Of a DNA stretch of 64,000 nt, positions 1 through 64,000 are shown piece by piece. The translations under genes were made by a program, and so were the position numbers. Every line of letters starts with the position of its first letter. The first letter of the stretch is position 1. The notes under the pieces are model-generated. The model had not been told where the DNA came from, searched no databases, and was given only the letters and a program-made list of their open reading frames with translations. The stretch is taken from contig AP017959.1 in assembly GCA_002356215.1 (NCBI GenBank), positions 1,938,195 to 2,002,194 on the forward strand, written 5' to 3'. This DNA is from [Synechococcus] sp. NIES-970. GTDB taxonomy: Bacteria; Cyanobacteriota; Cyanobacteriia; Cyanobacteriales; MRBY01.

Positions 1-113
1 GTATACCAACGGATGGTTTTACCTTCTTTGTCCGGAATGAGAGGAATGACAAGGGCAGCAAGGATCGGCAAGGCGATCGCCACGGTGAGCCACGGAATTT
101 GCAGGCTATCCAT
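1..113 (-). CDS. ndhD: NAD(P)H-quinone oxidoreductase chain 4, N-terminus only (partial)
   Basis: The reverse strand reads from an ATG at 113 and runs off the left edge, giving about 37 residues: [20 protein letters not shown] and onward through a [14 protein letters not shown] stretch. A hydrophobic first helix followed by PLIPDK-GKT-RWY is typical of the N-terminus of cyanobacterial NdhD, a proton-pumping membrane subunit of the NDH-1 complex in the thylakoid. Only the first helix is visible, so the NdhD paralogue (respiratory D1 or CO2-uptake type) cannot be decided. Confidence 0.75.
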
Positions 114-426
114 AGGACTAGGAAAAAATACTTATTATTGCGTTTGGCTTTGATTATATGAACTTTTATTACAGATTGCCAAGGGGATCTGAAAACTTTT
201 TGTCCATGAATCACAAGAAACAAAATTCTTGGCGGGATCATGCAGCACAAGAAAAAATCAATGTATTTCCCACAAGGCCATAGCGTTTTTCATTGCTATT
301 TTTAGAATTGCCGCAGCAAAGTCTCCCCCTGACCTAAAAGGCAGGAGTGTTTTTTGGTCTCTACTCAGAAATCTTGATGAGGGGGTAGATTGATGACTGG
401 TTACTTACCGATTACAGGGGCGCTCT
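114..426. other. Intergenic region upstream of ndhD
   Basis: About 310 bases separate the ndhD start from the 3' end of the anti-sigma gene; both lie on the minus strand, so this should hold the ndhD promoter and leader. It is AT-rich near 120-300. I see no RNA gene, convincing terminator or HIP1 octamer in it. Confidence 0.5.
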
Positions 427-948
427 TTATTGGGGCGATTCTGTAGCACTGGCAAGTTTTGGAATTTGTAATACGGGGCGATTTAGAACCACAGCAAGGG
501 CTTCATCCTCTACGGCAGCATTCGTTTCGACTGAAAATGTTGTGGTTGGGGTCAGAGGGGAATTGTCGGCGAATAGGGTCCGGCCCCACTGAGGGGCTTG
601 ACCAACAAATCCGGCCACTAACAAGGCGGCGATCGCCCCACTACCCCAAAGGGAGATGCTTCTTAACTGAGTGCGGCGTAATCTTGCCAGAACCCGTTGA
701 CCCAGATATTGGGCAGAGATACTAGTGGGAATGGGAATTAATTGTAAAGCTTGCCGCAGTTGGCGGAGTTGATGATATTGGCGCTTGACCTCAGGATTGG
801 TATCCAAGAGATGCTGAATTTCGCGGCGTTCGTCCGGGGTGGCTTCTCCGTCAAAGTAAGCACTAAGACGTTGAAATTGTTCAAAGTCTGGGGTTACTGG
901 AGCCTCATCATAGATTGGTTGCTGATAAAAAGAGCGGATTTTTTTCAT
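427..948 (-). CDS. Anti-sigma factor paired with SigG
   Basis: A 173-residue protein just downstream of the ECF sigma gene on the same strand (about 70 bases apart). The N-terminal half (about residues 20-75) has the acidic-helical pattern of anti-sigma domains (LSAYFDGEATPDERREIQHLL). A single membrane helix follows at about residues 97-116 and then a short extracytoplasmic tail. That layout fits a membrane-tethered anti-sigma factor that holds SigG until a signal releases it. It has no cysteines, so the HxxxCxxC zinc site of the ZAS class is absent. The role is inferred from position and architecture. Confidence 0.7.
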   Translation of the reverse strand: MKKIRSFYQQPIYDEAPVTPDFEQFQRLSAYFDGEATPDERREIQHLLDTNPEVKRQYHQLRQLRQALQLIPIPTSISAQYLGQRVLARLRRTQLRSISLWGSGAIAALLVAGFVGQAPQWGRTLFADNSPLTPTTTFSVETNAAVEDEALAVVLNRPVLQIPKLASATESPQ

Positions 949-1021
949 TGCTATGTCACCCCCGAAAGGCGATCGCCACTAAAAATTGATTGATCACTTA
1001 AAAAATTTTAAAACTAGCACC

Positions 1022-1693
1022 CTATTCGGTGAGATAAGGCTGAAGAATATCTTGGAGCTTGGCGCGGGCACGGGCAATGCGAGACTTTACCGTACCTAAA
1101 GACACACCAGTAATTTCGGCGATTTCTTCGTAGGGGAGACCTTCAATTTCCCGGAGGACAATAGTTGTTCGAAACACCTCTGGTAGTTCGGCGATCGCCT
1201 GCCGTAGATGTTCATAAAACTCCTGGGTTGCCAGATCATCATCAGGACTGGGGTCATCGGCCGCTACATCCCAGGTCACTTCCCCATCTTTTGTTTGTAA
1301 CGGATTATCGAGGGAAAGGGGACGCCGGATCCGCTTCCGTTTACGGAGCTCATCGTAAAAAAGATTGGTAATGATTCGGCTAAGCCAACCTTTAAACTTT
1401 TGGGGTTCATTGAGCCGCTGCAAATTACGATAGACCCGAATCCAAACTTCCTGGGAAAGATCAGAGCGGTCTTGCCAGTCCGGAGCAAGGTGATACAAAA
1501 GTCGATCCACATGGGACTGATAGCGTCGGAGGAGCTCCACAAAGGCCGCTCTATCCGGTTTACTACCTGCCTGGCACTGGAGGATTAAATCATAGTTAGA
1601 GAGTTTTTCCGGAGACACACCACTCTGGGGAACGACGCCCCCATGGGAAGGGATGGAAATATAAAGGGATTGGCTCATGCTCTCGTCACCCAT
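1022..1693 (-). CDS. sigG: ECF (group 4) RNA polymerase sigma factor, SigG type
   Basis: The 223-residue protein has sigma region 2 at about residues 48-115 (RYQSHVDRLLYHL, DLSQEVWIRVYRN, FKGWLSRIITNLFYDELRKRKR) and region 4 at about 160-215 with the helix-turn-helix LPYEEIAEITGVSLGTVKSRIARARAKL. There is no region 1 or 3, as expected for ECF sigmas, which direct core polymerase to stress promoters. The anti-sigma gene follows on the same strand, matching the sigG arrangement in other cyanobacteria. An ATG at 1678 (MSQSL) has a GAG-rich stretch just upstream and may be the true start. Confidence 0.82.
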   Translation of the reverse strand: MGDESMSQSLYISIPSHGGVVPQSGVSPEKLSNYDLILQCQAGSKPDRAAFVELLRRYQSHVDRLLYHLAPDWQDRSDLSQEVWIRVYRNLQRLNEPQKFKGWLSRIITNLFYDELRKRKRIRRPLSLDNPLQTKDGEVTWDVAADDPSPDDDLATQEFYEHLRQAIAELPEVFRTTIVLREIEGLPYEEIAEITGVSLGTVKSRIARARAKLQDILQPYLTE

Positions 1694-1803
1694 GCAGTGA
1701 AGTCATAACAGGATTGCCTATTCCATGACCCACTTTAGGTAAAAAAAGTTCCCGTTTTCCCGCCTTGTATTTCCCGCACTAAACCTGGACTGCAATGCAA
1801 TCT

Positions 1804-2358
1804 TTAAGAAAAGACGTTTTCTTCACTTTCAAAGCCAGAAGCATAGCCCTCTAGGAGTTTACTGACTTGGGCAATAACACTCTTGTCTTGGCCTGGGGAG
1901 GCGATCGCCTGACGTTCAGGATAAAAATCAGGCCGATCGAGATACCGAGACAAAGCCGCATCAACCTGCTCATTAATCAAATCTTGCAACTGCTCATGGG
2001 CCTTTTGCCGTTGATAGCTCGCCCCTTCCTCCGTCGTTGCATATAGAGGAGGTAGACGGTTGAGAGCATAGGCCGCAATATCCCCCACGTCTAAGTTTTG
2101 GGTTCCCCCAGCTTCAACTTCCGCAACCCGAGCAATGGAGCGACTAATCACCAATTCTTCCATCACATTGATAAATTGCTTTCGGGGAACAGCCACAACT
2201 TCTCCCGTCAACAAAGCTCCCATGAGGCGATCCAACGCCATATACTCCTCGATGGAAAGCTCCGATGACATATCGCAAATACGTCCGACTTCGGCTTCCA
2301 TGCTGGGGGTGAGATAGCCATCTTTGAGGGCTTGTTCAACAATCTGGTCAATACTCAT
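1804..2358 (-). CDS. ComFB-family protein (probable c-di-GMP receptor)
   Basis: A soluble protein of about 184 residues starting MSIDQIVEQAL. It resembles the cyanobacterial 'late competence development ComFB family': a four-helix region with NVMEELVISRSIARVAEVEAG followed by LDVGDIAAYALNRLPPLYATTEEG, a typical ComFB core. Family members in cyanobacteria have been reported to bind cyclic di-GMP and to influence competence and cell size. The reading frame extends upstream to a TTG at 2394, but the ATG at 2358 starts just before the conserved region and is preferred. It is a single gene between sigG and nadA. Confidence 0.7.
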   Translation of the reverse strand: MSIDQIVEQALKDGYLTPSMEAEVGRICDMSSELSIEEYMALDRLMGALLTGEVVAVPRKQFINVMEELVISRSIARVAEVEAGGTQNLDVGDIAAYALNRLPPLYATTEEGASYQRQKAHEQLQDLINEQVDAALSRYLDRPDFYPERQAIASPGQDKSVIAQVSKLLEGYASGFESEENVFS

Positions 2359-2627
2359 AGGTTTCTTGGAATAGTCCGGAACAATGGGGGCCAATCACTT
2401 CACTATCTTTGCTTAAAAATCGCGGAAAAACCACGATTCTGTCGGGAAAGCACATCTCGCTACTATTATTCCAATTTATAGCAAGGGGATGAGCAATCTT
2501 TTTGCTTGACTTACACAGATTTACAAATGTTCTATATCCCTAGGGGGGATGTATCTCACTCTAAAGGATTTTTGTCCTTTTGCTGATCTATTTTGTGACT
2601 CTCTTCCCCTGGTGAGTTTTCTCGGCC

Positions 2628-3593
2628 CTAGGCACTCATGGCCAACATTTTTTGGATCGGCTTGAGGGCAGCGACAGCAATCTCGGGAGGAAGGGTGATT
2701 TCTGGGGTTTTGTTTTTCATAGCTAAGTAGAGCTTTTCGAGGGTGTTTAAGCGCATGTGGGGGCATTCATTGCAGGCGCAGTTGTTGGTAGAAGGAGCCG
2801 GGATAAAGGTTTTTGTCGGGCTGGCTTTTTCCATCTGGTGAATAATGCCCGGCTCAGTGGCCACAATGAAAATATCACTGTTACTTACTTGGGAACGCTT
2901 GAGGAGGGCTGTGGTTGAACCGATAAAGTCGGCATGGTTCAGCACCGGAGTTTCGCATTCGGGGTGGGCGAGCACTTCAGCGGTAGGGTGTTCTAGCTTC
3001 AATTCAATGATGCGTTTTTCGGAGAACGTTTCGTGGACAATACAGCTCCCTTGCCAAAGGAGGAGGTCTCGCCCTGTTTGTTCGCTGACATAACGGCCAA
3101 GATTTTTGTCGGGAGCAAAAATAATTGGCTGGTCTGCGGGAATTTGTTCAACAATTTTCACGGCGTTTGAGCTGGTGCAGATGATGTCGCTCATGGCCTT
3201 GATCTCGGCGGTGCAGTTGATATAGGAAATAACGATGTGGTCGGGGTGCTGAGCTTTGAATTGGGCAAATTCTTTTGGAGGGCAGCTATCGGCAAGGGAG
3301 CAGCCCGCTTCAAGGTCTGGGAGGAGCACTAATTTATTAGGGTTGAGAATCTTTGCTGTTTCGGCCATGAAGTGGACTCCAGCGAAGACAATGACCTCGG
3401 CATCGGTCTGGGCGGCTTGGCGGGCTAAACCCAGGGAATCACCGATGTAGTCGGCAATGTCTTGGATGTCGTTTTCTTGGTAGTAGTGGGCCAGGATAAT
3501 CGCGTTGAGGTCTTTTTTGAGGTCGGCGATCGCCCCAAAAAGATCTTGGGGAATGGTGGTAGTTGTCGGGAAACGGGGGGCTGCAGTAAACAT
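2628..3593 (-). CDS. nadA: Quinolinate synthase A
   Basis: The 321-residue protein has the hallmarks of NadA, the [4Fe-4S] enzyme that condenses iminoaspartate with dihydroxyacetone phosphate to quinolinate in NAD synthesis. Visible are [21 protein letters not shown] near the N-terminus, the cysteine region [24 protein letters not shown], and the C-terminal [19 protein letters not shown]. Length is normal for the family. It is an isolated gene on the minus strand, with no nadB or nadC nearby. Confidence 0.95.
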
Positions 3594-3681
3594 GGCAGTG
3601 TTTTGGGGTAGGGAGAAGAAGAAAGTGTGGCGGAGATTCAGTCTAACAAGGATTGGCGAGGGACAAAACTGAAGGCAAGCT

Positions 3682-4452
3682 TTAAAGGGTTAGCTGGGCG
3701 TCAGCGTTAAAAAATTGTCGATAAATGCCTTCGGTCACAAGGGAAGCGCAAATTAAATTGATTGTGACGATGAGAAACAGAATCAGAATTTGGTAGGAGG
3801 CGGCATTAAGGGGATCGATGCCTGATAAAACTTGCCCGGTAAACATTCCAGGCAGACTCACCAAGCCCACCACCATCATCGCGTTGATAGTTGGAATGAG
3901 GCTAGCCCGAATTGACTCGGTACGATAAAAGGCGATCGCTTGCTTGGGAGTCGCCCCAAGACAAAGTTGAGTTTCGATCTCCAGTCGACTCGACTGAATG
4001 CGGCTGCTGAGTCGCTCCCCCGCCAGGGAAGCACTATTCATGGCATTGCCCATCACCATCCCAGCTAAGGGAATTAGGTATTGGGGATCATACCAGCGCT
4101 CCGGTTGAATGATAATCAGCAAGGTATACATTAAGGGTAAACCAACACTAATAAAAATACTACCCCAAACCAGCGGTAATTTCACCCGCTCTTGGATGCG
4201 ATTGCGGGCGGCGATCGCCGCAATGGTCAACATAACTAGGACAATGCCAAAAATGACTAGGGGTTGAGCTAAGGCAAAGACCATTTCTAAGGTGTAACCC
4301 ACGACCACCAGTTGCAACACTGTGCGTCCTGTGGCCAGGAGGAGTTCCCCTTCTAGGTTTAAGCGCTGCCAACGGGACAGGGCGATCGCCAACGCAATGA
4401 GCCCCAAAGCCCAACCCAAATCGCCTAGATCTAATTCAATAAATTCGCCCAT
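3682..4452 (-). CDS. FetB-like ABC transporter permease (UPF0014)
   Basis: A 256-residue polytopic membrane protein with six to seven hydrophobic segments and the family landmark [21 protein letters not shown], followed by [13 protein letters not shown] and [13 protein letters not shown]. This matches the UPF0014/FetB permeases; E. coli FetAB is an iron exporter. The partner ATPase (FetA) is not adjacent, so the transported substrate is uncertain. It is divergent from the aminotransferase gene starting at 4546. Confidence 0.75.
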
Positions 4453-4545
4453 AGCCTTCCAATTTTAACTCCCATCACCTATAACATTTATATTTGCCAT
4501 ATTCGCGTCAAAAAGCGATTCTCTACCCCCAAACGCACCCTTCCC

Positions 4546-5661
4546 ATGAGCCAAATTCCCCCCGTTGATTTAGGGCGACAGTACGCAACCATTGCCGAAG
4601 CAGCCAATGCCGCTGTCCTAGAAGTGCTCAGTTCCGGTCGCTATATTGGGGGGAGTAGTGTCACAGAATTTGAAAACCATTTCGCTCAATATCACCAAGT
4701 CGAATACAGTGCTGGGTGCAACTCGGGGACTGATGCCCTATACCTAGCACTTAAGGCCCTTGGGGTCACCGCTGGGGATGAGGTGATCACCTCCACATTT
4801 ACCTTCATTGCCACCGCCGAAGCGATTTGTATGTGTGGAGCGACGCCTGTTTTTGTGGATATCACCACTGAAACATTTAACCTCGATCTTGACCAGGTGG
4901 AAGCGGCCATTACCCCCCGTACCAAAGCTGTGATCCCAGTGCATCTGTTTGGTCAGCCTGTGGATATGACTCGCCTGGGGGCGATCGCCCAAAAACATGG
5001 CTTATATATCGTCGAAGATTGTGCCCAAGCGACAGGGGCTAAATGGGGCGATCGCCTGGTGGGTTCTCTAGGAGATATCGGCTGCTTTAGCTTTTTTCCG
5101 ACGAAAAACCTTGGGGGATGCGGCGATGGCGGCGCGATCACAACCCATCGCCGTGACCTTTATGAAGCCATTAAAATGCTGCGAGAACATGGCTCAAAAA
5201 TTCGTTACCAACATGAAGTGATGGGGGTCAATAGCCGCTTAGATGCCCTCCAAGCCGTCATTCTCGACATTAAATTGCGTCACCTCGACCAGTGGAATCA
5301 GCAGCGTCAGGCGATCGCCAAAAACTATGACTTCCTCCTCAGCGATGTCCCAGGGATTCAACGGCCCCAAGCGATCCCAGGTGGAACCCATGTCTGGAAT
5401 CAATACACCCTCCTGCTCAAGGCCAAAGAACGAGATACATTGCGCCAAGAGCTCTTGGCCCAAGATATTATCACCATGGTCTACTATCCCAAACCCCTAC
5501 ATCTCCAGCCTGTCTTTGAAGACCTAGGTTACCAATCCGGACAATTTCCCTTGGCTGAGCAATGTTCCCATCAGGTCTTGTCCTTACCGATGTTTCCCGG
5601 CCTCACACCCTCCGAACAAGAACGGGTTGTGGCTGCTCTCAAGGAACAATTGACCGTCTAG
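4546..5661 (+). CDS. DegT/DnrJ/EryC1/StrS family PLP-dependent aminotransferase
   Basis: The 371-residue protein has the DegT/StrS fold. Landmarks are [47 protein letters not shown]-type sequence around residues 105-140, [10 protein letters not shown], and the cofactor-binding lysine in [16 protein letters not shown]. A substrate-side segment ([20 protein letters not shown]) follows. These enzymes transaminate nucleotide-linked keto-sugars for surface polysaccharides. No other sugar gene is adjacent, so the product sugar is unknown. It is divergent from the FetB-like gene, sharing a short promoter region of about 90 bases. Confidence 0.88.
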   Translation: [371 protein letters not shown]

Positions 5662-5754
5662 TGAAGATAGGCAATAAAAAAGCCCAGATAATCAATCCCT
5701 TGACGATCCAAGCCTCCAACAAAATTCTGTAGTTTATTCAGCCTAGGCCGATCA

Positions 5755-6033
5755 CTATTTCGGTGCAACCATTTCCTTAAACTGTTTCCCCGCAGAAAAC
5801 GCAGGTACAGTAGTAGCCGGAATCTGCATTTTTTCGTTAGTTTTCGGGTTGCGTCCCTCTCTTGCTTTACGGTGGCGAGGTTCAAAGGAGCCAAATCCAA
5901 CCAAGGTCACCTTATCGCCATTGGCTACGGTTTCCATAATTGCTTCTACGGTGGCGCTAATCACAGAATCTGCTTGTTTTTTGCTGATACCAGCTTTCTC
6001 AGCAACTAAATCGACTAATTCGCCTTTATTCAT
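5755..6033 (-). CDS. HU family DNA-binding protein
   Basis: A 92-residue protein starting MNKGELVDLVAEKAGISKKQADS and carrying the HU signature GFGSFEPRHRKAREGRNPKT, ending in PAFSAGKQFKEMVAPK. HU dimers bend and compact DNA in the nucleoid. The frame stays open upstream, but the ATG at 6033 with a GGAG-like purine stretch just before it matches the start of every HU protein. Confidence 0.95.
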   Translation of the reverse strand: MNKGELVDLVAEKAGISKKQADSVISATVEAIMETVANGDKVTLVGFGSFEPRHRKAREGRNPKTNEKMQIPATTVPAFSAGKQFKEMVAPK

Positions 6034-6300
6034 TAAAAATCTCCTGAATTTTAGATATTGTGAGAAGTATAGGTAAAAAAACCAGGCAAAACAAGGATTC
6101 CAGAAGAGGTATTTTGCACTGTTGCGGCTCAAAAGTATCTTGTTGCAAGGTTTTCCTGCATTATTCTAAGCGTTCTTTGCCCAATATGGATCGCTGAAAG
6201 GGTTAATTTACATAGATTTCAACAATTTTTCTGTTTCAAAACTTCAAAAAAAAGATCCAAGGCTCAAAAATTTGTCCAAGGCTGCCATGATGAACAATCA

Positions 6301-7461
6301 TCAAGTTTGATTATTTTGAGAATTATGGACAGCAACAGGGGACGTAATTCCAGTTCCCGAAGGGACTACAGGTGCAGCTTTCATCTTGATATAGAGATTG
6401 TCGAGTAGTACTGCTGTTCCGGCGACCCAGGGAGGAACAATTACTGCCCCTAAAATGCCAAGAACCTGGGCTCCACCCAGCACCGCTAAAAGTTGGTAGA
6501 GAGGATTTACTTTTACAGAAGAGCCCACTAGGAGCGGATCGAGCACATAGGTTTCGAGATTTTGGATAATGACAAAGAGTAGAAAGACAGATAAAAACGT
6601 CCAGCCTCCCTGGGCAACGGCAACGATTAAAGCTGGAATTGCTCCTAACACAGGCCCAAAAAAAGGAATCAAATTAGTCACAGCGGCAATCACTCCGAGG
6701 CCGAGGGCCAATTCTGAAATACCGAGCAATCTTAGGCCGATGGTAATTACAATTCCCAAGATTCCCGAAACAACAATGCGACCCTGGATGTAGCTTCCCA
6801 TTCGTTCGCTCATGGGCTGTACCTGGGCCAGTAATCTCTCATCCCAGGGAGCCGGAAATAAACTCACAAAACCTTGGATTAACTTATTAGACCCCGACAG
6901 CATGTAGCCCGACAGCATAAATGCGAGAATCAAGCTCAAAATACCGCCAATTACCCCCCGTGTAATGCCATAGGAACGAATGAGAAGTTCTTGGGACGAC
7001 CGGAAGGCCCAGGCTGTTAGAGCTTGCACATCAAAAAGACGATTGAGCTGTTCCAAAACTTGAGGCTCTGTCATGCCAAGGCGTACAACCCAGGATTGGA
7101 CAAGCACACCAAGAATTTCTAGATACAGTGGGAGTTTTCGGATCAACCGTTGAATCTGATCAACCACCGTTGGGCCGATGAGGAGCACCACCCCTGTGAA
7201 CAGGGAAACAAGACTCAGATAAACACCAATTACCGCCAACCATCGAGGAATCCGAAAAGATTCAGCGATTTTAATCACTGGGGCGAGGGTTGAGGCGATC
7301 ACAATGGCAATCATCAACACCACAAGTAAACTCCGTAACTGCCAAAGCAGAAACAGTAAAAGGACTGCCCCCACAATAAGTAGCAGCGTTGAAAAGGGAA
7401 CTGTAATTTTGCGCTCAGACATACCGAAGTTCACTATTGATTGATCAAAGGCTTTTTCCAT
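6301..7461 (-). CDS. AI-2E family transporter (putative permease)
   Basis: The 386-residue membrane protein has the AI-2E/YhhQ-PerM layout: paired N-terminal helices (about residues 20-60), a helix near 75-100, an amphipathic stretch, then a run of C-terminal helices with the landmark LIPFFGPVLGAIPALIVA and LETYVLDPLLVGSSVKVNPL. Family members have been linked to export of autoinducer-2, and some to Na+/H+ antiport; substrates in cyanobacteria are not defined. It lies just downstream of psaB on the same strand but beyond a terminator, so it is probably a separate unit. Confidence 0.82.
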   Translation of the reverse strand: MEKAFDQSIVNFGMSERKITVPFSTLLLIVGAVLLLFLLWQLRSLLVVLMIAIVIASTLAPVIKIAESFRIPRWLAVIGVYLSLVSLFTGVVLLIGPTVVDQIQRLIRKLPLYLEILGVLVQSWVVRLGMTEPQVLEQLNRLFDVQALTAWAFRSSQELLIRSYGITRGVIGGILSLILAFMLSGYMLSGSNKLIQGFVSLFPAPWDERLLAQVQPMSERMGSYIQGRIVVSGILGIVITIGLRLLGISELALGLGVIAAVTNLIPFFGPVLGAIPALIVAVAQGGWTFLSVFLLFVIIQNLETYVLDPLLVGSSVKVNPLYQLLAVLGGAQVLGILGAVIVPPWVAGTAVLLDNLYIKMKAAPVVPSGTGITSPVAVHNSQNNQT

Positions 7462-7536
7462 TGTCAGGGTAAAACCAAAAGAATGTCACAGGGGTGAAGC
7501 AGTTTTCTGAATGCTTTCGCAAATTAACCCCCATAA

Positions 7537-7569
7537 CAAAACCCCCTGCCTTAGAGACAAGGGGTTTTG
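7537..7569 (-). terminator. Probable terminator of psaAB
   Basis: A nine-pair inverted repeat (CAAAACCCC at 7537-7545, GGGGTTTTG at 7561-7569) with a 15-base loop lies just after the psaB stop on the minus strand. The downstream T-tract is weak, so termination here is likely but not certain. Confidence 0.6.
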
Positions 7570-7606
7570 AAGTTTAGCTAGTTAACTAACAGCCCAGGCT
7601 GCAACA

Positions 7607-9808
7607 TTAACCAAACTTGCCTGATGTCGAAGCAATCAGGAAGGCAGCATAGGTAAGGACATAGCCCACAGTGAAGTGTGCTAGGCCGACCAAACGAGCC
7701 TGAACGATGGAGAGAGCAACGGGCTTGTCCTTCCAACGAACGATGTTCGCAAGGGGAGTACGCTCGTGCGCCCAAACGATGGTTTCGATCAGCTCTTGCC
7801 AGTAACCACGCCAAGAGATGAGGAACATGAAACCAGTTGCCCAAACGAGGTGTCCGAAGAGGAACATCCAAGCCCAGACGGAGAGATTGTTTACACCGTA
7901 GGGGTTATAACCGTTGATCAACTGTGCAGAGTTTGCCCAGAGGTAATCACGGAACCAGCCCATCAGGTAAGTGGAGTTTTCGTTGAACTGAGCAACGTTT
8001 CCTTGCCAAATGCCGAGGTGTTTCCAGTGCCAGTAGAAAGTCAACCAGCCCAAGGTGTTCAGCATCCAGAACATGGCGAGGTAGAAGGAATCCCATGCAG
8101 AGATATCGCAAGTACCGCCACGACCGGGGCCGTCACAGGGGAAGCTGTAACCGAAGTCTTTCTTGTCGGGCATCAGCTTAGAACCACGGGCATCCAAGGC
8201 ACCTTTGACCAAAATCAAAGTGGTGGTGTGGAGACCGAGGGCGATCGCATGGTGAACGAGGAAGTCACCAGGACCGATGTTGAGGAAGAGAGAATTAGAA
8301 CCACTATTGATGGCATCTAACCAACCAGGCAGATAAGCTGCACCGGTGCCAGAAGCAATGCTGTCAGCGTTGGAGAGCAACACATCAAAGCCATAGAGTG
8401 CTTTACCAGAAGCCGCTTGGACAAACTGCGCAAACACAGGCTCGATGAGGATTTGCTTTTCAGGGGTTCCAAAAGCAACTACAACATCGTTGTGGACGTA
8501 GAGACCGAGGGTATGGAAACCAAGGAAGAGAGATACCCAGCTAAGGTGAGAGATCAGCGCTTCTTTGTGTTCCAGCATGCGATAAAGAACGTTGTCTTTG
8601 TTCGCTTCGGGATCGTAGTCACGGACGAAGAAGATTGCACCGTGGGCAAACGCACCAACCATCAAGAAACCAGCGATGTACTGGTGGTGAGTGTAGAGCG
8701 CTGCCTGGGTGGTGTAGTCCTTCGCGATGAATGCGTAGGAAGGCAAGGAGTACATGTGCTGTGCTACCAAGGAGGTAATTACACCCAAGGAAGCAAGCGC
8801 CAGACCCAACTGGAAGTGCAGGGAGTTGTTGACGGTATCGTAAAGACCCTTGTGGCCAGCACCAAGTTTACCGCTGGGGGGCTGGTGGGCGTTGAGGATC
8901 TCTCTGATGCTGTGACCAATACCGAACTTGGTGCGATACATGTGACCCGCGATGATGAAGATCACGGCGATCGCCAAGTGGTGGTGTGCAATATCAGTGA
9001 GCCACAGGGACTCAGTCTGAGGATGGAAGCCACCGAGGAAGGTCAGAATCGCAGTACCAGCACCTTGGGAAGTCCCAAATACATGGCCAGCAGTGTCAGC
9101 ATTCTGGGCATATACACCCCAATTCCCGGTAAAGAATGGCATCAAACCAGCGGGGTGGGGCTTCACAGAGAGGAAGTTATCCCAGCCGACATGGACACCG
9201 CGAGACTCAGGAATCGCAACGTGGACCAAGTGACCAGTCCAAGCCAAAGAACTTACACCGAACAAACCAGCCAAGTGGTGGTTGAGGCGAGACTCAGCAT
9301 CCTTGAACCACGCAAGGCTAGGACGGAACTTGGGTTGCAAGTGCAGCCAGCCTGCGAACAAAAACAGAGAAGAAAGGATCAGGAGGAATACTGCGCCTTG
9401 GTAAAGGTCAGCGTTGGTGGTCATCCCAATGGTGTAGAACCAGTGGTAAACCCCGGAGTATGCGATGTTTACAGGGTTAGAAGCACCCGCTTGGGTAAAG
9501 GCATCAATGGCGCCCTGACCAAAGTGGGGATCCCAGATCGCGTGGGCGATGGGACGGATATTCAGGGGATCTTTGATCCACTGTTCGAAGTTGCCTTGCC
9601 AAGCAACGTGGAAAAGTGTACCGGAAGTCCACAGGAAGATGATTGCGAGGTGACCGAAGTGGGACGCGAAGATCTTTTGGTAAAGATTTTCCTCTGTCAT
9701 CCCGTCGTGGGTCTCGAAATCATGCGCCGTGGCAATTCCGTACCAAATCCGACGTGTAGTGGGATCTTGAGCAAGGTCTTGGCTAAATTTTGGAAATTTA
9801 GTTGCCAT
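7607..9808 (-). CDS. psaB: Photosystem I P700 chlorophyll a apoprotein A2
   Basis: The 733-residue protein is PsaB, one of the two reaction-centre subunits of photosystem I in the thylakoid membrane. It carries most of the antenna chlorophyll and half the ligands of the P700 pair and of the Fx cluster. It begins [22 protein letters not shown], contains many His-rich helices (for example [20 protein letters not shown]), and has the Fx-binding loop [18 protein letters not shown] at about residues 557-574. Length is normal. It follows psaA on the same strand with a 164-base gap. A small hairpin covers the GGAG upstream of its start (see 9819-9830). Confidence 0.99.
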
Positions 9809-9818
9809 AACTATGCTG

Positions 9819-9830
9819 GAGGTTCTCCTC
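9819..9830 (-). promoter_or_regulatory. Small hairpin over the purine-rich leader of psaB
   Basis: On the minus strand GAGG-AGAA-CCTC forms a four-pair stem with a tetraloop, ten bases before the psaB ATG. It contains the only good Shine-Dalgarno-like GGAG. A near-identical element precedes psaA. Its function is inference. Confidence 0.4.
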
Positions 9831-9972
9831 GTGAAACAGATGAGGGTGAGGCTTTTTTAATTAACCTCGATATTTTTCCCGCAGGGAAAAGAAAGGAGCC
9901 AATTGGGAGGGAAGGTGCATCCAGTGAATAACAACTCCCCCTGAAATTGGCGATCGGTAAACCATTTCAGAG

Positions 9973-12192
9973 TTAACCGATGGACAAGCTTCTCGCTAGG
10001 AAGAAGGCCCAGGTTGTCACAATCCCACCAAGGAGATAGTGAGCAACGCCAACCGCACGACCTTGAACAATGCTCAAAGCGCGGGGTTGAATTGCCGGAG
10101 CCAACTTGAGCTTGTTGTGTGCCCAAACGATGGACTCAATAAGTTCTTGCCAATAGCCACGTCCACTGAAGAGGAACATCAAGCTAAAGGCGAAAACAAA
10201 GTGACCAGCTAGGAACATGATGCCGTAAGCCGACAGTGCAGAACCGTAGGAGTTGATCACCTGGGAAGACTGGGCCCAGAGGAAGTCACGGAGCCAGCCG
10301 TTGATGGTGATCGCACTTTGGGCGAAGTTCCCACCAGTGACATGGGAAACGCTGCCATCAGGAAGTACAGTGCCCCAAACATCGGATTGCATTTTCCAGC
10401 TAAAGTGGAAAATTACGATGGAGAGGGAGTTGTACATCCAGAACAGCCCGAGGAATACGTGATCCCAGCCAGAAACTTGGCAAGTGCCACCACGACCGGG
10501 GCCGTCACAGGGGAAGCGGAATCCGAGTTGACCCTTATCGGGAACAAGGCGAGAGCTGCGGGAATAGAGAAGACCCTTCAGCAGGATGAGTACAGTGACG
10601 TGGATGGTAAACGCATGGATATGGTGCACCATAAAGTCAGCTGTACCAAGGGTGATGGGCATCATGGCAACTTTGTTACCGATCGCCACAACATCACCGC
10701 CAAATACTTGGCTTACACCGGCGATCGCATTGGGTGCGGTATTCCCGGGAGCCACAGCATGGATATGTTGAATCCATTGGGCAAAAATGGGCTGTAACTG
10801 AATCGCAGAATCAGAAAACATGTCCTGAGGACGACCCAAAGCACGCATGGTGTCATTGTGAATGTATAGACCAAAGCTATGGAAGCCTAAGAAGATACAA
10901 ACCCAGTTAAGGTGAGAAATAATGGCATCACGGTGACGGAGAACGCGGTCTAAGAGGTTGTTGACGTTCTTAGCCGGATCGTAGTCACGCACCATGAAGA
11001 TTGCGCCGTGGGCGCCAGCACCAACAATCAAGAAACCGCCAATCCAGGTATGGTGCGTGAACAGAGACAGCATGGTGCCGTAGTCTGTCGCCATATAGGG
11101 ATAGGGAGGCATCGAGTACATGTGGTGGGCGATGATGATGGTCAAAGAACCCAACATCGCTAAGTTGACTGCCAATTGAGCATGCCAAGAGGAAGTCAGA
11201 ATTTCATAAAGACCTTTGTGACCTTCACCAGTGAAAGGGCCTTTGTGCGCTTCAAGGATTTCTTTCATGCTGTGACCAACACCGAAGCCAGTGCGGTACA
11301 TATGACCAGCAATGATGAACAACACAGCGATCGCCAAATGGTGATGCGCAATGTCAGTCAACCAAAGACTGCCAGTTGTGGGGTTTAATCCACCCTTGAA
11401 GGTCAGGAAATCAGAGTATGCAGCCCAGTCTAAGGTAAAGAAAGGCTTCAGACCCTGGGCAAAACTGGGGTACAGCTCCGCCATTGTCGCCGCATCAAAG
11501 AATTCATGGGGGAGCGGAATATCCTTCGCCGCAACACCAGAATCTAAGAGTTTGTTCACAGGTAAAGAAACGTGGATCAAGTGACCAGTCCAACCTAGAG
11601 AACCACACCCGAGCAATACGGATAAGTGGTGGTTCATCATGGCTTCGGCATTCTGGAACCACTCCAGTTTCGGAGCTGCTTTGTGGTAATGGAACCAACC
11701 GGCAAACACCATAAGGGCTGCCATAACAAGACCGCCAATGGCAGTCACATAGAGCTGATAAGAGTTGGTAAAACCACAAGCACGCCAGAGGTAGAACAGG
11801 CCAGAGGTAATTTGAATACCACTAAAGCCGCCACCGACGTCTCCGTTCAAAATGCCTTGACCGACAACCGGCCAGACCACTTGAGCACTTGGCTTGATAA
11901 CGGTGGGGTTATTCAACCAAGCTTCATAGTTAGAAAATTTTGCGCCATGGAAGTACATGCCGCTGAGCCAAACAAAAACTACAGCAAGGTGACCGAAGTG
12001 CGCGCTAAAAATTTTGCGCGAAATATCTTCTAAGTCACTTGTTTGGCTATCGAAATCATGTGCATCAGCATGGAGGTTCCAAATCCAGGTGGTGGTTTTT
12101 GGACCCCGTGCCAGAGTTCGGTCAAAGTGACCCGGCTTACCCCACTTCTCAAAGGAAGTTGGTACCGGATCCTTATCAACCTTTACTGCCAT
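9973..12192 (-). CDS. psaA: Photosystem I P700 chlorophyll a apoprotein A1
   Basis: The 739-residue protein is PsaA, the partner of PsaB in the photosystem I core. It starts [27 protein letters not shown], has the [22 protein letters not shown] helix found in all PsaA proteins, and holds the Fx loop [19 protein letters not shown] at about residues 572-590, with the electron-transfer chain region behind it. Eleven membrane helices are expected. psaA and psaB are co-directional and almost certainly one operon, with psaA first. The region upstream (12193-12761) is long and divergent from rpsB. Confidence 0.99.
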
Positions 12193-12205
12193 GAGGATTC
12201 TCCTC
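12193..12205 (-). promoter_or_regulatory. Hairpin sequestering the psaA ribosome-binding site
   Basis: Directly before the psaA ATG the minus strand reads GAGGA-GAA-TCCTC, a perfect five-pair stem with a three-base loop. The AGGAG it contains is the obvious Shine-Dalgarno sequence at normal spacing. Whether it controls translation is inference. Confidence 0.45.
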
Positions 12206-12761
12206 TCTAGACAATCGACGTAATAAAGGTTCTATCTAAATAGATTTATTCAAATAGATAAGCTGTGAGCGAATCACCAGCTTGCAAGGTTTCCAGTGAT
12301 TTAGGATTGCTTTGTACCTATTGGGCAAAAAGCATTGATGTAAATAATAGGGCCTACTTTCCAAGGATGCCGGGGACATTAACAATATTTAAAACTCCCT
12401 GGAATCCTTGCCTGACAACGGCTGGGATCTATCAATTTTCTGTAAAAAGCTGAAAGGCGACGATTTTTTTTGTAACAAAAAGCAATGTAACGTTACTTTC
12501 TCTTGTGAGTTGGACACAGTAACTAAATCTATTCCTAGCTGGGACTCATCCAATGAAAGGTTACTTCGACCCGAGGGAGGCGATCGCCTTCCTCCCCGAA
12601 AAAAGTTCAAAAAATCCTCCAGTAAGGGACTTGACCAAAGGCTACCTATGTTAAGCTGGTAAGGTTGTTCAAAACTCGCACATCTGGGATTCTTTCGGGT
12701 GTTTCGCACAAGCTGAAATATCCCCAGATGAAGGTTTAACCCGAAAAGGAGTAAACAGAAT
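12206..12761. promoter_or_regulatory. Divergent psaA / rpsB control region
   Basis: About 555 bases lie between divergent psaA and rpsB. Read on the minus strand it has several TTACA motifs (complements at 12338-12342, 12441-12445, 12471-12475 and 12486-12490), the core of HLR1 elements bound by RpaB at photosystem I promoters; the 10-base gap in the closest pair differs from the canonical 6. Around 12573-12594 a HIP1 octamer sits in a longer near-perfect inverted repeat. A TTGACC at about 12634 may belong to an rpsB promoter. Transcription starts cannot be fixed by eye. Confidence 0.5.
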
Positions 12762-13532
12762 ATGCCCGTTGTATCTCTCGCTGAGCTACTCGAATCTGGC
12801 GTCCACTTTGGCCACCAGACCCGCCGTTGGAACCCCAGAATGGCGCCTTACATCTACACATCTCGTAATGGCGTTCATATCATCGACCTTGTTCAGACCG
12901 CCCAGTTGGTCGAGCAAGCTTACAAATACATGAAAGAAGCTTCCGAAAGCGGCAAGCATGTTCTTTTTGTGGGAACTAAGCGTCAAGCCGCCGGCATTAT
13001 TGCCCAGGAAGCCAAGCGTTGCGGCGCTTTTTACATCAACCAGCGCTGGTTGGGGGGGATGCTTACCAACTGGGAAACAATCAAAACCCGTGTTGAGCGT
13101 CTCAAAGAATTAGAAGCCATGGAAGAGAGCGGCAATCTCGCTCGCCGCCCCAAGAAAGAAGCATCTATGCTTCGTCGTGAGCTCGACAAGCTACAGAAGT
13201 ACCTTGGCGGGATCAAAAACATGCGCAAAATCCCCGATATCGTTGTGATCATTGACCAACGACGGGAGCATAATGCGATCCAAGAATGTCAGAAGCTAGG
13301 GATCCCCATTGTTTCTCTATTAGATACCAACTGCGATCCTCAAACCGTTGATATGCCAATTCCGGCAAACGACGATGCAATTCGATCCATCAAGCTCATT
13401 GTCGGCAAGCTCGCCGATGCTATCCATGCCGGTCGCCATGGTCAACCCGTTGATAACAACGATGACTATGAAGAATTCGATGAAGTGATCGATGAATACG
13501 CAGATGAAGCCGATGCATCTGAGGCTGAATAA
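12762..13532 (+). CDS. rpsB: 30S ribosomal protein S2
   Basis: The 256-residue protein is S2: [27 protein letters not shown], then [33 protein letters not shown], and [36 protein letters not shown]. It joins the small subunit late and recruits S1. An acidic tail of about 25 residues ([25 protein letters not shown]) is longer than in E. coli. AAAGGAG lies eight bases before the ATG. It is followed after about 50 bases by tsf, the classic pairing. Confidence 0.98.
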
Positions 13533-13581
13533 GCTTAATATCTTCTTGAATTGACCTGATAATTTTTTGGTGAACAGCAAA

Positions 13582-14238
13582 ATGGCACAAATTTCCGCAA
13601 AGCTTGTCAAAGAACTGCGCGAAAAAACCGGCGCAGGGATGATGGACTGTAAAAAAGCCCTGGGGGAAACCGATGGGGATGTCTCTAAAGCAATTGAGTG
13701 GCTCCGTCAAAAAGGCATTACCTCCGCTGAGAAAAAAGCAGGTCGAGTTGCCGCTGAAGGGTTAGTTGAAAGCTACATCCACACAGGCGGTGGAATCGGT
13801 GTCCTTGTAGAGGTTAACTGTGAAACTGACTTCGTGGCCCGGGGCGACATTTTCAAAGATCTCGCTAAAGGGATTGCGATGCAGATTGCGGCTTGTCCCA
13901 ACGTTCAGTATGTGAAAGTTGACGATATTCCTGCCGAAATCGCGGATAAAGAGCGCGAAATCGAAATGGGTCGTGATGATCTCGCAGGTAAGCCCGACAA
14001 CATCAAAGAAAAAATTGTTGAAGGTCGCATTGCTAAGCGCCTGAAAGAGCTTTCTTTGATGGATCAGCCTTACATTCGTGACCAAAACCTGACTGTTGAA
14101 GAACTGATTAAGCAAACGATCGCCACCATTGGTGAAAATATCCGTGTGCGTCGTTTCCAACGCTTTGTTCTGGGTGAAGGCATCGAGAAGAAAGAAGAGG
14201 ACTTTGCAGCCGAAGTTGCAGCTCAGATGGGTAAATAA
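13582..14238 (+). CDS. tsf: Translation elongation factor Ts
   Basis: A 218-residue EF-Ts, the nucleotide exchange factor that reloads EF-Tu. It starts [27 protein letters not shown], the conserved N-terminal UBA-like domain, followed by [22 protein letters not shown]. At 218 residues it is the short cyanobacterial and chloroplast form, lacking part of the second dimerisation domain of the E. coli protein. The frame is open to a TTG at 13567, but MAQISAK at 13582 is the family start. Confidence 0.97.
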
Positions 14239-14269
14239 AGCCTGGGCATTTTAGCAATTATTGATTGAT

Positions 14270-15238
14270 TTAACCTTCCTCAGAATCGGGGGAGGTTTTT
14301 TGTTTTGCCCAGAGATTGGCTTGGGCGTTGCGGCGCCACATGGCCGGCTTGATCCGTCGCAGGGCCGATCCGGTGAAGCGACGGTCCCATTCATCTTCAG
14401 TAAGTTCAGTCAGTTCGGTTAATTTTGGGGCCAGATTTTCGGGATAGGGTTGAAAATCGAGAATATTTGTTTCTTGGGCAAAACGCTGATTCCAGGGACA
14501 AACGTCTTGGCAAATATCACAGCCGGCCACCCAATTATTGAGATTTTGGGCGATCGCCTGGGGCAAAGTTTCCGTACGATTTTCGATGGTGTGATAGGCG
14601 ATACAGCGATTGGCATCGACGGTAAAGGGGGAAGCAATCGCTCCGGTGGGGCAAGCTTCAATACAGCGGGTACAGGTGCCACAATGCTTTAAGTGGGGGC
14701 GATCAGGCGCTAAATTTAGGGTAGTTAAAATTTCCCCTAGGAAAACCCAACTACCATAGTCGCGGGTGATCAAATTACTATTTTTGGCGATCCACCCTAA
14801 GCCCGCCCGTTCCGCCCAAACCTTGTCCTGCACCGGGCCTGTGTCCACATAAAAGCGGTGCTGTGCGTCAGGAAACGCTGCCGTCAGCCAACGACAAAGT
14901 GCCTTTAATCTTTTCGTTAAAACCTTATGATAATCGCGGCCCCAGCCATAGCGGGCGATTTTTCCCACTTCTAGGTCATCAGAATGTTGGTGAGGGGTGT
15001 AGTAATTGAGACCCACGGCAATGACCGATCGTACTCCCGGTAGACATTGCTGAATATCTTGACGTTTTGGGTTGGCCATCCAAGCCATCTCCGCCTGAAA
15101 ACCTTGCTCCAACCAACTTTGTAAACGCTGTTGATTTTGAGAATCGGTGACTGTTGCGTCGGCAATTCCTACCAGATGAAAGCCGAGCTTGAGCGCTTGT
15201 TGTTTGATTTCATTGGTGACAGTTTGGCGATCGCCCAT
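14270..15238 (-). CDS. queG: Epoxyqueuosine reductase
   Basis: The 322-residue protein is QueG, the cobalamin- and Fe-S-dependent enzyme that reduces epoxyqueuosine to queuosine at the tRNA wobble position. Two 4Fe-4S motifs are visible: [16 protein letters not shown] and [11 protein letters not shown]. The N-terminal cobalamin-binding half contains [28 protein letters not shown] and [14 protein letters not shown]. Slightly shorter than the E. coli protein, which has a C-terminal HEAT extension. It is convergent with tsf. Confidence 0.95.
14271..14306 (+). terminator. Terminator after rpsB-tsf
   Basis: AACCTTCC and GGAGGTT form a stem with one bulge, followed by six T residues. It lies just past tsf and overlaps the last codons of the convergent queG gene. 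Confidence 0.6.
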
Positions 15239-15248
15239 CGATTATCAC

Positions 15249-15959
15249 CTAGCCGACCAAGCCAGAACGGAGCGCTCGCACGGCCGCCTGGGTACGATCA
15301 TCCGCACACAACTTATTTAAAATATTGCGGACATGGGTTTTGACGGTCCCCACAGTAATAAACAAACGGTCGGCGATTTCAGAATTACTGCAACCATCAA
15401 CAATGAGTTGTAGAACCTCCAACTCCCGGTCTGTCAAAGGGCAACTTTCGAGCAACTGCTGATCTTCCAAAGAAGCCGCCTGGATAGCGATCGTCTCATT
15501 AGGGGGAGCATTCCCATTGTGGACTTGATTTAAGACAATGCGGGCGATCGTCGGATCGATCCAATTATTCCCAGAGTCCGTTGTTTTAACCGCTTCAACC
15601 AAATGAGTAAACGTAATATCTTTCATGCAATAGGAATCTGCCCCTGCTGCAAAAGCTGCCAGTACCACCTCATCATTATCCTGGAGCGTCAGAATTAAAA
15701 CCTTCGGACACTGTTCCCAGCCCTGTTCCTTACTCTGCTTTTGCTTGAGGAGCCGAGTTAATTCAATTCCGTCAATTTCCGGTAAGCCAATGTCAACAAT
15801 CGCCAGATCTGGCTGAAATTTCTCTAATAGACGTAGTCCATCGGCCCCATTAGTCGCTTCTCCTAGCAGTTCAATATCCGCACATTGTTGTAGAGAAGTG
15901 CGCAGACCAATGCGTGTCAGATCATGATCCTCAATAAGAACAACCCGAATTTTGTCCAT
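15249..15959 (-). CDS. NarL/FixJ-family response regulator
   Basis: The protein of about 236 residues has an N-terminal receiver domain (VVLIEDHDLTRIGL with the acidic pair, LAIVDIGLPEIDGIEL with the phospho-acceptor Asp, and a KDI near residue 112) and a C-terminal LuxR-type helix-turn-helix (LTDRELEVLQLIVDGCSNSEIADRLFITVGTVKTHVRNIL). A phosphorylation-controlled transcription factor. The ATG at 15959 has GGAAAG upstream and is preferred over the longer frame to 16004. No histidine kinase is adjacent. Target genes are unknown. Confidence 0.88.
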   Translation of the reverse strand: MDKIRVVLIEDHDLTRIGLRTSLQQCADIELLGEATNGADGLRLLEKFQPDLAIVDIGLPEIDGIELTRLLKQKQSKEQGWEQCPKVLILTLQDNDEVVLAAFAAGADSYCMKDITFTHLVEAVKTTDSGNNWIDPTIARIVLNQVHNGNAPPNETIAIQAASLEDQQLLESCPLTDRELEVLQLIVDGCSNSEIADRLFITVGTVKTHVRNILNKLCADDRTQAAVRALRSGLVG

Positions 15960-16042
15960 GGTCTTTCCGGAGATTTCCCAAAATATACCATGATCGATAT
16001 ACATTTATATGCAGTGAATGCTGTCATCCCTCTGAAAAAGCC

Positions 16043-16582
16043 GTGTTAGAACAATCCGTCATCACCTCAACCCTCCTGCTGACCATACTACTGATGGTGG
16101 GTCTTTTCTTCTTCATCCGCGCTTCTACCAAAGACCGCACTGAACAAGTTGAACTTTTAGCCACCGAACCCGAAGAATCCATTTTTGAGCGCCTCCAAAC
16201 CTATTTTGAACAACGAGCCTATCGCATCACCAACATAGATGGGGTAAACAATGTCGTTACCTACGAAGGATTTGTCCCCCCCAGTGGCTTTATGGCGGTT
16301 TTTTTAAGTCTTCTGGCGGCCCTCGGCCTAGTTTGTATCGCCCTCGTCCTCGCCCTTTTGTACCCAACCCCAGGGTTTGGTTTTCTGGGAATCTGTCTAC
16401 TGGCTCCCATGGCAGGTCTTTTTTATTGGCGAAAAGCGGGAAAAGTTGAAAAAGTCAGGTTGCAAATTACCCAACAAACTCCCATCACTGCAACACCCAC
16501 ACAACTCATTACGGTAACGGGCCACCGGGATGAATTGATCCAGCTACGTCAGGTGATGCCCTATCAACTTTATGACGCTTAG
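16043..16582 (+). CDS. CCB1-like membrane protein (cofactor assembly of cytochrome b6)
   Basis: A 179-residue protein with an N-terminal membrane helix (about residues 5-26), a polar stretch with FERLQTYFEQRAYRITNIDGVNNVVTYEGFVPPS, two further helices at about 85-135, and a soluble tail. Layout and length resemble the CCB1 family (DUF3529), needed in chloroplasts to attach the covalent haem ci of cytochrome b6. The start is a GTG preceded by GAAAAAG. The family call is from memory of the pattern, so moderately sure. Confidence 0.6.
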   Translation: MLEQSVITSTLLLTILLMVGLFFFIRASTKDRTEQVELLATEPEESIFERLQTYFEQRAYRITNIDGVNNVVTYEGFVPPSGFMAVFLSLLAALGLVCIALVLALLYPTPGFGFLGICLLAPMAGLFYWRKAGKVEKVRLQITQQTPITATPTQLITVTGHRDELIQLRQVMPYQLYDA

Positions 16583-16687
16583 GGTCACTTATTTCGCAAC
16601 TTAAACCTACATTCTCGATTAAAAGCGCGTGGGATTTAGGCAGTAAACAGGGACTATTGCAGCCTAGCTAGGGCCAGAGAATAAAGA

Positions 16688-16709
16688 GCCCAACCCATTT
16701 TTTTTGGGC
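16688..16709 (-). terminator. Possible terminator of the DUF3155 gene
   Basis: GCCCAA and TTGGGC form a six-pair stem around an A/T-rich loop downstream of the minus-strand gene. The following T-tract is poor, so this is weak. Confidence 0.35.
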
Positions 16710-16796
16710 CGGGGCAAAAAACTGAAATTAAGAGAAGGGAATATGGAATATCTAGGGCTTACAGGTGAAATGAGCTCTCGTTGTAAAAGTGAAAAC

Positions 16797-17132
16797 CTAA
16801 GCTTTGCTTGAAGTTGCCACCTGTTCAGCCATTTCTTCTTCTTCGTCAACGCTATTACAGAGCACCCGTAGACTAGGGAATAGGAAGTGATTCTCCTCTA
16901 CATATTGAGCTCCAAATAAACCTTTTTCTGCCCAAAAGTACCGATCAGTGGTATGCTCATTACGCTTAACCACAACGACAGCCGGGGGCACAATGCCATT
17001 CGCAGAGATATGCTTGCGAGCTGCAGTCACAGGTTTGTCATCACCACTTTCGATGTTATATTGTGGGACGATCTCTAAAATTTTTCTTCCTTCCTGACGA
17101 CGCCGACTTTTCCGTTTACGCTTTCTTGCCAA
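16797..17132 (-). CDS. DUF3155 protein, conserved in cyanobacteria
   Basis: The 111-residue protein starts with the very basic MARKRKRKSRRRQEGRKIL, then QYNIESGDDKPVTAARKHI and the nearly invariant RNEHTTDRYFWAEKGLFGAQ and NHFLFPSLR. This is the DUF3155 family, widespread in cyanobacteria and of unknown function. The basic N-terminus could bind RNA or DNA, but that is inference. A typical purine-rich stretch precedes the ATG. It is a single gene. Confidence 0.85.
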   Translation of the reverse strand: MARKRKRKSRRRQEGRKILEIVPQYNIESGDDKPVTAARKHISANGIVPPAVVVVKRNEHTTDRYFWAEKGLFGAQYVEENHFLFPSLRVLCNSVDEEEEMAEQVATSSKA

Positions 17133-17409
17133 CCTAGTACCTCCGCTTCTTTACTTTTAGGACAGCTGTAACAGGAGTTACAGAATGTCGAGCAAAGTAT
17201 ATCGGCTCTGTGGAAAAAAATCAAGGGACAATCTGCGTCTTTTTGTTAACCCCTGGGATGTAATATGCAGAAAATCTATCACAAGCCAATGGGAATAGGG
17301 TCTTAACCCGGAGCTAAAAAAAGGATTAAGTTTTTTTTCGAAACCCCTGATTTATCAAGGTTTCTTGGGAAACTCCCGCTGGGATTGCGGCTGGAGAGGC
17401 TGGGATTTT

Positions 17410-18693
17410 ATGACAACGTTACCGCAATTATTACCGGTCAGTGCTGAATTTGTGTCTCTTTGTCAAGGGCAGTTGCAATTAATCGCTCAGGGGATTGGGG
17501 CGCAGTGGGGGGTTGTTTATTTAGCTCAACCCGATTGTGAGGGACAAGGGGCCACTTTGCAGGCGATCGCCGCGTTTCCAGACCGACTGATTACGGCAAT
17601 GGCGGCAGAACAAGAGTCTACTGAGACAGTGATGGGAGAACAGCTTGCTTGGGTTGATCTTCCCATTGGGGAAGAAAAAGGAGATGTGGATCCGCATTTA
17701 ATGGGTCTTTTGGGAGAGCCCAGTACGGCGTTTCCCCTGTGCCATGGGGATTTGATTTTGGGGATTTTGGCGACAGGACGACGGGACCGGCCTTGGCGAT
17801 CGCCCGAGGTGGCTCATATTGCCCTAGTGGTGGACAGTTTGGTTTTGGCCTGTGTGCTGGATCAACAAAAAAGCTGGGCAACGCAGCAGTTAGCACAACA
17901 ACAACATTTACAGACGTTAGAGCAGGATCATTTCCATGACCTGCTGCACCAGTTGCGCAATCCCACCATGGCCATTGGTACTTTTGGGAAATTACTCCTG
18001 AAGCGGCTCATGCCAGAGGAAAAAAACTATGGGGTAGCAGAGGGGATTGTGCGAGAAAGCGATCGCCTCAAAGATCTACTCGCAGAATTTAGTGCGGAAG
18101 TGGATTTTTTAACGGCACAAATTCCTCAACTCGAAAGTCAAGCAAATCTCGCCTTACCCCCCGAAACGCCATCCCAACAAAATTTAGAACGAGCTTTACC
18201 ACTGCAGCCAGTTGTTCTCACAGAAGTGCTTTTGCCGTTGGTGACTTCCCTAGAGGCGATCGCCGCTGAGCGGGGGGTGCTTTTAAACTACAGCCTGCCT
18301 GATGCTTTACCCCCAGTACTGGGAAATCAAACAGCACTTTTAGAAATTTTGAATAATTTGCTCGAAAACGCCATTAAATACACCCCTCCAGGGGGCCAAG
18401 TCTTGTTGCAGATCCAAAGCCAGGCCCAAGAAGTGACGATCGCGGTCCATGATACGGGCTATGGTATTCCGGCGGTGGATCTGCCCCATGTCTTTGAGCG
18501 GCGCTACCGGGGTGTCCAAGGGGAAGGCGCCATTGAAGGGACCGGTTTAGGTTTGGCGATCGCCAGTGATTTAGTCCATAAACTGGCCGGCGATCTGGAA
18601 GTTTATAGTCCGACCCTGGGTTTACCCCACACTGAACAGTTGCCTGGTAGTACCTTTATTCTCTGGCTCAAGGTCGCACCAACATCTCCTTGA
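17410..18693 (+). CDS. GAF-domain sensor histidine kinase (Hik2/CSK-like)
   Basis: About 427 residues from MTTLPQLLPVSAEF. The N-terminal 150 residues look like a GAF sensor domain (GIGAQWGVVYLAQPDCEGQG). The dimerisation region has FHDLLHQLRNPTMAIGTF, with H180 the likely phospho-acceptor. The ATPase domain follows with an N box (ILNNLLENAIKYTPPGG), G1 (DTGYGIP) and G2 (GTGLGLAIA). There is no membrane helix, so it is cytoplasmic. The H-box neighbourhood RNPxxAxxTFGKLLLKRL resembles Hik2, the cyanobacterial relative of the chloroplast sensor kinase. A frame extension to 17365 is possible. No response regulator is adjacent. Confidence 0.82.
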   Translation: MTTLPQLLPVSAEFVSLCQGQLQLIAQGIGAQWGVVYLAQPDCEGQGATLQAIAAFPDRLITAMAAEQESTETVMGEQLAWVDLPIGEEKGDVDPHLMGLLGEPSTAFPLCHGDLILGILATGRRDRPWRSPEVAHIALVVDSLVLACVLDQQKSWATQQLAQQQHLQTLEQDHFHDLLHQLRNPTMAIGTFGKLLLKRLMPEEKNYGVAEGIVRESDRLKDLLAEFSAEVDFLTAQIPQLESQANLALPPETPSQQNLERALPLQPVVLTEVLLPLVTSLEAIAAERGVLLNYSLPDALPPVLGNQTALLEILNNLLENAIKYTPPGGQVLLQIQSQAQEVTIAVHDTGYGIPAVDLPHVFERRYRGVQGEGAIEGTGLGLAIASDLVHKLAGDLEVYSPTLGLPHTEQLPGSTFILWLKVAPTSP

Positions 18694-18845
18694 CGCACTA
18701 GCACATCGCAATGGCGATCATTGGCTTTTCTAATTGAAACTATTGAAAATTCTGCCCCTATACGCCCTTAAACCCTTAAAATTGGCCTCCTTTGCCAGTA
18801 CAGTGGGGACATTTATGATGCAATCTGAGGAATAAACAATTCACC

Positions 18846-19619
18846 ATGGGACAGTTAGAAGCCCTTATTTTTGATGTGGATGGCACCCTGGCCAATACGG
18901 AAAAAGATGCCCACCGGGTCGCGTTTAATCGTGCCTTTAGTGATGTGGGTTTATCTTGGGACTGGTCGGTAGACCTCTATGGTCAGCTCCTCAAAGTCAC
19001 AGGCGGAAAAGAAAGAATTCGCTTTTACATCGAATCTTGGCAGCCTCAAATGCCGACGGTGAAAGATTTAACGGCCTTTATCAAAGATCTCCATGCCCGT
19101 AAAACCCAGCATTACTGCGATTTACTTGCGAATGAGGTTTTACCCTTGCGTCCCGGTGTGAAGCGGCTGATCCAGGAAGCCCGTGATCAAGGGATTCGCT
19201 TAGCGATCGCCACCACCACTACCCCAGCGAATGTGACAGCCCTACTCACCCATTCCTTAGCCCCCGATGCGATGGATTGGTTTGAGGTGATCGCCGCTGG
19301 GGATATGGTTCCCCAGAAAAAACCCGCCCCTGATATTTTTCTTTATGCCCTCGAAAAAATGAATCTCCGGGCCGAGCAATGTGTGGCTTTTGAAGATTCG
19401 GGCAATGGCTGGCTCTCTTCCCGGGATGCGGGTTTAACTACGGTTGTCACGGTCAATAACTACACCGCTAACCAGGACTTTACCGGGGCTGACCTGGTGC
19501 TCAGTGACCTTGGTGAACCTGACCAGCCCTTCACGGTTTTAGCCGGAGAAGTGGGAACTTGGCCCTATTTTGATGTGGCTTTGGCCGCCGCATTACTGAG
19601 CCGGAAAAGCAGTAGTTGA
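18846..19619 (+). CDS. HAD-superfamily hydrolase, CbbY-like
   Basis: The 257-residue protein has the HAD motif I DVDGTLANTE at residues 10-19 with its two catalytic aspartates, motif II in LAIATTTTP, motif III lysine in PQKKPAPDIF and motif IV FEDSGNG. A helical cap lies between residues 20 and 90. This matches the CbbY/phosphoglycolate-phosphatase-like group; the exact phosphate ester is unknown. Its last 55 bases overlap the 3' end of the convergent gene on the minus strand. Confidence 0.88.
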   Translation: MGQLEALIFDVDGTLANTEKDAHRVAFNRAFSDVGLSWDWSVDLYGQLLKVTGGKERIRFYIESWQPQMPTVKDLTAFIKDLHARKTQHYCDLLANEVLPLRPGVKRLIQEARDQGIRLAIATTTTPANVTALLTHSLAPDAMDWFEVIAAGDMVPQKKPAPDIFLYALEKMNLRAEQCVAFEDSGNGWLSSRDAGLTTVVTVNNYTANQDFTGADLVLSDLGEPDQPFTVLAGEVGTWPYFDVALAAALLSRKSSS

Positions 19620-20767
19620 TTGACTTGGCGATCGCTAAAATTATCATCACTGATCAGCAACAGACTCTGGCTGCCATCGGCAAACTTTGGCCCCAGGGTC
19701 ATCCCCTCCAGGTTATCTAGGCCAATGCCCAAATTGCCGAGATCCAATAACAGTTGTTTTCGCATCGGCGTCACTGTCTCTGGATTGCCGGCGAGGGAAT
19801 CGATCCGGGCGGTGTCGGTGGCATTGCCAATCGTCACTTGGAATAATTTTGCACCGCCCCCTAGCAGGCTGTAGGTGCGTTCGAGGCTTAAGAAATAACC
19901 TTCTTGGGGGAGGGCAATGAGGGCTACTAGGCCATTCAGAAAGACCCCTGGAGGCGTTGGCTCAAGGGGATAAAGATGCTCGCCGATCAATACCGGATCG
20001 CCGACGGGATTGACAACGTAATGCAAAAAGCGAATCGGTTCATTGCGATTACCTGGACGAGAATCTTGGGCTAAGGAAGACTCTGGGGCAACAAAAACCC
20101 GGAAAGGATCTGCTGGTGCTTGGGAAGGGGCAGAAATGGCTAAGGCTTCGAAACCTAAATTGTTGCGCACCCCCCGGCCATTATTTCCTAGCAAAAAACG
20201 TTGGGGAATTCTGAGGTCACTGATTTCTTGGCCCCCAAGGTTAAATTCCTTCACAAAGGGATCAATGCCTAACCTGGAATCCCCTTCACTGGTGATTAGC
20301 AGGGTATTTCGAGGCGAAAGGGCTAAGGCCTCTGGGTCAATGCTACCTGGGGCAAAGGGTTCACCGCTGCGGTTACTGAGAGTAATCACTGACTCTAGAT
20401 TGAGGTCTTGAATCTGAGGGATCACCCCCGTTTCATCTAGTTTTAGTTTGAAGGTGTAAAAACGGGCCGGGGCAAACTGGGAACGGTCATCACTGATCGC
20501 ATAGTAGGTGGCAGTTTTGGGGTCATAGTCCAACTCTGATAGGCCGCCTACCGGTGTTCCTTGGAATTCTGTTTTCGGCAAGCGGTATTCGTCTAAAAAA
20601 TCTAACTCTAAGGGCAAAAAAGTACGAGGATTATTTTCGGCGGCCAAGGCTGCTGGCAGGCAACCCAGCAACATACTCATACTAAGGATCCAGACTGCTG
20701 ACCATTTTTTGAGCAGCGCCCAGGAAAAGTTTTGGGGCGATCGCCTGATTTGATTATCTTGACGCAT
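19565..20767 (-). CDS. Esterase-like activity of phytase family protein (secreted)
   Basis: The 400-residue protein has a signal peptide at residues 1-42 (hydrophobic core WILSMSMLLGCLPAALA, cleavage after ALAAE). The mature part has repeated beta-strand segments such as VGGLSELDYDPKTATYYAISDDRS, LLITSEGDSR, GFEALAIS and NLEGMTLGPKFADGSQSLLLISDDN, characteristic of the phytase-like esterase family with a beta-propeller fold. Probably periplasmic. The substrate is not known. Convergent with the HAD gene, overlapping it by 55 bases. Confidence 0.8.
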   Translation of the reverse strand: MRQDNQIRRSPQNFSWALLKKWSAVWILSMSMLLGCLPAALAAENNPRTFLPLELDFLDEYRLPKTEFQGTPVGGLSELDYDPKTATYYAISDDRSQFAPARFYTFKLKLDETGVIPQIQDLNLESVITLSNRSGEPFAPGSIDPEALALSPRNTLLITSEGDSRLGIDPFVKEFNLGGQEISDLRIPQRFLLGNNGRGVRNNLGFEALAISAPSQAPADPFRVFVAPESSLAQDSRPGNRNEPIRFLHYVVNPVGDPVLIGEHLYPLEPTPPGVFLNGLVALIALPQEGYFLSLERTYSLLGGGAKLFQVTIGNATDTARIDSLAGNPETVTPMRKQLLLDLGNLGIGLDNLEGMTLGPKFADGSQSLLLISDDNFSDRQVNQLLLFRLSNAAAKATSK

Positions 20768-20863
20768 CCGTCGTTATCCTTCACAACACAACAAAAAAAA
20801 GGAGGTGTCTTGCCTCCCCGCTAAGGTAACAAAAATTGCTTCATGATCTAGGAATAGGAAATT

Positions 20864-21754
20864 TTAAATTTCCCCATAGGCCCGCGTAATCAAGCGCCGC
20901 GCCACGGTTTGGGTACCCGTATGTTCGTAGTAGTTGGTGCTGAGGTCGAGAAAAGCCGCCACATAATCAAGCTTATTGTTAGAAACATCCACAAAACCCT
21001 GAATTTGGTTCATGATTTTTTCTGGGGTGAGGCCGCGATCGCGGACAAAATTTCCCATCCAGCTCTGCATCGAACCAAAGCTCTGGTTAATAAACGCAAG
21101 TTTCCCGGCGGTGTTGCCCCCAGGGAGAAATTCCCCCATTCGTTTAAAGGCCGCATTGCCATTGAGATCGCCCGCTGAGAGATTTTTCAAGGTCTGGTTA
21201 ATTTTTTCGAGAAAATCGGGGCCGAGGGGAATCAAACCATCGACGCAGATTAAGGCAGCAATGCGCATGATTTCTTCACCGCTGTAGTCGGCGATCGCCT
21301 TCATGAAATCCCCCAGGCTATCACCGGGGATGCCATTAATTTGACAGAAGCAGGTGATTTCGGCGACGAGTTTCAGACTCAGATCGATCGCCTGGGCCTT
21401 GTCCGTATTGGGGGTCACCTTTTGCATCAGGCCGCCCACCAAAGGGATTTTATCGCCCACCTTGTTAGCCAAGGCCGCGGCCGCTAATGCTTTATCGGCT
21501 TGGTCTACGGTTTGGTAAATCCACATCGCCCGTTGGTAACCCTGGGATTTATCGCTGTAGAGCACGATCGCGCGATCGCGTACCGCCTGAAGAATCGCCG
21601 GGTCCGTCTCTCTGGTGACGACCTTGACCATGTTGTCAAAGCCCACGGTGTTCTGCCACTGTCCCGGCACGACGAAATCGAGGCCGTTGAGGAGCATGGT
21701 CGTCAGATTTTTTTGGGGTAACTGATCCATCAACTCTACAATTGAAGCGCTCAT
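20864..21754 (-). CDS. Conserved hypothetical protein (helical, soluble)
   Basis: A 296-residue protein I do not recognise. It is mostly helical and soluble, without signal peptide or membrane segment. Distinctive stretches include LLNGLDFVVPGQWQNTVGFDNMVKVVT, GDKIPLVGGLMQKVTPNTDKA and EEIMRIAALICVDGLIPLGPDFLEKI. AGGAG lies six bases before the ATG, so it is a well-translated gene. It is followed after about 45 bases by the lipoprotein gene upstream on the same strand order (lipoprotein first, then this gene), suggesting a two-gene unit. Confidence 0.7.
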   Translation of the reverse strand: MSASIVELMDQLPQKNLTTMLLNGLDFVVPGQWQNTVGFDNMVKVVTRETDPAILQAVRDRAIVLYSDKSQGYQRAMWIYQTVDQADKALAAAALANKVGDKIPLVGGLMQKVTPNTDKAQAIDLSLKLVAEITCFCQINGIPGDSLGDFMKAIADYSGEEIMRIAALICVDGLIPLGPDFLEKINQTLKNLSAGDLNGNAAFKRMGEFLPGGNTAGKLAFINQSFGSMQSWMGNFVRDRGLTPEKIMNQIQGFVDVSNNKLDYVAAFLDLSTNYYEHTGTQTVARRLITRAYGEI

Positions 21755-21798
21755 GAAAAACTCCTGATTTCACTGTATTTGCAAGGAAAATTTGCCTG

Positions 21799-22314
21799 TT
21801 ACTGCAGGGCGGCCAGGCCGTTGAGATTGACTTTCGCCAACCAAGCTTGGCGCGCCTCAGGGCCAAAACTGGGATCCCGGGACATGACTTTGACCTGATA
21901 GCGATCGCCGACTAAAACCACATGGGCATTAGCGCCCTGGGCCACGAGGGGAAAGCCATTAATATTTTCCTGGGCTTCGGCAAATTTGTTGCGTGCCGCC
22001 AGATTCGTCGCCGTATCCGAGATGGAAATCAGCGCCATTTCAGTGCCATTAAGACTCAGCTTAATTTCAGCAAAGCCTTCTTTTTCTTGGGTAAACACCC
22101 GGTCATAACCGTCGGTTTTATCCGCCGGAAAAAATGGATTAAACGCACTGCCTTTTTGGGGAGTCTGCACAGTTTCAGGGGCCGTTAATTCCGTCCCAGG
22201 CCCGGAATCCAAACCCGATGACACCGGTGAACTACCGCCACAAGCCGTCAGAAACAGAAGACTGGCGAGTAACACAGGGGCGATCGCCCGATAGAGAGAG
22301 TGAAAAAAACGCAT
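21799..22314 (-). CDS. Putative lipoprotein of unknown function
   Basis: The 171-residue protein begins with a lipoprotein signal ending in the lipobox LTAC (Cys about residue 25), then a low-complexity Ser/Gly linker to about residue 50. The mature part (KTDGYDRVFTQEKEGFAEIKLSLNGTEMALISISDT, FAEAQENINGFPLVAQGANAHVVLVGDRYQVKVMSRD) looks like a small alpha/beta domain. Not recognised. It is transcribed ahead of the 296-residue gene at 20864-21754 with a 44-base gap. Confidence 0.7.
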   Translation of the reverse strand: MRFFHSLYRAIAPVLLASLLFLTACGGSSPVSSGLDSGPGTELTAPETVQTPQKGSAFNPFFPADKTDGYDRVFTQEKEGFAEIKLSLNGTEMALISISDTATNLAARNKFAEAQENINGFPLVAQGANAHVVLVGDRYQVKVMSRDPSFGPEARQAWLAKVNLNGLAALQ

Positions 22315-22403
22315 GGGAAAAAGGGGAATTTACAATTACTCACCTTTCAATTTTGGACGCAAATTTTTGAAATTCCCCAAAAATTCACAATTCCCCCAGA
22401 AAG

Positions 22404-23615
22404 TTAGGCCAAAATACGCGGCTGGCGACCCTTTTGGCCAGTCATCAGCTTGAGGGCAAATAGACGGAAGGGATTGAATTTTGCCAGGAAGATCAACCCC
22501 AAACGCCGCAGCCAGACAATCGGCAAAATGCGATTAGAAAAAAGCCGATTGAGAAAATCAGTAAAGCCAAGGATCACCAGATTTTCGCCCTGGCGCCACC
22601 GTTCATAATGTTTCAGCACAGATAAGCGCCCCAAATCTTGACCCTTTTGCTGGGCGGCAATTAAAGTTTCTGCCAGGGCTGCCGCATCCCGCAGCCCCAA
22701 GTTCAACCCCTGACCCCCGACGGGATGGCAGCAGTGGGCGGCATCCCCCACCAGGGCTAAACGATGGCCCACATAGCGATCGCCCTGCATCAGTTGCACC
22801 GGAAAGACCTGGCGATCGCCCATGAGTTTTAACCGACCCAATTGGGGGCCAGTGTGCTGTTCTAGGCGTTGTAAAAAGACTTCAGGGGGCAGTTCCTTCA
22901 GGCGTTGGGCTTCAGCATGGGGATTGGTCCAAACAATTTGGCAGCGATTGTCTGTCAGTGGTAAAACGCCCATCGGCCCTGTGCCCCAGAACCGTTCAAA
23001 GGCCACATCATTGCGGGGCGCTTCATGTTCGACCACGCAAGTCACGCAGGACTGTCCATATTGCCAGCCCTTCGTTTGAATCCCAGCCCCTCGACGCACG
23101 AGGGAACGTGGCCCGTCCGCACCGACCACTAAAGCGCCTTGCAACGTCATTTCACCCTGGGTTTCACTGGAGAGCTCGACGGTTGCTTGATCCTGTTCGT
23201 AGTGAATCTCTGTGACCTGGGCTGGACAGAACCAGTGAATATTGTCATGGCCCCGGAGGGAAGCTTGGAGGGTTTCGAGAATCACTTGGTGCTGCCCCGA
23301 AAAGCCAAGAAAATCTCGCTGCAGATCTTGACGGACAAATTTCACCACACCGGAAAAATTTTCGTCGGATAGCTGAATTTGGCGATAGTGACCACTGCGG
23401 TGGGCGATCGCCTCCCAAACCCCCAAATCTTGAAAAATCCGCTGGGAAAGCAAGGACATGGCATAGGCCCGCTGCCGTTGGGTAACCACATCGAGGGGTT
23501 GCGCTTCCACAATGGCCAGCCGTAGACCAGTGTTTTTGAGGCAGGCGGCGAGGGTTACCCCCACAATGCCACCACCAACGATAATCACATCAAACCCAAG
23601 GCGAGATTTTTCCAT
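22404..23615 (-). CDS. FAD-dependent hydroxylase, UbiH/Coq6 family
   Basis: The 403-residue protein has the flavin fingerprint at the N-terminus (DVIIVGGGIVGVTLAACL), the DG motif VVGADGPRSLVRR and the GD motif RLALVGDAAHCCHPVGGQGLNLGLRDAAAL. These are the three marks of class A flavoprotein monooxygenases of the UbiH/Coq6 type. In cyanobacteria such an enzyme might act on a quinone precursor, but plastoquinone synthesis does not use the ubiquinone route, so the substrate is open. Length is normal. Confidence 0.88.
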   Translation of the reverse strand: MEKSRLGFDVIIVGGGIVGVTLAACLKNTGLRLAIVEAQPLDVVTQRQRAYAMSLLSQRIFQDLGVWEAIAHRSGHYRQIQLSDENFSGVVKFVRQDLQRDFLGFSGQHQVILETLQASLRGHDNIHWFCPAQVTEIHYEQDQATVELSSETQGEMTLQGALVVGADGPRSLVRRGAGIQTKGWQYGQSCVTCVVEHEAPRNDVAFERFWGTGPMGVLPLTDNRCQIVWTNPHAEAQRLKELPPEVFLQRLEQHTGPQLGRLKLMGDRQVFPVQLMQGDRYVGHRLALVGDAAHCCHPVGGQGLNLGLRDAAALAETLIAAQQKGQDLGRLSVLKHYERWRQGENLVILGFTDFLNRLFSNRILPIVWLRRLGLIFLAKFNPFRLFALKLMTGQKGRQPRILA

Positions 23616-23698
23616 AACCGATCACGAAAATTGCAACGCTAGAAACCGCTTAGTTCCACCCAAAAGGTAACATTTTCGCATCTGGGAATGCTATGGGT

Positions 23699-24163
23699 CT
23701 ATCGCCGTTGACGCAACTGATCCCGCACTCGCATCAGCAATTTACCGAGGTGATTTTGGCCACTGCCATCGGCCCCGCAACCCCAGTAATAATCCACGGG
23801 GGAATTTTCGATAATGAGCGCTTCCCCCGTGGCGAGTAGGATTTGGGCAATGTCTGTATGGGTCGTAAATTTCGTCCAGATGGCCTGCCACATCACCTGT
23901 TGTTTAATATCTTCCCAATCAGGGCGCTTGGGGTACTGGGAATCGCGACCAAGGGCGGCAGCCGATTCCGGCGTGGGTACTTGACGAATTTTGTCGATCA
24001 AGGCCTGTTGGGTAGCAGGTAAAAATTTGTGGGCTTGGTAAAAATGCTCGGCTGTGGGCCAAATGCAGCCTTCGCAGTGGATTGGGTGGGGAGAAAAATT
24101 AGAGAAACAGCCATAGGGGTCATAAGCCTTATAGAAATAAATCGGTTCGGCGTTTGACTCCAT
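23699..24163 (-). CDS. NADAR family protein (YbiA-like)
   Basis: The 154-residue protein starts with FYKAYDPYGCFSNFSPHPIHCEGCIWPTAEHFYQAHKF and continues through AAALGRDS and ENSPVDYYWGCGADGSGQNHLGKLLMRVR, the classical NADAR pattern. Family members are N-glycosidases; some remove ADP-ribose from guanosine bases, and plant and bacterial relatives act on riboflavin intermediates. No DarT toxin is adjacent, so the housekeeping, YbiA-like role is more likely. Confidence 0.88.
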   Translation of the reverse strand: MESNAEPIYFYKAYDPYGCFSNFSPHPIHCEGCIWPTAEHFYQAHKFLPATQQALIDKIRQVPTPESAAALGRDSQYPKRPDWEDIKQQVMWQAIWTKFTTHTDIAQILLATGEALIIENSPVDYYWGCGADGSGQNHLGKLLMRVRDQLRQRR

Positions 24164-24191
24164 AGTGACTCCTAGGGACGGGCAATTTTCA

Positions 24192-24857
24192 TTATAGATT
24201 TTCCTTGGGTGAGTCGATCCCAGGTAGTGGCGGAATCTGCTGTGCTTGGGCAGATATGGGGATCAAGGTTTGCCATTCACGGCCTGTTTCGCCGGTGACG
24301 ACCCATAACAGGGAGCGGATCCCATCACGGATCGATTTCAGTGTGGTTTCGGGGGGATATTCGGACGGCACAGGGATTGGTTTGACTGCAATATTGTTGG
24401 TGCCAAAAACGATCTGGGCTACTAGCTTGGCGCGGTTCATGTGATTTTCGGAAGTAACCAAATAAACACTATCGATGCCTTCTCGTTTGAGCTCTTCTAC
24501 CAGGCTTGTGAAATTGGTGACGGTGTCTTCGGCACGATAATCGAGCTGGAGGCGATCGCCTTCGATTTGATATTTTGCAAAGATCTGCCGGGCATATTCC
24601 GGTGGGCTCCCGGAAGATACCCACACTTTTAAATCTGGATGTTGTTGGGCAAATTGGGCGGCAAACTGTTCTCGCTCTTCGTGGCCCCCCAGGACAAAGA
24701 TCGCCTTGGGTTGGCGTAAGGCAGCCTCAATCTGGTGGTAGGCGATCGCCCCCATTAGGGTAATCACACTGAGGGCGAACCAACGCCGCCGCCGAAATTT
24801 TGCTTTCTGTCGCCGGGGCGATCGCTGTCGTATAACTTTTCGAGGAGAAATAGCCAT
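24192..24857 (-). CDS. YdcF/ElyC family protein
   Basis: About 221 residues starting MAISPRKVIRQRSPRRQKAKFRRRRWFAL, a basic stretch followed by one membrane helix (about residues 30-50), then the DUF218 domain: AIFVLGGHEEREQFAAQF, VWVSSGSP, EDTVTNFTSLVEELK and VYLVTSENHMNRAKLV. Related proteins act in envelope biogenesis. The frame opens at a TTG at 24890, but the ATG at 24857 is preferred. Confidence 0.8.
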   Translation of the reverse strand: MAISPRKVIRQRSPRRQKAKFRRRRWFALSVITLMGAIAYHQIEAALRQPKAIFVLGGHEEREQFAAQFAQQHPDLKVWVSSGSPPEYARQIFAKYQIEGDRLQLDYRAEDTVTNFTSLVEELKREGIDSVYLVTSENHMNRAKLVAQIVFGTNNIAVKPIPVPSEYPPETTLKSIRDGIRSLLWVVTGETGREWQTLIPISAQAQQIPPLPGIDSPKENL

Positions 24858-24932
24858 GCCGATGGAATGAGAAGGAGCGAAACACGCCAATTATAGTGAA
24901 CGGCCGCTGCCATTGGCCGTACTGTTTCGATC

Positions 24933-25529
24933 TTAGCCCCGCCGCTGGAAGGGTTGTCCCCAGTAACGCCAGCATTCTTTGTTAAAAGGCGATCGCCACT
25001 TCAAAATTAGAGCCCGCTCCAGGGCCAGCCGCTGGGTCCGGTCGGCGGGAACAGATACGTTGAACGCCAGATTGACCGCCACTGCCAAGTCATACTGACG
25101 GTGCAGACTGATGTAGGCATCAATGTAATCTTTGCAATCGTGGACCCCTTGCCAACGCTGCTTAATCGAGAGTTTCGTTTCCCCCACGTAGAGCAACAGC
25201 GGCACCGCATGGTCGAGGACAAAATAAATATTTGCCTGACTTTCCCGCAGCGGATCATAGCGTTCCCGGTAAAAATCCCAGGGTTTCGGCGGCAAACCAA
25301 AGGGATCGATTTTCTCGGCATCCCAATGGTCCGGCTTCGGTGCCGTCTCAAAAATTAAACTGGTTTGGCTTGGGAGCGGATTGAGGCGCACCTTGTCTTG
25401 AAATTTTTGAAGGCGCTGTTTCCACTGCAACAAACTGTCTTTGCCTAAGGTGAGGCTGGGAGGCCGTTCCGTACGATAGGGATTGGGGGCATCGGCCACA
25501 GAAAAAAGCTTGAGCTGTTCGTCGGTCAT
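24933..25529 (-). CDS. GIY-YIG nuclease family protein
   Basis: The 198-residue protein has the two GIY-YIG strands in modified form (NIYFVLD and LLLYVGET) near residues 99-120, followed by SIKQRWQGVHDC, where the conserved Arg of the fold is expected, and a Glu in LALERALILKW. The N-terminal 95 residues (TERPPSLTLGKDSLLQWKQRLQKFQDKV) are specific to this group. Nuclease activity is plausible but not established for this cyanobacterial family, and the gene is solitary. Confidence 0.75.
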   Translation of the reverse strand: MTDEQLKLFSVADAPNPYRTERPPSLTLGKDSLLQWKQRLQKFQDKVRLNPLPSQTSLIFETAPKPDHWDAEKIDPFGLPPKPWDFYRERYDPLRESQANIYFVLDHAVPLLLYVGETKLSIKQRWQGVHDCKDYIDAYISLHRQYDLAVAVNLAFNVSVPADRTQRLALERALILKWRSPFNKECWRYWGQPFQRRG

Positions 25530-25577
25530 GGGCGGGCAAAAAAGTCACGGGCTCTCCAGTGTAGCAAAGGAAAAATC

Positions 25578-25991
25578 CTAAGCCCGCTCCCCCTGCAAGC
25601 GGATAAATTCTAGGGGCAGGCCATCGGCATCGGCGAGGAACATCACCTCATAGATGCGATCGCCAATCATCTGCTGTTGCGGTTTGAGGAGCACCGTGAT
25701 CGGCTCAGGGGCAGTCTCTTGTAAATTTGTGAGCCAAGTGGATAAATCAGGGGTCACTTCAGTCAGATCAAAGGACAAATGGTAATAACCGACGTAATGC
25801 TCATCCCCAAAGGCATCGGGGGCGGGTTTTGGCTGGGGGATTTGAATCAACTCCAGGCGACCGAGGGGACCTTGGAGCCAACAGGCAAGGGTATAGCCCG
25901 TGGTGAATTGGGTTTCTATGGCAAAACCGAGCTGCCCATAGAAGGCGATCGCCCGGTGAATATCAGCAGTCCGGATCGAGGCATGGTGCAT
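25578..25991 (-). CDS. VOC-family protein (glyoxalase/bleomycin-resistance fold)
   Basis: The 137-residue protein begins MHHASIRTADIHRAIAFYGQLGFAIE, the standard first VOC module with a metal-ligand His, then GRLELIQIP with a Glu and GYYHLSFDLTEVTPDLSTW. A second module ends with VMFLADADGLPLEFIRL. Metal-dependent lyase or dioxygenase-type chemistry is expected; the substrate cannot be read from the sequence. Confidence 0.85.
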   Translation of the reverse strand: MHHASIRTADIHRAIAFYGQLGFAIETQFTTGYTLACWLQGPLGRLELIQIPQPKPAPDAFGDEHYVGYYHLSFDLTEVTPDLSTWLTNLQETAPEPITVLLKPQQQMIGDRIYEVMFLADADGLPLEFIRLQGERA

Positions 25992-26109
25992 AGTCGGGAA
26001 GAGTGGGTGCAGGACATCTCAAATTTTCCCCCAGGGGTTGGGGCGATCGCCAAAAAAATTCCCTGCGCTACATTGGTGCTGAAGGTTTAAAAAATTTTTG
26101 CGGTAAGAA

Positions 26110-27024
26110 ATGATGGGCACATGGCGCAAAGCTTGGGGTTGGCTGTTGTGGGGCAGTCTTTTTTTCTATGGTTCTCTGGCCTATGCCGATGACAACATCG
26201 GCGATCGCCTCAACGCCATCACCCTCAAAACCGCCCCCTTATCAGATGCAAATGCATCCCTGACGGCCCTGAAAACAGCCCAGATTATCTACTTGGGAGA
26301 ACACCACACCAGCGCAGCCGACCACCTCGCCCAATTAGAAATTATCAAAGCTCTCCATGGGCATAATCCCCAGGTGGCGATCGCCATGGAAATGTTTCAA
26401 CGGCCCTTTCAAGACGTTTTAGACCGCTACATTGCCGGGGAAATTAGCGAGGCCGAACTGGTGGCCCAAACAGAATATGAAACCCGCTGGGGCTTTGACT
26501 GGGAACTGTATGCGCCGATTCTCCGGTTTGCCCAGGCAAAACAGATTCCAGTGCTTGCCCTTAATGCGCCGAATGAAGTGGTGCGGCAAGTTTCCTCGGC
26601 GGGTCTGGCCAGTTTAGAAGCGGCGGATTATGAATACTTACCGCCCCGCGATGAGCTGGATTTGACCAATGAAAATTACCAAGCACTCCTCCAGGAAGCC
26701 TTTTCCGGCCACGGGCAACACGGCAACTTCAACTTTGAAAATTTCTTCGCTGCCCAGGTGGTGTGGGATGAAACCATGGCCGAAGCGATCGCCCAGTTTG
26801 CCACTGAAAATCCCGACACCCAAATCATTACCCTCGCTGGTCAAGGCCATGTGGTCTATGGCTATGGCATTCCTGACCGGGTACAACGTCGTCTGGGCGA
26901 AGACCTCAGGCAACAAAAAGTTTTATTGAATCCCAGCCCAGAGGTGGCAACAGTACCAGATGTAGCGGATCTGCTCTGGTGGACAGAAATTCCGGCGATC
27001 GCCCCGAGGCTTCCTTCAGATTAA
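26110..27024 (+). CDS. ChaN family (haem-binding uptake-type) protein, secreted
   Basis: The 304-residue protein has a signal peptide at residues 1-26 (WGWLLWGSLFFYGSLAYA) without a lipobox Cys. The mature part has the ChaN pattern: IIYLGEHHTSAADHLAQLEIIKAL, VAIAMEMFQRPFQDVLDRYIAGEIS, TRWGFDWELYAPILRFAQ and IPVLALNAPNE. ChaN-type proteins bind haem pairs in some bacteria. Its stop overlaps the convergent SUI1 gene by four bases. Confidence 0.82.
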   Translation: MMGTWRKAWGWLLWGSLFFYGSLAYADDNIGDRLNAITLKTAPLSDANASLTALKTAQIIYLGEHHTSAADHLAQLEIIKALHGHNPQVAIAMEMFQRPFQDVLDRYIAGEISEAELVAQTEYETRWGFDWELYAPILRFAQAKQIPVLALNAPNEVVRQVSSAGLASLEAADYEYLPPRDELDLTNENYQALLQEAFSGHGQHGNFNFENFFAAQVVWDETMAEAIAQFATENPDTQIITLAGQGHVVYGYGIPDRVQRRLGEDLRQQKVLLNPSPEVATVPDVADLLWWTEIPAIAPRLPSD

Positions 27025-27344
27025 CCGCCACTCACTTTGGCCTTGTAGCCTTGGTCAAGGAGGAGGGTCAAAATAGGTTGCCGCTGATCCCCTTGGATTT
27101 CGATAACTCCATCCTTGAGGCTGCCCCCGCAACCGCACTTATTTTTTAGTTGTTTTAAAAGCTTTTGCAGATTTTCTGGGGAGTGTTGTAGGCCCGTAAT
27201 CACCGTCACTGTTTTACCTTTCCGGCCCGCACGACTCGCTTGGATGCGGGGACTTTGTTGTTGGGGCGGCAGATCTAAGACCTCTGGGGCCACTGCTGCC
27301 ACTGGATCACCAAACTCTTGATAGACAACCTTTTTTCGGGCCAT
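27021..27344 (-). CDS. SUI1/YciH family translation factor
   Basis: About 107 residues from MARKKVVYQEFGDP. The C-terminal SUI1 domain shows SRAGRKGKTVTVITGLQHSPENLQKLLKQLKNKCGCGGSLKDGVIEIQGDQRQPILTLL-type sequence, with the CGCGGS loop typical of bacterial YciH, an eIF1 relative. The ATG at 27344 has AGGAAC upstream and is preferred over the GTG at 27422. Confidence 0.9.
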   Translation of the reverse strand: MARKKVVYQEFGDPVAAVAPEVLDLPPQQQSPRIQASRAGRKGKTVTVITGLQHSPENLQKLLKQLKNKCGCGGSLKDGVIEIQGDQRQPILTLLLDQGYKAKVSGG

Positions 27345-27610
27345 AGTTCCTGTGGGATTTAAGCCATTTTTTTCATAGCTTAACGGTTTTGGGGTCAAGG
27401 CGAGTGATTGAGAAAAATCCACTTAAAAATTGCTTAGAAAACAGCAATGGAGAAAAATAGCGATATTTCGGCTCAATACCCCGAAGACGTAGATAGTGCA
27501 TCGGGGTAGAGTTGAGGTCAAATCCTGTGATAGTCTGGTTTGGTGGCGATCGCCTACAGATGACAGCCTATTCAATTTGACGCAACATACATTGGGGAGA
27601 AACAGCTTAC

Positions 27611-28303
27611 ATGGAGGCAACCAGCGATTTACTGCAAGAATTTTCGGCCCTATCGGCGAAAAAGCAGCTTGAGCGGATCCCCCAACTCATTGACGAAGGC
27701 GATACTGGTTTTGCGCTCCTCCGGGATTTTCTCCTCGCCCAGCAAGATCAAGAGGCAACCCCCGTGATGGGGCGCATTTGCCAAGTGCTGACCCAAAATC
27801 AAACAGCAGATAATTTATTGTTTATGCAACGGGAGTTTCCGGAAGGAGTCGTCGAACTCCAGTCCGCCCGAAACATTGACTACCAGATCATCCAAGACAA
27901 ACTTATCGAAGAAGAATTTCTTGAAGCAGACCTGCTGACCATTCAAAAGATGTGTGAGCTCGCTGGCGAATCTGCCATGAAGCGAAAATGGCTTTACTTT
28001 ACGGAAGTAGAGCGGTTCCCTGCCGAAGACTTACTCACCCTCGATCGCCTCTGGCAGGTTTATTCTGGGGGGAAGTTTGGTTTCTCGGTGCAGCGCAAGC
28101 TGTGGAACTCCCTCGACAAAGATTTCAATGCCCTCTGGGAAAAAATCGCCTGGCGGGATGGCCGCACCTTTGCTCGTTACCCAAAGGCATTTATTTGGGA
28201 CCTCGAAAAAGCGCCCCTGGGTCATTTGCCCACCACAAACCAACTGCGGGGCTCGAAGATGATTACGGCGCTCTTTCTCCATCCAGCTTGGACAAAAGCC
28301 TAA
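27611..28303 (+). CDS. gun4: GUN4, regulator of magnesium chelatase
   Basis: The 230-residue protein has an N-terminal helical bundle (residues 1-80) and the GUN4 domain (about 85-225): DYQIIQDKLIEEEFLEADLLT, FPAEDLLTLDRLWQVYSGGKFGFSVQRKLW, WRDGRTFARYPKAFIWDLEKAPLGHLP. GUN4 binds protoporphyrin IX and its Mg form and stimulates magnesium chelatase, the first step of chlorophyll synthesis. Length and two-domain layout match Synechocystis Gun4. Convergent with ggtD, overlapping by four bases. Confidence 0.95.
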   Translation: MEATSDLLQEFSALSAKKQLERIPQLIDEGDTGFALLRDFLLAQQDQEATPVMGRICQVLTQNQTADNLLFMQREFPEGVVELQSARNIDYQIIQDKLIEEEFLEADLLTIQKMCELAGESAMKRKWLYFTEVERFPAEDLLTLDRLWQVYSGGKFGFSVQRKLWNSLDKDFNALWEKIAWRDGRTFARYPKAFIWDLEKAPLGHLPTTNQLRGSKMITALFLHPAWTKA

Positions 28304-29172
28304 GACTTCACCGAACCTGCCAAAATTCCCCGCACGAAATAGCGCTGTAGGCTAAAGAAAACCGCGAGGGGAACAACCATCGAAATAAAGGCCCCAGCGG
28401 TGAGCAAATGCCAGTCTTGGCCCCGGGAGCCTACGAGATTACTGAGCTGGATCGTCACAGGGGCGACATCGTTGGTGGTGCCGAGATATACCAGGGCAAC
28501 GAGTAAATCATTCCAAACCCAGAGAAATTGGAACACCGCAAAGGAGGCGATCGCCGGCATTGAGAGGGGCACGATCAGTTTTGTGAAAATTTTCAGATGG
28601 GATGCTCCATCCACCTGGGCCGCTTCGATCAAATCTTTGGGCAGCTCGCCGATATAGTTGCGCAATAGATAAATCCCCAGGGGTAATCCATAGCCGGCAT
28701 GGGCGAGCCATACCCCCAGAAAACTGTTAGACAGGCCAAAATCTCGATAGGCGCGCAAAATCGGAATTAAGGTCGTTTGCAGGGGGACTACCAACAGACA
28801 AACCACCAAGATAAAAAGAAACTGTCGCCCCGGAAATTCCATCCAAGCGAAAGCATAGGCAGCAAAACAGGCGATCGCAATGGGAATCACCGTCGCCGGA
28901 ATGGCGATCGTTAAACTATTCAAAAAAGCCTGGCCCATGCCCTGGGCTTGCAACACATTTACATAATTCTCAAGGTGATATTGAGTCAGTTCAAAGGGGT
29001 GTTGAAATACTGTCCACCATCCTGTCGCCAGCATCGCCTCCCGTTGTCGAAAGGAACTGATCAGGAGCCCCACCGAGGGCAATGTCCAGAGAAAGGCGAT
29101 CGCCAACAAAGCGATGTGAATCGGGGCTTTTTGCCAAAATTGAACTTGATTGTGTTTTGCCATTATCGTCAT
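28300..29172 (-). CDS. ggtD: Compatible-solute ABC transporter permease GgtD
   Basis: A 290-residue MalG-type permease with six hydrophobic segments and the EAA loop LIEAAQVDGASHLKIFTKLIVPLSMPAIASF, which contacts the ATPase. As the third gene of ggtBCD it forms the channel with GgtC for uptake of glucosylglycerol and related sugars. Its ATG overlaps the stop of ggtC in an ATGA, indicating translational coupling; AGGAG lies just before it. A second in-frame ATG at 29163 is an alternative. Confidence 0.82.
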   Translation of the reverse strand: MTIMAKHNQVQFWQKAPIHIALLAIAFLWTLPSVGLLISSFRQREAMLATGWWTVFQHPFELTQYHLENYVNVLQAQGMGQAFLNSLTIAIPATVIPIAIACFAAYAFAWMEFPGRQFLFILVVCLLVVPLQTTLIPILRAYRDFGLSNSFLGVWLAHAGYGLPLGIYLLRNYIGELPKDLIEAAQVDGASHLKIFTKLIVPLSMPAIASFAVFQFLWVWNDLLVALVYLGTTNDVAPVTIQLSNLVGSRGQDWHLLTAGAFISMVVPLAVFFSLQRYFVRGILAGSVKS

Positions 29173-30140
29173 CTCTCCTGTGCCCTAAACCGTTGAATAT
29201 TACTGACCATCACCGGGATAATGAAAATAAGCAGCACAATGGCGATCGCGCTGCCTCGCCCAAAATTTCGGTAGTTAAACATTTCTTTGATCATCCGGCT
29301 GGCAATCACTTCCGTCCCAAAATTGCCGCCCGTCATCACAAAAACAATATCGAACACCTTCAGCACCAAAATAATAATCGTGGTGCTCACTACCAAAATC
29401 GTTGAACGAATCATGGGGATCGTAATGCGCCAAAAAATTTGCCAACTGTTCGCCCCATCGATGCGGGCCGCTTCGATCACTTCTTCAGGAATACCTTTGA
29501 CCGCAGACGAAAGGATCACCATCGCAAAGCCTGTATAGAGCCAGATCATGATCGCAATCAAGGCGAAATTATTCACTGACTGTTCGACAATCCAGCCCAC
29601 AGGTTCAAAGCCAAAAGTCACCAGGAGCGCATTTAAAATTCCAATTTGATCAGCCCCGGCTGGTTTGTAGGCATAGATAAATCGCCAGATCACACTGGCC
29701 CCCACAAAGGAAATGGCCATCGGCAAAAAAATTAGTGATTTAATGATGGGTTCATAGGGCACCTTATCAACGAGGACCGCAATAATTAAACCCAAACTAA
29801 CACTCACCCCTGTAACCAAAGTCAGCCAGAGCAGATTATTTCTAAAAGCCTCCAACATCGCCGGATCACTAAAGGCAAAAATATAATTTTGTACGCCGAC
29901 AAAGTTTTGCGATCGCCCGTCAAAGAAACTGAGATAAAAAGTTTGCACCGTCGGCAAAATTAAGTAAGCAGACAGGAGTAGCAGTGCCGGGGAAATATAA
30001 ACCCAGGGCAAGAGCCGCCGATTCCAAGGTTTCGGCAGAGCATTAATCCCGATGTTTGCTAAATAAAATAAGCCAATGACGCCGCCACAGCCGATGGCGA
30101 TCGCCAAGACGACGTTCAAGAGACGTGCCCAGAATTCCAT
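29169..30140 (-). CDS. ggtC: Compatible-solute ABC transporter permease GgtC
   Basis: A MalF-type permease of about 323 residues beginning MEFWARLLNVVLAIAIGCGGV, with an N-terminal helix pair, several core membrane segments and the EAA loop VIEAARIDGANSWQIFWRITIPMIRST. GGAGG lies five bases before the ATG at 30140, so this start is chosen over earlier ones. It follows ggtB across a hairpin (30221-30251). Confidence 0.82.
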   Translation of the reverse strand: MEFWARLLNVVLAIAIGCGGVIGLFYLANIGINALPKPWNRRLLPWVYISPALLLLSAYLILPTVQTFYLSFFDGRSQNFVGVQNYIFAFSDPAMLEAFRNNLLWLTLVTGVSVSLGLIIAVLVDKVPYEPIIKSLIFLPMAISFVGASVIWRFIYAYKPAGADQIGILNALLVTFGFEPVGWIVEQSVNNFALIAIMIWLYTGFAMVILSSAVKGIPEEVIEAARIDGANSWQIFWRITIPMIRSTILVVSTTIIILVLKVFDIVFVMTGGNFGTEVIASRMIKEMFNYRNFGRGSAIAIVLLIFIIPVMVSNIQRFRAQER

Positions 30141-30220
30141 CATGACCTCCGTTACGGATTGAATTTCCTTTTTGCCAAAGGATTCATAGCAAATCAATTT
30201 TGAAAAAAAACAAGCCATTG

Positions 30221-30251
30221 AGATCCCCCTGATCCCTTTTTAGGGGGATCT
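30221..30251 (-). terminator. Hairpin between ggtB and ggtC (partial terminator)
   Basis: AGATCCCCCT and AGGGGGATCT form a perfect ten-pair stem with an 11-base loop, starting just after the ggtB stop. About ten bases further on the minus strand is a run of eight T residues. This looks like a terminator or 3' stabiliser inside the operon, which would let ggtB be made in excess of the permeases. Confidence 0.65.
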
Positions 30252-30258
30252 AGAGATG

Positions 30259-31557
30259 TTAATCGGGCCAACTATTCTCGATATTTGTCAAAACTGTGGC
30301 CGCATCCGTGCCGCCGACATAATCCACCATGCCTGACCAGAACGTCCCCGTGCCCACCGCACCGGGCATCATATCCGACCCATCAAAGCGAATCACATCC
30401 GCATTATTCAGAATTTCTGCCTGTTTCCGACTCAGATCTGTGGGATAAAGGGCCAGATCAATGCCCTGCCGGGGCGAGAGATAGCCCCCCAAACTGGCCG
30501 CCACCTCGTGGGGCGTTTCACTGGCGAGATATTCCATCAACTGCCGCGCTTCTGGGGTGTCATTAAACATGGCCACCACATCGCCTGCGACTAAAATCGG
30601 CAAACCTTGGTCGGGGTTGATCGGCGGTAGGGGGAACACATCCACATCTTCATTGAGGTTAATCTCTGCGGGTAAAAATGCCTCGATAAAGTTGGCTTGC
30701 CGATGCATGTAGCAATTGGGGTCTTCGCCAAATAAACCCTGGATCGAATCTCCAAAAGGCGTACTCAAAACACTCACCATGCCGCCATAGACAGATGCTT
30801 CATTGCGCACGATTTCTCCGAAAAGATTGAGCGCATTTTCCACTGCTGGGTCATTAAAGGGGATTTCATGGTTAATCCACTGGTCATACACCTCGGGGCC
30901 GGCGGTACGCAGCATAATATCTTCGACCCAATCAGTGCCGACCCAACCTGTGGCATCACCGCTTTCCATGCCGATACACCAGGGGGTTTTGTCTTCAGAT
31001 ATTAGGCGATCGCCCAAGGCCAACATTTCATCCCAAGTGGTCGGAATCTCATAGCCATTTGCAGCAAACTGCTGGGGACTGTACCAGACCAAACTTTTGA
31101 CCGAAGCTCGATACCAAACCCCATAGGGCACATCATCCACACTACCGAGCTGGAGCCATGATTCATCGTAGGCCGCCTGCAAATCCTCAAGACTCATAAA
31201 TTCTGTGAGGGGCACTAACCTCCCTTCCCGGGCAAAATCCGCCATCAAGCCTGGCTGGGGAAACATTGCTAGATCGGGCGGATTACCCGAATCAACCCGA
31301 ATCGGCAGGGTGGTGGCAAAGGTGTCAGTGCCTTCGTAGACCACTTCAATGCCCGTTGCTTCCGTAAAAGGGGCAAGGGCTGCTTCGATCTTTTCCTGCT
31401 GCTCACCGACCATCACCCCGACCATGGTGACCTGTGGTGTACCCCTTGCATTGTCATCCCCCTCGGTTGTGGGTTGGCCACAGGCGGCTAAACCGACAAC
31501 GGCACCAATCGCAAGGATCGGTACATTAAACAGAATTTTCTGGTTTAAAAAAAGCAT
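30259..31557 (-). CDS. ggtB: Compatible-solute ABC transporter substrate-binding lipoprotein GgtB
   Basis: The 432-residue protein has a lipoprotein signal ending in LAAC (Cys about 26) and an extracellular-solute-binding family 1 fold: VTMVGVMVGEQQEKIEAALAPFTEATGIEVVYEGTDTF, PPDLAMFPQPGLMADFAREGRLVPL and GDVVAMFNDTPEARQLMEYLAS. It should capture glucosylglycerol, sucrose or trehalose in the periplasm. Substrate assignment rests on the ggtBCD order and cyanobacterial context, and other oligosaccharides cannot be excluded. Confidence 0.8.
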   Translation of the reverse strand: MLFLNQKILFNVPILAIGAVVGLAACGQPTTEGDDNARGTPQVTMVGVMVGEQQEKIEAALAPFTEATGIEVVYEGTDTFATTLPIRVDSGNPPDLAMFPQPGLMADFAREGRLVPLTEFMSLEDLQAAYDESWLQLGSVDDVPYGVWYRASVKSLVWYSPQQFAANGYEIPTTWDEMLALGDRLISEDKTPWCIGMESGDATGWVGTDWVEDIMLRTAGPEVYDQWINHEIPFNDPAVENALNLFGEIVRNEASVYGGMVSVLSTPFGDSIQGLFGEDPNCYMHRQANFIEAFLPAEINLNEDVDVFPLPPINPDQGLPILVAGDVVAMFNDTPEARQLMEYLASETPHEVAASLGGYLSPRQGIDLALYPTDLSRKQAEILNNADVIRFDGSDMMPGAVGTGTFWSGMVDYVGGTDAATVLTNIENSWPD

Positions 31558-31632
31558 CCATAAAGGTTGAATTCAACAAAAATCATGAAGGAAGAATTTA
31601 AAAATAGCGTTGGATTTTTTGAACATATGCCA

Positions 31633-32748
31633 TTACATGAGTACCGTTTCCATCTCTCGATCAAAGAGATACAAACGATTGACATCCCACAACACATTGA
31701 GGACTTCTCCCCGTTTTACCGTAGCACGGGGGTCAAACCGCGCGACAAACTCGATCTGATTGGCTGTCTCAAGGTAAACAATCAGTTCATTCCCCATCAT
31801 TTCTAGTAAATTCACCGTCGCTTTGATCGCGATGGTGACAATATCAGCGGGCAGATATTGGGGATGATAAATATCTTCAGGACGAATCCCTAGGGTAAGG
31901 GGACGGTCTTTAAAGGTGACCCCACCATCCACCATGAACTGCGGCAAATAATCGGGAATTGAGATTGAATTTTCAGCCAGTTTTAAGGACGGTTTTCCAT
32001 TGCTGATCGCCTGTTCGACCTCAAAAAAATTCATCGCCGGACTACCAATAAATCCGGCGACAAACATATTACTAGGATGGTTATAGAGATTACTCGGACT
32101 ATCGATTTGCTGCAAAATGCCATCCTTCATCACTGCAATGCGATCGCCCATGGTCATCGCTTCCACTTGGTCATGGGTGACATAGACAAACGTGGTATTC
32201 AGGTCTTGGTGCAGTTTACTAATTTCTTTACGGGCTTGGACCCGTAATTTTGCATCGAGGTTCGAGAGGGGTTCATCCATCAGGAAGACAGCGGGTTTAC
32301 GGACGATCGCCCGCCCTACAGCGACCCGTTGCCGCTGTCCCCCAGAAAGTTCTTTGGGTTTACGGTGCAATAATTTTTCGATGCCCAGTTGCGCTGCTGC
32401 CCCCTGGACTCGCTTGCGAATCTCCCCTTTTTTAATCCCTTGCAATTGCAGACTGAACGCCATATTTTCGTAGACGCTCATGTGGGGATAGAGGGCGTAG
32501 GATTGGAACACCATCGCAATGTCGCGGTCTTTTGGGGAAAGGTGATTCACCGAGCGATCGCCAATGCAAATTTGCCCAGCGGTAATCGATTCAAGCCCGG
32601 CCAAAAGACGCAGGGAAGTCGTTTTGCCACAGCCTGAGGGCCCGACAAATACTAAAAATTCACCATCCTCGATCTTTAGGTTGAGGTTGTTGACAGCGAC
32701 AAAATCATCAAATCGCTTCGTCACCTGCTCAAAGGTTACGCTAGCCAT
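31633..32748 (-). CDS. ggtA: Compatible-solute ABC transporter ATP-binding protein GgtA
   Basis: The 371-residue ATPase has Walker A GPSGCGKTT, signature LSGGQRQRVA, Walker B VFLMDEPLSNLD, and a C-terminal OB/TOBE domain (about residues 240-371) as in MalK and UgpC. It drives the ggtBCD importer, the first gene of the cluster here: ggtA is about 75 bases ahead of ggtB on the same strand. In Synechocystis ggtA lies away from ggtBCD, so the linked order here is a clear single operon candidate. Confidence 0.85.
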   Translation of the reverse strand: MASVTFEQVTKRFDDFVAVNNLNLKIEDGEFLVFVGPSGCGKTTSLRLLAGLESITAGQICIGDRSVNHLSPKDRDIAMVFQSYALYPHMSVYENMAFSLQLQGIKKGEIRKRVQGAAAQLGIEKLLHRKPKELSGGQRQRVAVGRAIVRKPAVFLMDEPLSNLDAKLRVQARKEISKLHQDLNTTFVYVTHDQVEAMTMGDRIAVMKDGILQQIDSPSNLYNHPSNMFVAGFIGSPAMNFFEVEQAISNGKPSLKLAENSISIPDYLPQFMVDGGVTFKDRPLTLGIRPEDIYHPQYLPADIVTIAIKATVNLLEMMGNELIVYLETANQIEFVARFDPRATVKRGEVLNVLWDVNRLYLFDREMETVLM

Positions 32749-33077
32749 GGAAAGTCTCTGGTTAACAACAATTGTCTCCCATTAAAGCGAATGATTCCCA
32801 AAAACCCAAATTTTGCTACGCCTCATGGCAGTGATATCGCCTGTAATTGCGCCATAAATCATTGGGCAACTTGGGCATTGCCAGCGGTGACCACCCTCTT
32901 CACATAATGCTTTAGACAAGTCCTTTAAAAGGGGCGATCGCCCCTCTATCGCGTGAACATTTCATCGAAGCGACCATCGGTCATCTTCCAAAGCCTTTAG
33001 CCCCACTGTAAGCAGTGATCTCCAAAGCCCTCCTACCTTTACACTGATTGGATGTAATGTTGATTGAGCAAGCCAAG
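32749..33077. promoter_or_regulatory. Divergent ggtA / aspA control region
   Basis: About 330 bases between two divergent genes. It must hold both promoters. It contains a 16-base perfect palindrome built on HIP1 (AGGGGCGATCGCCCCT, 32930-32945) without a T-run. No RNA gene or clear -35/-10 pair was identified. Confidence 0.45.
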
Positions 33078-34478
33078 ATGAGCGCCGATTTTCGCATTGA
33101 AAAAGATTCTATGGGCGATCGCCAAATCCCCAATGATGCCTACTATGGGATTCAGACCCTGCGGGCGACGGAAAATTTTCCCATTAGTGGTCTAAAACCA
33201 CTGCCCACCTATGTGGATGCCTGCGTTTTGATTAAAAAAGCGACGGCGATCGCAAACAGTGAATTGGGTTGCATTCCCGAAAATCTGGCCACTGCTATTG
33301 TGCAAGCCTGCGATGAAGTGCTCCAGGGCCGTCTGCGCGACCAATTTATTGTCGATGTCTACCAAGCCGGGGCTGGCACATCCCATCACATGAACATTAA
33401 CGAGGTTTTGGCGAACCGTGCCCTCGAACTTCTCGGTGGCGAAAAAGGCGATTACAAAACCGTCAGCCCCAACGACCATGTGAACTACGGCCAATCTACC
33501 AATGATGTCATCCCCACAGCCATCCGCATTGGGGCATTACTCGCGTTAGAACATTGTTTATATCCCGCCCTTTCAGAGGCGATCGCCACTTTAGATAATA
33601 AGGCCGCCGAATTTGCCCACATCGTCAAATCAGGACGAACCCACATGCAGGATGCCGTTCCGGTACGCTTAGGAGAAGGGTTCCGGGCTTGGGCGGAAAT
33701 TTTAACCGCCCACCTGGGACGGATCGAAACCGCCGCCAAGGATTTAACCATCTTGGGCTTGGGGGGTAGTGCTTCTGGTACAGGTTTAAACACCCATCCC
33801 CAATACCGTTTTCGGGTGGCAGAAATTCTCAGTGAACTCATTGGCCAACCCTTAACTTCTGCTCCTCACCTCATGGCAGCGATGCAGAGTATGGCACCTT
33901 TTGTGAATGTCTCGGGTTCTCTGCGCAATCTGGCCCAAGATTTGGTGAAAATCTCCCATGACCTGCGCCTAATGGATTCAGGGCCAAATACGGGTTTTAA
34001 GGAAATCCAACTGCCCCCAGTCCAACCGGGTTCCTCAATTATGCCGGGGAAATATAATCCGGTGATGGCAGAAATGACCTCTATGGTGTGCTTTCAGGTG
34101 ATGGGCTATGATACGGCGATCGCCTTTGCCGCCCAGGCGGGACAACTGGAGCTAAATGTGATGATGCCCCTGATCGCCTATGACCTGATCCACAGCATCG
34201 AAATTCTCGGCAATACGATCAAAGCCCTCAGTGAAAAATGTTTGGCTGGGATCACGGCCAATGAGCAGCGGTGTCACAATTATGCCGAAAGTAGTCTTTC
34301 CCTTGTGACGGCCTTAAATACCCACATCGGTTATCTCAACGCCGCCGATGTGGCGAAGGAGTCCCTACAAACGGGGAAAACCCTGCGGCAAATTGTCCTT
34401 GAACGGGGCCTGATGGATGAAGCAACCCTCGCCCAAGTGCTTGACCTCGAAAAAATGAGCCAGTTACCCACCAATTAA
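33078..34478 (+). CDS. aspA: Aspartate ammonia-lyase
   Basis: About 466 residues from MSADFRIEKDSMGDRQIP. The lyase signature GSSIMPGKYNPVMAEM is present at about residues 314-329, with NDAYYGIQTLRATENFPISG, SGRTHMQDAVPVRLGEGF and QSTNDVIPTAIRI. RIEKD and ENFPIS favour aspartase, which deaminates aspartate to fumarate, over fumarase. The frame extends upstream to a TTG, but the family start aligns with this ATG. Confidence 0.87.
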   Translation: MSADFRIEKDSMGDRQIPNDAYYGIQTLRATENFPISGLKPLPTYVDACVLIKKATAIANSELGCIPENLATAIVQACDEVLQGRLRDQFIVDVYQAGAGTSHHMNINEVLANRALELLGGEKGDYKTVSPNDHVNYGQSTNDVIPTAIRIGALLALEHCLYPALSEAIATLDNKAAEFAHIVKSGRTHMQDAVPVRLGEGFRAWAEILTAHLGRIETAAKDLTILGLGGSASGTGLNTHPQYRFRVAEILSELIGQPLTSAPHLMAAMQSMAPFVNVSGSLRNLAQDLVKISHDLRLMDSGPNTGFKEIQLPPVQPGSSIMPGKYNPVMAEMTSMVCFQVMGYDTAIAFAAQAGQLELNVMMPLIAYDLIHSIEILGNTIKALSEKCLAGITANEQRCHNYAESSLSLVTALNTHIGYLNAADVAKESLQTGKTLRQIVLERGLMDEATLAQVLDLEKMSQLPTN

Positions 34479-34484
34479 TCTGAC

Positions 34485-34505
34485 ACAAAAAAGGCGATCG
34501 CCTTT
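34485..34505 (-). terminator. HIP1-based terminator, ycf37 side
   Basis: Read on the minus strand, AAAGGC-GATC-GCCTTT is followed by three more T residues, making six in all. The stem has six pairs and is formed by the HIP1 octamer with flanks. It sits between convergent aspA and ycf37 and is better placed to end the minus-strand transcript. Confidence 0.5.
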
Positions 34506-34558
34506 CAGAGAAAAATTAGGCGATCGCCATGGATTGGATATCATATTTGCGGTCGAGC

Positions 34559-35089
34559 TTATGGAGCAACGAAACGCTTACGCAAAGATTCAGCCCGCTT
34601 TTTTGCTGTCTTATTTTCGGGTTCCGCTTGTAGAGCGAGCTCATAGGTTTCTAGAGCCTTGGCCGTCATTTGCTTCTTTTCGTAGATATTGGCGAGGTTA
34701 TTAAGGGCTGTCACATAATCCGGGAGCTCTTTGAGGGCAGCTTTATACTGACGAATGGCCAAATCATACTGCTCTTGAGCGAAATAGGCATAGCCGAGGG
34801 CGTTGTAGATGAGCGCCTGGTTTTCTGGCTCTAGCTCATCATCAACCTTGAGGGCTTTTTGCAGCAGCTGTGCCGCTTGGACATAGAGTTTCTTATCGAG
34901 ATAAAGGCTACCCAACTCATAATATTCTTTTGCTGTGCCTTTGCCATCCTTGAGCTGGGCCTGTAAATTCGAGAATGTATTTTCGACGCGCCGGGTCTTG
35001 AGCACTTGGCGGAACAGGAAAAAAGCCAATCCTCCCAGTAGGGCAACGAGGATCGATAGATAGAAAACGGGTAAAAACTCTTGATCCAT
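34559..35089 (-). CDS. ycf37: Ycf37, photosystem I assembly TPR protein
   Basis: About 176 residues beginning MDQEFLPVFYLSILVALLGGLAFFLFRQVL, an N-terminal membrane helix, followed by three tetratricopeptide repeats (about residues 55-160: EYYELGSLYLDKKLYVQAAQLLQKAL, ALIYNALGYAYFAQEQYDLAIRQYKAAL, VTALNNLANIYEKKQMTAKALETYELAL). One helix plus three TPRs and this length match Ycf37, which stabilises photosystem I in cyanobacteria. The frame opens at TTG 35101, but MDQEF at 35089 is preferred. Confidence 0.82.
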   Translation of the reverse strand: MDQEFLPVFYLSILVALLGGLAFFLFRQVLKTRRVENTFSNLQAQLKDGKGTAKEYYELGSLYLDKKLYVQAAQLLQKALKVDDELEPENQALIYNALGYAYFAQEQYDLAIRQYKAALKELPDYVTALNNLANIYEKKQMTAKALETYELALQAEPENKTAKKRAESLRKRFVAP

Positions 35090-35200
35090 AGCAACAGACA
35101 ATCAGTAGCAAGTTTTATCTTAAAAAAATTTTGATTATTCTCTCAGTGCACCGTTAGGAAAATGACACGGCGACTTCGGCCCTGCTAGTGTATCAGGTCT

Positions 35201-35977
35201 CTAGGGTAGGCCCCAATGATTGATACGTTCCGTTAACCAGCCGTTATTTTGCCAATTGTTGAGAGTGCGATGAAGGGCTTGGTTGAGGCTCTGGTGTTGG
35301 CGGCCTTTGGGATAGGCGATCGCCAAGGGATTTCCCACTAACCAAGCGGGTAACAGTTGGTAGCTGGGATATTGTTGAATCCAGCCCGTCAGCACAGAGT
35401 GATCGCCGGCAAACAGTTCGGCTTCGTCGTTTTCGAGGCGCTGTAATGCTTCACCATAGGAAGCGACCCCCACCAAAGTCGCATTGGGAAAATAGGCGCG
35501 TACGGCGGCGATCGCCTCAGAGCCTTCTAGCACCAGAATCCGTTGATTGGTAATTTGATGGGCGGCGGTCAAGCGGGGATTTTTCGACACAAACCCAAGG
35601 CCATCTAGGTAATAGTAAGGGCTAAAGTTCACGAGTCGCTGCCGGGAAGCATTAAACCCCAACTGGGCGATCACTAAATCTACTTCCCCCGTCAAAACCG
35701 CATCAAGGCGCTCTTGGTTGCTGAGGGGAATTAATTCTACCGCCAGGCGATCGCCTAACAGCTCTGCCGCTAGTTGGTGGGCAATATCAATTTCCAAACC
35801 CTGCAAGTTGCCCTGGTCGTCCCGAAAACCGAGGGGGCGCACATTGTCTTTCACCGCTACCCGCAGCACTCCCCGCTGTTGGATCCTCTCCAAAGGAGTT
35901 GCCCTGACCAGAAGAGGCGATCGCAAAAGATAAACCGTGGCGATCGCCAGTCCAATCGCGAATTTATGGCGGCCCAT
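35201..35977 (-). CDS. Periplasmic amino-acid-type substrate-binding protein
   Basis: About 258 residues with a signal peptide (MGRHKFAIGLAIATVYLLRSPLLVRA) and a family 3 solute-binding fold: LERIQQRGVLRVAVKDNVRPLGFRDDQGNLQGLEIDIAHQLAAELLG, VDLVIAQLGFNASRQRLVNFSPYYY, RLENDEAELFAGDHSVLTGW. It should bind a polar amino acid or similar ligand. No permease or ATPase genes are adjacent, so it either serves a transporter elsewhere or acts in sensing. Confidence 0.82.
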   Translation of the reverse strand: MGRHKFAIGLAIATVYLLRSPLLVRATPLERIQQRGVLRVAVKDNVRPLGFRDDQGNLQGLEIDIAHQLAAELLGDRLAVELIPLSNQERLDAVLTGEVDLVIAQLGFNASRQRLVNFSPYYYLDGLGFVSKNPRLTAAHQITNQRILVLEGSEAIAAVRAYFPNATLVGVASYGEALQRLENDEAELFAGDHSVLTGWIQQYPSYQLLPAWLVGNPLAIAYPKGRQHQSLNQALHRTLNNWQNNGWLTERINHWGLP

Positions 35978-35999
35978 GGTCACTTCTCTCCCATAATAA

Positions 36000-36024
36000 A
36001 AAACCCCAGAATCACTTCAGGGGC
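36000..36024 (-). terminator. Terminator of rpmI-rplT
   Basis: On the minus strand CCCC-T-GAA and TTC-T-GGGG form a seven-pair stem with one T:T mismatch and a four-base loop, followed by six T residues. It lies about 40 bases after the rplT stop. Confidence 0.7.
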
Positions 36025-36063
36025 TTATATTTAGCAATTCTTTGCTCTTTATGATGCCATAAC

Positions 36064-36414
36064 CTAGGCAGCTTTGGCGGCTTCGACGACCTTAGCAAAT
36101 GCCTGAGGATCAACAACCGCTAGTTCAGCAAGCATCTTACGGTTGATCTCGATATTGGCTTTCTTCAGCTGACCAGTCAGTTGACTGTAGGACAAACCAT
36201 TGAGCCGGGCAGCCGCATTGACCCGGACAATCCATAAACGACGAAAATCGCGCTTTTTCTTCCGGCGATCGCGGTAAGCATTCCGCAATGCCTTCATAAC
36301 CTGCTGATTTGCTGTGCGGAAGAGCTTGGAATGAGAACCCCGGAAGCCTTTCGCTAACTTAAGAATTTTTTTACGACGCTTACGGGCGACGTTACCGCGC
36401 TTGACTCTTGGCAT
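36064..36414 (-). CDS. rplT: 50S ribosomal protein L20
   Basis: The 116-residue basic protein [43 protein letters not shown] is L20, an early 23S rRNA-binding assembly protein; [32 protein letters not shown] follows. It lies 79 bases after rpmI. The usual partner infC is not next to rpmI. Confidence 0.98.
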
Positions 36415-36493
36415 AGGAAGTTACCTAATATTTTCAGTAAAAATAAAACTTTGTTTCAGGACGATGGACGATGTCAGAACTATGGCTAGAACC

Positions 36494-36697
36494 CTAGGCG
36501 TAGGGAAGCATTAGGCGGACATTTTTTTCATCTGCTTTGTCTACAAGGGCCATTCCAGACAGACGACGGTGCTTCTGTTCTGCGCTCTTGTGATCGAGGA
36601 GGTGATTCTTGAACGCTTTGCGGCGCGCGATTTTCTTGCCGCTACCAGTCAGCTTGAATCGCTTTGCAGCAGCGCGGCGGGTCTTGAGTTTAGGCAT
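36494..36697 (-). CDS. rpmI: 50S ribosomal protein L35
   Basis: The 67-residue protein [46 protein letters not shown] is L35. It is the first gene of the rpmI-rplT pair. infC does not precede it; a 706-base AT-rich region does. Confidence 0.98.
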
Positions 36698-37403
36698 ATA
36701 AATATCTATAAATCGACACAGCTTACAATATTACCCTGTTTACGCCAAATTCTTCAAGAGGGCGTAAGTGGCCTAGGTATATTGACTCTGTCTGGCAGAA
36801 ACTTAACGATCAACCAACGAATAAGACGCAGGTGAAAGTGATTTCTCGTACCTAGAGGATGTCTGAAAAGGGTCTAGCTGTGGCCTTTTTTGAGATCATT
36901 TCAACGGTGAAATCAGGGTTTCAGCAGATTTATCCAGTGAAAACCATCTGACTTTTCATCTGGGGTCAGGACTTTTTTGGCGTCCTCCTAAAAGACTTAA
37001 GCCAGAAGGATAGTCACAAAAGTGACTTGAATATCAAGTTTCACTTGAGGCTTTTATTTTCTTGACATTGACAAACTTCAAGGACAACTCAAACTTAATA
37101 GCCTTAGCATCTCTTATTGGCGCCTTAGAATACAAGCCATGCAGATAAATGTCAATTGTCCTTAATGCAATACCTTTAAAGGTTTTGTGAAATTTCCGTG
37201 AAGAAGCTTTTGATTATGAAGAATCCATTAATGTTTTTTCATCGATTTGTCTTTTGAAATTATTATGCAGAAGTGTTTATGTAAGGTCACTAAAAAAATT
37301 GCCAAAACATATCTCAGTATGAGTAGCTCAAGTCACCAAGAGCACTTTCTAAAACTGCATTGCTTTGAGATATTAATCATGATTATTTAGGTGTGTAGAC
37401 TTT
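36698..37403. other. Long AT-rich intergenic region with two hairpins
   Basis: About 700 bases between divergent rpmI and the 790-residue gene. No supported gene. Two imperfect hairpins are visible on the plus strand: 36934-36963 (CCAG..GAAAA pairing with TTTTC..CTGG) and 37021-37046 (AGTGA-CTTGA pairing with TCAAG-TT-TCACT). An AATCATGATT palindrome at 37375-37384 lies about 20 bases before the next gene. There is no HIP1 octamer in the whole stretch. It could hold a small RNA or a long regulated leader. Confidence 0.45.
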
Positions 37404-39776
37404 ATGGTATGGAAACTGAGTTTCTGGCAATCAATTTCAAAAGCGGCTTTATTGCTCGCCTTGGCCCTCTTAAACAACCCAAAAACCCAGGCATCAGAAT
37501 TTGTATTGTTAGATGAACGAAATCCGACTAACTTTGTAGAATTAGAGACTGTAGATAATTTAAAAGCACAGGCTGAAGTCGGGGAAAGAAACTCAGGAAA
37601 TCCAGGTGCAGTTGACGAATTATTAGAAGAGTTGCTGTTAGAAGGCCAGGTAGGAGAGGCGCCTATTGAAGATGTTGATTCATCAGTTTCAACAGATCCC
37701 GAAGAGGATGCTGAAAGTAGGTCAACAGAAGATAACAGCGATTTAGAGGAAGAACTTGAAACCCCTCTTCAGACGGTTGGCGATGAACGTGTTCAAGCAA
37801 GATTGACAAGATTTATCCTCGATGGCAGCATTTATTCACACTTGTCTAACTGGGGAGTGAGTTCATCAGTTACATCAGCTGATGAATCTATTAACGATAC
37901 CGGCTTCAGTATTTTTAAAAAATTAGATTCAAGTATAAAAGTAGGACTAACAAAAGACAATATTCTTATCACAGATTTTAATGGTATTTACACAAGATTA
38001 AGTACGGCATTAAGATCGCGGGAAGTTGAAACGAATATAGATGTCCCTGTTAATTTATTAGGCTTTCGTCAGCGTATTACGATCACGGGAGATTGTGGCC
38101 CTCTAAATTTAGAGGGAGATGAATGCAGTTTTCTGCCACCACTACAATTTGAAGGCTATGATGATAGCCTAATTCCCACTAGACTGTCTCTCCGAGAAGA
38201 TTGGGTTCCTCTTTTCGGTGAAGTCTCTCCCGAAACACTTGAATTTATTAAGCAACCAGGATTTCAGCAAGGTCTGCCAGGTGAAGAATTGGGTCTTGAT
38301 ATCCTAGTTCCTAATGCCGGTTCTTTTGAAGATACATCCCGGAATAGGGTTGCATCTAGATTTGAGGAAACCGATAACGCTGTCACGTTTAGTCTGAATC
38401 ACGTTCGACAAGTTCTCAAGCAAAATTATCAAGAAGCAGTTTTAGGCCGTACCATTCGAGGAGTTAATGTAATTTCGGGAGATGAAGATGCAGCTTTAGA
38501 TACAGTAATTCAGCTGGCAACTGCTTCATGGCTGCCGGATGCTAATCCATCTATCGAAGGTAGTGATCGCCCTTTTAATCCAAGGATTAATGACAATCTC
38601 TTTAAGGCAGCCAATGGGGTTCGGCTGCCAGTCAATAGCTACACTTCGTATCAAGTTGGCGTTGCACGTGCAGCAAGTATTTCAGATGAATTGGCGGCAA
38701 ACCCAAACCCGGCCCAAGCACCAGAAGGGCGATCGCATTATTTATGGATGGGTCTGTCTCCTGTTATTAATCGATCCTTTGAAGTGACTGCTTCTGGAAA
38801 CACATTTAAAGATGTAGGTTCTTTTACGCCGATTTTCTCATTTGAAGCAGAAGCGGGTCAGGCAAATTTTGGTTCTAATCAACCTGGTTTAGGAGGATTA
38901 GAAAATGGTGTGAATAATATCAATAATGTTGAAGTTATTGGTAACATTCTCGGCAATACAATCACTGATCTTCAAGGTGCTTATGTACAAATTGCATTAG
39001 ATATTGGTCTAACTAATGCCACTGCAATTAACACAACTATGTACCGTGAATTGGTTAATTTTGTTCCTCATATTAGCTTCACGGGAAATGTCACTGATTA
39101 CCATACAAATAGAAGATATTATGTCGGTGCTCTCTTCGACTATACCGGTGGTGAATCTGGCCAAAAAATCAATCCTTACATTGGGGCAGATTATAATTTT
39201 GATAATCGTCAAGGTCTGAAAGCATCAACAGGATTTATTGGTTATGCAAATCCAGATCGTGATTACTATAGCCGGGTTTGGGGAAATGTTTCTCAAACTT
39301 TTTCTGGCTCCAGAAGTTCTACAAAAGGGCCCAGCCAAACGAGTTTTACAGTAGCACTTAATGTAGATTATGCTATCGATCAAGAAGAGTCGATTGATGG
39401 CTTGGATGATGAAATTTTTATCGGCTCACGGGGCAGTAAAGTTACCTTAAGTGGAGCGGGACGATTTGGCAGTCTCGTTGCAGGTGTCACCCACAATTTT
39501 GGAAATATCCTTAAGAATTCAGATGAGAGCTATACAAGATTACAAATAGGTACTCAGTTAGGAGAAAAAGTTTCTCTTTCTGGTTATTACACACCTTTTG
39601 ATGAAGGTACTGATGTTGATGTGTATGGTGTTTCTCTGGGGTTCAACCTAGGAGGAAATAATACTGATGCACGAATTTCTCTTGGATGGAACCAGAAAAA
39701 ATATGTTTTTGATTCTAATGACGTCCTTGATAATCGCTATACAATAACTTTCTCTATGGGAGGAAATCGCAGCTAA
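37404..39776 (+). CDS. Probable outer-membrane beta-barrel protein, unrecognised family
   Basis: A 790-residue protein with an N-terminal signal peptide (residues 1-31, core KAALLLALALL, cleavage near TQAS). A very acidic, low-complexity linker follows at about 65-120 (DELLEELLLEGQVGEAP, DPEEDAESRSTEDNSDLEEELETPL). The C-terminal 350 residues show alternating amphipathic strands with Gly/aromatic turns (YYVGALFDYTGGESGQKINPYIGADYNF, VSLSGYYTPFDEGTDVDVYGVSLGFNLGG, YTITFSMGGNRS), typical of a barrel. The middle part (130-420) is a probable soluble domain with two Cys at the GDCGPLNLEGDEC site. No known family was recognised. AT-rich, with only one HIP1 site, so possibly acquired. Confidence 0.72.
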   Translation: MVWKLSFWQSISKAALLLALALLNNPKTQASEFVLLDERNPTNFVELETVDNLKAQAEVGERNSGNPGAVDELLEELLLEGQVGEAPIEDVDSSVSTDPEEDAESRSTEDNSDLEEELETPLQTVGDERVQARLTRFILDGSIYSHLSNWGVSSSVTSADESINDTGFSIFKKLDSSIKVGLTKDNILITDFNGIYTRLSTALRSREVETNIDVPVNLLGFRQRITITGDCGPLNLEGDECSFLPPLQFEGYDDSLIPTRLSLREDWVPLFGEVSPETLEFIKQPGFQQGLPGEELGLDILVPNAGSFEDTSRNRVASRFEETDNAVTFSLNHVRQVLKQNYQEAVLGRTIRGVNVISGDEDAALDTVIQLATASWLPDANPSIEGSDRPFNPRINDNLFKAANGVRLPVNSYTSYQVGVARAASISDELAANPNPAQAPEGRSHYLWMGLSPVINRSFEVTASGNTFKDVGSFTPIFSFEAEAGQANFGSNQPGLGGLENGVNNINNVEVIGNILGNTITDLQGAYVQIALDIGLTNATAINTTMYRELVNFVPHISFTGNVTDYHTNRRYYVGALFDYTGGESGQKINPYIGADYNFDNRQGLKASTGFIGYANPDRDYYSRVWGNVSQTFSGSRSSTKGPSQTSFTVALNVDYAIDQEESIDGLDDEIFIGSRGSKVTLSGAGRFGSLVAGVTHNFGNILKNSDESYTRLQIGTQLGEKVSLSGYYTPFDEGTDVDVYGVSLGFNLGGNNTDARISLGWNQKKYVFDSNDVLDNRYTITFSMGGNRS

Positions 39777-39784
39777 AAAGATCA

Positions 39785-39815
39785 GCTTGCTTTAATGTCT
39801 CAGCAAGTTCTTTTC
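39785..39815 (+). terminator. Possible terminator after the barrel gene
   Basis: CTTGCT and AGCAAG (39786-39791, 39802-39807) form a short stem followed by TTCTTTT, ten bases past the stop codon. Modest strength, so read-through to the next gene is possible. Confidence 0.45.
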
Positions 39816-39877
39816 GGATATACATCGTACAAATAAATACTTACAAAAATCATCCCTTAAATTCTCAGAGAGCTTTG

Positions 39878-40024
39878 ATGCATAGACTCCAAGGGAAATT
39901 AATAGATATCTTTATAATGTTTTTAGTACTGCTATTTTTTGTAGTTTTTGTAAAGATTTTTTCAATTATGAAGATTAAATCAATATTTTTGTCAGTTTAT
40001 TTTTTTGCGCTACCATGTATTTAA
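39878..40024 (+). CDS. Doubtful small hydrophobic ORF (48 residues)
   Basis: An ATG with AGAGAG six bases upstream opens a 48-codon frame: MHRLQGKLIDIFIMFLVLLF and a second hydrophobic stretch near residues 33-47. It could encode a two-helix membrane peptide. However, the region is very rich in T, which produces Phe/Leu/Ile/Val-rich frames by chance. There is no codon-use evidence. It lies between the barrel gene and the small secreted gene. Confidence 0.2.
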   Translation: MHRLQGKLIDIFIMFLVLLFFVVFVKIFSIMKIKSIFLSVYFFALPCI

Positions 40025-40091
40025 TGTGATCTAATAAAGATCATTTATGCCATTTTTTGACAATAGAAATAGAAAAGTAAGGAGTCAATTC

Positions 40092-40541
40092 ATGAATTCC
40101 AAATATCTGGTTTTAGGTGTTGTTGCATCTGGGTTTGCTTTTGTCAGTCCGGCAATTGCTCAGGTTGATATTGGTGCTAGCGTTACTGGGATCACGAATG
40201 CAGCCGCGGCCGTAACATTTACCTCTGATAACACTTTTTTGGGTGAAGGTATCGAAGATGAGTTTGGGGCAGAGGGGATAGCTTATGAGGCCAATGATCA
40301 AGTTTTTGCGGCGAGTGTGGCTTTTGGCACAGAGTCTGCCTACGCATCTGCGCAGTCTGCTGACTATAACTTACTGGGTGGCTTCGCCTTAGTGGGTGAA
40401 GCTTATGCCATTGGTACTAACAGTACCGAGTTCATCAATGATGGTACCGAATTTTTCACAATTAGTGATTATACCGGCGGTGAAAATGAGTTAATTGATA
40501 CCGGCTCTAGTCTTCCTAAAATTACTGTTCCTTCTCCCTAA
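40092..40541 (+). CDS. Small secreted Ala/Gly/Ser-rich protein, unknown
   Basis: A 149-residue protein with a clear signal peptide (MNSKYLVLGVVASGFAFVSP, cleavage after AIAQ). The mature chain is rich in Ala, Gly, Ser and acidic residues, with no Cys and little Lys or Arg: TGITNAAAAVTFTSDNTF, FAASVAFGTESAYASAQSA, GGFALVGEAYAIGTNSTEF. Strand-like repeats of small and aromatic residues suggest an extracellular beta-structured or self-assembling protein. AAGGAG lies seven bases before this ATG, and a strong terminator follows, so it is a real expressed gene. Not recognised; the adjacent barrel protein may be its partner, which is inference. Confidence 0.72.
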   Translation: MNSKYLVLGVVASGFAFVSPAIAQVDIGASVTGITNAAAAVTFTSDNTFLGEGIEDEFGAEGIAYEANDQVFAASVAFGTESAYASAQSADYNLLGGFALVGEAYAIGTNSTEFINDGTEFFTISDYTGGENELIDTGSSLPKITVPSP

Positions 40542-40635
40542 GGTTACTGTTCGTTCTAACTAATTCTCAGTGACTTATTCTATGAACCTTGTTGTTTAAA
40601 TTAAGTCTAATCTAAATCTTAATTGGAGATCTGTG

Positions 40636-40667
40636 AAAGCTAGAGAAAACTCTCTAGCTTTTGTTTT
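40636..40667 (+). terminator. Strong intrinsic terminator
   Basis: AAAGCTAGAG (40636-40645) pairs perfectly with CTCTAGCTTT (40652-40661) across a six-base loop, followed by a T-rich tract TTGTTTT. It ends the small secreted protein transcript. Confidence 0.85.
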
Positions 40668-40795
40668 AAAAAAATGTGTTAAGCATGGGTTCTGGGCTTG
40701 AAGATGAACTTCCATTGGTTTCATCTGCCTGAAATCAAGGCTAAATTTTTGCTAGAGTCGAACGATAACCTCAAATTCTTGATGTAGTCGTTTCT

Positions 40796-42442
40796 ATGAA
40801 GTCTTGGCGATCGCCCTTTATTATCTTCTTTATTACTTGTCTGTTGAGCCTGGGGCTCCAGCGGCCTGGGGAAGCATTTTTCGGCTTACCAATTCCAGAG
40901 GGTAACCTAGAGGGAATTTTACCAACCAATGGCCAAGAGTTAATTGTCGATCGCTGTGTCTACCTCGACGGTCACTGTATTTTTCAGGTAGCGGCACCCC
41001 GGTCGGAGCTTTCAACGCGGCTTAATTACATCCAGACCCAACTAAATCGGGTAAAGCAGATCTATGACAGCCCAGAGATTCCTGAAATTCAAGTCAGGCC
41101 TGTGGGAGATAGTGACACCCCAGGCGCGCAGAATAATATCGAAATCCAAGTTGGAGATGAAGCACCCTTTCGCTTGATGACGGTGACCCGCTGGGATGCT
41201 CAACTGCATGGTGAAGATATTGATAGCCGTACCCAACAACTCATTGATCAAATTCAAGCTGCCCTTACCCAAGCTCAGCGGGAGCGCACCCCCGAATACC
41301 TCAAGGAACAGGGGGCGATCGCCATTGGCATCACCGTTCTAGCGCTGATCCTGAACCTAGTCGGGCGGCGCTGGCGACATCGACTCTATAAACGGCAACA
41401 GTGGGCGATGGAATTTCCGAAAACAGCGACTCCCATTGCCACCCAACTCAGCCAGCGACAAAGCAACAACCTCCAAGAAGTGGAAATGCGCCTCAGTCAG
41501 TTGCTCCAGGGTGGGGCGATCGCCGCTGCCCTTTTTATCAACCTCGGTCTTTTCCCCCAAACCCGCATCTTTCAGGTGTGGTTACTGACGATTTTTAAAT
41601 ATCCCCTCTGGTTGGCACTGATTGCCCTAGTTAGTTATCTATCTGTTCGCCTCAGTTATGCCCTGATCGCCAAGGTGAATCAACTACTTGCCGATGGCGC
41701 TCTCGAAGCATTTACGTTTATTACTCAAGAATCTAACCAACGGCTAGAGCTGCGAGTGCAGACCTTTTCCCAGGTGATGCGTAGCATCGCCACGTTGATC
41801 ATTCTGATCATTGCCTTGCTGGTGTTTCTCTGGTCGATCAACATTGATATTGCACCGATCTTGGCCGGGGCCGGGATTATCGGTTTGGCCGTTTCCTTCG
41901 CCGCGCAAAACTTACTCAAAGACATTATCAATGGCTTTTCAATTATTCTCGAAGACCAATATGCCGTTGGCGATGTGATTAACGTGGGGGCAGTGACAGG
42001 CTTAGTAGAAAATATCAACCTGCGCATTACCCAAATTCGCGATGCAGAGGGGCGTTTGATCACGATTCCGAATGGGGAAGTACGGATCGTGGCTAACCTC
42101 TCAAATCAATGGTCTCGGGCAGATCTCAATATCCCCATTCCCTACAATATTGATGTGGATCTCGCCCTTAAGGTGCTTGGGGAAGTGGCTCAAAAAATGT
42201 ATGAAGAAAAGCAATGGCGATCGCAAATTATTGAACCGCCAATCGTGCTGGGTGTTGACAACTTCAATGAGCGGGGGATGGTGATCAAACTATGGATAAA
42301 AACTCTCCCCCTCAAGCAATGGGAAGTAGCGCGGGAATTTCGGCGACGCCTGGCTATTGCCCTAAACCAAGCAGGGATAACAATTCCTGCACTCCAAAAC
42401 GAAGTCTGGCTCCGCTCCGATGTCCCCCCGAAGCTTGGGTAA
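40796..42442 (+). CDS. MscS-family mechanosensitive channel
   Basis: The 548-residue protein has a signal peptide or first helix (about residues 8-28), a periplasmic domain (40-170), helices near 180-200, 230-255, 265-290 and 320-345, and the pore helix and beta domain: APILAGAGIIGLAVSFAAQNLLKDIINGFSIILEDQYAVGDVINVGAVTGLVENINLRITQIRD. This is the conserved MscS core. It should open on hypo-osmotic shock, which fits a salt-tolerant cell. Function in this strain is inferred. Confidence 0.92.
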   Translation: MKSWRSPFIIFFITCLLSLGLQRPGEAFFGLPIPEGNLEGILPTNGQELIVDRCVYLDGHCIFQVAAPRSELSTRLNYIQTQLNRVKQIYDSPEIPEIQVRPVGDSDTPGAQNNIEIQVGDEAPFRLMTVTRWDAQLHGEDIDSRTQQLIDQIQAALTQAQRERTPEYLKEQGAIAIGITVLALILNLVGRRWRHRLYKRQQWAMEFPKTATPIATQLSQRQSNNLQEVEMRLSQLLQGGAIAAALFINLGLFPQTRIFQVWLLTIFKYPLWLALIALVSYLSVRLSYALIAKVNQLLADGALEAFTFITQESNQRLELRVQTFSQVMRSIATLIILIIALLVFLWSINIDIAPILAGAGIIGLAVSFAAQNLLKDIINGFSIILEDQYAVGDVINVGAVTGLVENINLRITQIRDAEGRLITIPNGEVRIVANLSNQWSRADLNIPIPYNIDVDLALKVLGEVAQKMYEEKQWRSQIIEPPIVLGVDNFNERGMVIKLWIKTLPLKQWEVAREFRRRLAIALNQAGITIPALQNEVWLRSDVPPKLG

Positions 42443-42541
42443 TCTTTTGCTCCAAGGATTTAATTTCTAGGCTGCGCCAGGCATCGTTTTTGGGAAGGGG
42501 ACGACCCTTACTTTGCTGGGTCTGGTGTATTCATGATCACT

Positions 42542-43435
42542 TCAGTGAAGGCTCTCATGGTGGCGATCGCCTCGCCGAAGTAGCCAACGCTTTTTCCAAC
42601 GGCTCGTCGACTCCCAGTGGCTCTGGCTTTGTTCCTGTCGCCGACGCTGCAAAATGGTTAAGGCATCATCTTGGAGGGTTGGGTCACGGTAGGCGATCGC
42701 CGCATTGGTTTGTAGATGCTCCTGTTCCCGCTGACTGAGGGGCAGCAACCCATCAAAACTCCATCGCGCCGCTGTTCCAGGCGATTTTCGGCCAATGCCA
42801 GGAATTGTCCCCAGATACAAACCTGCCTCCCGGAGGGCCAGCCGCACCGCAGCCGCACAGGAATAGGTCGCCAAATAACCCTCTGGGGCAAGGCACCGGG
42901 CGACTAACGCCAAAAATTCTACTGTCCATAACTGGGGACATTTGGGCGGTGAAAAAGGATCAAGAAAAATGGCGTCAGCCAGAAAGCCCGCAGCAATAAC
43001 CTGTTGGATTGTCCGGCGTGCGTCGCCGATCAATAACTGCGCCGTTAAATTTTTTTGATCAACCCGCAAATTGTGACTGAGGTTGGCCAAGGCTGCCCGA
43101 ACGTCGTCTGGATAAGGATTTAGAAGATTATGCTGGATACTCCCCCAGGCGATCGCCTGGTCTCGTTCTAGGGCAAATAAGGTGACATGGCAATGGGGAT
43201 TCACCCGCCAAATTTCCGCTAGGGCCGCCGCACTATTGTGGCCGAGACCATAACAAATATCTAACAGATAGAGGTGGGAACCTTGGGCCAAGTCCGCAAT
43301 ATGACAAGGAAACAAAAACTTCTCTTGGGCTTCCCGTTTTGCCCCTACCTGGGAATGGAAATGCTCCTGAAACTCGGTCGAAAAAAAGGTGTAAGAACCA
43401 TCTGCGGTTAATTGGGGAGTGAGCATGAGCACCAT
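42542..43435 (-). CDS. MnmC-type tRNA wobble-uridine methyltransferase
   Basis: About 297 residues from MVLMLTPQLTADGSYTFFSTEFQEHFHSQVGAKREAQEKF. This is the DUF752/MnmC2 pattern: ADLAQGSHLYLLDICYGLGHNSAAALAEI is the SAM-binding site, then AIFLDPFSPPKCPQLWTVEFL and GYLATYSCAAAVRLALREAGL. It lacks the C-terminal FAD oxidase of E. coli MnmC, so it is a stand-alone methyltransferase that should convert nm5s2U to mnm5s2U. It starts 28 bases after the mltG stop; the frame continues upstream into mltG. Confidence 0.85.
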   Translation of the reverse strand: MVLMLTPQLTADGSYTFFSTEFQEHFHSQVGAKREAQEKFLFPCHIADLAQGSHLYLLDICYGLGHNSAAALAEIWRVNPHCHVTLFALERDQAIAWGSIQHNLLNPYPDDVRAALANLSHNLRVDQKNLTAQLLIGDARRTIQQVIAAGFLADAIFLDPFSPPKCPQLWTVEFLALVARCLAPEGYLATYSCAAAVRLALREAGLYLGTIPGIGRKSPGTAARWSFDGLLPLSQREQEHLQTNAAIAYRDPTLQDDALTILQRRRQEQSQSHWESTSRWKKRWLLRRGDRHHESLH

Positions 43436-43463
43436 CGCCAATCTATTTGTACATAAAAAAGAG

Positions 43464-44552
43464 TTATTCAGGACTATCGTTGACAGCCGCACGAATCCGT
43501 TGGGTTGCCGCCTCATGCTCCCCTAAGGTGCGGCTAAAGACATGGGTTCCGTCATAGTTAGCCACAAAGAAAAGAAACTCCGTGTTCTCCGGGGTTGTCG
43601 TTGCCTGAAAGCTTGCGACGCCGGGGGAGGCGATCGCCCCCGGTGGCAAACCCGCATTTAGATAAGTATTGTAAGGATGGGGAGTGCGCACCTGTTCTAG
43701 GGTGAGGGGCTGTTCCTTTGTTTGTCGAATGCCAAGGGCGTATTCTACCGTTGGGTCTGTTTCGAGGCGCATTTCCCGTTCAAGGCGATTCACAAAGACC
43801 CCCGCAATGGTAGGGCGCTCTGCTGGAATCACCGCCTCTTTTTCCACAATGCTCGCCAGGGTCACCCATTCCGCAAGGGAAAGTCCCAAGGGTACTGTTT
43901 CCGCATCATAGAGAGGGAGGGCCACCGCTTCAAACTGGCGCAACATCTGGTCAATGATTTCCATTGGGGTAGGTTTGGCCGTACCCAGATTATAGGTATC
44001 AGGATACAAAAAGCCTTCTAGAGAGGTTAACCCTTCCGGCAGCCAGGGAAACTTGTCCCGGGGAATTGTCTTAGTCGCCGCAACAAAGTCTGCTGCCGGG
44101 AATAAACCCAGGGCTTCAAAGCGATTGGCCATCTGTTGAATTGACCAACCTTCAGGAATCGTGACGCGGCTTTGGACGACCTCGCCGGTCCAAATTTGTT
44201 GGGCGATCGCCGGAAGTTCTTGATTCGGCGGAAATTGATAAATTCCAGCTTTTAAGCTGCCTTCGGGTTCTGTCAACCGCAGCCAAGCAACCCAAATGCG
44301 CCAAGCCTTAGGGGAATTGATTAATCCCAAAGCTTCCAAGTCTGCACCAATTTGTATCGCTGAAGTCCCCCCGGGGATTTCTAGCTGTACCGTCTGTTCT
44401 GCGTTTGGCCCGGGGGCGATCGCCCAGCGCCACCAAGCCCAGCTTTGCCAAAACCCCAAACCAACAATGAGGGTGAAACCCACCTTGAACCAAGGAAATG
44501 TCCCCTGGCGGCGCTTTAGCGATTGTGGTTTTGGTGGTGCATTAGTCGGCAT
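43464..44552 (-). CDS. mltG: Endolytic murein transglycosylase
   Basis: About 362 residues from MPTNAPPKPQSLKRRQG. A single N-terminal membrane helix (about 22-40) is followed by a LysM-like segment (VQLEIPGGTSAIQIGADLEALGLI) and the YceG domain with the catalytic Glu in VTLASIVEKEAVIPAERPTIAGVFVNRL and LETDPTVEYALG. It cleaves nascent peptidoglycan strands and limits glycan length. The ATG at 44552 overlaps the end of the DUF3727 gene by 11 bases, indicating coupling. Confidence 0.93.
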   Translation of the reverse strand: MPTNAPPKPQSLKRRQGTFPWFKVGFTLIVGLGFWQSWAWWRWAIAPGPNAEQTVQLEIPGGTSAIQIGADLEALGLINSPKAWRIWVAWLRLTEPEGSLKAGIYQFPPNQELPAIAQQIWTGEVVQSRVTIPEGWSIQQMANRFEALGLFPAADFVAATKTIPRDKFPWLPEGLTSLEGFLYPDTYNLGTAKPTPMEIIDQMLRQFEAVALPLYDAETVPLGLSLAEWVTLASIVEKEAVIPAERPTIAGVFVNRLEREMRLETDPTVEYALGIRQTKEQPLTLEQVRTPHPYNTYLNAGLPPGAIASPGVASFQATTTPENTEFLFFVANYDGTHVFSRTLGEHEAATQRIRAAVNDSPE

Positions 44553-45138
44553 CTTGGAGCATGAATGTATCAATTAAACGTTGAACCATCGGCTCCCCTG
44601 GTTCGAGAATTTCCATTTCATCCTCTGCCGTCACTTTCACAAACAGTGGGATCGGCTCTAGGGGCGTGTAGATGCTGTAGAGTTGGTCGAGATGGTAGAA
44701 GCGTGCCAACTCCTGGAGTTCTTCGGCTTCCAGTTCCTCACCTTCGTCTGCTTCATCCCCTTCAATTTCTAAGGAGAGAATTTTTTCTTCATCGAGGGGG
44801 GGGAGTTCACCGCGCACCGTCATCATGTGAGCCGTATCTAAGAGTGTGAGGTCTTGTTCTGCCAACACAGCCTTCGCATCGGGGAAGATTTCGGCGAGCT
44901 TTTCTGGGTCGTCAATTAATTCGGTTTCGGGGAGATCATTTTCTTCTTCTTCCTCGTCTTCATCCCAGGCTAACACCACAACTGGCGGATCGACGGGCAT
45001 CAAAAAATAGTATTCGACCCCATCTTCGGTGATTTCATTTTCAACATAGCAATCTAGCGATCGCCCCATAGCATCGGTAAGGGTGACGATATCCTGAGCA
45101 TCAAGCTCCTGTCCGGAATCAAAAGAAGGCGAAGACAT
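44542..45138 (-). CDS. DUF3727 protein (acidic, cyanobacterial)
   Basis: The 198-residue protein has an N-terminal DUF1292-like part (IVTLTDAMGRSLDCYVENEITEDGVEYYFLMPVDPPVVVLAWDE) and the DUF3727 part (LIDDPEKLAEIFPDAKAVLAEQDLTLLDTAHMMTVRGELPPL). It is strongly acidic with two Glu/Asp-rich runs (EDEEEEEND, EGDEADEGEELEAEEL). Function unknown; the overlap with mltG suggests coupled translation and a link to the envelope. Confidence 0.8.
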   Translation of the reverse strand: MSSPSFDSGQELDAQDIVTLTDAMGRSLDCYVENEITEDGVEYYFLMPVDPPVVVLAWDEDEEEEENDLPETELIDDPEKLAEIFPDAKAVLAEQDLTLLDTAHMMTVRGELPPLDEEKILSLEIEGDEADEGEELEAEELQELARFYHLDQLYSIYTPLEPIPLFVKVTAEDEMEILEPGEPMVQRLIDTFMLQDAD

Positions 45139-45266
45139 AGATAGCGCGGGTCAAACAATAGAAATAAGTCTCTTCAGAATATCACGCAGAGGGAGGAATG
45201 TTTTGATTTGTCTAGCCCCCCCATACTCCCTTTATGATGTGTGAACGCCCCCATTGCGATCCGCCC

Positions 45267-45614
45267 ATGTCCAAAGCCCCAATCACTATCCAATCCGAGG
45301 TTGTCGCCCCCCTAACCAAAACATCCCAGGAGCAAGAATTTGAAGAAAAACGCCTCCAGGATATGCTGCTGTTGTTGGAAACGATGTTTCTGCGGGAGGA
45401 AACAACGGTCAAACTCGTTTTAGAATGTCTTTATGATATTGGTTCTGTTAATTTAATTAACGAAAAAGTACGTCGCCGCCCCCTCAATCGGCTGGCTAAA
45501 TATATTGCCCGGTTTTCCAAGCCGGTATTTCGGATCCTAGCCTGGCGTTGGTTCATGAAAAACTGCCCCACGCTCCTGGTAAATTGGCTCCACCGTAAGG
45601 TTTCTAAATTTTAG
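45267..45614 (+). CDS. Conserved hypothetical protein, basic C-terminus
   Basis: A 115-residue protein starting MSKAPITIQSEVVAPLTK. The central part is helical and amphipathic (FEEKRLQDMLLLLETMFLREETTVKLVLECLYDIG); the C-terminal 50 residues are basic and aromatic (EKVRRRPLNRLAKYIARFSKPVFRILAWRWFMKNC). No family recognised with confidence. It may sit at a membrane or bind nucleic acid, which is a guess. It is just ahead of galE on the same strand. Confidence 0.65.
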   Translation: MSKAPITIQSEVVAPLTKTSQEQEFEEKRLQDMLLLLETMFLREETTVKLVLECLYDIGSVNLINEKVRRRPLNRLAKYIARFSKPVFRILAWRWFMKNCPTLLVNWLHRKVSKF

Positions 45615-45657
45615 GTTTTTAGCTCAGGTAAATAAAACAGTAGAGGAGGCGATCGCC

Positions 45658-46650
45658 ATGGTAGGAAAAACGGTATTAGTGACAGGGGGAGCTGGCTATA
45701 TCGGCTCCCAGGCGGTTTTAAGTCTGCAACGGCGGGGCTATCGGGTGATCGTCCTGGATAATTTGGTTTATGGTCACCGGGATTTAGTGGAATCGGTGCT
45801 CAAGGCAGAATTAATCGTTGGGGACACCGGCGATCGCCCCCTGTTAGATCAGATTTTTGCAGACTATGCCATTGATGCGGTGATGCACTTTGCTGCCTAT
45901 GCCTATGTGGGAGAATCGGTCACCGAACCGGCGAAATACTATCGCAATAATGTGGTGGGAACCTTAACTCTCCTGGAAGCAATGGTCGCCGCCGGGGTGA
46001 AGCAGTTTGTTTTTTCCTCCACCTGTGCCACCTACGGCGAACCAACAGAAATTCCGATCCCCGAAAGCCATCCCCAAAACCCGATCAATCCCTATGGCAT
46101 GAGTAAGCTGATGGTAGAAAAAATACTCTGGGATTTTGACCGGGCCTATGGACTCCGATCGGTGATGTTCCGCTATTTCAATGCTGCTGGGGCTGACCCA
46201 GCAGGCAACTTGGGGGAAGACCACAACCCTGAAACCCACCTGATTCCCTTGATCTTGTTCGCTGCCCTCGGTAAACGGGAAAGTATTTCTATTTTTGGCA
46301 CGGACTATCCCACCGCCGACGGCACTTGTATCCGGGATTATATCCATGTGAGTGACCTAGCCGATGCCCATGTGCTGGGCTTAGAATACTTACTCCAGGG
46401 GGGCAGCACCGATGCGTTTAATCTCGGCAATGGTAACGGCTTTTCGGTCCAAGAAGTGATTGCTGCTGCCCGCAAAATCACTGGCAAAAATATTCAGGCG
46501 ATCGCCGGCGATCGTCGCCCAGGGGACCCCCCCAGTCTCGTCGGCAGTAGTGAAAAAGCCCGCACTATTCTGGGCTGGCAACCCCAATACGCCAACTTAG
46601 AACTGATCCTGCAACATGCTTGGCATTGGCACCAGCAACGACATGTATAA
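45658..46650 (+). CDS. galE: UDP-glucose 4-epimerase
   Basis: The 330-residue protein is a short-chain dehydrogenase of the extended type: NAD motif TGGAGYIGSQ, catalytic Ser/Thr in FSSTCATYGEP and Tyr/Lys in NPYGMSKLMVEK, and FNAAGADPAGNLGEDHNPETHLIP, diagnostic of GalE. It interconverts UDP-glucose and UDP-galactose for glycolipids and polysaccharides. GGAGGCGAT precedes the ATG and a HIP1 octamer abuts the start codon. Confidence 0.95.
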   Translation: MVGKTVLVTGGAGYIGSQAVLSLQRRGYRVIVLDNLVYGHRDLVESVLKAELIVGDTGDRPLLDQIFADYAIDAVMHFAAYAYVGESVTEPAKYYRNNVVGTLTLLEAMVAAGVKQFVFSSTCATYGEPTEIPIPESHPQNPINPYGMSKLMVEKILWDFDRAYGLRSVMFRYFNAAGADPAGNLGEDHNPETHLIPLILFAALGKRESISIFGTDYPTADGTCIRDYIHVSDLADAHVLGLEYLLQGGSTDAFNLGNGNGFSVQEVIAAARKITGKNIQAIAGDRRPGDPPSLVGSSEKARTILGWQPQYANLELILQHAWHWHQQRHV

Positions 46651-46788
46651 GACATACGCCAACTATTCTATTTTTTCATCATTTAGCAAACCCCCTGACC
46701 CCATTTCACAAAGAAAGGAACCCGAGCAGATAAAATAAAAAGCCACTACCCTGCTTGTCCACTTCTCAACCCAAGAGGATATACAACA

Positions 46789-48042
46789 TTGTCTCGTCGT
46801 TATCTCTTTACCTCTGAATCCGTCACCGAAGGGCATCCTGACAAAATCTGTGACCAGATTTCCGATGCTATTCTAGATGCCGTTCTGACAGAAGACCCCA
46901 CCAGTCGTGTTGCCGCTGAGGTGGTTACTAACACTGGTCTTGTCCTGATTACCGGAGAATTGACTACCCAAGCGAATGTGAACTTTATTCAAGTGGCTCG
47001 CCAGAAAATCGCGGAGATTGGCTATACCAATTCCGATAACGGCTTTTCTGCCAATAGCTGTTCTGTGCTCATTGCCCTCGATGAACAGTCCCCTGATATC
47101 GCCCAGGGGGTAACCAGTGCCCAGGAACAACGCCATGAACTCAGCGATGATGAGCTAGATCATATTGGTGCTGGTGACCAAGGTTTAATGTTTGGCTATG
47201 CCTGCAACGAGACACCAGAGCTAATGCCTCTGCCCATTAGCTTGGCGCACCGTTTGTCCTTGAAGTTGAGTCAAGTGCGTAAAAGCGGAGAATTAGCCTA
47301 CCTCGGTCCCGATGGCAAAACCCAGGTAACAGTGGTTTATGAAGATGGTAAGCCTGTTGGTATTGATACCGTCTTGATTTCGACCCAGCACACAGAAACC
47401 ATTGATGACCTTACGGACAATACTGCTATTCAAGCTCGCATTAAAGCAGACTTGTTGGAAAAAGTGGTTAAGCCCGTTTTCGCAGGGGCAGCGGTGGGCC
47501 TCAGTGATGAGACGAAATTTTTGGTGAACCCCACCGGAAAGTTTGTTATCGGCGGCCCCCAGGGAGATTGTGGTTTGACCGGCCGCAAAATTATCATCGA
47601 CACCTATGGCGGTTATTCTCGTCACGGGGGTGGTGCTTTCTCTGGTAAAGATCCCACAAAGGTTGATCGCAGTGCCTCCTATGCCTGCCGTTATGTGGCG
47701 AAAAATATTGTCGCCGCCGGCCTAGCGGATAAGTGTGAAGTGCAGGTGAGTTATGCGATCGGTGTAGCCCGACCGGTGAGTGTGATGATTGAAACCTTTG
47801 GCACTTGCAAGGTGGATGAAGACCGCCTTCTAGAAGTGGTGCAGAAGCATTTTGAGCTGCGCCCAGCGGGGATCATTCAAGCCTTTGATTTGCGTAATCT
47901 TCCGAGTCAGCACAATGGTCGTTTTTATCAAGATGTGGCGGCCTATGGCCACTTCGGTCGCACTGATCTTGACCTTCCTTGGGAACGTTTAGATAAGGTG
48001 GAAATCCTCAAACGGGAATTGGCAACGGCGGCGATCGCCTAG
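46789..48042 (+). CDS. metK: S-adenosylmethionine synthetase (TTG start)
   Basis: The 417-residue enzyme makes SAM from methionine and ATP. Motifs: [28 protein letters not shown], the hexapeptide GAGDQG, and [20 protein letters not shown]. The initiation codon is TTG at 46789; AGAGGAT lies eight bases upstream. No in-frame ATG fits the conserved N-terminus, since [11 protein letters not shown] begins at residue 7. No SAM riboswitch was seen in the 138 bases before it. Confidence 0.97.
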
Positions 48043-48093
48043 GATTCACCTCAAGTTCACCGAACGTTTTTCCAATTTCTCAAAAAATTGATC

Positions 48094-48135
48094 AACCCCC
48101 ATCAAGCACGACTTTGCAATCTGTTGATGGGGGTT
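48094..48135. terminator. Bidirectional terminator between metK and crtH
   Basis: AACCCCCATCAA pairs perfectly with TTGATGGGGGTT (12 pairs, 18-base loop). T-rich tracts flank both ends (TTTTG to the right, AAAAAATT to the left), so it should end both convergent transcripts. Confidence 0.85.
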
Positions 48136-48166
48136 TTGAATTGCAAGATTTTAGACCAAAATCACA

Positions 48167-49708
48167 TTAAGCGCCCAAATCTGTCGCCACCTTGTGGGCA
48201 CAGGCGAAACCAGAGAAGGCCACCGCATTTAATCCCTGCCCCGGAAAGGTGCTATCCCCGACGCAATATAGGTTTTTCACTTCGGTTTTATTTACCTTCG
48301 GGGGGAAGCCGCTGAAATTAAACATTCCCAATAAACCGAGTAGCTTCCGCCGGGGAATGGGGCCATAGGAGCCGTTAATCCGTCCTAAAAACTTGCGGTG
48401 GGTGCGGGGGGTTCCCACTTCCATATAGTCCAAGCCCGCATCTAAACCAGGGAAAATCTTTTCGAGGCGATCGATTAACCGTCCCGCTGCTTCTTCCTTT
48501 TTCGCTTCATAATCTTTTGGCTCGAGCTTCTGCCACTCACTGATCCAACTGGGGGTGAAGGCATGGATGATGTGATAGCCGTCCGGGGCGAGGCTCGCAT
48601 CGAGGAGGGTTGGAATTGAGACAAAAATTGTGCCTTGTTCTGCTTCTATATTCGCCCAATCTTCGAGGATGATGTGGTGGCATTCGGTGCCAGGGGGCAG
48701 TACCTCGGCCTTGACGCCTAAATGGAGGCTCAAAAAGCTGGGAGATTCTTTATAATTTTCGGCCCATCGGGTTTCAAAAGAGGGCTTTTGTTCACTGGGT
48801 AAGAGTTTCTCGAAGGTATCCCAGCGGGTAGCATTGGAGACGATTTTTTGGGCACGGTACTCGCTGCCGTTGGCTAGCTGCACCCCCACAGCACGGCCAT
48901 TTTCGGTCAGAATTTTGTGCACATTGGCGCCATATTGAATTTCGCCGCCGTGTTTTTCTAGCCCTTCGACTAATTTGACGGCAATTTGGCCAACGCCCCC
49001 TTCTGGGTAATTGATGCCGCCATAGTGGCGATCGCTAAAGACCATCCCGGCATTGATCATCGGGGTGAGCTGGGCTGGCACCACCGACCAGCAATAGCAT
49101 TCCATATCGATGAATTTGAGTAATTCGGGGTCTTGAATGTACTGGCGGGCCAAATCACCGACATTTTTCGGGAGATATTTCAGCAGACCCAAACAGGCAA
49201 AGGGCTTTTGGGCAAAGACACGCAGTAAATAGCGAATTTCTTCGAGGGAAAGCAATTCGATGCTGTTGAGGCAGTTAAAAACTTTCCAACATTCATCATA
49301 AAATTTGCGAATCCCCTTAGCTTCATGGGGGAAGCGGGCGGTAAGCTCTGTGAGAAATTTTTCGTAGTCACGGTGAACGTCGATGTTGAGTTCATTCGGT
49401 AAGTGATAGCTAATCTGGACCGGATCGGGAATGGTTTTGATCGACATATCCACCGCAGCCAAAGCGCGGGTTAGCAGGTTAGTTGTGCCGCGATCGCCAA
49501 AACCAAAAATCATCGAGGCGCCCACGTCAAAGCGATAGCCCTCGCGTTCAAAATAACCCGCACTGCCACCGGGGATAATGTAGCGTTCGAGCACCAGAAC
49601 TTTGATCCCCTTTGCCGCCAGTTGGGTCGCTGTCACCAGTCCCCCGATTCCGGAACCAATGACAATCACATCATACTGGGGGGCAGAAATGGCAGTTTTA
49701 GCGGTCAT
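48167..49708 (-). CDS. crtH: Carotenoid (prolycopene) isomerase
   Basis: The 513-residue protein has an N-terminal FAD/NAD fold ([58 protein letters not shown]) and a C-terminal [15 protein letters not shown] stretch. This matches CrtH/CrtISO, which turns poly-cis-lycopene to all-trans-lycopene in carotenoid synthesis. The [17 protein letters not shown] and [24 protein letters not shown] runs match the CrtISO subgroup over CrtI desaturases. Confidence 0.92.
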
Positions 49709-49838
49709 AAACGGTCAAGCTCGCAGGATAGGCTATATTTTGACTGCTACATAGTCTACCGCTATTTTCCAGGAGATTGGGAAGGGAGAGCCCCTTATAT
49801 TCCTAGCGATCGCCACGGATTTAGCAGTCAATTTCCAC

Positions 49839-49868
49839 AAAAAAAGGTGGAAAATTTTCCACCCCTTT
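49839..49868 (-). terminator. Terminator of rpmF
   Basis: GGTGGAAAATTTTCCACC (49846-49863) is an 18-base perfect palindrome; on the minus strand it is followed by seven T residues. It lies about 65 bases after the rpmF stop. Confidence 0.75.
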
Positions 49869-49930
49869 ATGAACAACTATACTGATTTCGAATAAAAATT
49901 TAGAATGCGTTGACGTCAGAAAACACTGGT

Positions 49931-50098
49931 TTATTCTTCGTCGTCTTCGGGAGAGGGATAGACAAAGCTAGAACGACCGGTCAATACAGACTTGCCGAGG
50001 GAGAGGGCTTTTTTCGCTTCGAGGGTTGCCTTCCGCTTCCAGTTGGCCCGGCGTTGGTCGCGCTTTGCCTTCGAGGTTTTCTTCTTGGGAACTGCCAT
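49931..50098 (-). CDS. rpmF: 50S ribosomal protein L32
   Basis: A 55-residue protein starting [20 protein letters not shown], with [16 protein letters not shown] and an acidic tail EDDEE. This is the cyanobacterial and chloroplast form of L32, which lacks the zinc-binding cysteines of some bacteria. It is too short for a long-ORF scan. A terminator follows it. Confidence 0.95.
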
Positions 50099-50277
50099 GG
50101 GATTAACTATAAATTTTTACAGAACCCCCATTATAAAATCTTCCCTTCCAAAAAGTAAGTCCTTGGTTAAAATCCTTCGGTGTTTCCTGGGGGAATCGAT
50201 CAAGAAATCGGCCCAGACGAAGTTTTAGCCCCTACAATCGAGGGTCATAAAAGAAAGATCCAGGAGCAAAATCCACC

Positions 50278-51378
50278 ATGGTCCTATATCGACGACGCTG
50301 GTATCGCAACCCCCAGGCTACCGGGGTAATTATGGAATGGTGGTTAGCCCTTGTAAAGGTTGTCCAGTGGTTTATCCCCCAGCCAGCGGCCAACAAAAAA
50401 ACGCGGCGGTTACACCGTGAATTGTTACTGGAGGCAAGCTGGCGTCTCAACTTCATTGTGTTAACCATCTGCTCTTGCTTAATCGCCACCTTCGGCCTGA
50501 TTAGTAACAGTACGGCTGTGATTATCGGTGCGATGATCGTTGCCCCCTTGATGCTGCCTTTGCGGGGTTTGGCCTTCGCTGCCCTGGAGGGAGAATTGGT
50601 GCTTTTTTGGCGATCGCTCTATTCGATCACCGGTGCAACTGTTATTTCCCTGGCCCTATCATGGTTTATCGGCGTCATTGTGGGGATCCCAGACTTTGGG
50701 TCAGAACTAATCGCCCGGACTCAACCGAATTTGGTGGATATGGGCATTGCCCTATCGGCGGGGGCAGTGAGTGGTTTTGCAAAGATTCGCAAGGAAGTGA
50801 GTGATGCCGTGGCAGGGACGGCGATCGCCGTCGCCTTGATGCCGCCCCTCTGTGTTGTGGGCTTATCCTTTTCCCAGGGGTTTATGGACTACTCCCGGGG
50901 AGCATTTTTGCTTTACCTCACCAATCTTATGGGCATCACCCTCGCCTGTATGTTGATCTATATCTTGGCTGGCTATGCAGAAATCAACCAAACCCTTGGC
51001 TGGACCAGCATTCTCACTCTGATGCTACTGGTTCCCCTCGGCGCCAGATTCGTCGACTTGGTGACCCAATTGCGTCTCCGCCGTGACATCATTAGCCAGT
51101 TAACGACACGGACAATTACCGTCGGTCAAAATGTCAGCAATGTGAGGGTGCGAGTAGACTGGAACACTATCCCTGCAACGGTTTCTGTTCATCTCGATGC
51201 CACCAAAGCAATTACCCCAGGCCAAGTATTACTCGTCGAAGAATTTTTACGCCGGGAAAATAACCGTGAGTTCCAGGTCATTTTCTACATCAATCCGCTC
51301 CAAGAGGTCAGAGGCGATGATCCAGAACCCCTAGACTTACAATTACCCAGTTTTAATACGGCGCCTCCAGCCGAGTAG
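50278..51378 (+). CDS. DUF389 (TIGR00341) membrane protein
   Basis: The 366-residue protein has a membrane core at about residues 55-270 with NSTAVIIGAMIVAPLMLPLRGLAFAALEGE and LSAGAVSGFAKIRKEVSDAVAGTAIAVALMPPLCVVGL, the DUF389 signatures, then a soluble C-terminal domain (about 285-350). Function is unknown. AGGAGC about ten bases before the ATG supports this start. Confidence 0.85.
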   Translation: MVLYRRRWYRNPQATGVIMEWWLALVKVVQWFIPQPAANKKTRRLHRELLLEASWRLNFIVLTICSCLIATFGLISNSTAVIIGAMIVAPLMLPLRGLAFAALEGELVLFWRSLYSITGATVISLALSWFIGVIVGIPDFGSELIARTQPNLVDMGIALSAGAVSGFAKIRKEVSDAVAGTAIAVALMPPLCVVGLSFSQGFMDYSRGAFLLYLTNLMGITLACMLIYILAGYAEINQTLGWTSILTLMLLVPLGARFVDLVTQLRLRRDIISQLTTRTITVGQNVSNVRVRVDWNTIPATVSVHLDATKAITPGQVLLVEEFLRRENNREFQVIFYINPLQEVRGDDPEPLDLQLPSFNTAPPAE

Positions 51379-51658
51379 GATGTCCGGAAAAAGCCCTTGA
51401 AACAAGTCCCAAAAAGGTTTACCTGTTCTTAAAGTCAAGATGCCTTAGGGCTGATAATATACTGGAGCCGAAAGTTTTGTTTTTTCTGATACTCCGGTTA
51501 ATAAATTGAGCTCATTGAGACTGGCAAGCCTCGCCTTCAAGCAAGCTCTTTGGAATAACATGAGCCCTTCCATCAGCCTGAAATTTAATTATTCGGCAAG
51601 TTTTTTTAAGCTATTTCCCTCAAACCTTTGCATTCGGCCCCAGTAAGCTGTTGTCCCC

Positions 51659-52465
51659 ATGATTGATTTAGTTGATAGTCCCAGCGCGACAGACTATGTG
51701 CTGCAAACCGAAAATGTCAGTGTTTATTACGGCAACTTCCTTGCAATCAAAGGCGTTTATCTCAATATTCCCACCAATCAAGTCACAGCATTTATTGGCC
51801 CTTCTGGGTGCGGCAAAAGTACTCTTCTCCGTTGTTACAATCGCCTCAACGATCTAATCCCCTCCTTCCGTATTGATGGGGACATCGCATACCACGGGAA
51901 TAGTCTCTATGGCGCTACCGTAGACCCTGTGGAAGTACGACGGCGGATTGGGATGGTTTTTCAGAAACCAAATCCCTTCCCAAAATCGATCTATGACAAT
52001 ATCGCCTATGGTGCTCGGATTAATGGCTACCAAGGCGATATGGATGAGCTTGTCGAAAAGTCTTTGCGTCAGGCTGCCCTTTGGGATGAGGTAAAGGATA
52101 AACTACGCCAAAGTGGTTTGGCTTTGTCTGGGGGGCAACAGCAACGGCTTTGTATTGCCCGGGCGATCGCCGTCCAACCAGAGGTCATCCTCATGGATGA
52201 ACCTTGCTCTGCCCTCGACCCGATTTCGACCCTCAAAATTGAAGAACTCATCCACCAGCTCAAGGCGCAATACACCATCGTCATCGTTACCCACAACATG
52301 CAGCAGGCCTCTCGGGTGGCAGACATGACGGCATTTTTTAATGTCAGAACGAAGGAGAACGGCACTCGCCAAGGCTATCTTGGGGAATATGACCGCACTG
52401 AAGTGATTTTTCAGAATCCCCAGGAGCAGGCAACACAAGAATATGTCAGTGGTCGTTTTGGTTAG
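51659..52465 (+). CDS. pstB: Phosphate ABC transporter ATP-binding protein
   Basis: The 268-residue ATPase has Walker [10 protein letters not shown], signature [16 protein letters not shown] and Walker [17 protein letters not shown]. The PstB-specific stretches [19 protein letters not shown] and [31 protein letters not shown] are present. It energises high-affinity phosphate import with PstSCA. Those genes are not adjacent, so this is a lone copy and might be one of several PstB paralogues. Confidence 0.95.
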
Positions 52466-52741
52466 AGATCTCAAAACGGTAACGCTTCTCAGGACTCTGC
52501 GACGGAAATTTGATTTCACCGGCAGTAGATAAGTCGTCCAGGTTATGGCCCAGCGAGTGCTGACTCCTCAATCAGGAAATTTTTATTGATTCCCCCCAAA
52601 GCAAGCCGGGCTTCGATAAGATAAAACAGTTTCAGGCCAAGACCTCGTTGCCTTGGACAGCAATGCTGTTGCACATGACGATCTAGCCAGTCTATTTTGG
52701 TTTAATCCTGTCCCTGATTATTTCCTTTTGCTTTGGAACCT

Positions 52742-53230
52742 ATGAGCGTTGCTTCTTCTAGCACAACCAATCAACCTAAACATGTGTTCCTGGTTCAAGA
52801 TGATGCTGGGCAACGGGAATACATCTTGACGGAGCACTACTATTCGATTGGACGGCACAGTAGCTGCGGCATTCATCTCCAGTCTCAGTTCGTTTCGCGA
52901 CTTCATGCGACGTTAGTCCAGGCTGTGGAACGGGATAGTAGTATTTGCTATCGCATTGTGGATGGGGATGGGATCGAGAAAGCAAGTGCGAATGGGATTC
53001 TGGTCAATGGGAACAAAGTGAGTGGTGTCACACTCCAGGATGGGGATGTCGTCACCTTCGGCCCCCAGGTCTTTGGTCGCTATGAACGGCGATCGCGTCG
53101 TCCCAAATCCTATCCTCCGACCAATCCAGGGGAAGAAGATCCCTTTGATATCACCTTGATTGACCCGGCAATGCTTGAAGATGATGATCTTCCCCCCCTC
53201 GATGAAGAAGAATCAACCCAACTGTTTTGA
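52742..53230 (+). CDS. FHA-domain protein
   Basis: About 162 residues from MSVASSSTTNQPKHVFL. A forkhead-associated domain spans roughly residues 15-110 with YYSIGRHSSCGIHLQSQFVSRLHATLVQ (the Gly-Arg and Ser-x-x-His that contact phosphothreonine) and GILVNGNKVSGVTLQDGDVVTFG. The C-terminus is acidic. It probably reads Ser/Thr kinase output. The kinase is not in this window. Confidence 0.88.
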   Translation: MSVASSSTTNQPKHVFLVQDDAGQREYILTEHYYSIGRHSSCGIHLQSQFVSRLHATLVQAVERDSSICYRIVDGDGIEKASANGILVNGNKVSGVTLQDGDVVTFGPQVFGRYERRSRRPKSYPPTNPGEEDPFDITLIDPAMLEDDDLPPLDEEESTQLF

Positions 53231-53298
53231 TGGGGAGGAAACAGAGGGATAGGCGGTGACTGAAGTGTTTATTTTTGAGGCTTTTTTCCAAAAACGTA

Positions 53299-54099
53299 AT
53301 GGTTAATCTTTCTGCGCTAAAAGCGGCGGGCCTGGCCCCTTGGTTTGATATTTTGGCCCTTTTGCTCTGGGGAACATTACTCCTGAAGTACGCCTTGACG
53401 GGTCAATTGGCTCTGCTGATTCATCCGAACTACTTTGCGTTGTCGGTGGTGGCGGGGATTATTCTCTGCCTTCTGGGTGTCGGGAAATTGATTCAGGCGG
53501 TCAAACCCCAGGTCAGTGGCGGGGAATCGGTACAGCATATTACGCTATTACCCAAAAATGTCGGCAGCATTTTGTTGATCTTGGTGGCGATCGCCGGATT
53601 TTTGATTCCCCCCACCGTTCTCGCGAGCCAAACGGCGATCCAGCGGGGTTTAACCGAAGAATTACCCCTCACCCGGAGTCAACCGGAAAGTTTTCGCGCC
53701 AATTCTCCGCCGGAAGAACGCACCCTATTAGATTGGATTCGTCTCCTAAACGTTTATCCAGAACCCGATGCCTACACAGGTGATCCGGTACAAATCCAGG
53801 GGTTTGTCACCCATCTACCCCAACTTCCAGAAAACTACATGATGGTATCGCGTTTTGTTTTGACTTGTTGTGCGGTGGATGCCTATCCGGTGGGTTTGCC
53901 AGTCCGTCTCGAAGGTAGCAGGGAAGACTTTCCGCCGGATTCTTGGGTAGAGGTGGATGGTGAAATGGCCACGGAAACCCTCGAACTCAACCTTGAGGAT
54001 GCGAATACGAACAGCTCCAGTCAACCCCAACGGCAATTGGTGATTCATGCCAATGCCATTGAGCCGATTCCAACGCCGCGAAATCCTTATGAGTACTAG
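53299..54099 (+). CDS. TIGR03943-family membrane protein
   Basis: About 266 residues from MVNLSALKAAGLAPWFDIL. Membrane segments at about residues 15-35, 45-65 and 90-110 are followed by a soluble domain (about 145-255) with VQIQGFVTHLPQLPENYMMVSRFVLTCCAVDAYPVGLPVRL. The VTCCAxDA pattern is typical of TIGR03943 proteins, usually paired with a UPF0718 permease, which I do not see beside it. The TTG at 53275 is an alternative start. Confidence 0.78.
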   Translation: MVNLSALKAAGLAPWFDILALLLWGTLLLKYALTGQLALLIHPNYFALSVVAGIILCLLGVGKLIQAVKPQVSGGESVQHITLLPKNVGSILLILVAIAGFLIPPTVLASQTAIQRGLTEELPLTRSQPESFRANSPPEERTLLDWIRLLNVYPEPDAYTGDPVQIQGFVTHLPQLPENYMMVSRFVLTCCAVDAYPVGLPVRLEGSREDFPPDSWVEVDGEMATETLELNLEDANTNSSSQPQRQLVIHANAIEPIPTPRNPYEY

Positions 54100-54150
54100 A
54101 TTTTGAGTCCTGTTACTGTTTTTTGCGCTTTTCTCCCATGGGCATAATCC

Positions 54151-55713
54151 ATGATTTTCCCGCAGCGACGCCGTAATGTTTTTGTGTTTTGGAGCCTGGT
54201 TACTGGCTTTTTAGTCGGTTGCCAGGGGGGACAAAGCCAATCTCTTCAGGATGAACATATCCAGGTGTATTTCAACCATCGTCAAGGGAGGCGGATTACT
54301 TACCAGGAGCCTTATCGGGAGGTTAAAAGACCGGGGGATAATTTGGAAGCGGTGATCATCGCTGGTATCTATAGCGCTCAACAGACCATTGATATTGCGG
54401 TACAGGAGTTGAATTTACCATTGGTGGCGATCGCCCTGGCGGAACAAGCTGCCACTGGGGTAAAAATTCGGGTGATCCTGGAGAATAATTACCGTCGCCC
54501 TTGGCGAGATTTTGAAACCCAGGAAATTATTGAGCTCGATGACCGGGAGCAGGGAAAGTATCAGGAATTTGTTGCCCTCGCTGACGACAATAACGATGGT
54601 TTTTTGGATCCTGATGAGGTTGCGACACATGATGCGATCGCCATTTTAGAAACAGCCGGTGTACCAATCCTGGACGATACCGCCGATGGGTCCAAGGGGA
54701 GCGGTCTCATGCACCACAAATTTATGGTGATTGATGGCGTCAGGGTGATCACTGGCTCGGCGAATTGGACTCTCAGCGATATCCATGGTGACTTTGCTAA
54801 CCTAGAAACCCTGGGTAATGCCAACCATATTTTAGAAATAGAAGACCAGGCGATCGCCCAGGCGTTTACCGCAGAATTTGAAGAGATGTGGACAGGCCGA
54901 AAATTTGGCCTCCAAAAAACCCAGGAACCGCCCCAACACTTTACTGTCGGCAACAGCCGCGTCACCCTACAGTTTTCGCCCTTTTCCCGCTCTCAACCCT
55001 GGGAAAATACCACCAATGGTTTAATCGGCGCAACCCTCGCCCAAGCCCAGGACTCTATTAGTCTGGCTCTCTTCGTTTTTTCTGAGCAAAATCTCGCCAA
55101 TATTCTTGAAACGGAGTCCCAGACAGGGACCCTAGTCAGGGTTTTAATCGATCCAGGATTTGCTTTCCGAGACTATAGCGATGGTCTAGATTTGCTGGGA
55201 GTGAATATCAAGACCCAATGCGATCCCTTCAATCGGCCCTGGGCTAATCCCATTGATACCGTGGGAACGCCGCGACTCGCCCGGGGCGATAAACTGCACC
55301 ACAAGTTTGGCATTGTGGACGACCATACGGTGATTACTGGTTCCCACAACTGGTCCCAGGCGGCCAATACCCAAAACGATGAGGCCCTCTTAATTATTCG
55401 CAATGGGGCGATCGCCCAACAATTCACAACAGAATTTGAGCGGCTTTATGCAGATGCCTACCTGGGGATTCCACCTTTTATCGCCAGTAAACAACAACCG
55501 ATGGCGGCCGATTGCACTCCCGCGGCCACCAGTGGCCCTGTGAATGTGAATACGGCCACGGCCGCAGAACTGGCAACCCTACCCGGCATTGGCCCCAGCC
55601 TCGCCCAGGGAATTATCGACACACGCCCCCACCGCAGCCTGGCAGATTTACAGCGGGTGTCGGGTATTGGCGAAAAGAAAGCCGCCGACCTGGCCGGAAA
55701 AGTCACCTGGTAG
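54151..55713 (+). CDS. Lipoprotein with phospholipase D-like, EF-hand and helix-hairpin-helix modules
   Basis: The 520-residue protein has a lipobox (LVGC, Cys 24) and two HKD modules. The first ends with MHHKFMVIDGVRVITGSANWT (about 188-208), the second with LHHKFGIVDDHTVITGSHNWS. Between the first-half strands sits a canonical EF-hand loop, DDNNDGFLDPDE at residues 145-156, with Asp/Asn/Asp/Asp and Glu ligands. The C-terminal 60 residues are a ComEA-type helix-hairpin-helix pair (VNVNTATAAELATLPGIGPSLAQGIIDTRPH). It might act on DNA or lipid outside the membrane under calcium control, but that is inference. Confidence 0.85.
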   Translation: MIFPQRRRNVFVFWSLVTGFLVGCQGGQSQSLQDEHIQVYFNHRQGRRITYQEPYREVKRPGDNLEAVIIAGIYSAQQTIDIAVQELNLPLVAIALAEQAATGVKIRVILENNYRRPWRDFETQEIIELDDREQGKYQEFVALADDNNDGFLDPDEVATHDAIAILETAGVPILDDTADGSKGSGLMHHKFMVIDGVRVITGSANWTLSDIHGDFANLETLGNANHILEIEDQAIAQAFTAEFEEMWTGRKFGLQKTQEPPQHFTVGNSRVTLQFSPFSRSQPWENTTNGLIGATLAQAQDSISLALFVFSEQNLANILETESQTGTLVRVLIDPGFAFRDYSDGLDLLGVNIKTQCDPFNRPWANPIDTVGTPRLARGDKLHHKFGIVDDHTVITGSHNWSQAANTQNDEALLIIRNGAIAQQFTTEFERLYADAYLGIPPFIASKQQPMAADCTPAATSGPVNVNTATAAELATLPGIGPSLAQGIIDTRPHRSLADLQRVSGIGEKKAADLAGKVTW

Positions 55714-55756
55714 AGACGCGCTATAGTACGTTCCATAATGTCTTTGATCCTGGCCC

Positions 55757-56569
55757 ATGCGCTCCATTTTGATAATCTTTTGCAGCCTCTGCCTTTGGCT
55801 AAATCTCTGCTGTCCCAGTTTTGCCCTGACCAATGCCCAAATTTCGGAGGGCGATCTCACAGAGATCCGCTCCGCGGTGCGCCTGACTCAAACCGCGATC
55901 CAAGCAGCGAAAAAGGGGGATTTATTGACGGCGGAAAAAATTTGGTCTGATTTAATCGAAACCTTCCCTGAAAATCCGGCCCTCTGGAGCAATCGGGGGA
56001 ATACCAGAGCCGGTTTAAACCAATTTGAAGCGGCCCTGGCAGACCTGAATGAAGCGATTCGCCTGGCCCCGGACCAGGTGGATCCCTACTTTAATCGCGG
56101 CGCGATCCTCGAACAGCTGCAACGGCTTACTGACGCGATCGCCGACTATAACAAGGCGATCGAACTGGATCCCAAAGAGGCGATCGCCTACCACAATCGC
56201 GGCAATGCCTATGGCAGTTTAGGAAATTGGGAGCAGGCGCGGCAGGATTACCAACAGGCGACGGCACTGGATCCCCGTTTTGCTTGGGCCGCCGAAAGTT
56301 ATGCCCTCGCCCTTTATCAAGTGGGGGAAGAGCAGGCTGCCCTCGACCGAATGAAAGCCGTAGTGCGGAAATATCCGCTATTTGCCGATGCCCGGGTGGC
56401 GCTCACGGCAATGCTCTGGGGTCAGCACCAATTTGGGGAGGCTGAAAGTAACTGGGTTTCTGCCGCCGGGTTAGATGAGCGCTACCGAGATTTAGACTGG
56501 TTAAAAACGGTGCGCCGCTTTCCACCAAAACTACTGAGCGATCTGGAAAATTTTTTCAAGCTCCAGTAA
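55757..56569 (+). CDS. Secreted tetratricopeptide-repeat protein
   Basis: The 270-residue protein has a signal peptide (MRSILIIFCSLCLWLNLCCPSFA) and about five TPR units: AEKIWSDLIETFPENPALWSNRGNTRAGLNQFEAAL, PYFNRGAILEQLQRLTDAIADYNKAI, AYHNRGNAYGSLGNWEQARQDYQQAT, AAESYALALYQVGEEQAAL. It should be a periplasmic or thylakoid-lumen scaffold. The partner is unknown. It starts 43 bases after the PLD gene and may share its transcript. Confidence 0.85.
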   Translation: MRSILIIFCSLCLWLNLCCPSFALTNAQISEGDLTEIRSAVRLTQTAIQAAKKGDLLTAEKIWSDLIETFPENPALWSNRGNTRAGLNQFEAALADLNEAIRLAPDQVDPYFNRGAILEQLQRLTDAIADYNKAIELDPKEAIAYHNRGNAYGSLGNWEQARQDYQQATALDPRFAWAAESYALALYQVGEEQAALDRMKAVVRKYPLFADARVALTAMLWGQHQFGEAESNWVSAAGLDERYRDLDWLKTVRRFPPKLLSDLENFFKLQ

Positions 56570-56582
56570 AAGCCCCAAATTG

Positions 56583-58715
56583 CTATGCAGATTGTTGAAT
56601 CAATTTGGCCCGCACCAGTTTTATCGCATCATAACTATATTTTTCCTGGAGATGTTCCCGTAGTTGGCTCAAGGACACTGGCCCCAGGGTGGCGATCGCC
56701 TGTTCGATTTCCGCTTGGGCCTCTGGTTTCACCAGGCGATCGAGGTCAATGGCTTCCCCACTCTGCAACAGGATTGCCAGGTGCTCATTGATGGTGCCTG
56801 CCGTGAGATTCCGCTGTTTGGCGATTTCTACCACCGAAAGACCCTGTTGATAGAGTTGGAATGTGATTAACTGGGTGCCGTTGACCTGGGGTTTCGGTGG
56901 GGCCTGGGTGGCACAAAATTCTTGAATTACGGCCAAAAAAGGTTCACCATAACGTTGATATTTAGCGCTCGTCACTCCGGAAATGAGAGAAAAATCTGCC
57001 TGGGTGCGCGGCCGCCGGGTCGCCATTTGCCGGAGGGTCGCATCAGAAAAAACCATGTAAGGGGCAATCCAGTTGGCATCGGCCAATTGCTTCCGCAGCT
57101 GGCGCAGTTCCCCAAACAGAATTTCCGCATCGAGATGATTGTCACCCATGCCCAGGATTTCGGCCGCTGTCTGTCGTCGTTCTATGGGGATATTCACCTG
57201 GCGCTGTTTTTTGAGAATCTCCCAACTGAGGTCATTGAGTTTTAAAACGCGATAACCATCACTGCTTTCTAGCATTAATCCCTGGTGCAAGAGTGATCGC
57301 CCGAGATTTTTCCACTCGTCTTTAGTGCGATCGCGGCCAATGCCGTAGGTAGAAAGCTCATGATGTTTATTCTGAAGAATCTTGTCTCGCTTTGAACCCT
57401 TGAGGACATCGATAATGTAGGCCATGCCATACCGTTCTCGGCAGCGGGCCACACAGGACAAAAACTTTTGGGCCTCGATGGTCCAATCTTCTAGGGGGCG
57501 AGGATTTTGGCAATTGTCACAACCTGCACAGTTCCCCAGAAATTGCTCCCCAAAATAGCTCAGTTGGATCGTCCGCCGACATTCACTCCCCTCGGCATAG
57601 TCGATCATTTTTTGTAGTTGCTGGTAAGCGATTCTTTTGTCCTGCTCGTCTTCTTTTAGTTCGATGAAATATTCCGCCTTTTTGATGTCCCCGGCGCTAT
57701 AAAACAAAGTGCAGTGGGCTGGCTCCCCATCCCGTCCGGCCCGGCCCGATTCTTGGTAATAGCGTTCTAAATTTGTCGGCAAATCGTAATGCACCACAAA
57801 GCGTACATCGGGTTTATTAATTCCCATTCCAAAGGCGATCGTCGCCACCATCAGGGGCACATCGTCCCGGATAAATTGCTCTTGGTGATCGGCCCGTAAG
57901 CCGTCTGCTAGACCCGCATGGTAGGGCAGAGCTTTGATTCCGTCTTGTTGGAGGCGATCGGCCAATTCATCTACTTTTTTGCGACTAGAACAGTAAATAA
58001 TGCCCGCTTGCCCGCGCCGTTTGCGGACATAGGTTAAAAGTTGGGTGTAGCTTTTGCTGCCCTTGGATACGACTTCATAGTAGAGGTTCGGACGATTAAA
58101 GCTGGTGCAATGAAAACTGGGGTTTTGGAGAGCAAGTTGGTCAATAATATCTTGGCGGACCCGTTGTGTTGCAGTGGCGGTGAAGGCATGGCAAGGGGTC
58201 TGGGGATAGCGTCGCCGGATATGAGTCAGTTGGCGATATTCTGGACGAAAATCATGGCCCCATTCAGAAACGCAGTGGGCTTCATCAACAACGAATCCGG
58301 CTAAACCGATAGATTGATACACATCTAAAAGAAAGTGCTGAAATCCTTCGTTAAAGAGCCGTTCAGGGGCAATATAGAGCAGCTTGATCTTGCCATTAAA
58401 AATGGACTGGATCCGCGATCGCGCTTGGTCAAGATTTAGGGTGCTATTCAGAAAAGTCGCGCCAATGCCGTTGTCCGTGAGGGCATCCACTTGATCTTGC
58501 ATCAGGGCGATCAGGGGAGAAATAACGACGGTTAGCCCAGGTTTGAGGAGGGCTGGCAACTGGAAACACAGAGATTTTCCGGCCCCGGTGGGCATCAGGG
58601 CGAGGATATCGCGGTTCTGGAGAGCTGCTTCGATGACGTTTTTTTGACCATGGCGGAAATTGTCATATCCGAAGAAGTGTTTGAGGGCGGCTTCTAGGGA
58701 CGGAAACTGGGACAT
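56583..58715 (-). CDS. recQ: ATP-dependent DNA helicase RecQ
   Basis: About 710 residues from MSQFPSLEAALKHFFGYDNFRHGQKNVI. Walker A MPTGAGKSLCFQLPALL, box II VVDEAHCVSEWGHDFRPEYRQL, box VI GRAGRDGEPAHCTLFY, a zinc region CRRTIQLSYFGEQFLGNCAGCDNC, a winged-helix and an HRDC-like C-terminus (FSDATLRQMATRRPRTQADFSLISG) are all present. It unwinds DNA 3' to 5' in recombination and repair. The frame opens at TTG 58724; the ATG at 58715 is preferred. Confidence 0.96.
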   Translation of the reverse strand: MSQFPSLEAALKHFFGYDNFRHGQKNVIEAALQNRDILALMPTGAGKSLCFQLPALLKPGLTVVISPLIALMQDQVDALTDNGIGATFLNSTLNLDQARSRIQSIFNGKIKLLYIAPERLFNEGFQHFLLDVYQSIGLAGFVVDEAHCVSEWGHDFRPEYRQLTHIRRRYPQTPCHAFTATATQRVRQDIIDQLALQNPSFHCTSFNRPNLYYEVVSKGSKSYTQLLTYVRKRRGQAGIIYCSSRKKVDELADRLQQDGIKALPYHAGLADGLRADHQEQFIRDDVPLMVATIAFGMGINKPDVRFVVHYDLPTNLERYYQESGRAGRDGEPAHCTLFYSAGDIKKAEYFIELKEDEQDKRIAYQQLQKMIDYAEGSECRRTIQLSYFGEQFLGNCAGCDNCQNPRPLEDWTIEAQKFLSCVARCRERYGMAYIIDVLKGSKRDKILQNKHHELSTYGIGRDRTKDEWKNLGRSLLHQGLMLESSDGYRVLKLNDLSWEILKKQRQVNIPIERRQTAAEILGMGDNHLDAEILFGELRQLRKQLADANWIAPYMVFSDATLRQMATRRPRTQADFSLISGVTSAKYQRYGEPFLAVIQEFCATQAPPKPQVNGTQLITFQLYQQGLSVVEIAKQRNLTAGTINEHLAILLQSGEAIDLDRLVKPEAQAEIEQAIATLGPVSLSQLREHLQEKYSYDAIKLVRAKLIQQSA

Positions 58716-58737
58716 GGGAAACAAACTTTCAGAAAGA

Positions 58738-59373
58738 CTAGCTTCCTAATCGTACCCTGATCCAATCTTTGATGATATCGAGGAAGCTCAAGCCGCCGTT
58801 AAAGAATACGTAAATGACGGACACCATCAGGATGGCGATCGCCCAAGAAAAAATCACACCAGCGGCACTAATTAAACCGTCGTCTTCTTGCAAACCAAAG
58901 GCGGTAATAAAGATGCCCATGGCGGGTAGGGTATTCGTCCCAGGGATCGGAATCATCATCGAGGTGGCCATCAGGGCCATGGTGATTCCCATGATCATCC
59001 GTCCGGTGCGGCTTTGGCAGACGAAGGGAAGCCGTGGGTGGGCGATCGCCTCCATTTTTTTCAGCCAAGGTAGCCCTTTTTCTAAAACCCCTTGGGCCAT
59101 AGTTGTTTTAACGGTCTTTTTTTGCCATGACAGGGGCAACCATAATTGTGTCCGCCCAATAATTAACTGGATAGCAATCAAAAAAATAAGAATACCAAAG
59201 GGGGTCGAATAACCAGGGGCGGGGATGGGCAGGGCGGAAGGAAAGGATAAAATCGCCAGCACAATGCCAAATACTTTTTCTTCGGTGATCGCCATCACTT
59301 GGGCTAAACTCACCGTTTCACCACGGTCTTCTTCAAAAAAATAACGGTGCAATTCCTTCGAGAGGCGAGCCAT
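58738..59373 (-). CDS. ExoD-family exopolysaccharide synthesis protein
   Basis: The 211-residue membrane protein has LSKELHRYFFEEDRGETVSLAQVMAITEEKVFGIVLAILSFPSALPIPAPGYSTPFGILIFLIAIQLIIGR and then AIAHPRLPFVCQSRTGRMIMGITMALMATSMMIPIPGTNTLPAMGIF-type sequence, the two internal repeats of the ExoD family. ExoD affects exopolysaccharide and alkaline tolerance in rhizobia. Its role in cyanobacteria is not settled. Confidence 0.85.
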   Translation of the reverse strand: MARLSKELHRYFFEEDRGETVSLAQVMAITEEKVFGIVLAILSFPSALPIPAPGYSTPFGILIFLIAIQLIIGRTQLWLPLSWQKKTVKTTMAQGVLEKGLPWLKKMEAIAHPRLPFVCQSRTGRMIMGITMALMATSMMIPIPGTNTLPAMGIFITAFGLQEDDGLISAAGVIFSWAIAILMVSVIYVFFNGGLSFLDIIKDWIRVRLGS

Positions 59374-59438
59374 AGTGAAACTTCAATCAGAGGGGACAGC
59401 TATTGAGCATAGCGCAACGCTGCAATTTTGCCTCAGTT

Positions 59439-59939
59439 TTACATCAGCAATTTCCACTCTAGGAGAACGGCCACAGGAATGGTCAAAGTCACGGGATCTT
59501 TAACGGGCAGAATCAGTTGAATTTTTCGATCCATTGGCAGTTTCGGTAAAATTTCCTTGAGATCAAATTGACCGACATTGGGGGCGGGGGCTTCGGTGAC
59601 AAATTGATCCGCTGCCAGTAAATCTGCCTCGGTATTTAAGACAATGGTTAAGGGCGCAGGATGGATAAATTCTGTTTGGCCAGGATAACCCACAAGACGT
59701 AAATCTACTTCATCAACGACACCATCTTTCACTCGTTTAAATAACACCACTTGCCAAGTTTGATCATGGCGATCGCGGATAGATTGGCGGGATTGTAAAA
59801 GGATTTGTCCGGCAGTTTCTGCCTGTTGACGAATATCAGCAAAACTGGGGGCGATCGCCAAACTACTCCACAAAATCATCCCAAGACATACAGTGAGCAC
59901 GAGCAATCTTGAGCATTGACGATGAATTATTTTCAACAT
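59439..59939 (-). CDS. DUF3122 secreted protein
   Basis: The 166-residue protein has a signal peptide (core LLVLTVCLGMILWSSLAIA, cleavage near SFADI) and a small beta domain with QSRQSIRDRHDQTWQVVLFKRVKDGVVDEVDLRLVGYPGQTEFIHPAPLTI, typical of cyanobacterial DUF3122. Probably periplasmic or lumenal. Its ATG directly abuts the htpG terminator hairpin, which also contains its ribosome-binding site. Confidence 0.78.
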   Translation of the reverse strand: MLKIIHRQCSRLLVLTVCLGMILWSSLAIAPSFADIRQQAETAGQILLQSRQSIRDRHDQTWQVVLFKRVKDGVVDEVDLRLVGYPGQTEFIHPAPLTIVLNTEADLLAADQFVTEAPAPNVGQFDLKEILPKLPMDRKIQLILPVKDPVTLTIPVAVLLEWKLLM

Positions 59940-59970
59940 AAAAAAGATCCCTCTACATGAGAAGGATCTT
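59937..59970 (-). terminator. htpG terminator overlapping the leader of the DUF3122 gene
   Basis: On the minus strand AAGATCC pairs with GGATCTT (seven pairs, 13-base loop), followed by TTTTTT and then ATG of the next gene. The stem contains part of GAGGGA, the Shine-Dalgarno sequence of that gene. It may act as attenuator and translational switch. Confidence 0.7.
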
Positions 59971-60020
59971 AATCAGTGAATGAAATTAAGTTGTTATTTA
60001 ACCGCTATTTCTTCAACTTT

Positions 60021-61994
60021 TTACTTCTGGGTCAAACGAGTCAAAACTTGGTTCGACCGTTCCACAAAAGCTTTCATCCCATCTGCATCAAAGGCTTTTT
60101 GTGCCATCAGTGCCAAATCATAAACATGTTGACACATCATATCAATGGTTTCTTGGTTAGAAGATTGACCATCAACTTGGATAATTGAACCCTGACTGAG
60201 CTGATAAATATTTTCGATCAAAGGATGAGACATATTAATCATCAACACATGATCTTCAGGGAACTGCATGGTGGTTTGTTGCATCATTGCCGTCATTTCC
60301 TGGAGACGACGCATCGCTTCTGGTAATAACACCATGGCGGGAGGAGTTGCTTGGGTTTCACCAGATTTGATCGACTGGGTTTTGATATTGACTTTCGGCT
60401 TATTAATCGCCTTTTCAAAGATATCTTTAATCACCTCAGCACGGGTTTTATTTGTGGTTGGATCGATGATCTCACTCGCCTTGTCATCTTCTACTAAGCT
60501 CTGGTCTAATTCTGAATCTACACGGCAGAATTTGACATCATTGTGTTCCCGTTCAAGGAAAGGAATAAAGTAGTTTGTATCGATAAAGGAATCTAAATAT
60601 AGAACCTCTAATCCTTGCGCTTTATATAGTTCGATGTAAGTAGATTGGGTACTGGCATCGGTGCAATAGAAAACGCGATTTTCATGCTTTTCTTGATTGC
60701 GCTCAAGATAATCTTTGAGAGTGGTAAATGGTTCGTTGGAAGTGGCTTTTTTCGCCTCTTTATTGACATCTTCCCAAATGTCACCATCATTACTCTGCAC
60801 TTGAACTTCGGGAGTTTCGGGCTGGGCTTCGGGTTTGTAGGTGGTGCGATAGATGAGAATATCTTCAACTTGTTTTTTGAATTTCTCGTCGCGGATGCTG
60901 CCATATTTCACAAATGTGCCAACATCTTCCCAACTCTTGACATAATCGCTGTAGTTTTCGTCGTAAAGAGATTTCAGGCGATCGCCCACTTTCTTCGCGA
61001 TGTAATCGGAAATGCGGCGCACAGTTCTGTGGTTTGTAAGCGCACTACGGGACACGTTCAGGGGAATATCTGTGCTGTCGATAACCCCACGCAATGGCAT
61101 CAGGAATTCGGGGATCACTTCCTCACAATGATCGCTCACAAAGACTTGATTACAGAACAGTTTAATTTGTCCTTTGGTTACGTCAATGTCAGGGCGCAAT
61201 TTGGGGAAATAGAGGATGCCATTTAACAGGAAAGGATAGTCGGTATTGAGGTGAACCCAGAGTAAAGGATCTTCTTGAAAGGGGTAGAGATAACGATAGA
61301 ATTCGAGGTAATCTTCGTCGGTTAAATTTTGGGGAGATTCTTTCCAAATGGCGCGTTGTTTGTTGATTTGTTCCCCTTCAAACCGGATCGCCACAGGCAT
61401 GAAATCAGAATAGGTTTTCACCAACTGACGAATGCGCTGGGGTTCGAGATACTCAATTTCCTCATCCATTATGGTGAGGGTAATCGTCGTACCAATGTTT
61501 TTTTTATCACTGGCAGCTACTTCAAATTCTGGGGAGCCATCACAACTCCAGTGGATCGCCTCTGCGCCATCTTTACAAGAGAGGGTATCAATCTCCACGT
61601 GGGTAGCAACCATGAAGGCAGAGTAGAAACCAAGGCCAAAGTGTCCGATTAGATCATTGGCATCTTTGCCATATTTTTGGATAAATTCTTCGGCACTCGA
61701 AAAAGCAACTTGGTTAATATATTTTTTGATCTCTTCGAGGGTCATCCCGATTCCATTATCAGTAATCGAGAGTTGTTTTTTCTCCTTATTGACATCAATA
61801 ATGATTTCACCGTCTGGCACATCAATACTGCTTTCACCTGCCATTTTTGCCATTTTTCGTTTGCTAATGGCATCAACTGCATTAGAAATTAATTCCCGCA
61901 AAAAAATCTCATGGTCTGTGTAGAGCGATTTTTTGATAATCGGGAAGATATTCTCAGTATGGATTGTAATATTTCCTTTTTCGAGGACTGTCAT
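60021..61994 (-). CDS. htpG: Molecular chaperone HtpG (Hsp90)
   Basis: About 657 residues from MTVLEKGNITIHTENIFPIIKKSLYTDHEIFLRELISNAVDAISK, the ATP-binding domain of Hsp90, with DNGIGMTLEEIKKYINQVAFSSAEEF and GHFGLGFYSAFMVA. The middle domain (NLTDEDYLEFYRYL, GVIDSTDIPLNVSRSAL) and C-terminal dimer domain follow. It assists folding of stress-sensitive proteins and, in cyanobacteria, linkers of the phycobilisome. The frame extends upstream to 62081, but this ATG matches the family. Confidence 0.97.
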   Translation of the reverse strand: MTVLEKGNITIHTENIFPIIKKSLYTDHEIFLRELISNAVDAISKRKMAKMAGESSIDVPDGEIIIDVNKEKKQLSITDNGIGMTLEEIKKYINQVAFSSAEEFIQKYGKDANDLIGHFGLGFYSAFMVATHVEIDTLSCKDGAEAIHWSCDGSPEFEVAASDKKNIGTTITLTIMDEEIEYLEPQRIRQLVKTYSDFMPVAIRFEGEQINKQRAIWKESPQNLTDEDYLEFYRYLYPFQEDPLLWVHLNTDYPFLLNGILYFPKLRPDIDVTKGQIKLFCNQVFVSDHCEEVIPEFLMPLRGVIDSTDIPLNVSRSALTNHRTVRRISDYIAKKVGDRLKSLYDENYSDYVKSWEDVGTFVKYGSIRDEKFKKQVEDILIYRTTYKPEAQPETPEVQVQSNDGDIWEDVNKEAKKATSNEPFTTLKDYLERNQEKHENRVFYCTDASTQSTYIELYKAQGLEVLYLDSFIDTNYFIPFLEREHNDVKFCRVDSELDQSLVEDDKASEIIDPTTNKTRAEVIKDIFEKAINKPKVNIKTQSIKSGETQATPPAMVLLPEAMRRLQEMTAMMQQTTMQFPEDHVLMINMSHPLIENIYQLSQGSIIQVDGQSSNQETIDMMCQHVYDLALMAQKAFDADGMKAFVERSNQVLTRLTQK

Positions 61995-62183
61995 AGATCT
62001 TATGTTTAAAAATTTTATGTAGAGTTGCCCTCCATTTTGCCGGAAATGGGGCGTACGCTTGTAGGCGATCGCCGTCATCACCAGATGCGGATTACCCTAC
62101 CTAGAAAACGAGCCTAGCGACCAAGGCCCATCCATTACTCAGAAATTCTTCTGACAACTTCCTCCTAAGACATGGAAAGGGAT

Positions 62184-62215
62184 AAAAAAAGATGCCCTTT
62201 TGAAACTGGGCATCT
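62184..62215 (-). terminator. Terminator of the desaturase gene
   Basis: On the minus strand AGATGCCC pairs with GGGCATCT (eight pairs, ten-base loop), followed by a run of T residues. It lies about 40 bases after the stop at 62253. Confidence 0.85.
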
Positions 62216-62252
62216 AGACAATGATTTTCCAAGGTTTTATTCTGCGACTGTG

Positions 62253-63086
62253 CTACTTCGTAGGGGCAAGACGGATATTCTTTGCAAAACCGAGTAACTG
62301 TAGAAAACGGATGGTCATCCAGGTCATATCAATTTCCCACCAATTCAGGCCGTGGCGGGCGGAGTATTGATAGGCATGGTGATTATTGTGCCAGCCTTCA
62401 CCATAGGTGACGAGGGCAACCCACCAGCAATTTTTTGAGTGGTCGTCGGATTCATGGCTTTTGTAGCCAAACTTGTGGGTGGCACTGTTGACGAACCAAG
62501 TACAGTGAAAAACTACTGCCAAGCGGAGAAAAATTCCCCAAATTACAAAAGACCAGCCGTTACCGACCCAAGCCTCACCCCAGCCATAGAGGGCCAGACC
62601 CAAAGCTACCTGAATGAGTACCATGTACTTCTGGCAAAACTGGTAGAAGGGATCATCCTTAATGTCTTTGATGTAGCGGTCAATATCCTTTCGCGCCGGG
62701 ATTTCAAAAAGCATCCAACCGATGTGACTCCACCAAAAACCCTTATTGGAATCATGGGGATCAGGGGTGTTATCCGAATATTTGTGGTGAATTCGGTGTA
62801 GCCCAATCCAGTCGATTGGCCCCCCTTGGCAGGCGAGGGTACCGCAGAAGATCAAGAAATACTCAAGCCACTTTGGTACTTCAAAGCTGCGGTGGGAAAC
62901 CAAGCGGTGGAAGCCGAGGGTAATGCCAATACCGCCGGTAATCCAGTGGAAGAGGAGGAAAACCCCAACGGCCTGCCAACTAAAGTTACCGGGCAGGAAT
63001 GCGAGCAAGGCGACGATGTGGATCAGACTGAAATAGATAATGGTTGTCCAATCTAGGGGGAGTTTTTGGGAAGTGGCAGCAGTCAT
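62253..63086 (-). CDS. desC: Acyl-lipid delta-9 desaturase
   Basis: About 277 residues from MTAATSQKLPLDWTTIIYF, four membrane segments and the three histidine boxes: HRLVSHR, HRIHH and HNNHH (in GEGWHNNHHAYQYSARHG). This is the DesC-type acyl-lipid desaturase that makes the first double bond in membrane fatty acids. AAAGGA lies seven bases before the ATG at 63086. Cyanobacterial desC paralogues exist; the exact paralogue is not decided here. Confidence 0.92.
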   Translation of the reverse strand: MTAATSQKLPLDWTTIIYFSLIHIVALLAFLPGNFSWQAVGVFLLFHWITGGIGITLGFHRLVSHRSFEVPKWLEYFLIFCGTLACQGGPIDWIGLHRIHHKYSDNTPDPHDSNKGFWWSHIGWMLFEIPARKDIDRYIKDIKDDPFYQFCQKYMVLIQVALGLALYGWGEAWVGNGWSFVIWGIFLRLAVVFHCTWFVNSATHKFGYKSHESDDHSKNCWWVALVTYGEGWHNNHHAYQYSARHGLNWWEIDMTWMTIRFLQLLGFAKNIRLAPTK

Positions 63087-63493
63087 GAAATATCCTTTCT
63101 GGAAATAGTACTGTGGGACATGGTATGCGGAGGTTCCGTATTTTTTTTCCACTGCCCTACATCATAAACACAAGTACGGCGCAGCAAAGGGAAAACAGAT
63201 GAACTCTGGAGGGGGAGACTTATCGCCAGGAAAAGGTTTTAAAAGTTAGGGCAAAAATCTTAGAAATTCCGAATTTTAGGCTTTAATAGCGTTGAATTGT
63301 TTTCTGGGCTTTGCTTTTAGATGCAAGCAGGGTTTTCTTTCGTTGAATTAAATCAAATTTAACATTTATTTACAAAGTTAATCGAGATTTGCTGAATTTT
63401 AGCGTGGAATTGTCAGGTACGTCCATGATATGGGCGGTGGTTCCATGGCTTGCTATGATCGGCTCGCTCTATTTTTTTCTGCTCATTTTCGCT
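63087..63493. promoter_or_regulatory. Divergent desC / MGL-like control region
   Basis: About 400 bases between two divergent genes. It is AT-rich near 63230-63390 and should hold both promoters. In frame with the right-hand gene, an ATG at 63425 would add 23 hydrophobic residues to its N-terminus. No HIP1 octamer, terminator or RNA gene was recognised. Confidence 0.45.
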
Positions 63494-64000
63494 ATGAATG
63501 CCGCTGAAATTGTCCGTCAGGCGATCGCCTCCCTTGTCCCCACCTTCCAGGAAATTGATCAACAAACCAAAGAAAATTTACGCCAGGTGTTGCATGCTTT
63601 TCAGAAATATCGGGTCGGGGTGCACCATTTCAGTAGTGTCAGCGGCTATGGCCACGGGGATTTAGGGCGAGATACCCTCGACCAGGTTTACGCCGAGGTG
63701 ATGGGGGCAGAGGCCGCCCTGGTGCGGGTGCAATTTGTTTCAGGAACCCATGCGATCGCCGCCGCCTTGTATGGGGTATTGCGCCCTGGGGATGAAATGT
63801 TAGCAGTGGCCGGAGCCCCCTACGATACCCTCGAAGAAGTAATTGGTTTACGGGAAGCGGGTCAAGGTTCCCTCGCCGAATTTGGGGTGCGCTATCGGCA
63901 ACTGGAGTTAACACCCACCGGGGAAATTGACTGGGACGCCCTCAAAGCCACAATCCGTCCTGAAACCCGTTTAGCGCTGATCCAGCGTTCCTGTGGTTAT
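63494..64000 (+). CDS. Methionine gamma-lyase-family (YnbB-like) PLP protein, partial
   Basis: 169 residues are visible before the right edge: MNAAEIVRQAIASLVPTFQE, then HHFSSVSGYGHGDLGRDTLDQVYAEVMGAEAALVRVQFVSGTHAIAAALYGVLRPGDEMLAVAGAPYDTLEEVIGL. This is the cyanobacterial and Gram-positive 'methionine gamma-lyase family / aluminium resistance' group of PLP enzymes. The cofactor lysine lies beyond the window. Its true substrate is not firmly known. Confidence 0.85.
   Translation, partial: MNAAEIVRQAIASLVPTFQEIDQQTKENLRQVLHAFQKYRVGVHHFSSVSGYGHGDLGRDTLDQVYAEVMGAEAALVRVQFVSGTHAIAAALYGVLRPGDEMLAVAGAPYDTLEEVIGLREAGQGSLAEFGVRYRQLELTPTGEIDWDALKATIRPETRLALIQRSCGY

Follow-up and report, generated by a model that had tools for sequence, protein, structure and literature searches.

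Two neighbouring genes of [Synechococcus] sp. NIES-970, one encoding a large beta-barrel protein and the other a small exported protein, constitute a conserved pair, and their partnership is strongly supported. The window analysed here is a stretch of 64,000 nucleotides of this genome, to which all coordinates refer. Its probable task is to build a structure at the cell surface, a putative role that is less firmly grounded than the pairing itself.

Conservation of the gene pair

Among 386 genomes of the phylum, a profile of the barrel protein matched 15 and a profile of the small protein 14, with the window's own genome in both sets. The 14 genomes with the small protein are the same 14 in which the barrel match is full or nearly so, and the fifteenth (G017) has a 98-residue barrel remnant and no small protein. 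The barrel match of G351 carries a frame change near its end and two stops. A profile was required for such searches, because the small protein used as a single query found only itself in 60 genomes. Of 17 small-protein copies, 16 have a barrel no more than 4 kb away, and the seventeenth (G294) is on a different contig from the barrel in a draft assembly.

Within named genomes, 43 of the 48 intact barrels have a small partner in the same locus, with a median gap of 362 bp. These partners comprise 36 found at E ≤0.001, six at E 0.005 to 0.06 (L035, L037, L052, L065, L068 and L079) and one added by eye (L064). A match at L050 (E 0.4) was discarded as spurious. All five partnerless intact barrels lie close to the end of a contig, no more than 1.7 kb away on one side or both. 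More than 7 kb flanks each side of five other barrels that are broken or partial, of which L067, L080 and L081 are partnerless and L044 and L062 have a partner; at L021, the barrel match crosses a stop and no partner was seen. The divergence of barrel and small protein is correlated (Mantel r 0.63).

Barrel homologues occur in records of Trichodesmium, Planktothrix, Arthrospira, Okeania, Nodularia and Picosynechococcus. No relatives were found in the viral contigs searched. The contig scan, based on short patterns, missed Cereibacter and thus cannot show that the barrel is absent from other phyla. A barrel homologue is present on Cereibacter plasmids, and on both of the plasmids examined a similar small gene lies upstream. 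On plasmid pC of C. sphaeroides 2.4.1, the homologue (31% within residues 216 to 664, E 4e-38) is accompanied, as in the window, by a small exported ORF with the core motif, here directly upstream; the proteins compared are WP_011331345.1 and WP_011331344.1, both annotated as hypothetical. The plasmid differs from the window in having an extra small exported ORF downstream. A full-length profile did not recover the upstream ORF at a significant level, and hhalign gave no link between the Cereibacter small ORFs and the small-protein family. In a core-motif test with a block of 16 columns and 46 rows, adopted after a first block (6 usable rows) failed, the two Cereibacter small ORFs took the top two places among 206, and 3 and 15 of 2000 shuffles, respectively, scored as well; the test is not sharp, because the cyanobacterial L064 protein itself scored 56 of 2000. 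The joint presence across genomes, the shared locus, the correlated divergence and the similar gene on two Cereibacter plasmids together uphold the partnership that the original prediction had proposed.

Composition of the region

The region 36698 to 40700 has a GC content of 38.8%, versus 48.8% for the whole window, and contains a single HIP1 copy, at 38729. Its edge lies beside the start of a 67-residue ORF on the minus strand (36494 to 36697), identified by eye as rpmI. When the window was scanned in 600 sliding windows of 4003 bp (step 100), the lowest GC (0.388) was found at start 36801, and six sliding windows, with starts from 36301 to 36801, had at most one HIP1 copy, against a mean of 6.9. 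The HIP1-free gap from 36265 to 38729 ranks second in the window, and the largest (5311 to 8241, 2930 bp) lies outside the region. The compositional break that had been noted is therefore real. Its description as an island holds insofar as the region is AT-rich and HIP1-poor, but not insofar as it implies recent foreign insertion.

Low GC and scarce HIP1 are traits of the barrel family rather than signs of a recent island. In 38 of 43 loci, the barrel gene has a lower GC3 than its neighbours; the 43 loci remained from 57 after those shorter than 9 kb, or whose barrel ORF was below 1.5 kb, were dropped. At matched GC, 26 of the 45 barrel ORFs had sufficient matched sequence for a comparison, and in these 7 HIP1 copies were observed against 31.1 expected. 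Five DUF4347-type ORFs, chosen by a six-residue motif, are also HIP1-poor (1 in 10.2 kb), so HIP1 depletion may be a mark of surface genes in general. The barrel tree, judged by eye, roughly tracks host groups, with 16 of 36 inner branches lacking resolution. Because the compositional traits are family-wide and the tree largely follows the host, the locus does not have the look of a recent foreign insertion, and such an origin was rejected.

The break in composition, together with the lack of the pair between rpmI and MscS in two genomes of the same genus (G004 and G005), is what would be expected if two unrelated genes had become chance neighbours in a recently acquired AT-rich island. However, the matching presence in 14 genomes, the partner found at most intact barrels and the same composition bias across loci make such a coincidence barely credible.

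The barrel protein

The barrel gene (37404 to 39776, plus strand) encodes a 790-residue outer-membrane beta-barrel protein of a new family, as judged from its ORF, homologues and AlphaFold2 model. A probable Sec signal peptide (37404 to 37496, plus strand), recognised by eye in the translation, precedes an acidic linker of approximately residues 32 to 117 (37497 to 37754, plus strand), whose ten-residue blocks mostly have pLDDT values of 25 to 49, with one at 70. The barrel domain, placed by model and alignment, comprises residues 118 to 790 (37755 to 39773, plus strand). The protein is modelled with a mean pLDDT of 79.5 and a pTM of 0.72, and it has 22 predicted strands of at least 8 residues. 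Very long strands, of up to 43 residues, occur at residues 188 to 230, 442 to 470 and 527 to 564. C231 and C241 are invariant in 46 sequences, and dN/dS values of 0.07 to 0.37 in 6 pairs indicate purifying selection. The model and its comparison with the PDB are those of a closed transmembrane beta-barrel, in agreement with the predicted 790-residue barrel with a long acidic linker.

A 56-nucleotide element upstream of the barrel gene (37183 to 37238, plus strand) is 71% similar to a second copy upstream of the small gene (39935 to 39990, plus strand), and none of 100 shuffles attains the score of this match. A search of Rfam with 36000 to 41000 gave no match.

The small exported protein

The small gene (40092 to 40541, plus strand) encodes a 149-residue Ala/Gly-rich protein, recognised by ORF, alignment, profile and family composition, that would be exported by Sec. 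An alternative ATG at 40047 would give 164 residues; the shorter form is the better reading because ATG 40092 follows an AGGAG ribosome binding site (40080 to 40084, plus strand) and opens on a signal peptide, seen by eye. These features match the secreted protein with its own ribosome binding site that had been foreseen. A terminator had also been proposed, and a strong hairpin followed by T-rich sequence is indeed present (40635 to 40662, plus strand); the fold of 40600 to 40675 has a z score of -3.56, with none of 200 shuffles as stable. However, a consensus terminator scan did not call this hairpin.

After removal of 25 residues, the family comprises 18% A, 14% G, 10% S, 10% T and 2.2% K+R, with 2 Cys in 46 proteins. 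AlphaFold predicts a conserved four-strand core at residues 70 to 109 (40299 to 40418, plus strand), with blocks 71 to 110 at pLDDT 81 to 89. The model as a whole is poor (pLDDT 62) and gave no match in a fold search, which makes any fibre or amyloid state conjectural. No internal repeats were seen by eye in the window's protein. Values of dN/dS (0.15 to 0.41 in 6 pairs) point to purifying selection. Lengths range from 119 to 400 residues across loci, the longest (L064) containing a 42-bp unit repeated 9.4 times, and two copies adjoin a single barrel at L048, L061 and L069. This variation in number and length suits a structural protein more than a fitted subunit.

The Gly/Ala-rich glycine-zipper bacteriocins described in Caulobacter (PMC5380434) are small exported proteins alike in make-up. 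This likeness might suggest a peptide system of the surface, antibacterial or contact-dependent, in which the barrel would act as exporter or immunity partner, as might the much greater divergence of the pair than of the flanking MscS gene between related strains. Such a system is very improbable, considering the purifying selection in the pairs tested and the lack of a recurrent candidate immunity gene among the 25 largest neighbour clusters.

Known families and folds

By sequence comparison, both proteins appear to belong to unnamed and previously undescribed families. Pfam and NCBIfam gave no match for the window's barrel, and neither protein is covered by a known family, in scans of the window proteins and of 46 members, of which any one family matched at most two. 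At a cut-off of E 0.1, the 46 barrels gave matches to six Pfam families, each in a single barrel, and OMP_b-brl matched one weakly (E 0.014). The best weak matches, to one member each, were set aside (EntC, 7.9e-6; LED repeat, 3.1e-5; VanF, 8.6e-5), as was a weak match of residues 12 to 57 of the small protein to phrog_2374 (E 0.0014), whose function is unknown. Designed Bagel/Scone proteins in the PDB matched the small-protein profile (best E 1.3e-5) and were rejected as sums of weak repeats in the alignments listed. Among the papers that the literature searches listed, none deals with such a pair in its title or opening abstract lines. What the original prediction had listed against itself was thus the opposite of what was found: the genes co-occur elsewhere, GC and HIP1 density are abnormal, and no known porin or pilin family covers either protein.

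PDB matches to the barrel fold are generic, namely OprD-type porins and VDAC (Z 14.1 to 14.8) and, by Foldseek, TonB-dependent receptors (TM-scores near 0.2), and none indicates an export machine. The resemblance to 4fso, 3szv and 4bum is that of a general beta-barrel over 264 to 277 residues; in contrast, the window's barrel domain has about 670 residues and strands of up to 43 residues, at 9 to 13% identity. FapF and CsgG are absent among the fold matches listed, which excludes neither. The six Pfam families do not include the POTRA and ShlB-type domains of two-partner secretion (TpsB/Omp85), the SLH and OprB domains of cyanobacterial porins, or CsgG, which also had no Pfam match in the window's barrel.

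Proposed function

Sec would carry both proteins across the inner membrane. The barrel would then fold into the outer membrane and serve as a dedicated conduit or surface anchor for the small protein, whose four-strand core may let it assemble into a structure of the surface or matrix. This single module of exporter or anchor and assembling subunit is the reading that we favour, tentatively and at somewhat below an even chance. It would agree with the secretion, adhesion or extracellular assembly that the original prediction had suggested. A rather doubtful extension is that the pair represents an undescribed export and surface-assembly system of cyanobacteria and Rhodobacterales, whose large barrel with over-long strands would export the small protein and template it into a layer or fibre.

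Curli combine a small exported beta-strand protein, CsgA, with a dedicated outer-membrane pore, CsgG, that is made of small lipoprotein subunits. The pair would resemble curli in this division of labour, and differs in that its barrels lack a CsgG match. The proposed working model is FapF with FapC in Pseudomonas. Fap, like the pair, genetically links a Sec-exported subunit to its own barrel in the outer membrane, which has an N-terminal extension and a linker; FapF, for which a crystal structure exists, forms trimers whose barrels have 12 strands and a helical plug, and Fap depends on the C39 peptidase FapD (PMC5557850). The window's barrel is much larger, with 22 predicted strands of at least 8 residues. 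A Pfam scan of the MscS-like gene and 9 further window neighbours found no C39 peptidase. No sequence kinship with FapF was detected (profile A4 against PDB chains to E 1 gave one match, 6vwa, at E 0.14), and the pair is not a Fap member.

The main rival reading makes the barrel an uptake channel or receptor and the small protein its accessory subunit, for instance a plug, a lid or a part that binds the ligand. LptD/LptE and TbpA/TbpB are two-part outer-membrane systems that could serve as models. The best Foldseek ranks for the barrel are TonB-dependent receptors, TbpA and LptD among them (TM-scores 0.13 to 0.25, a loose resemblance), and subunits would share presence, absence and divergence as seen here. 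However, a Pfam scan of the 46 barrels at E 0.1 found neither the plug nor the barrel domain of TonB receptors, inspection by eye revealed no lipoprotein box, and the doubled copies and variable length of the small protein fit a subunit poorly. We regard this role as unlikely, though a serious contender.

Alternately, the barrel might display or secrete a larger DUF4347/RTX adhesin-like protein of the filamentous clade, with the small protein as helper. In 17 of 63 loci, the barrel has nearby ORFs from a similarity cluster that includes DUF4347 proteins; both members scanned have DUF4347 and RTX repeats, and one also has FG-GAP and cadherin-like repeats. Several loci have the order small gene, DUF4347-type ORF, barrel, and some have a sigma-70-like gene upstream. 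However, the cluster was not found in three same-genus loci that have the small protein (L014, L025 and L026) or among the window neighbours scanned, which makes this arrangement improbable. That the DUF4347 neighbour is found neither by the window's pair nor in most loci also counts against the export reading. Where they occur, however, DUF4347-type neighbours give the pair a surface context that favours the export reading, as do bcsA and bcsB, which lie near the barrel locus of C. azotoformans.

Implications

Little is known about how cyanobacteria form their surface and biofilm matrix, and for many of their predicted secreted proteins no function has been assigned (PMC11424642). As a two-gene module of unnamed families, the barrel and small protein make a small, testable unit, and the copy in Cereibacter sphaeroides 2.4.1 provides a second, tractable laboratory host.

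Conservation and pairing of the two genes

The barrel and the small protein constitute a conserved pair of unnamed families. Neither protein of the window matches Pfam or NCBIfam at an E-value of 1, a PHROGs search with both yields weak matches only (best E-value 0.0014), and in scans of the barrels and of the small proteins, with 46 aligned sequences of each, any family found was limited to at most two members. Of 60 relatives, 11 have a barrel homologue, a count that includes the genome of the window itself. Across the phylum, 15 of 386 genomes have one, which in one genome is a 98-residue remnant, and named genomes yield 57 loci, with titles that are all cyanobacterial.

Near ten of the first 11 barrels is a small ORF rich in Ala and Gly, with a signal peptide recognized by eye; in the exception, locus L021, the barrel match crosses a stop. 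A small-protein profile matches 14 of the 386 genomes, the same 14 in which the barrel match is complete or almost so, and because this profile was made from barrel-adjacent proteins, dissimilar small relatives could escape detection. One of these genomes (G351) has a frame change near the end of its barrel match. Within this set, 16 of 17 small copies are less than 4 kb from a barrel, and the last is on a separate contig of a draft assembly. Among the 57 named loci, a partner is present beside 43 of 48 intact barrels (within 500 bp in 31 and within 1500 bp in 38), and the five without a partner are all near contig ends. Broken or partial barrels have a partner in two of nine cases. The coinciding 14 genomes and the 43 partnered barrels strongly support the partnership inferred in the original prediction. 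Distances between barrels correlate with those between small proteins in 39 loci (Mantel r 0.63, with 0 of 999 permutations as high), a value to which shared host phylogeny contributes.

Ten Cereibacter plasmids also match the barrel. Both of the two that were opened include a small exported ORF 105 to 116 bp upstream of the barrel on the same strand. The full-length small-protein profile does not recognize these ORFs, and they rank first and second of 206 by a 16-column motif, which was the second motif attempted. In C. azotoformans, the module adjoins the cellulose synthase genes bcsA and bcsB. Downstream of the barrel, each opened plasmid has another small exported ORF, this one with Cys (L117:9683-10054 and L118:9945-10310), to which nothing in the window was seen to correspond.

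Composition and layout of the island

As originally proposed, the island (36698-40700) is AT-rich and nearly free of HIP1, with a GC content of 0.388 versus 0.488 window-wide and a single HIP1, at 38729. Of 600 sliding windows of 4003 bp, only the six with starts at 36301-36801 have at most one HIP1. The window's longest HIP1-free gap (5311-8241, 2930 bp) exceeds either gap in the island. Low GC and scarce HIP1 are common to the barrel family: 38 of 43 barrels have a GC3 below that of neighbouring genes, and after adjustment for GC the HIP1 rate ratio of barrel genes is 0.23. Five DUF4347-type ORFs of the fetched loci are also HIP1-poor (1 in 10.2 kb), so HIP1 depletion may be common among surface genes.

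The island extends from the beginning of an ORF identified by eye as rpmI to a point before an MscS-like gene (40796-42442), and its two ORFs, for the barrel (37404-39776) and the small protein (40092-40541), are as previously described. The start of the small protein is best read as the ATG at 40092, with AGGAG at 40080-40084, and a hairpin occurs 3' of the gene at 40635-40662 (z -3.56 for the folded stretch). A 56-nucleotide AT-rich element is present upstream of each gene (37183-37238 and 39935-39990, 71% identical), with a score reached by 0 of 100 shuffles. Possibly the two genes share regulation through this element.

Local history and rate of change

By names assigned by eye, the gene order in two genomes of the same genus (G004 and G005) is rplT, rpmI, transporter-like gene, MscS, with the pair missing from this row, and in G003, MscS is likewise preceded by a transporter-like gene. 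In Picosynechococcus sp. PCC 7117 (G002), a second pair adjoins the MscS orthologue. The window barrel groups with this MscS-adjacent copy (SH-aLRT 98), while its plain identity is 45.4% to the other copy versus 43.7% to the adjacent one. The MscS-like gene is kept in G002 to G005 at 60 to 77% identity; in G001, in which only one barrel was found, its best match is only 36%.

Between the window and PCC 7117, identity is 77% for MscS versus 44% for the barrel and 28% for the small protein, indicating a far higher rate of change in the pair than in the adjacent gene. In six close locus pairs, dN/dS is 0.07 to 0.37 for the barrel and 0.15 to 0.41 for the small protein, so both are under purifying selection.

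Predicted structures and possible function

The barrel model, made with 46 sequences (mean pLDDT 79.5, pTM 0.72), has 22 strands of at least 8 residues, three of them 29 to 43 residues long, and matches generic barrels in the PDB with low Foldseek TM-scores. The small-protein model is weak (pLDDT 62) and no fold match to it was found; its residues 70-109 make up three strands (pLDDT 81 to 89 by block), with a first strand (36-45) alongside. When 25 residues of each are dropped, Ala, Gly, Ser and Thr are abundant in the small proteins; Lys plus Arg make up 2.2%, and the 46 sequences contain two Cys in all. A 400-amino-acid version in locus L064 includes a 42-bp (14-codon) repeat. Pro is the last residue in 16 of the 46 aligned small proteins versus a Pro frequency of 2.4%, so perhaps these proteins have a C-terminal signal.

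In filamentous cyanobacteria, the small gene has sigma-70-like genes upstream of it (L040:4965-6272, L044:4035-5123 and L031:2597-3199); the three scanned upstream genes encode sigma-70 region 4, with region 2 above the cut-off in two. A literature search, conducted mostly without subscription papers, found no account of the pair. As a working analogue, the Pseudomonas amyloid barrel FapF with its subunit FapC comes closest (PMC5557850); the pair differs from it in those defining features that could be tested. By the favoured reading, both proteins would be exported by Sec, and the small protein would be passed or anchored by the barrel and would assemble on the surface. Alternatively, the small protein may be an accessory subunit of the barrel. 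In 17 of 63 loci, ORFs near the barrel belong to a single-linkage cluster containing DUF4347 proteins, two scanned members of which have DUF4347 and RTX repeats, one with FG-GAP and cadherin-like repeats as well. This context suggests a surface role in the filamentous clade.
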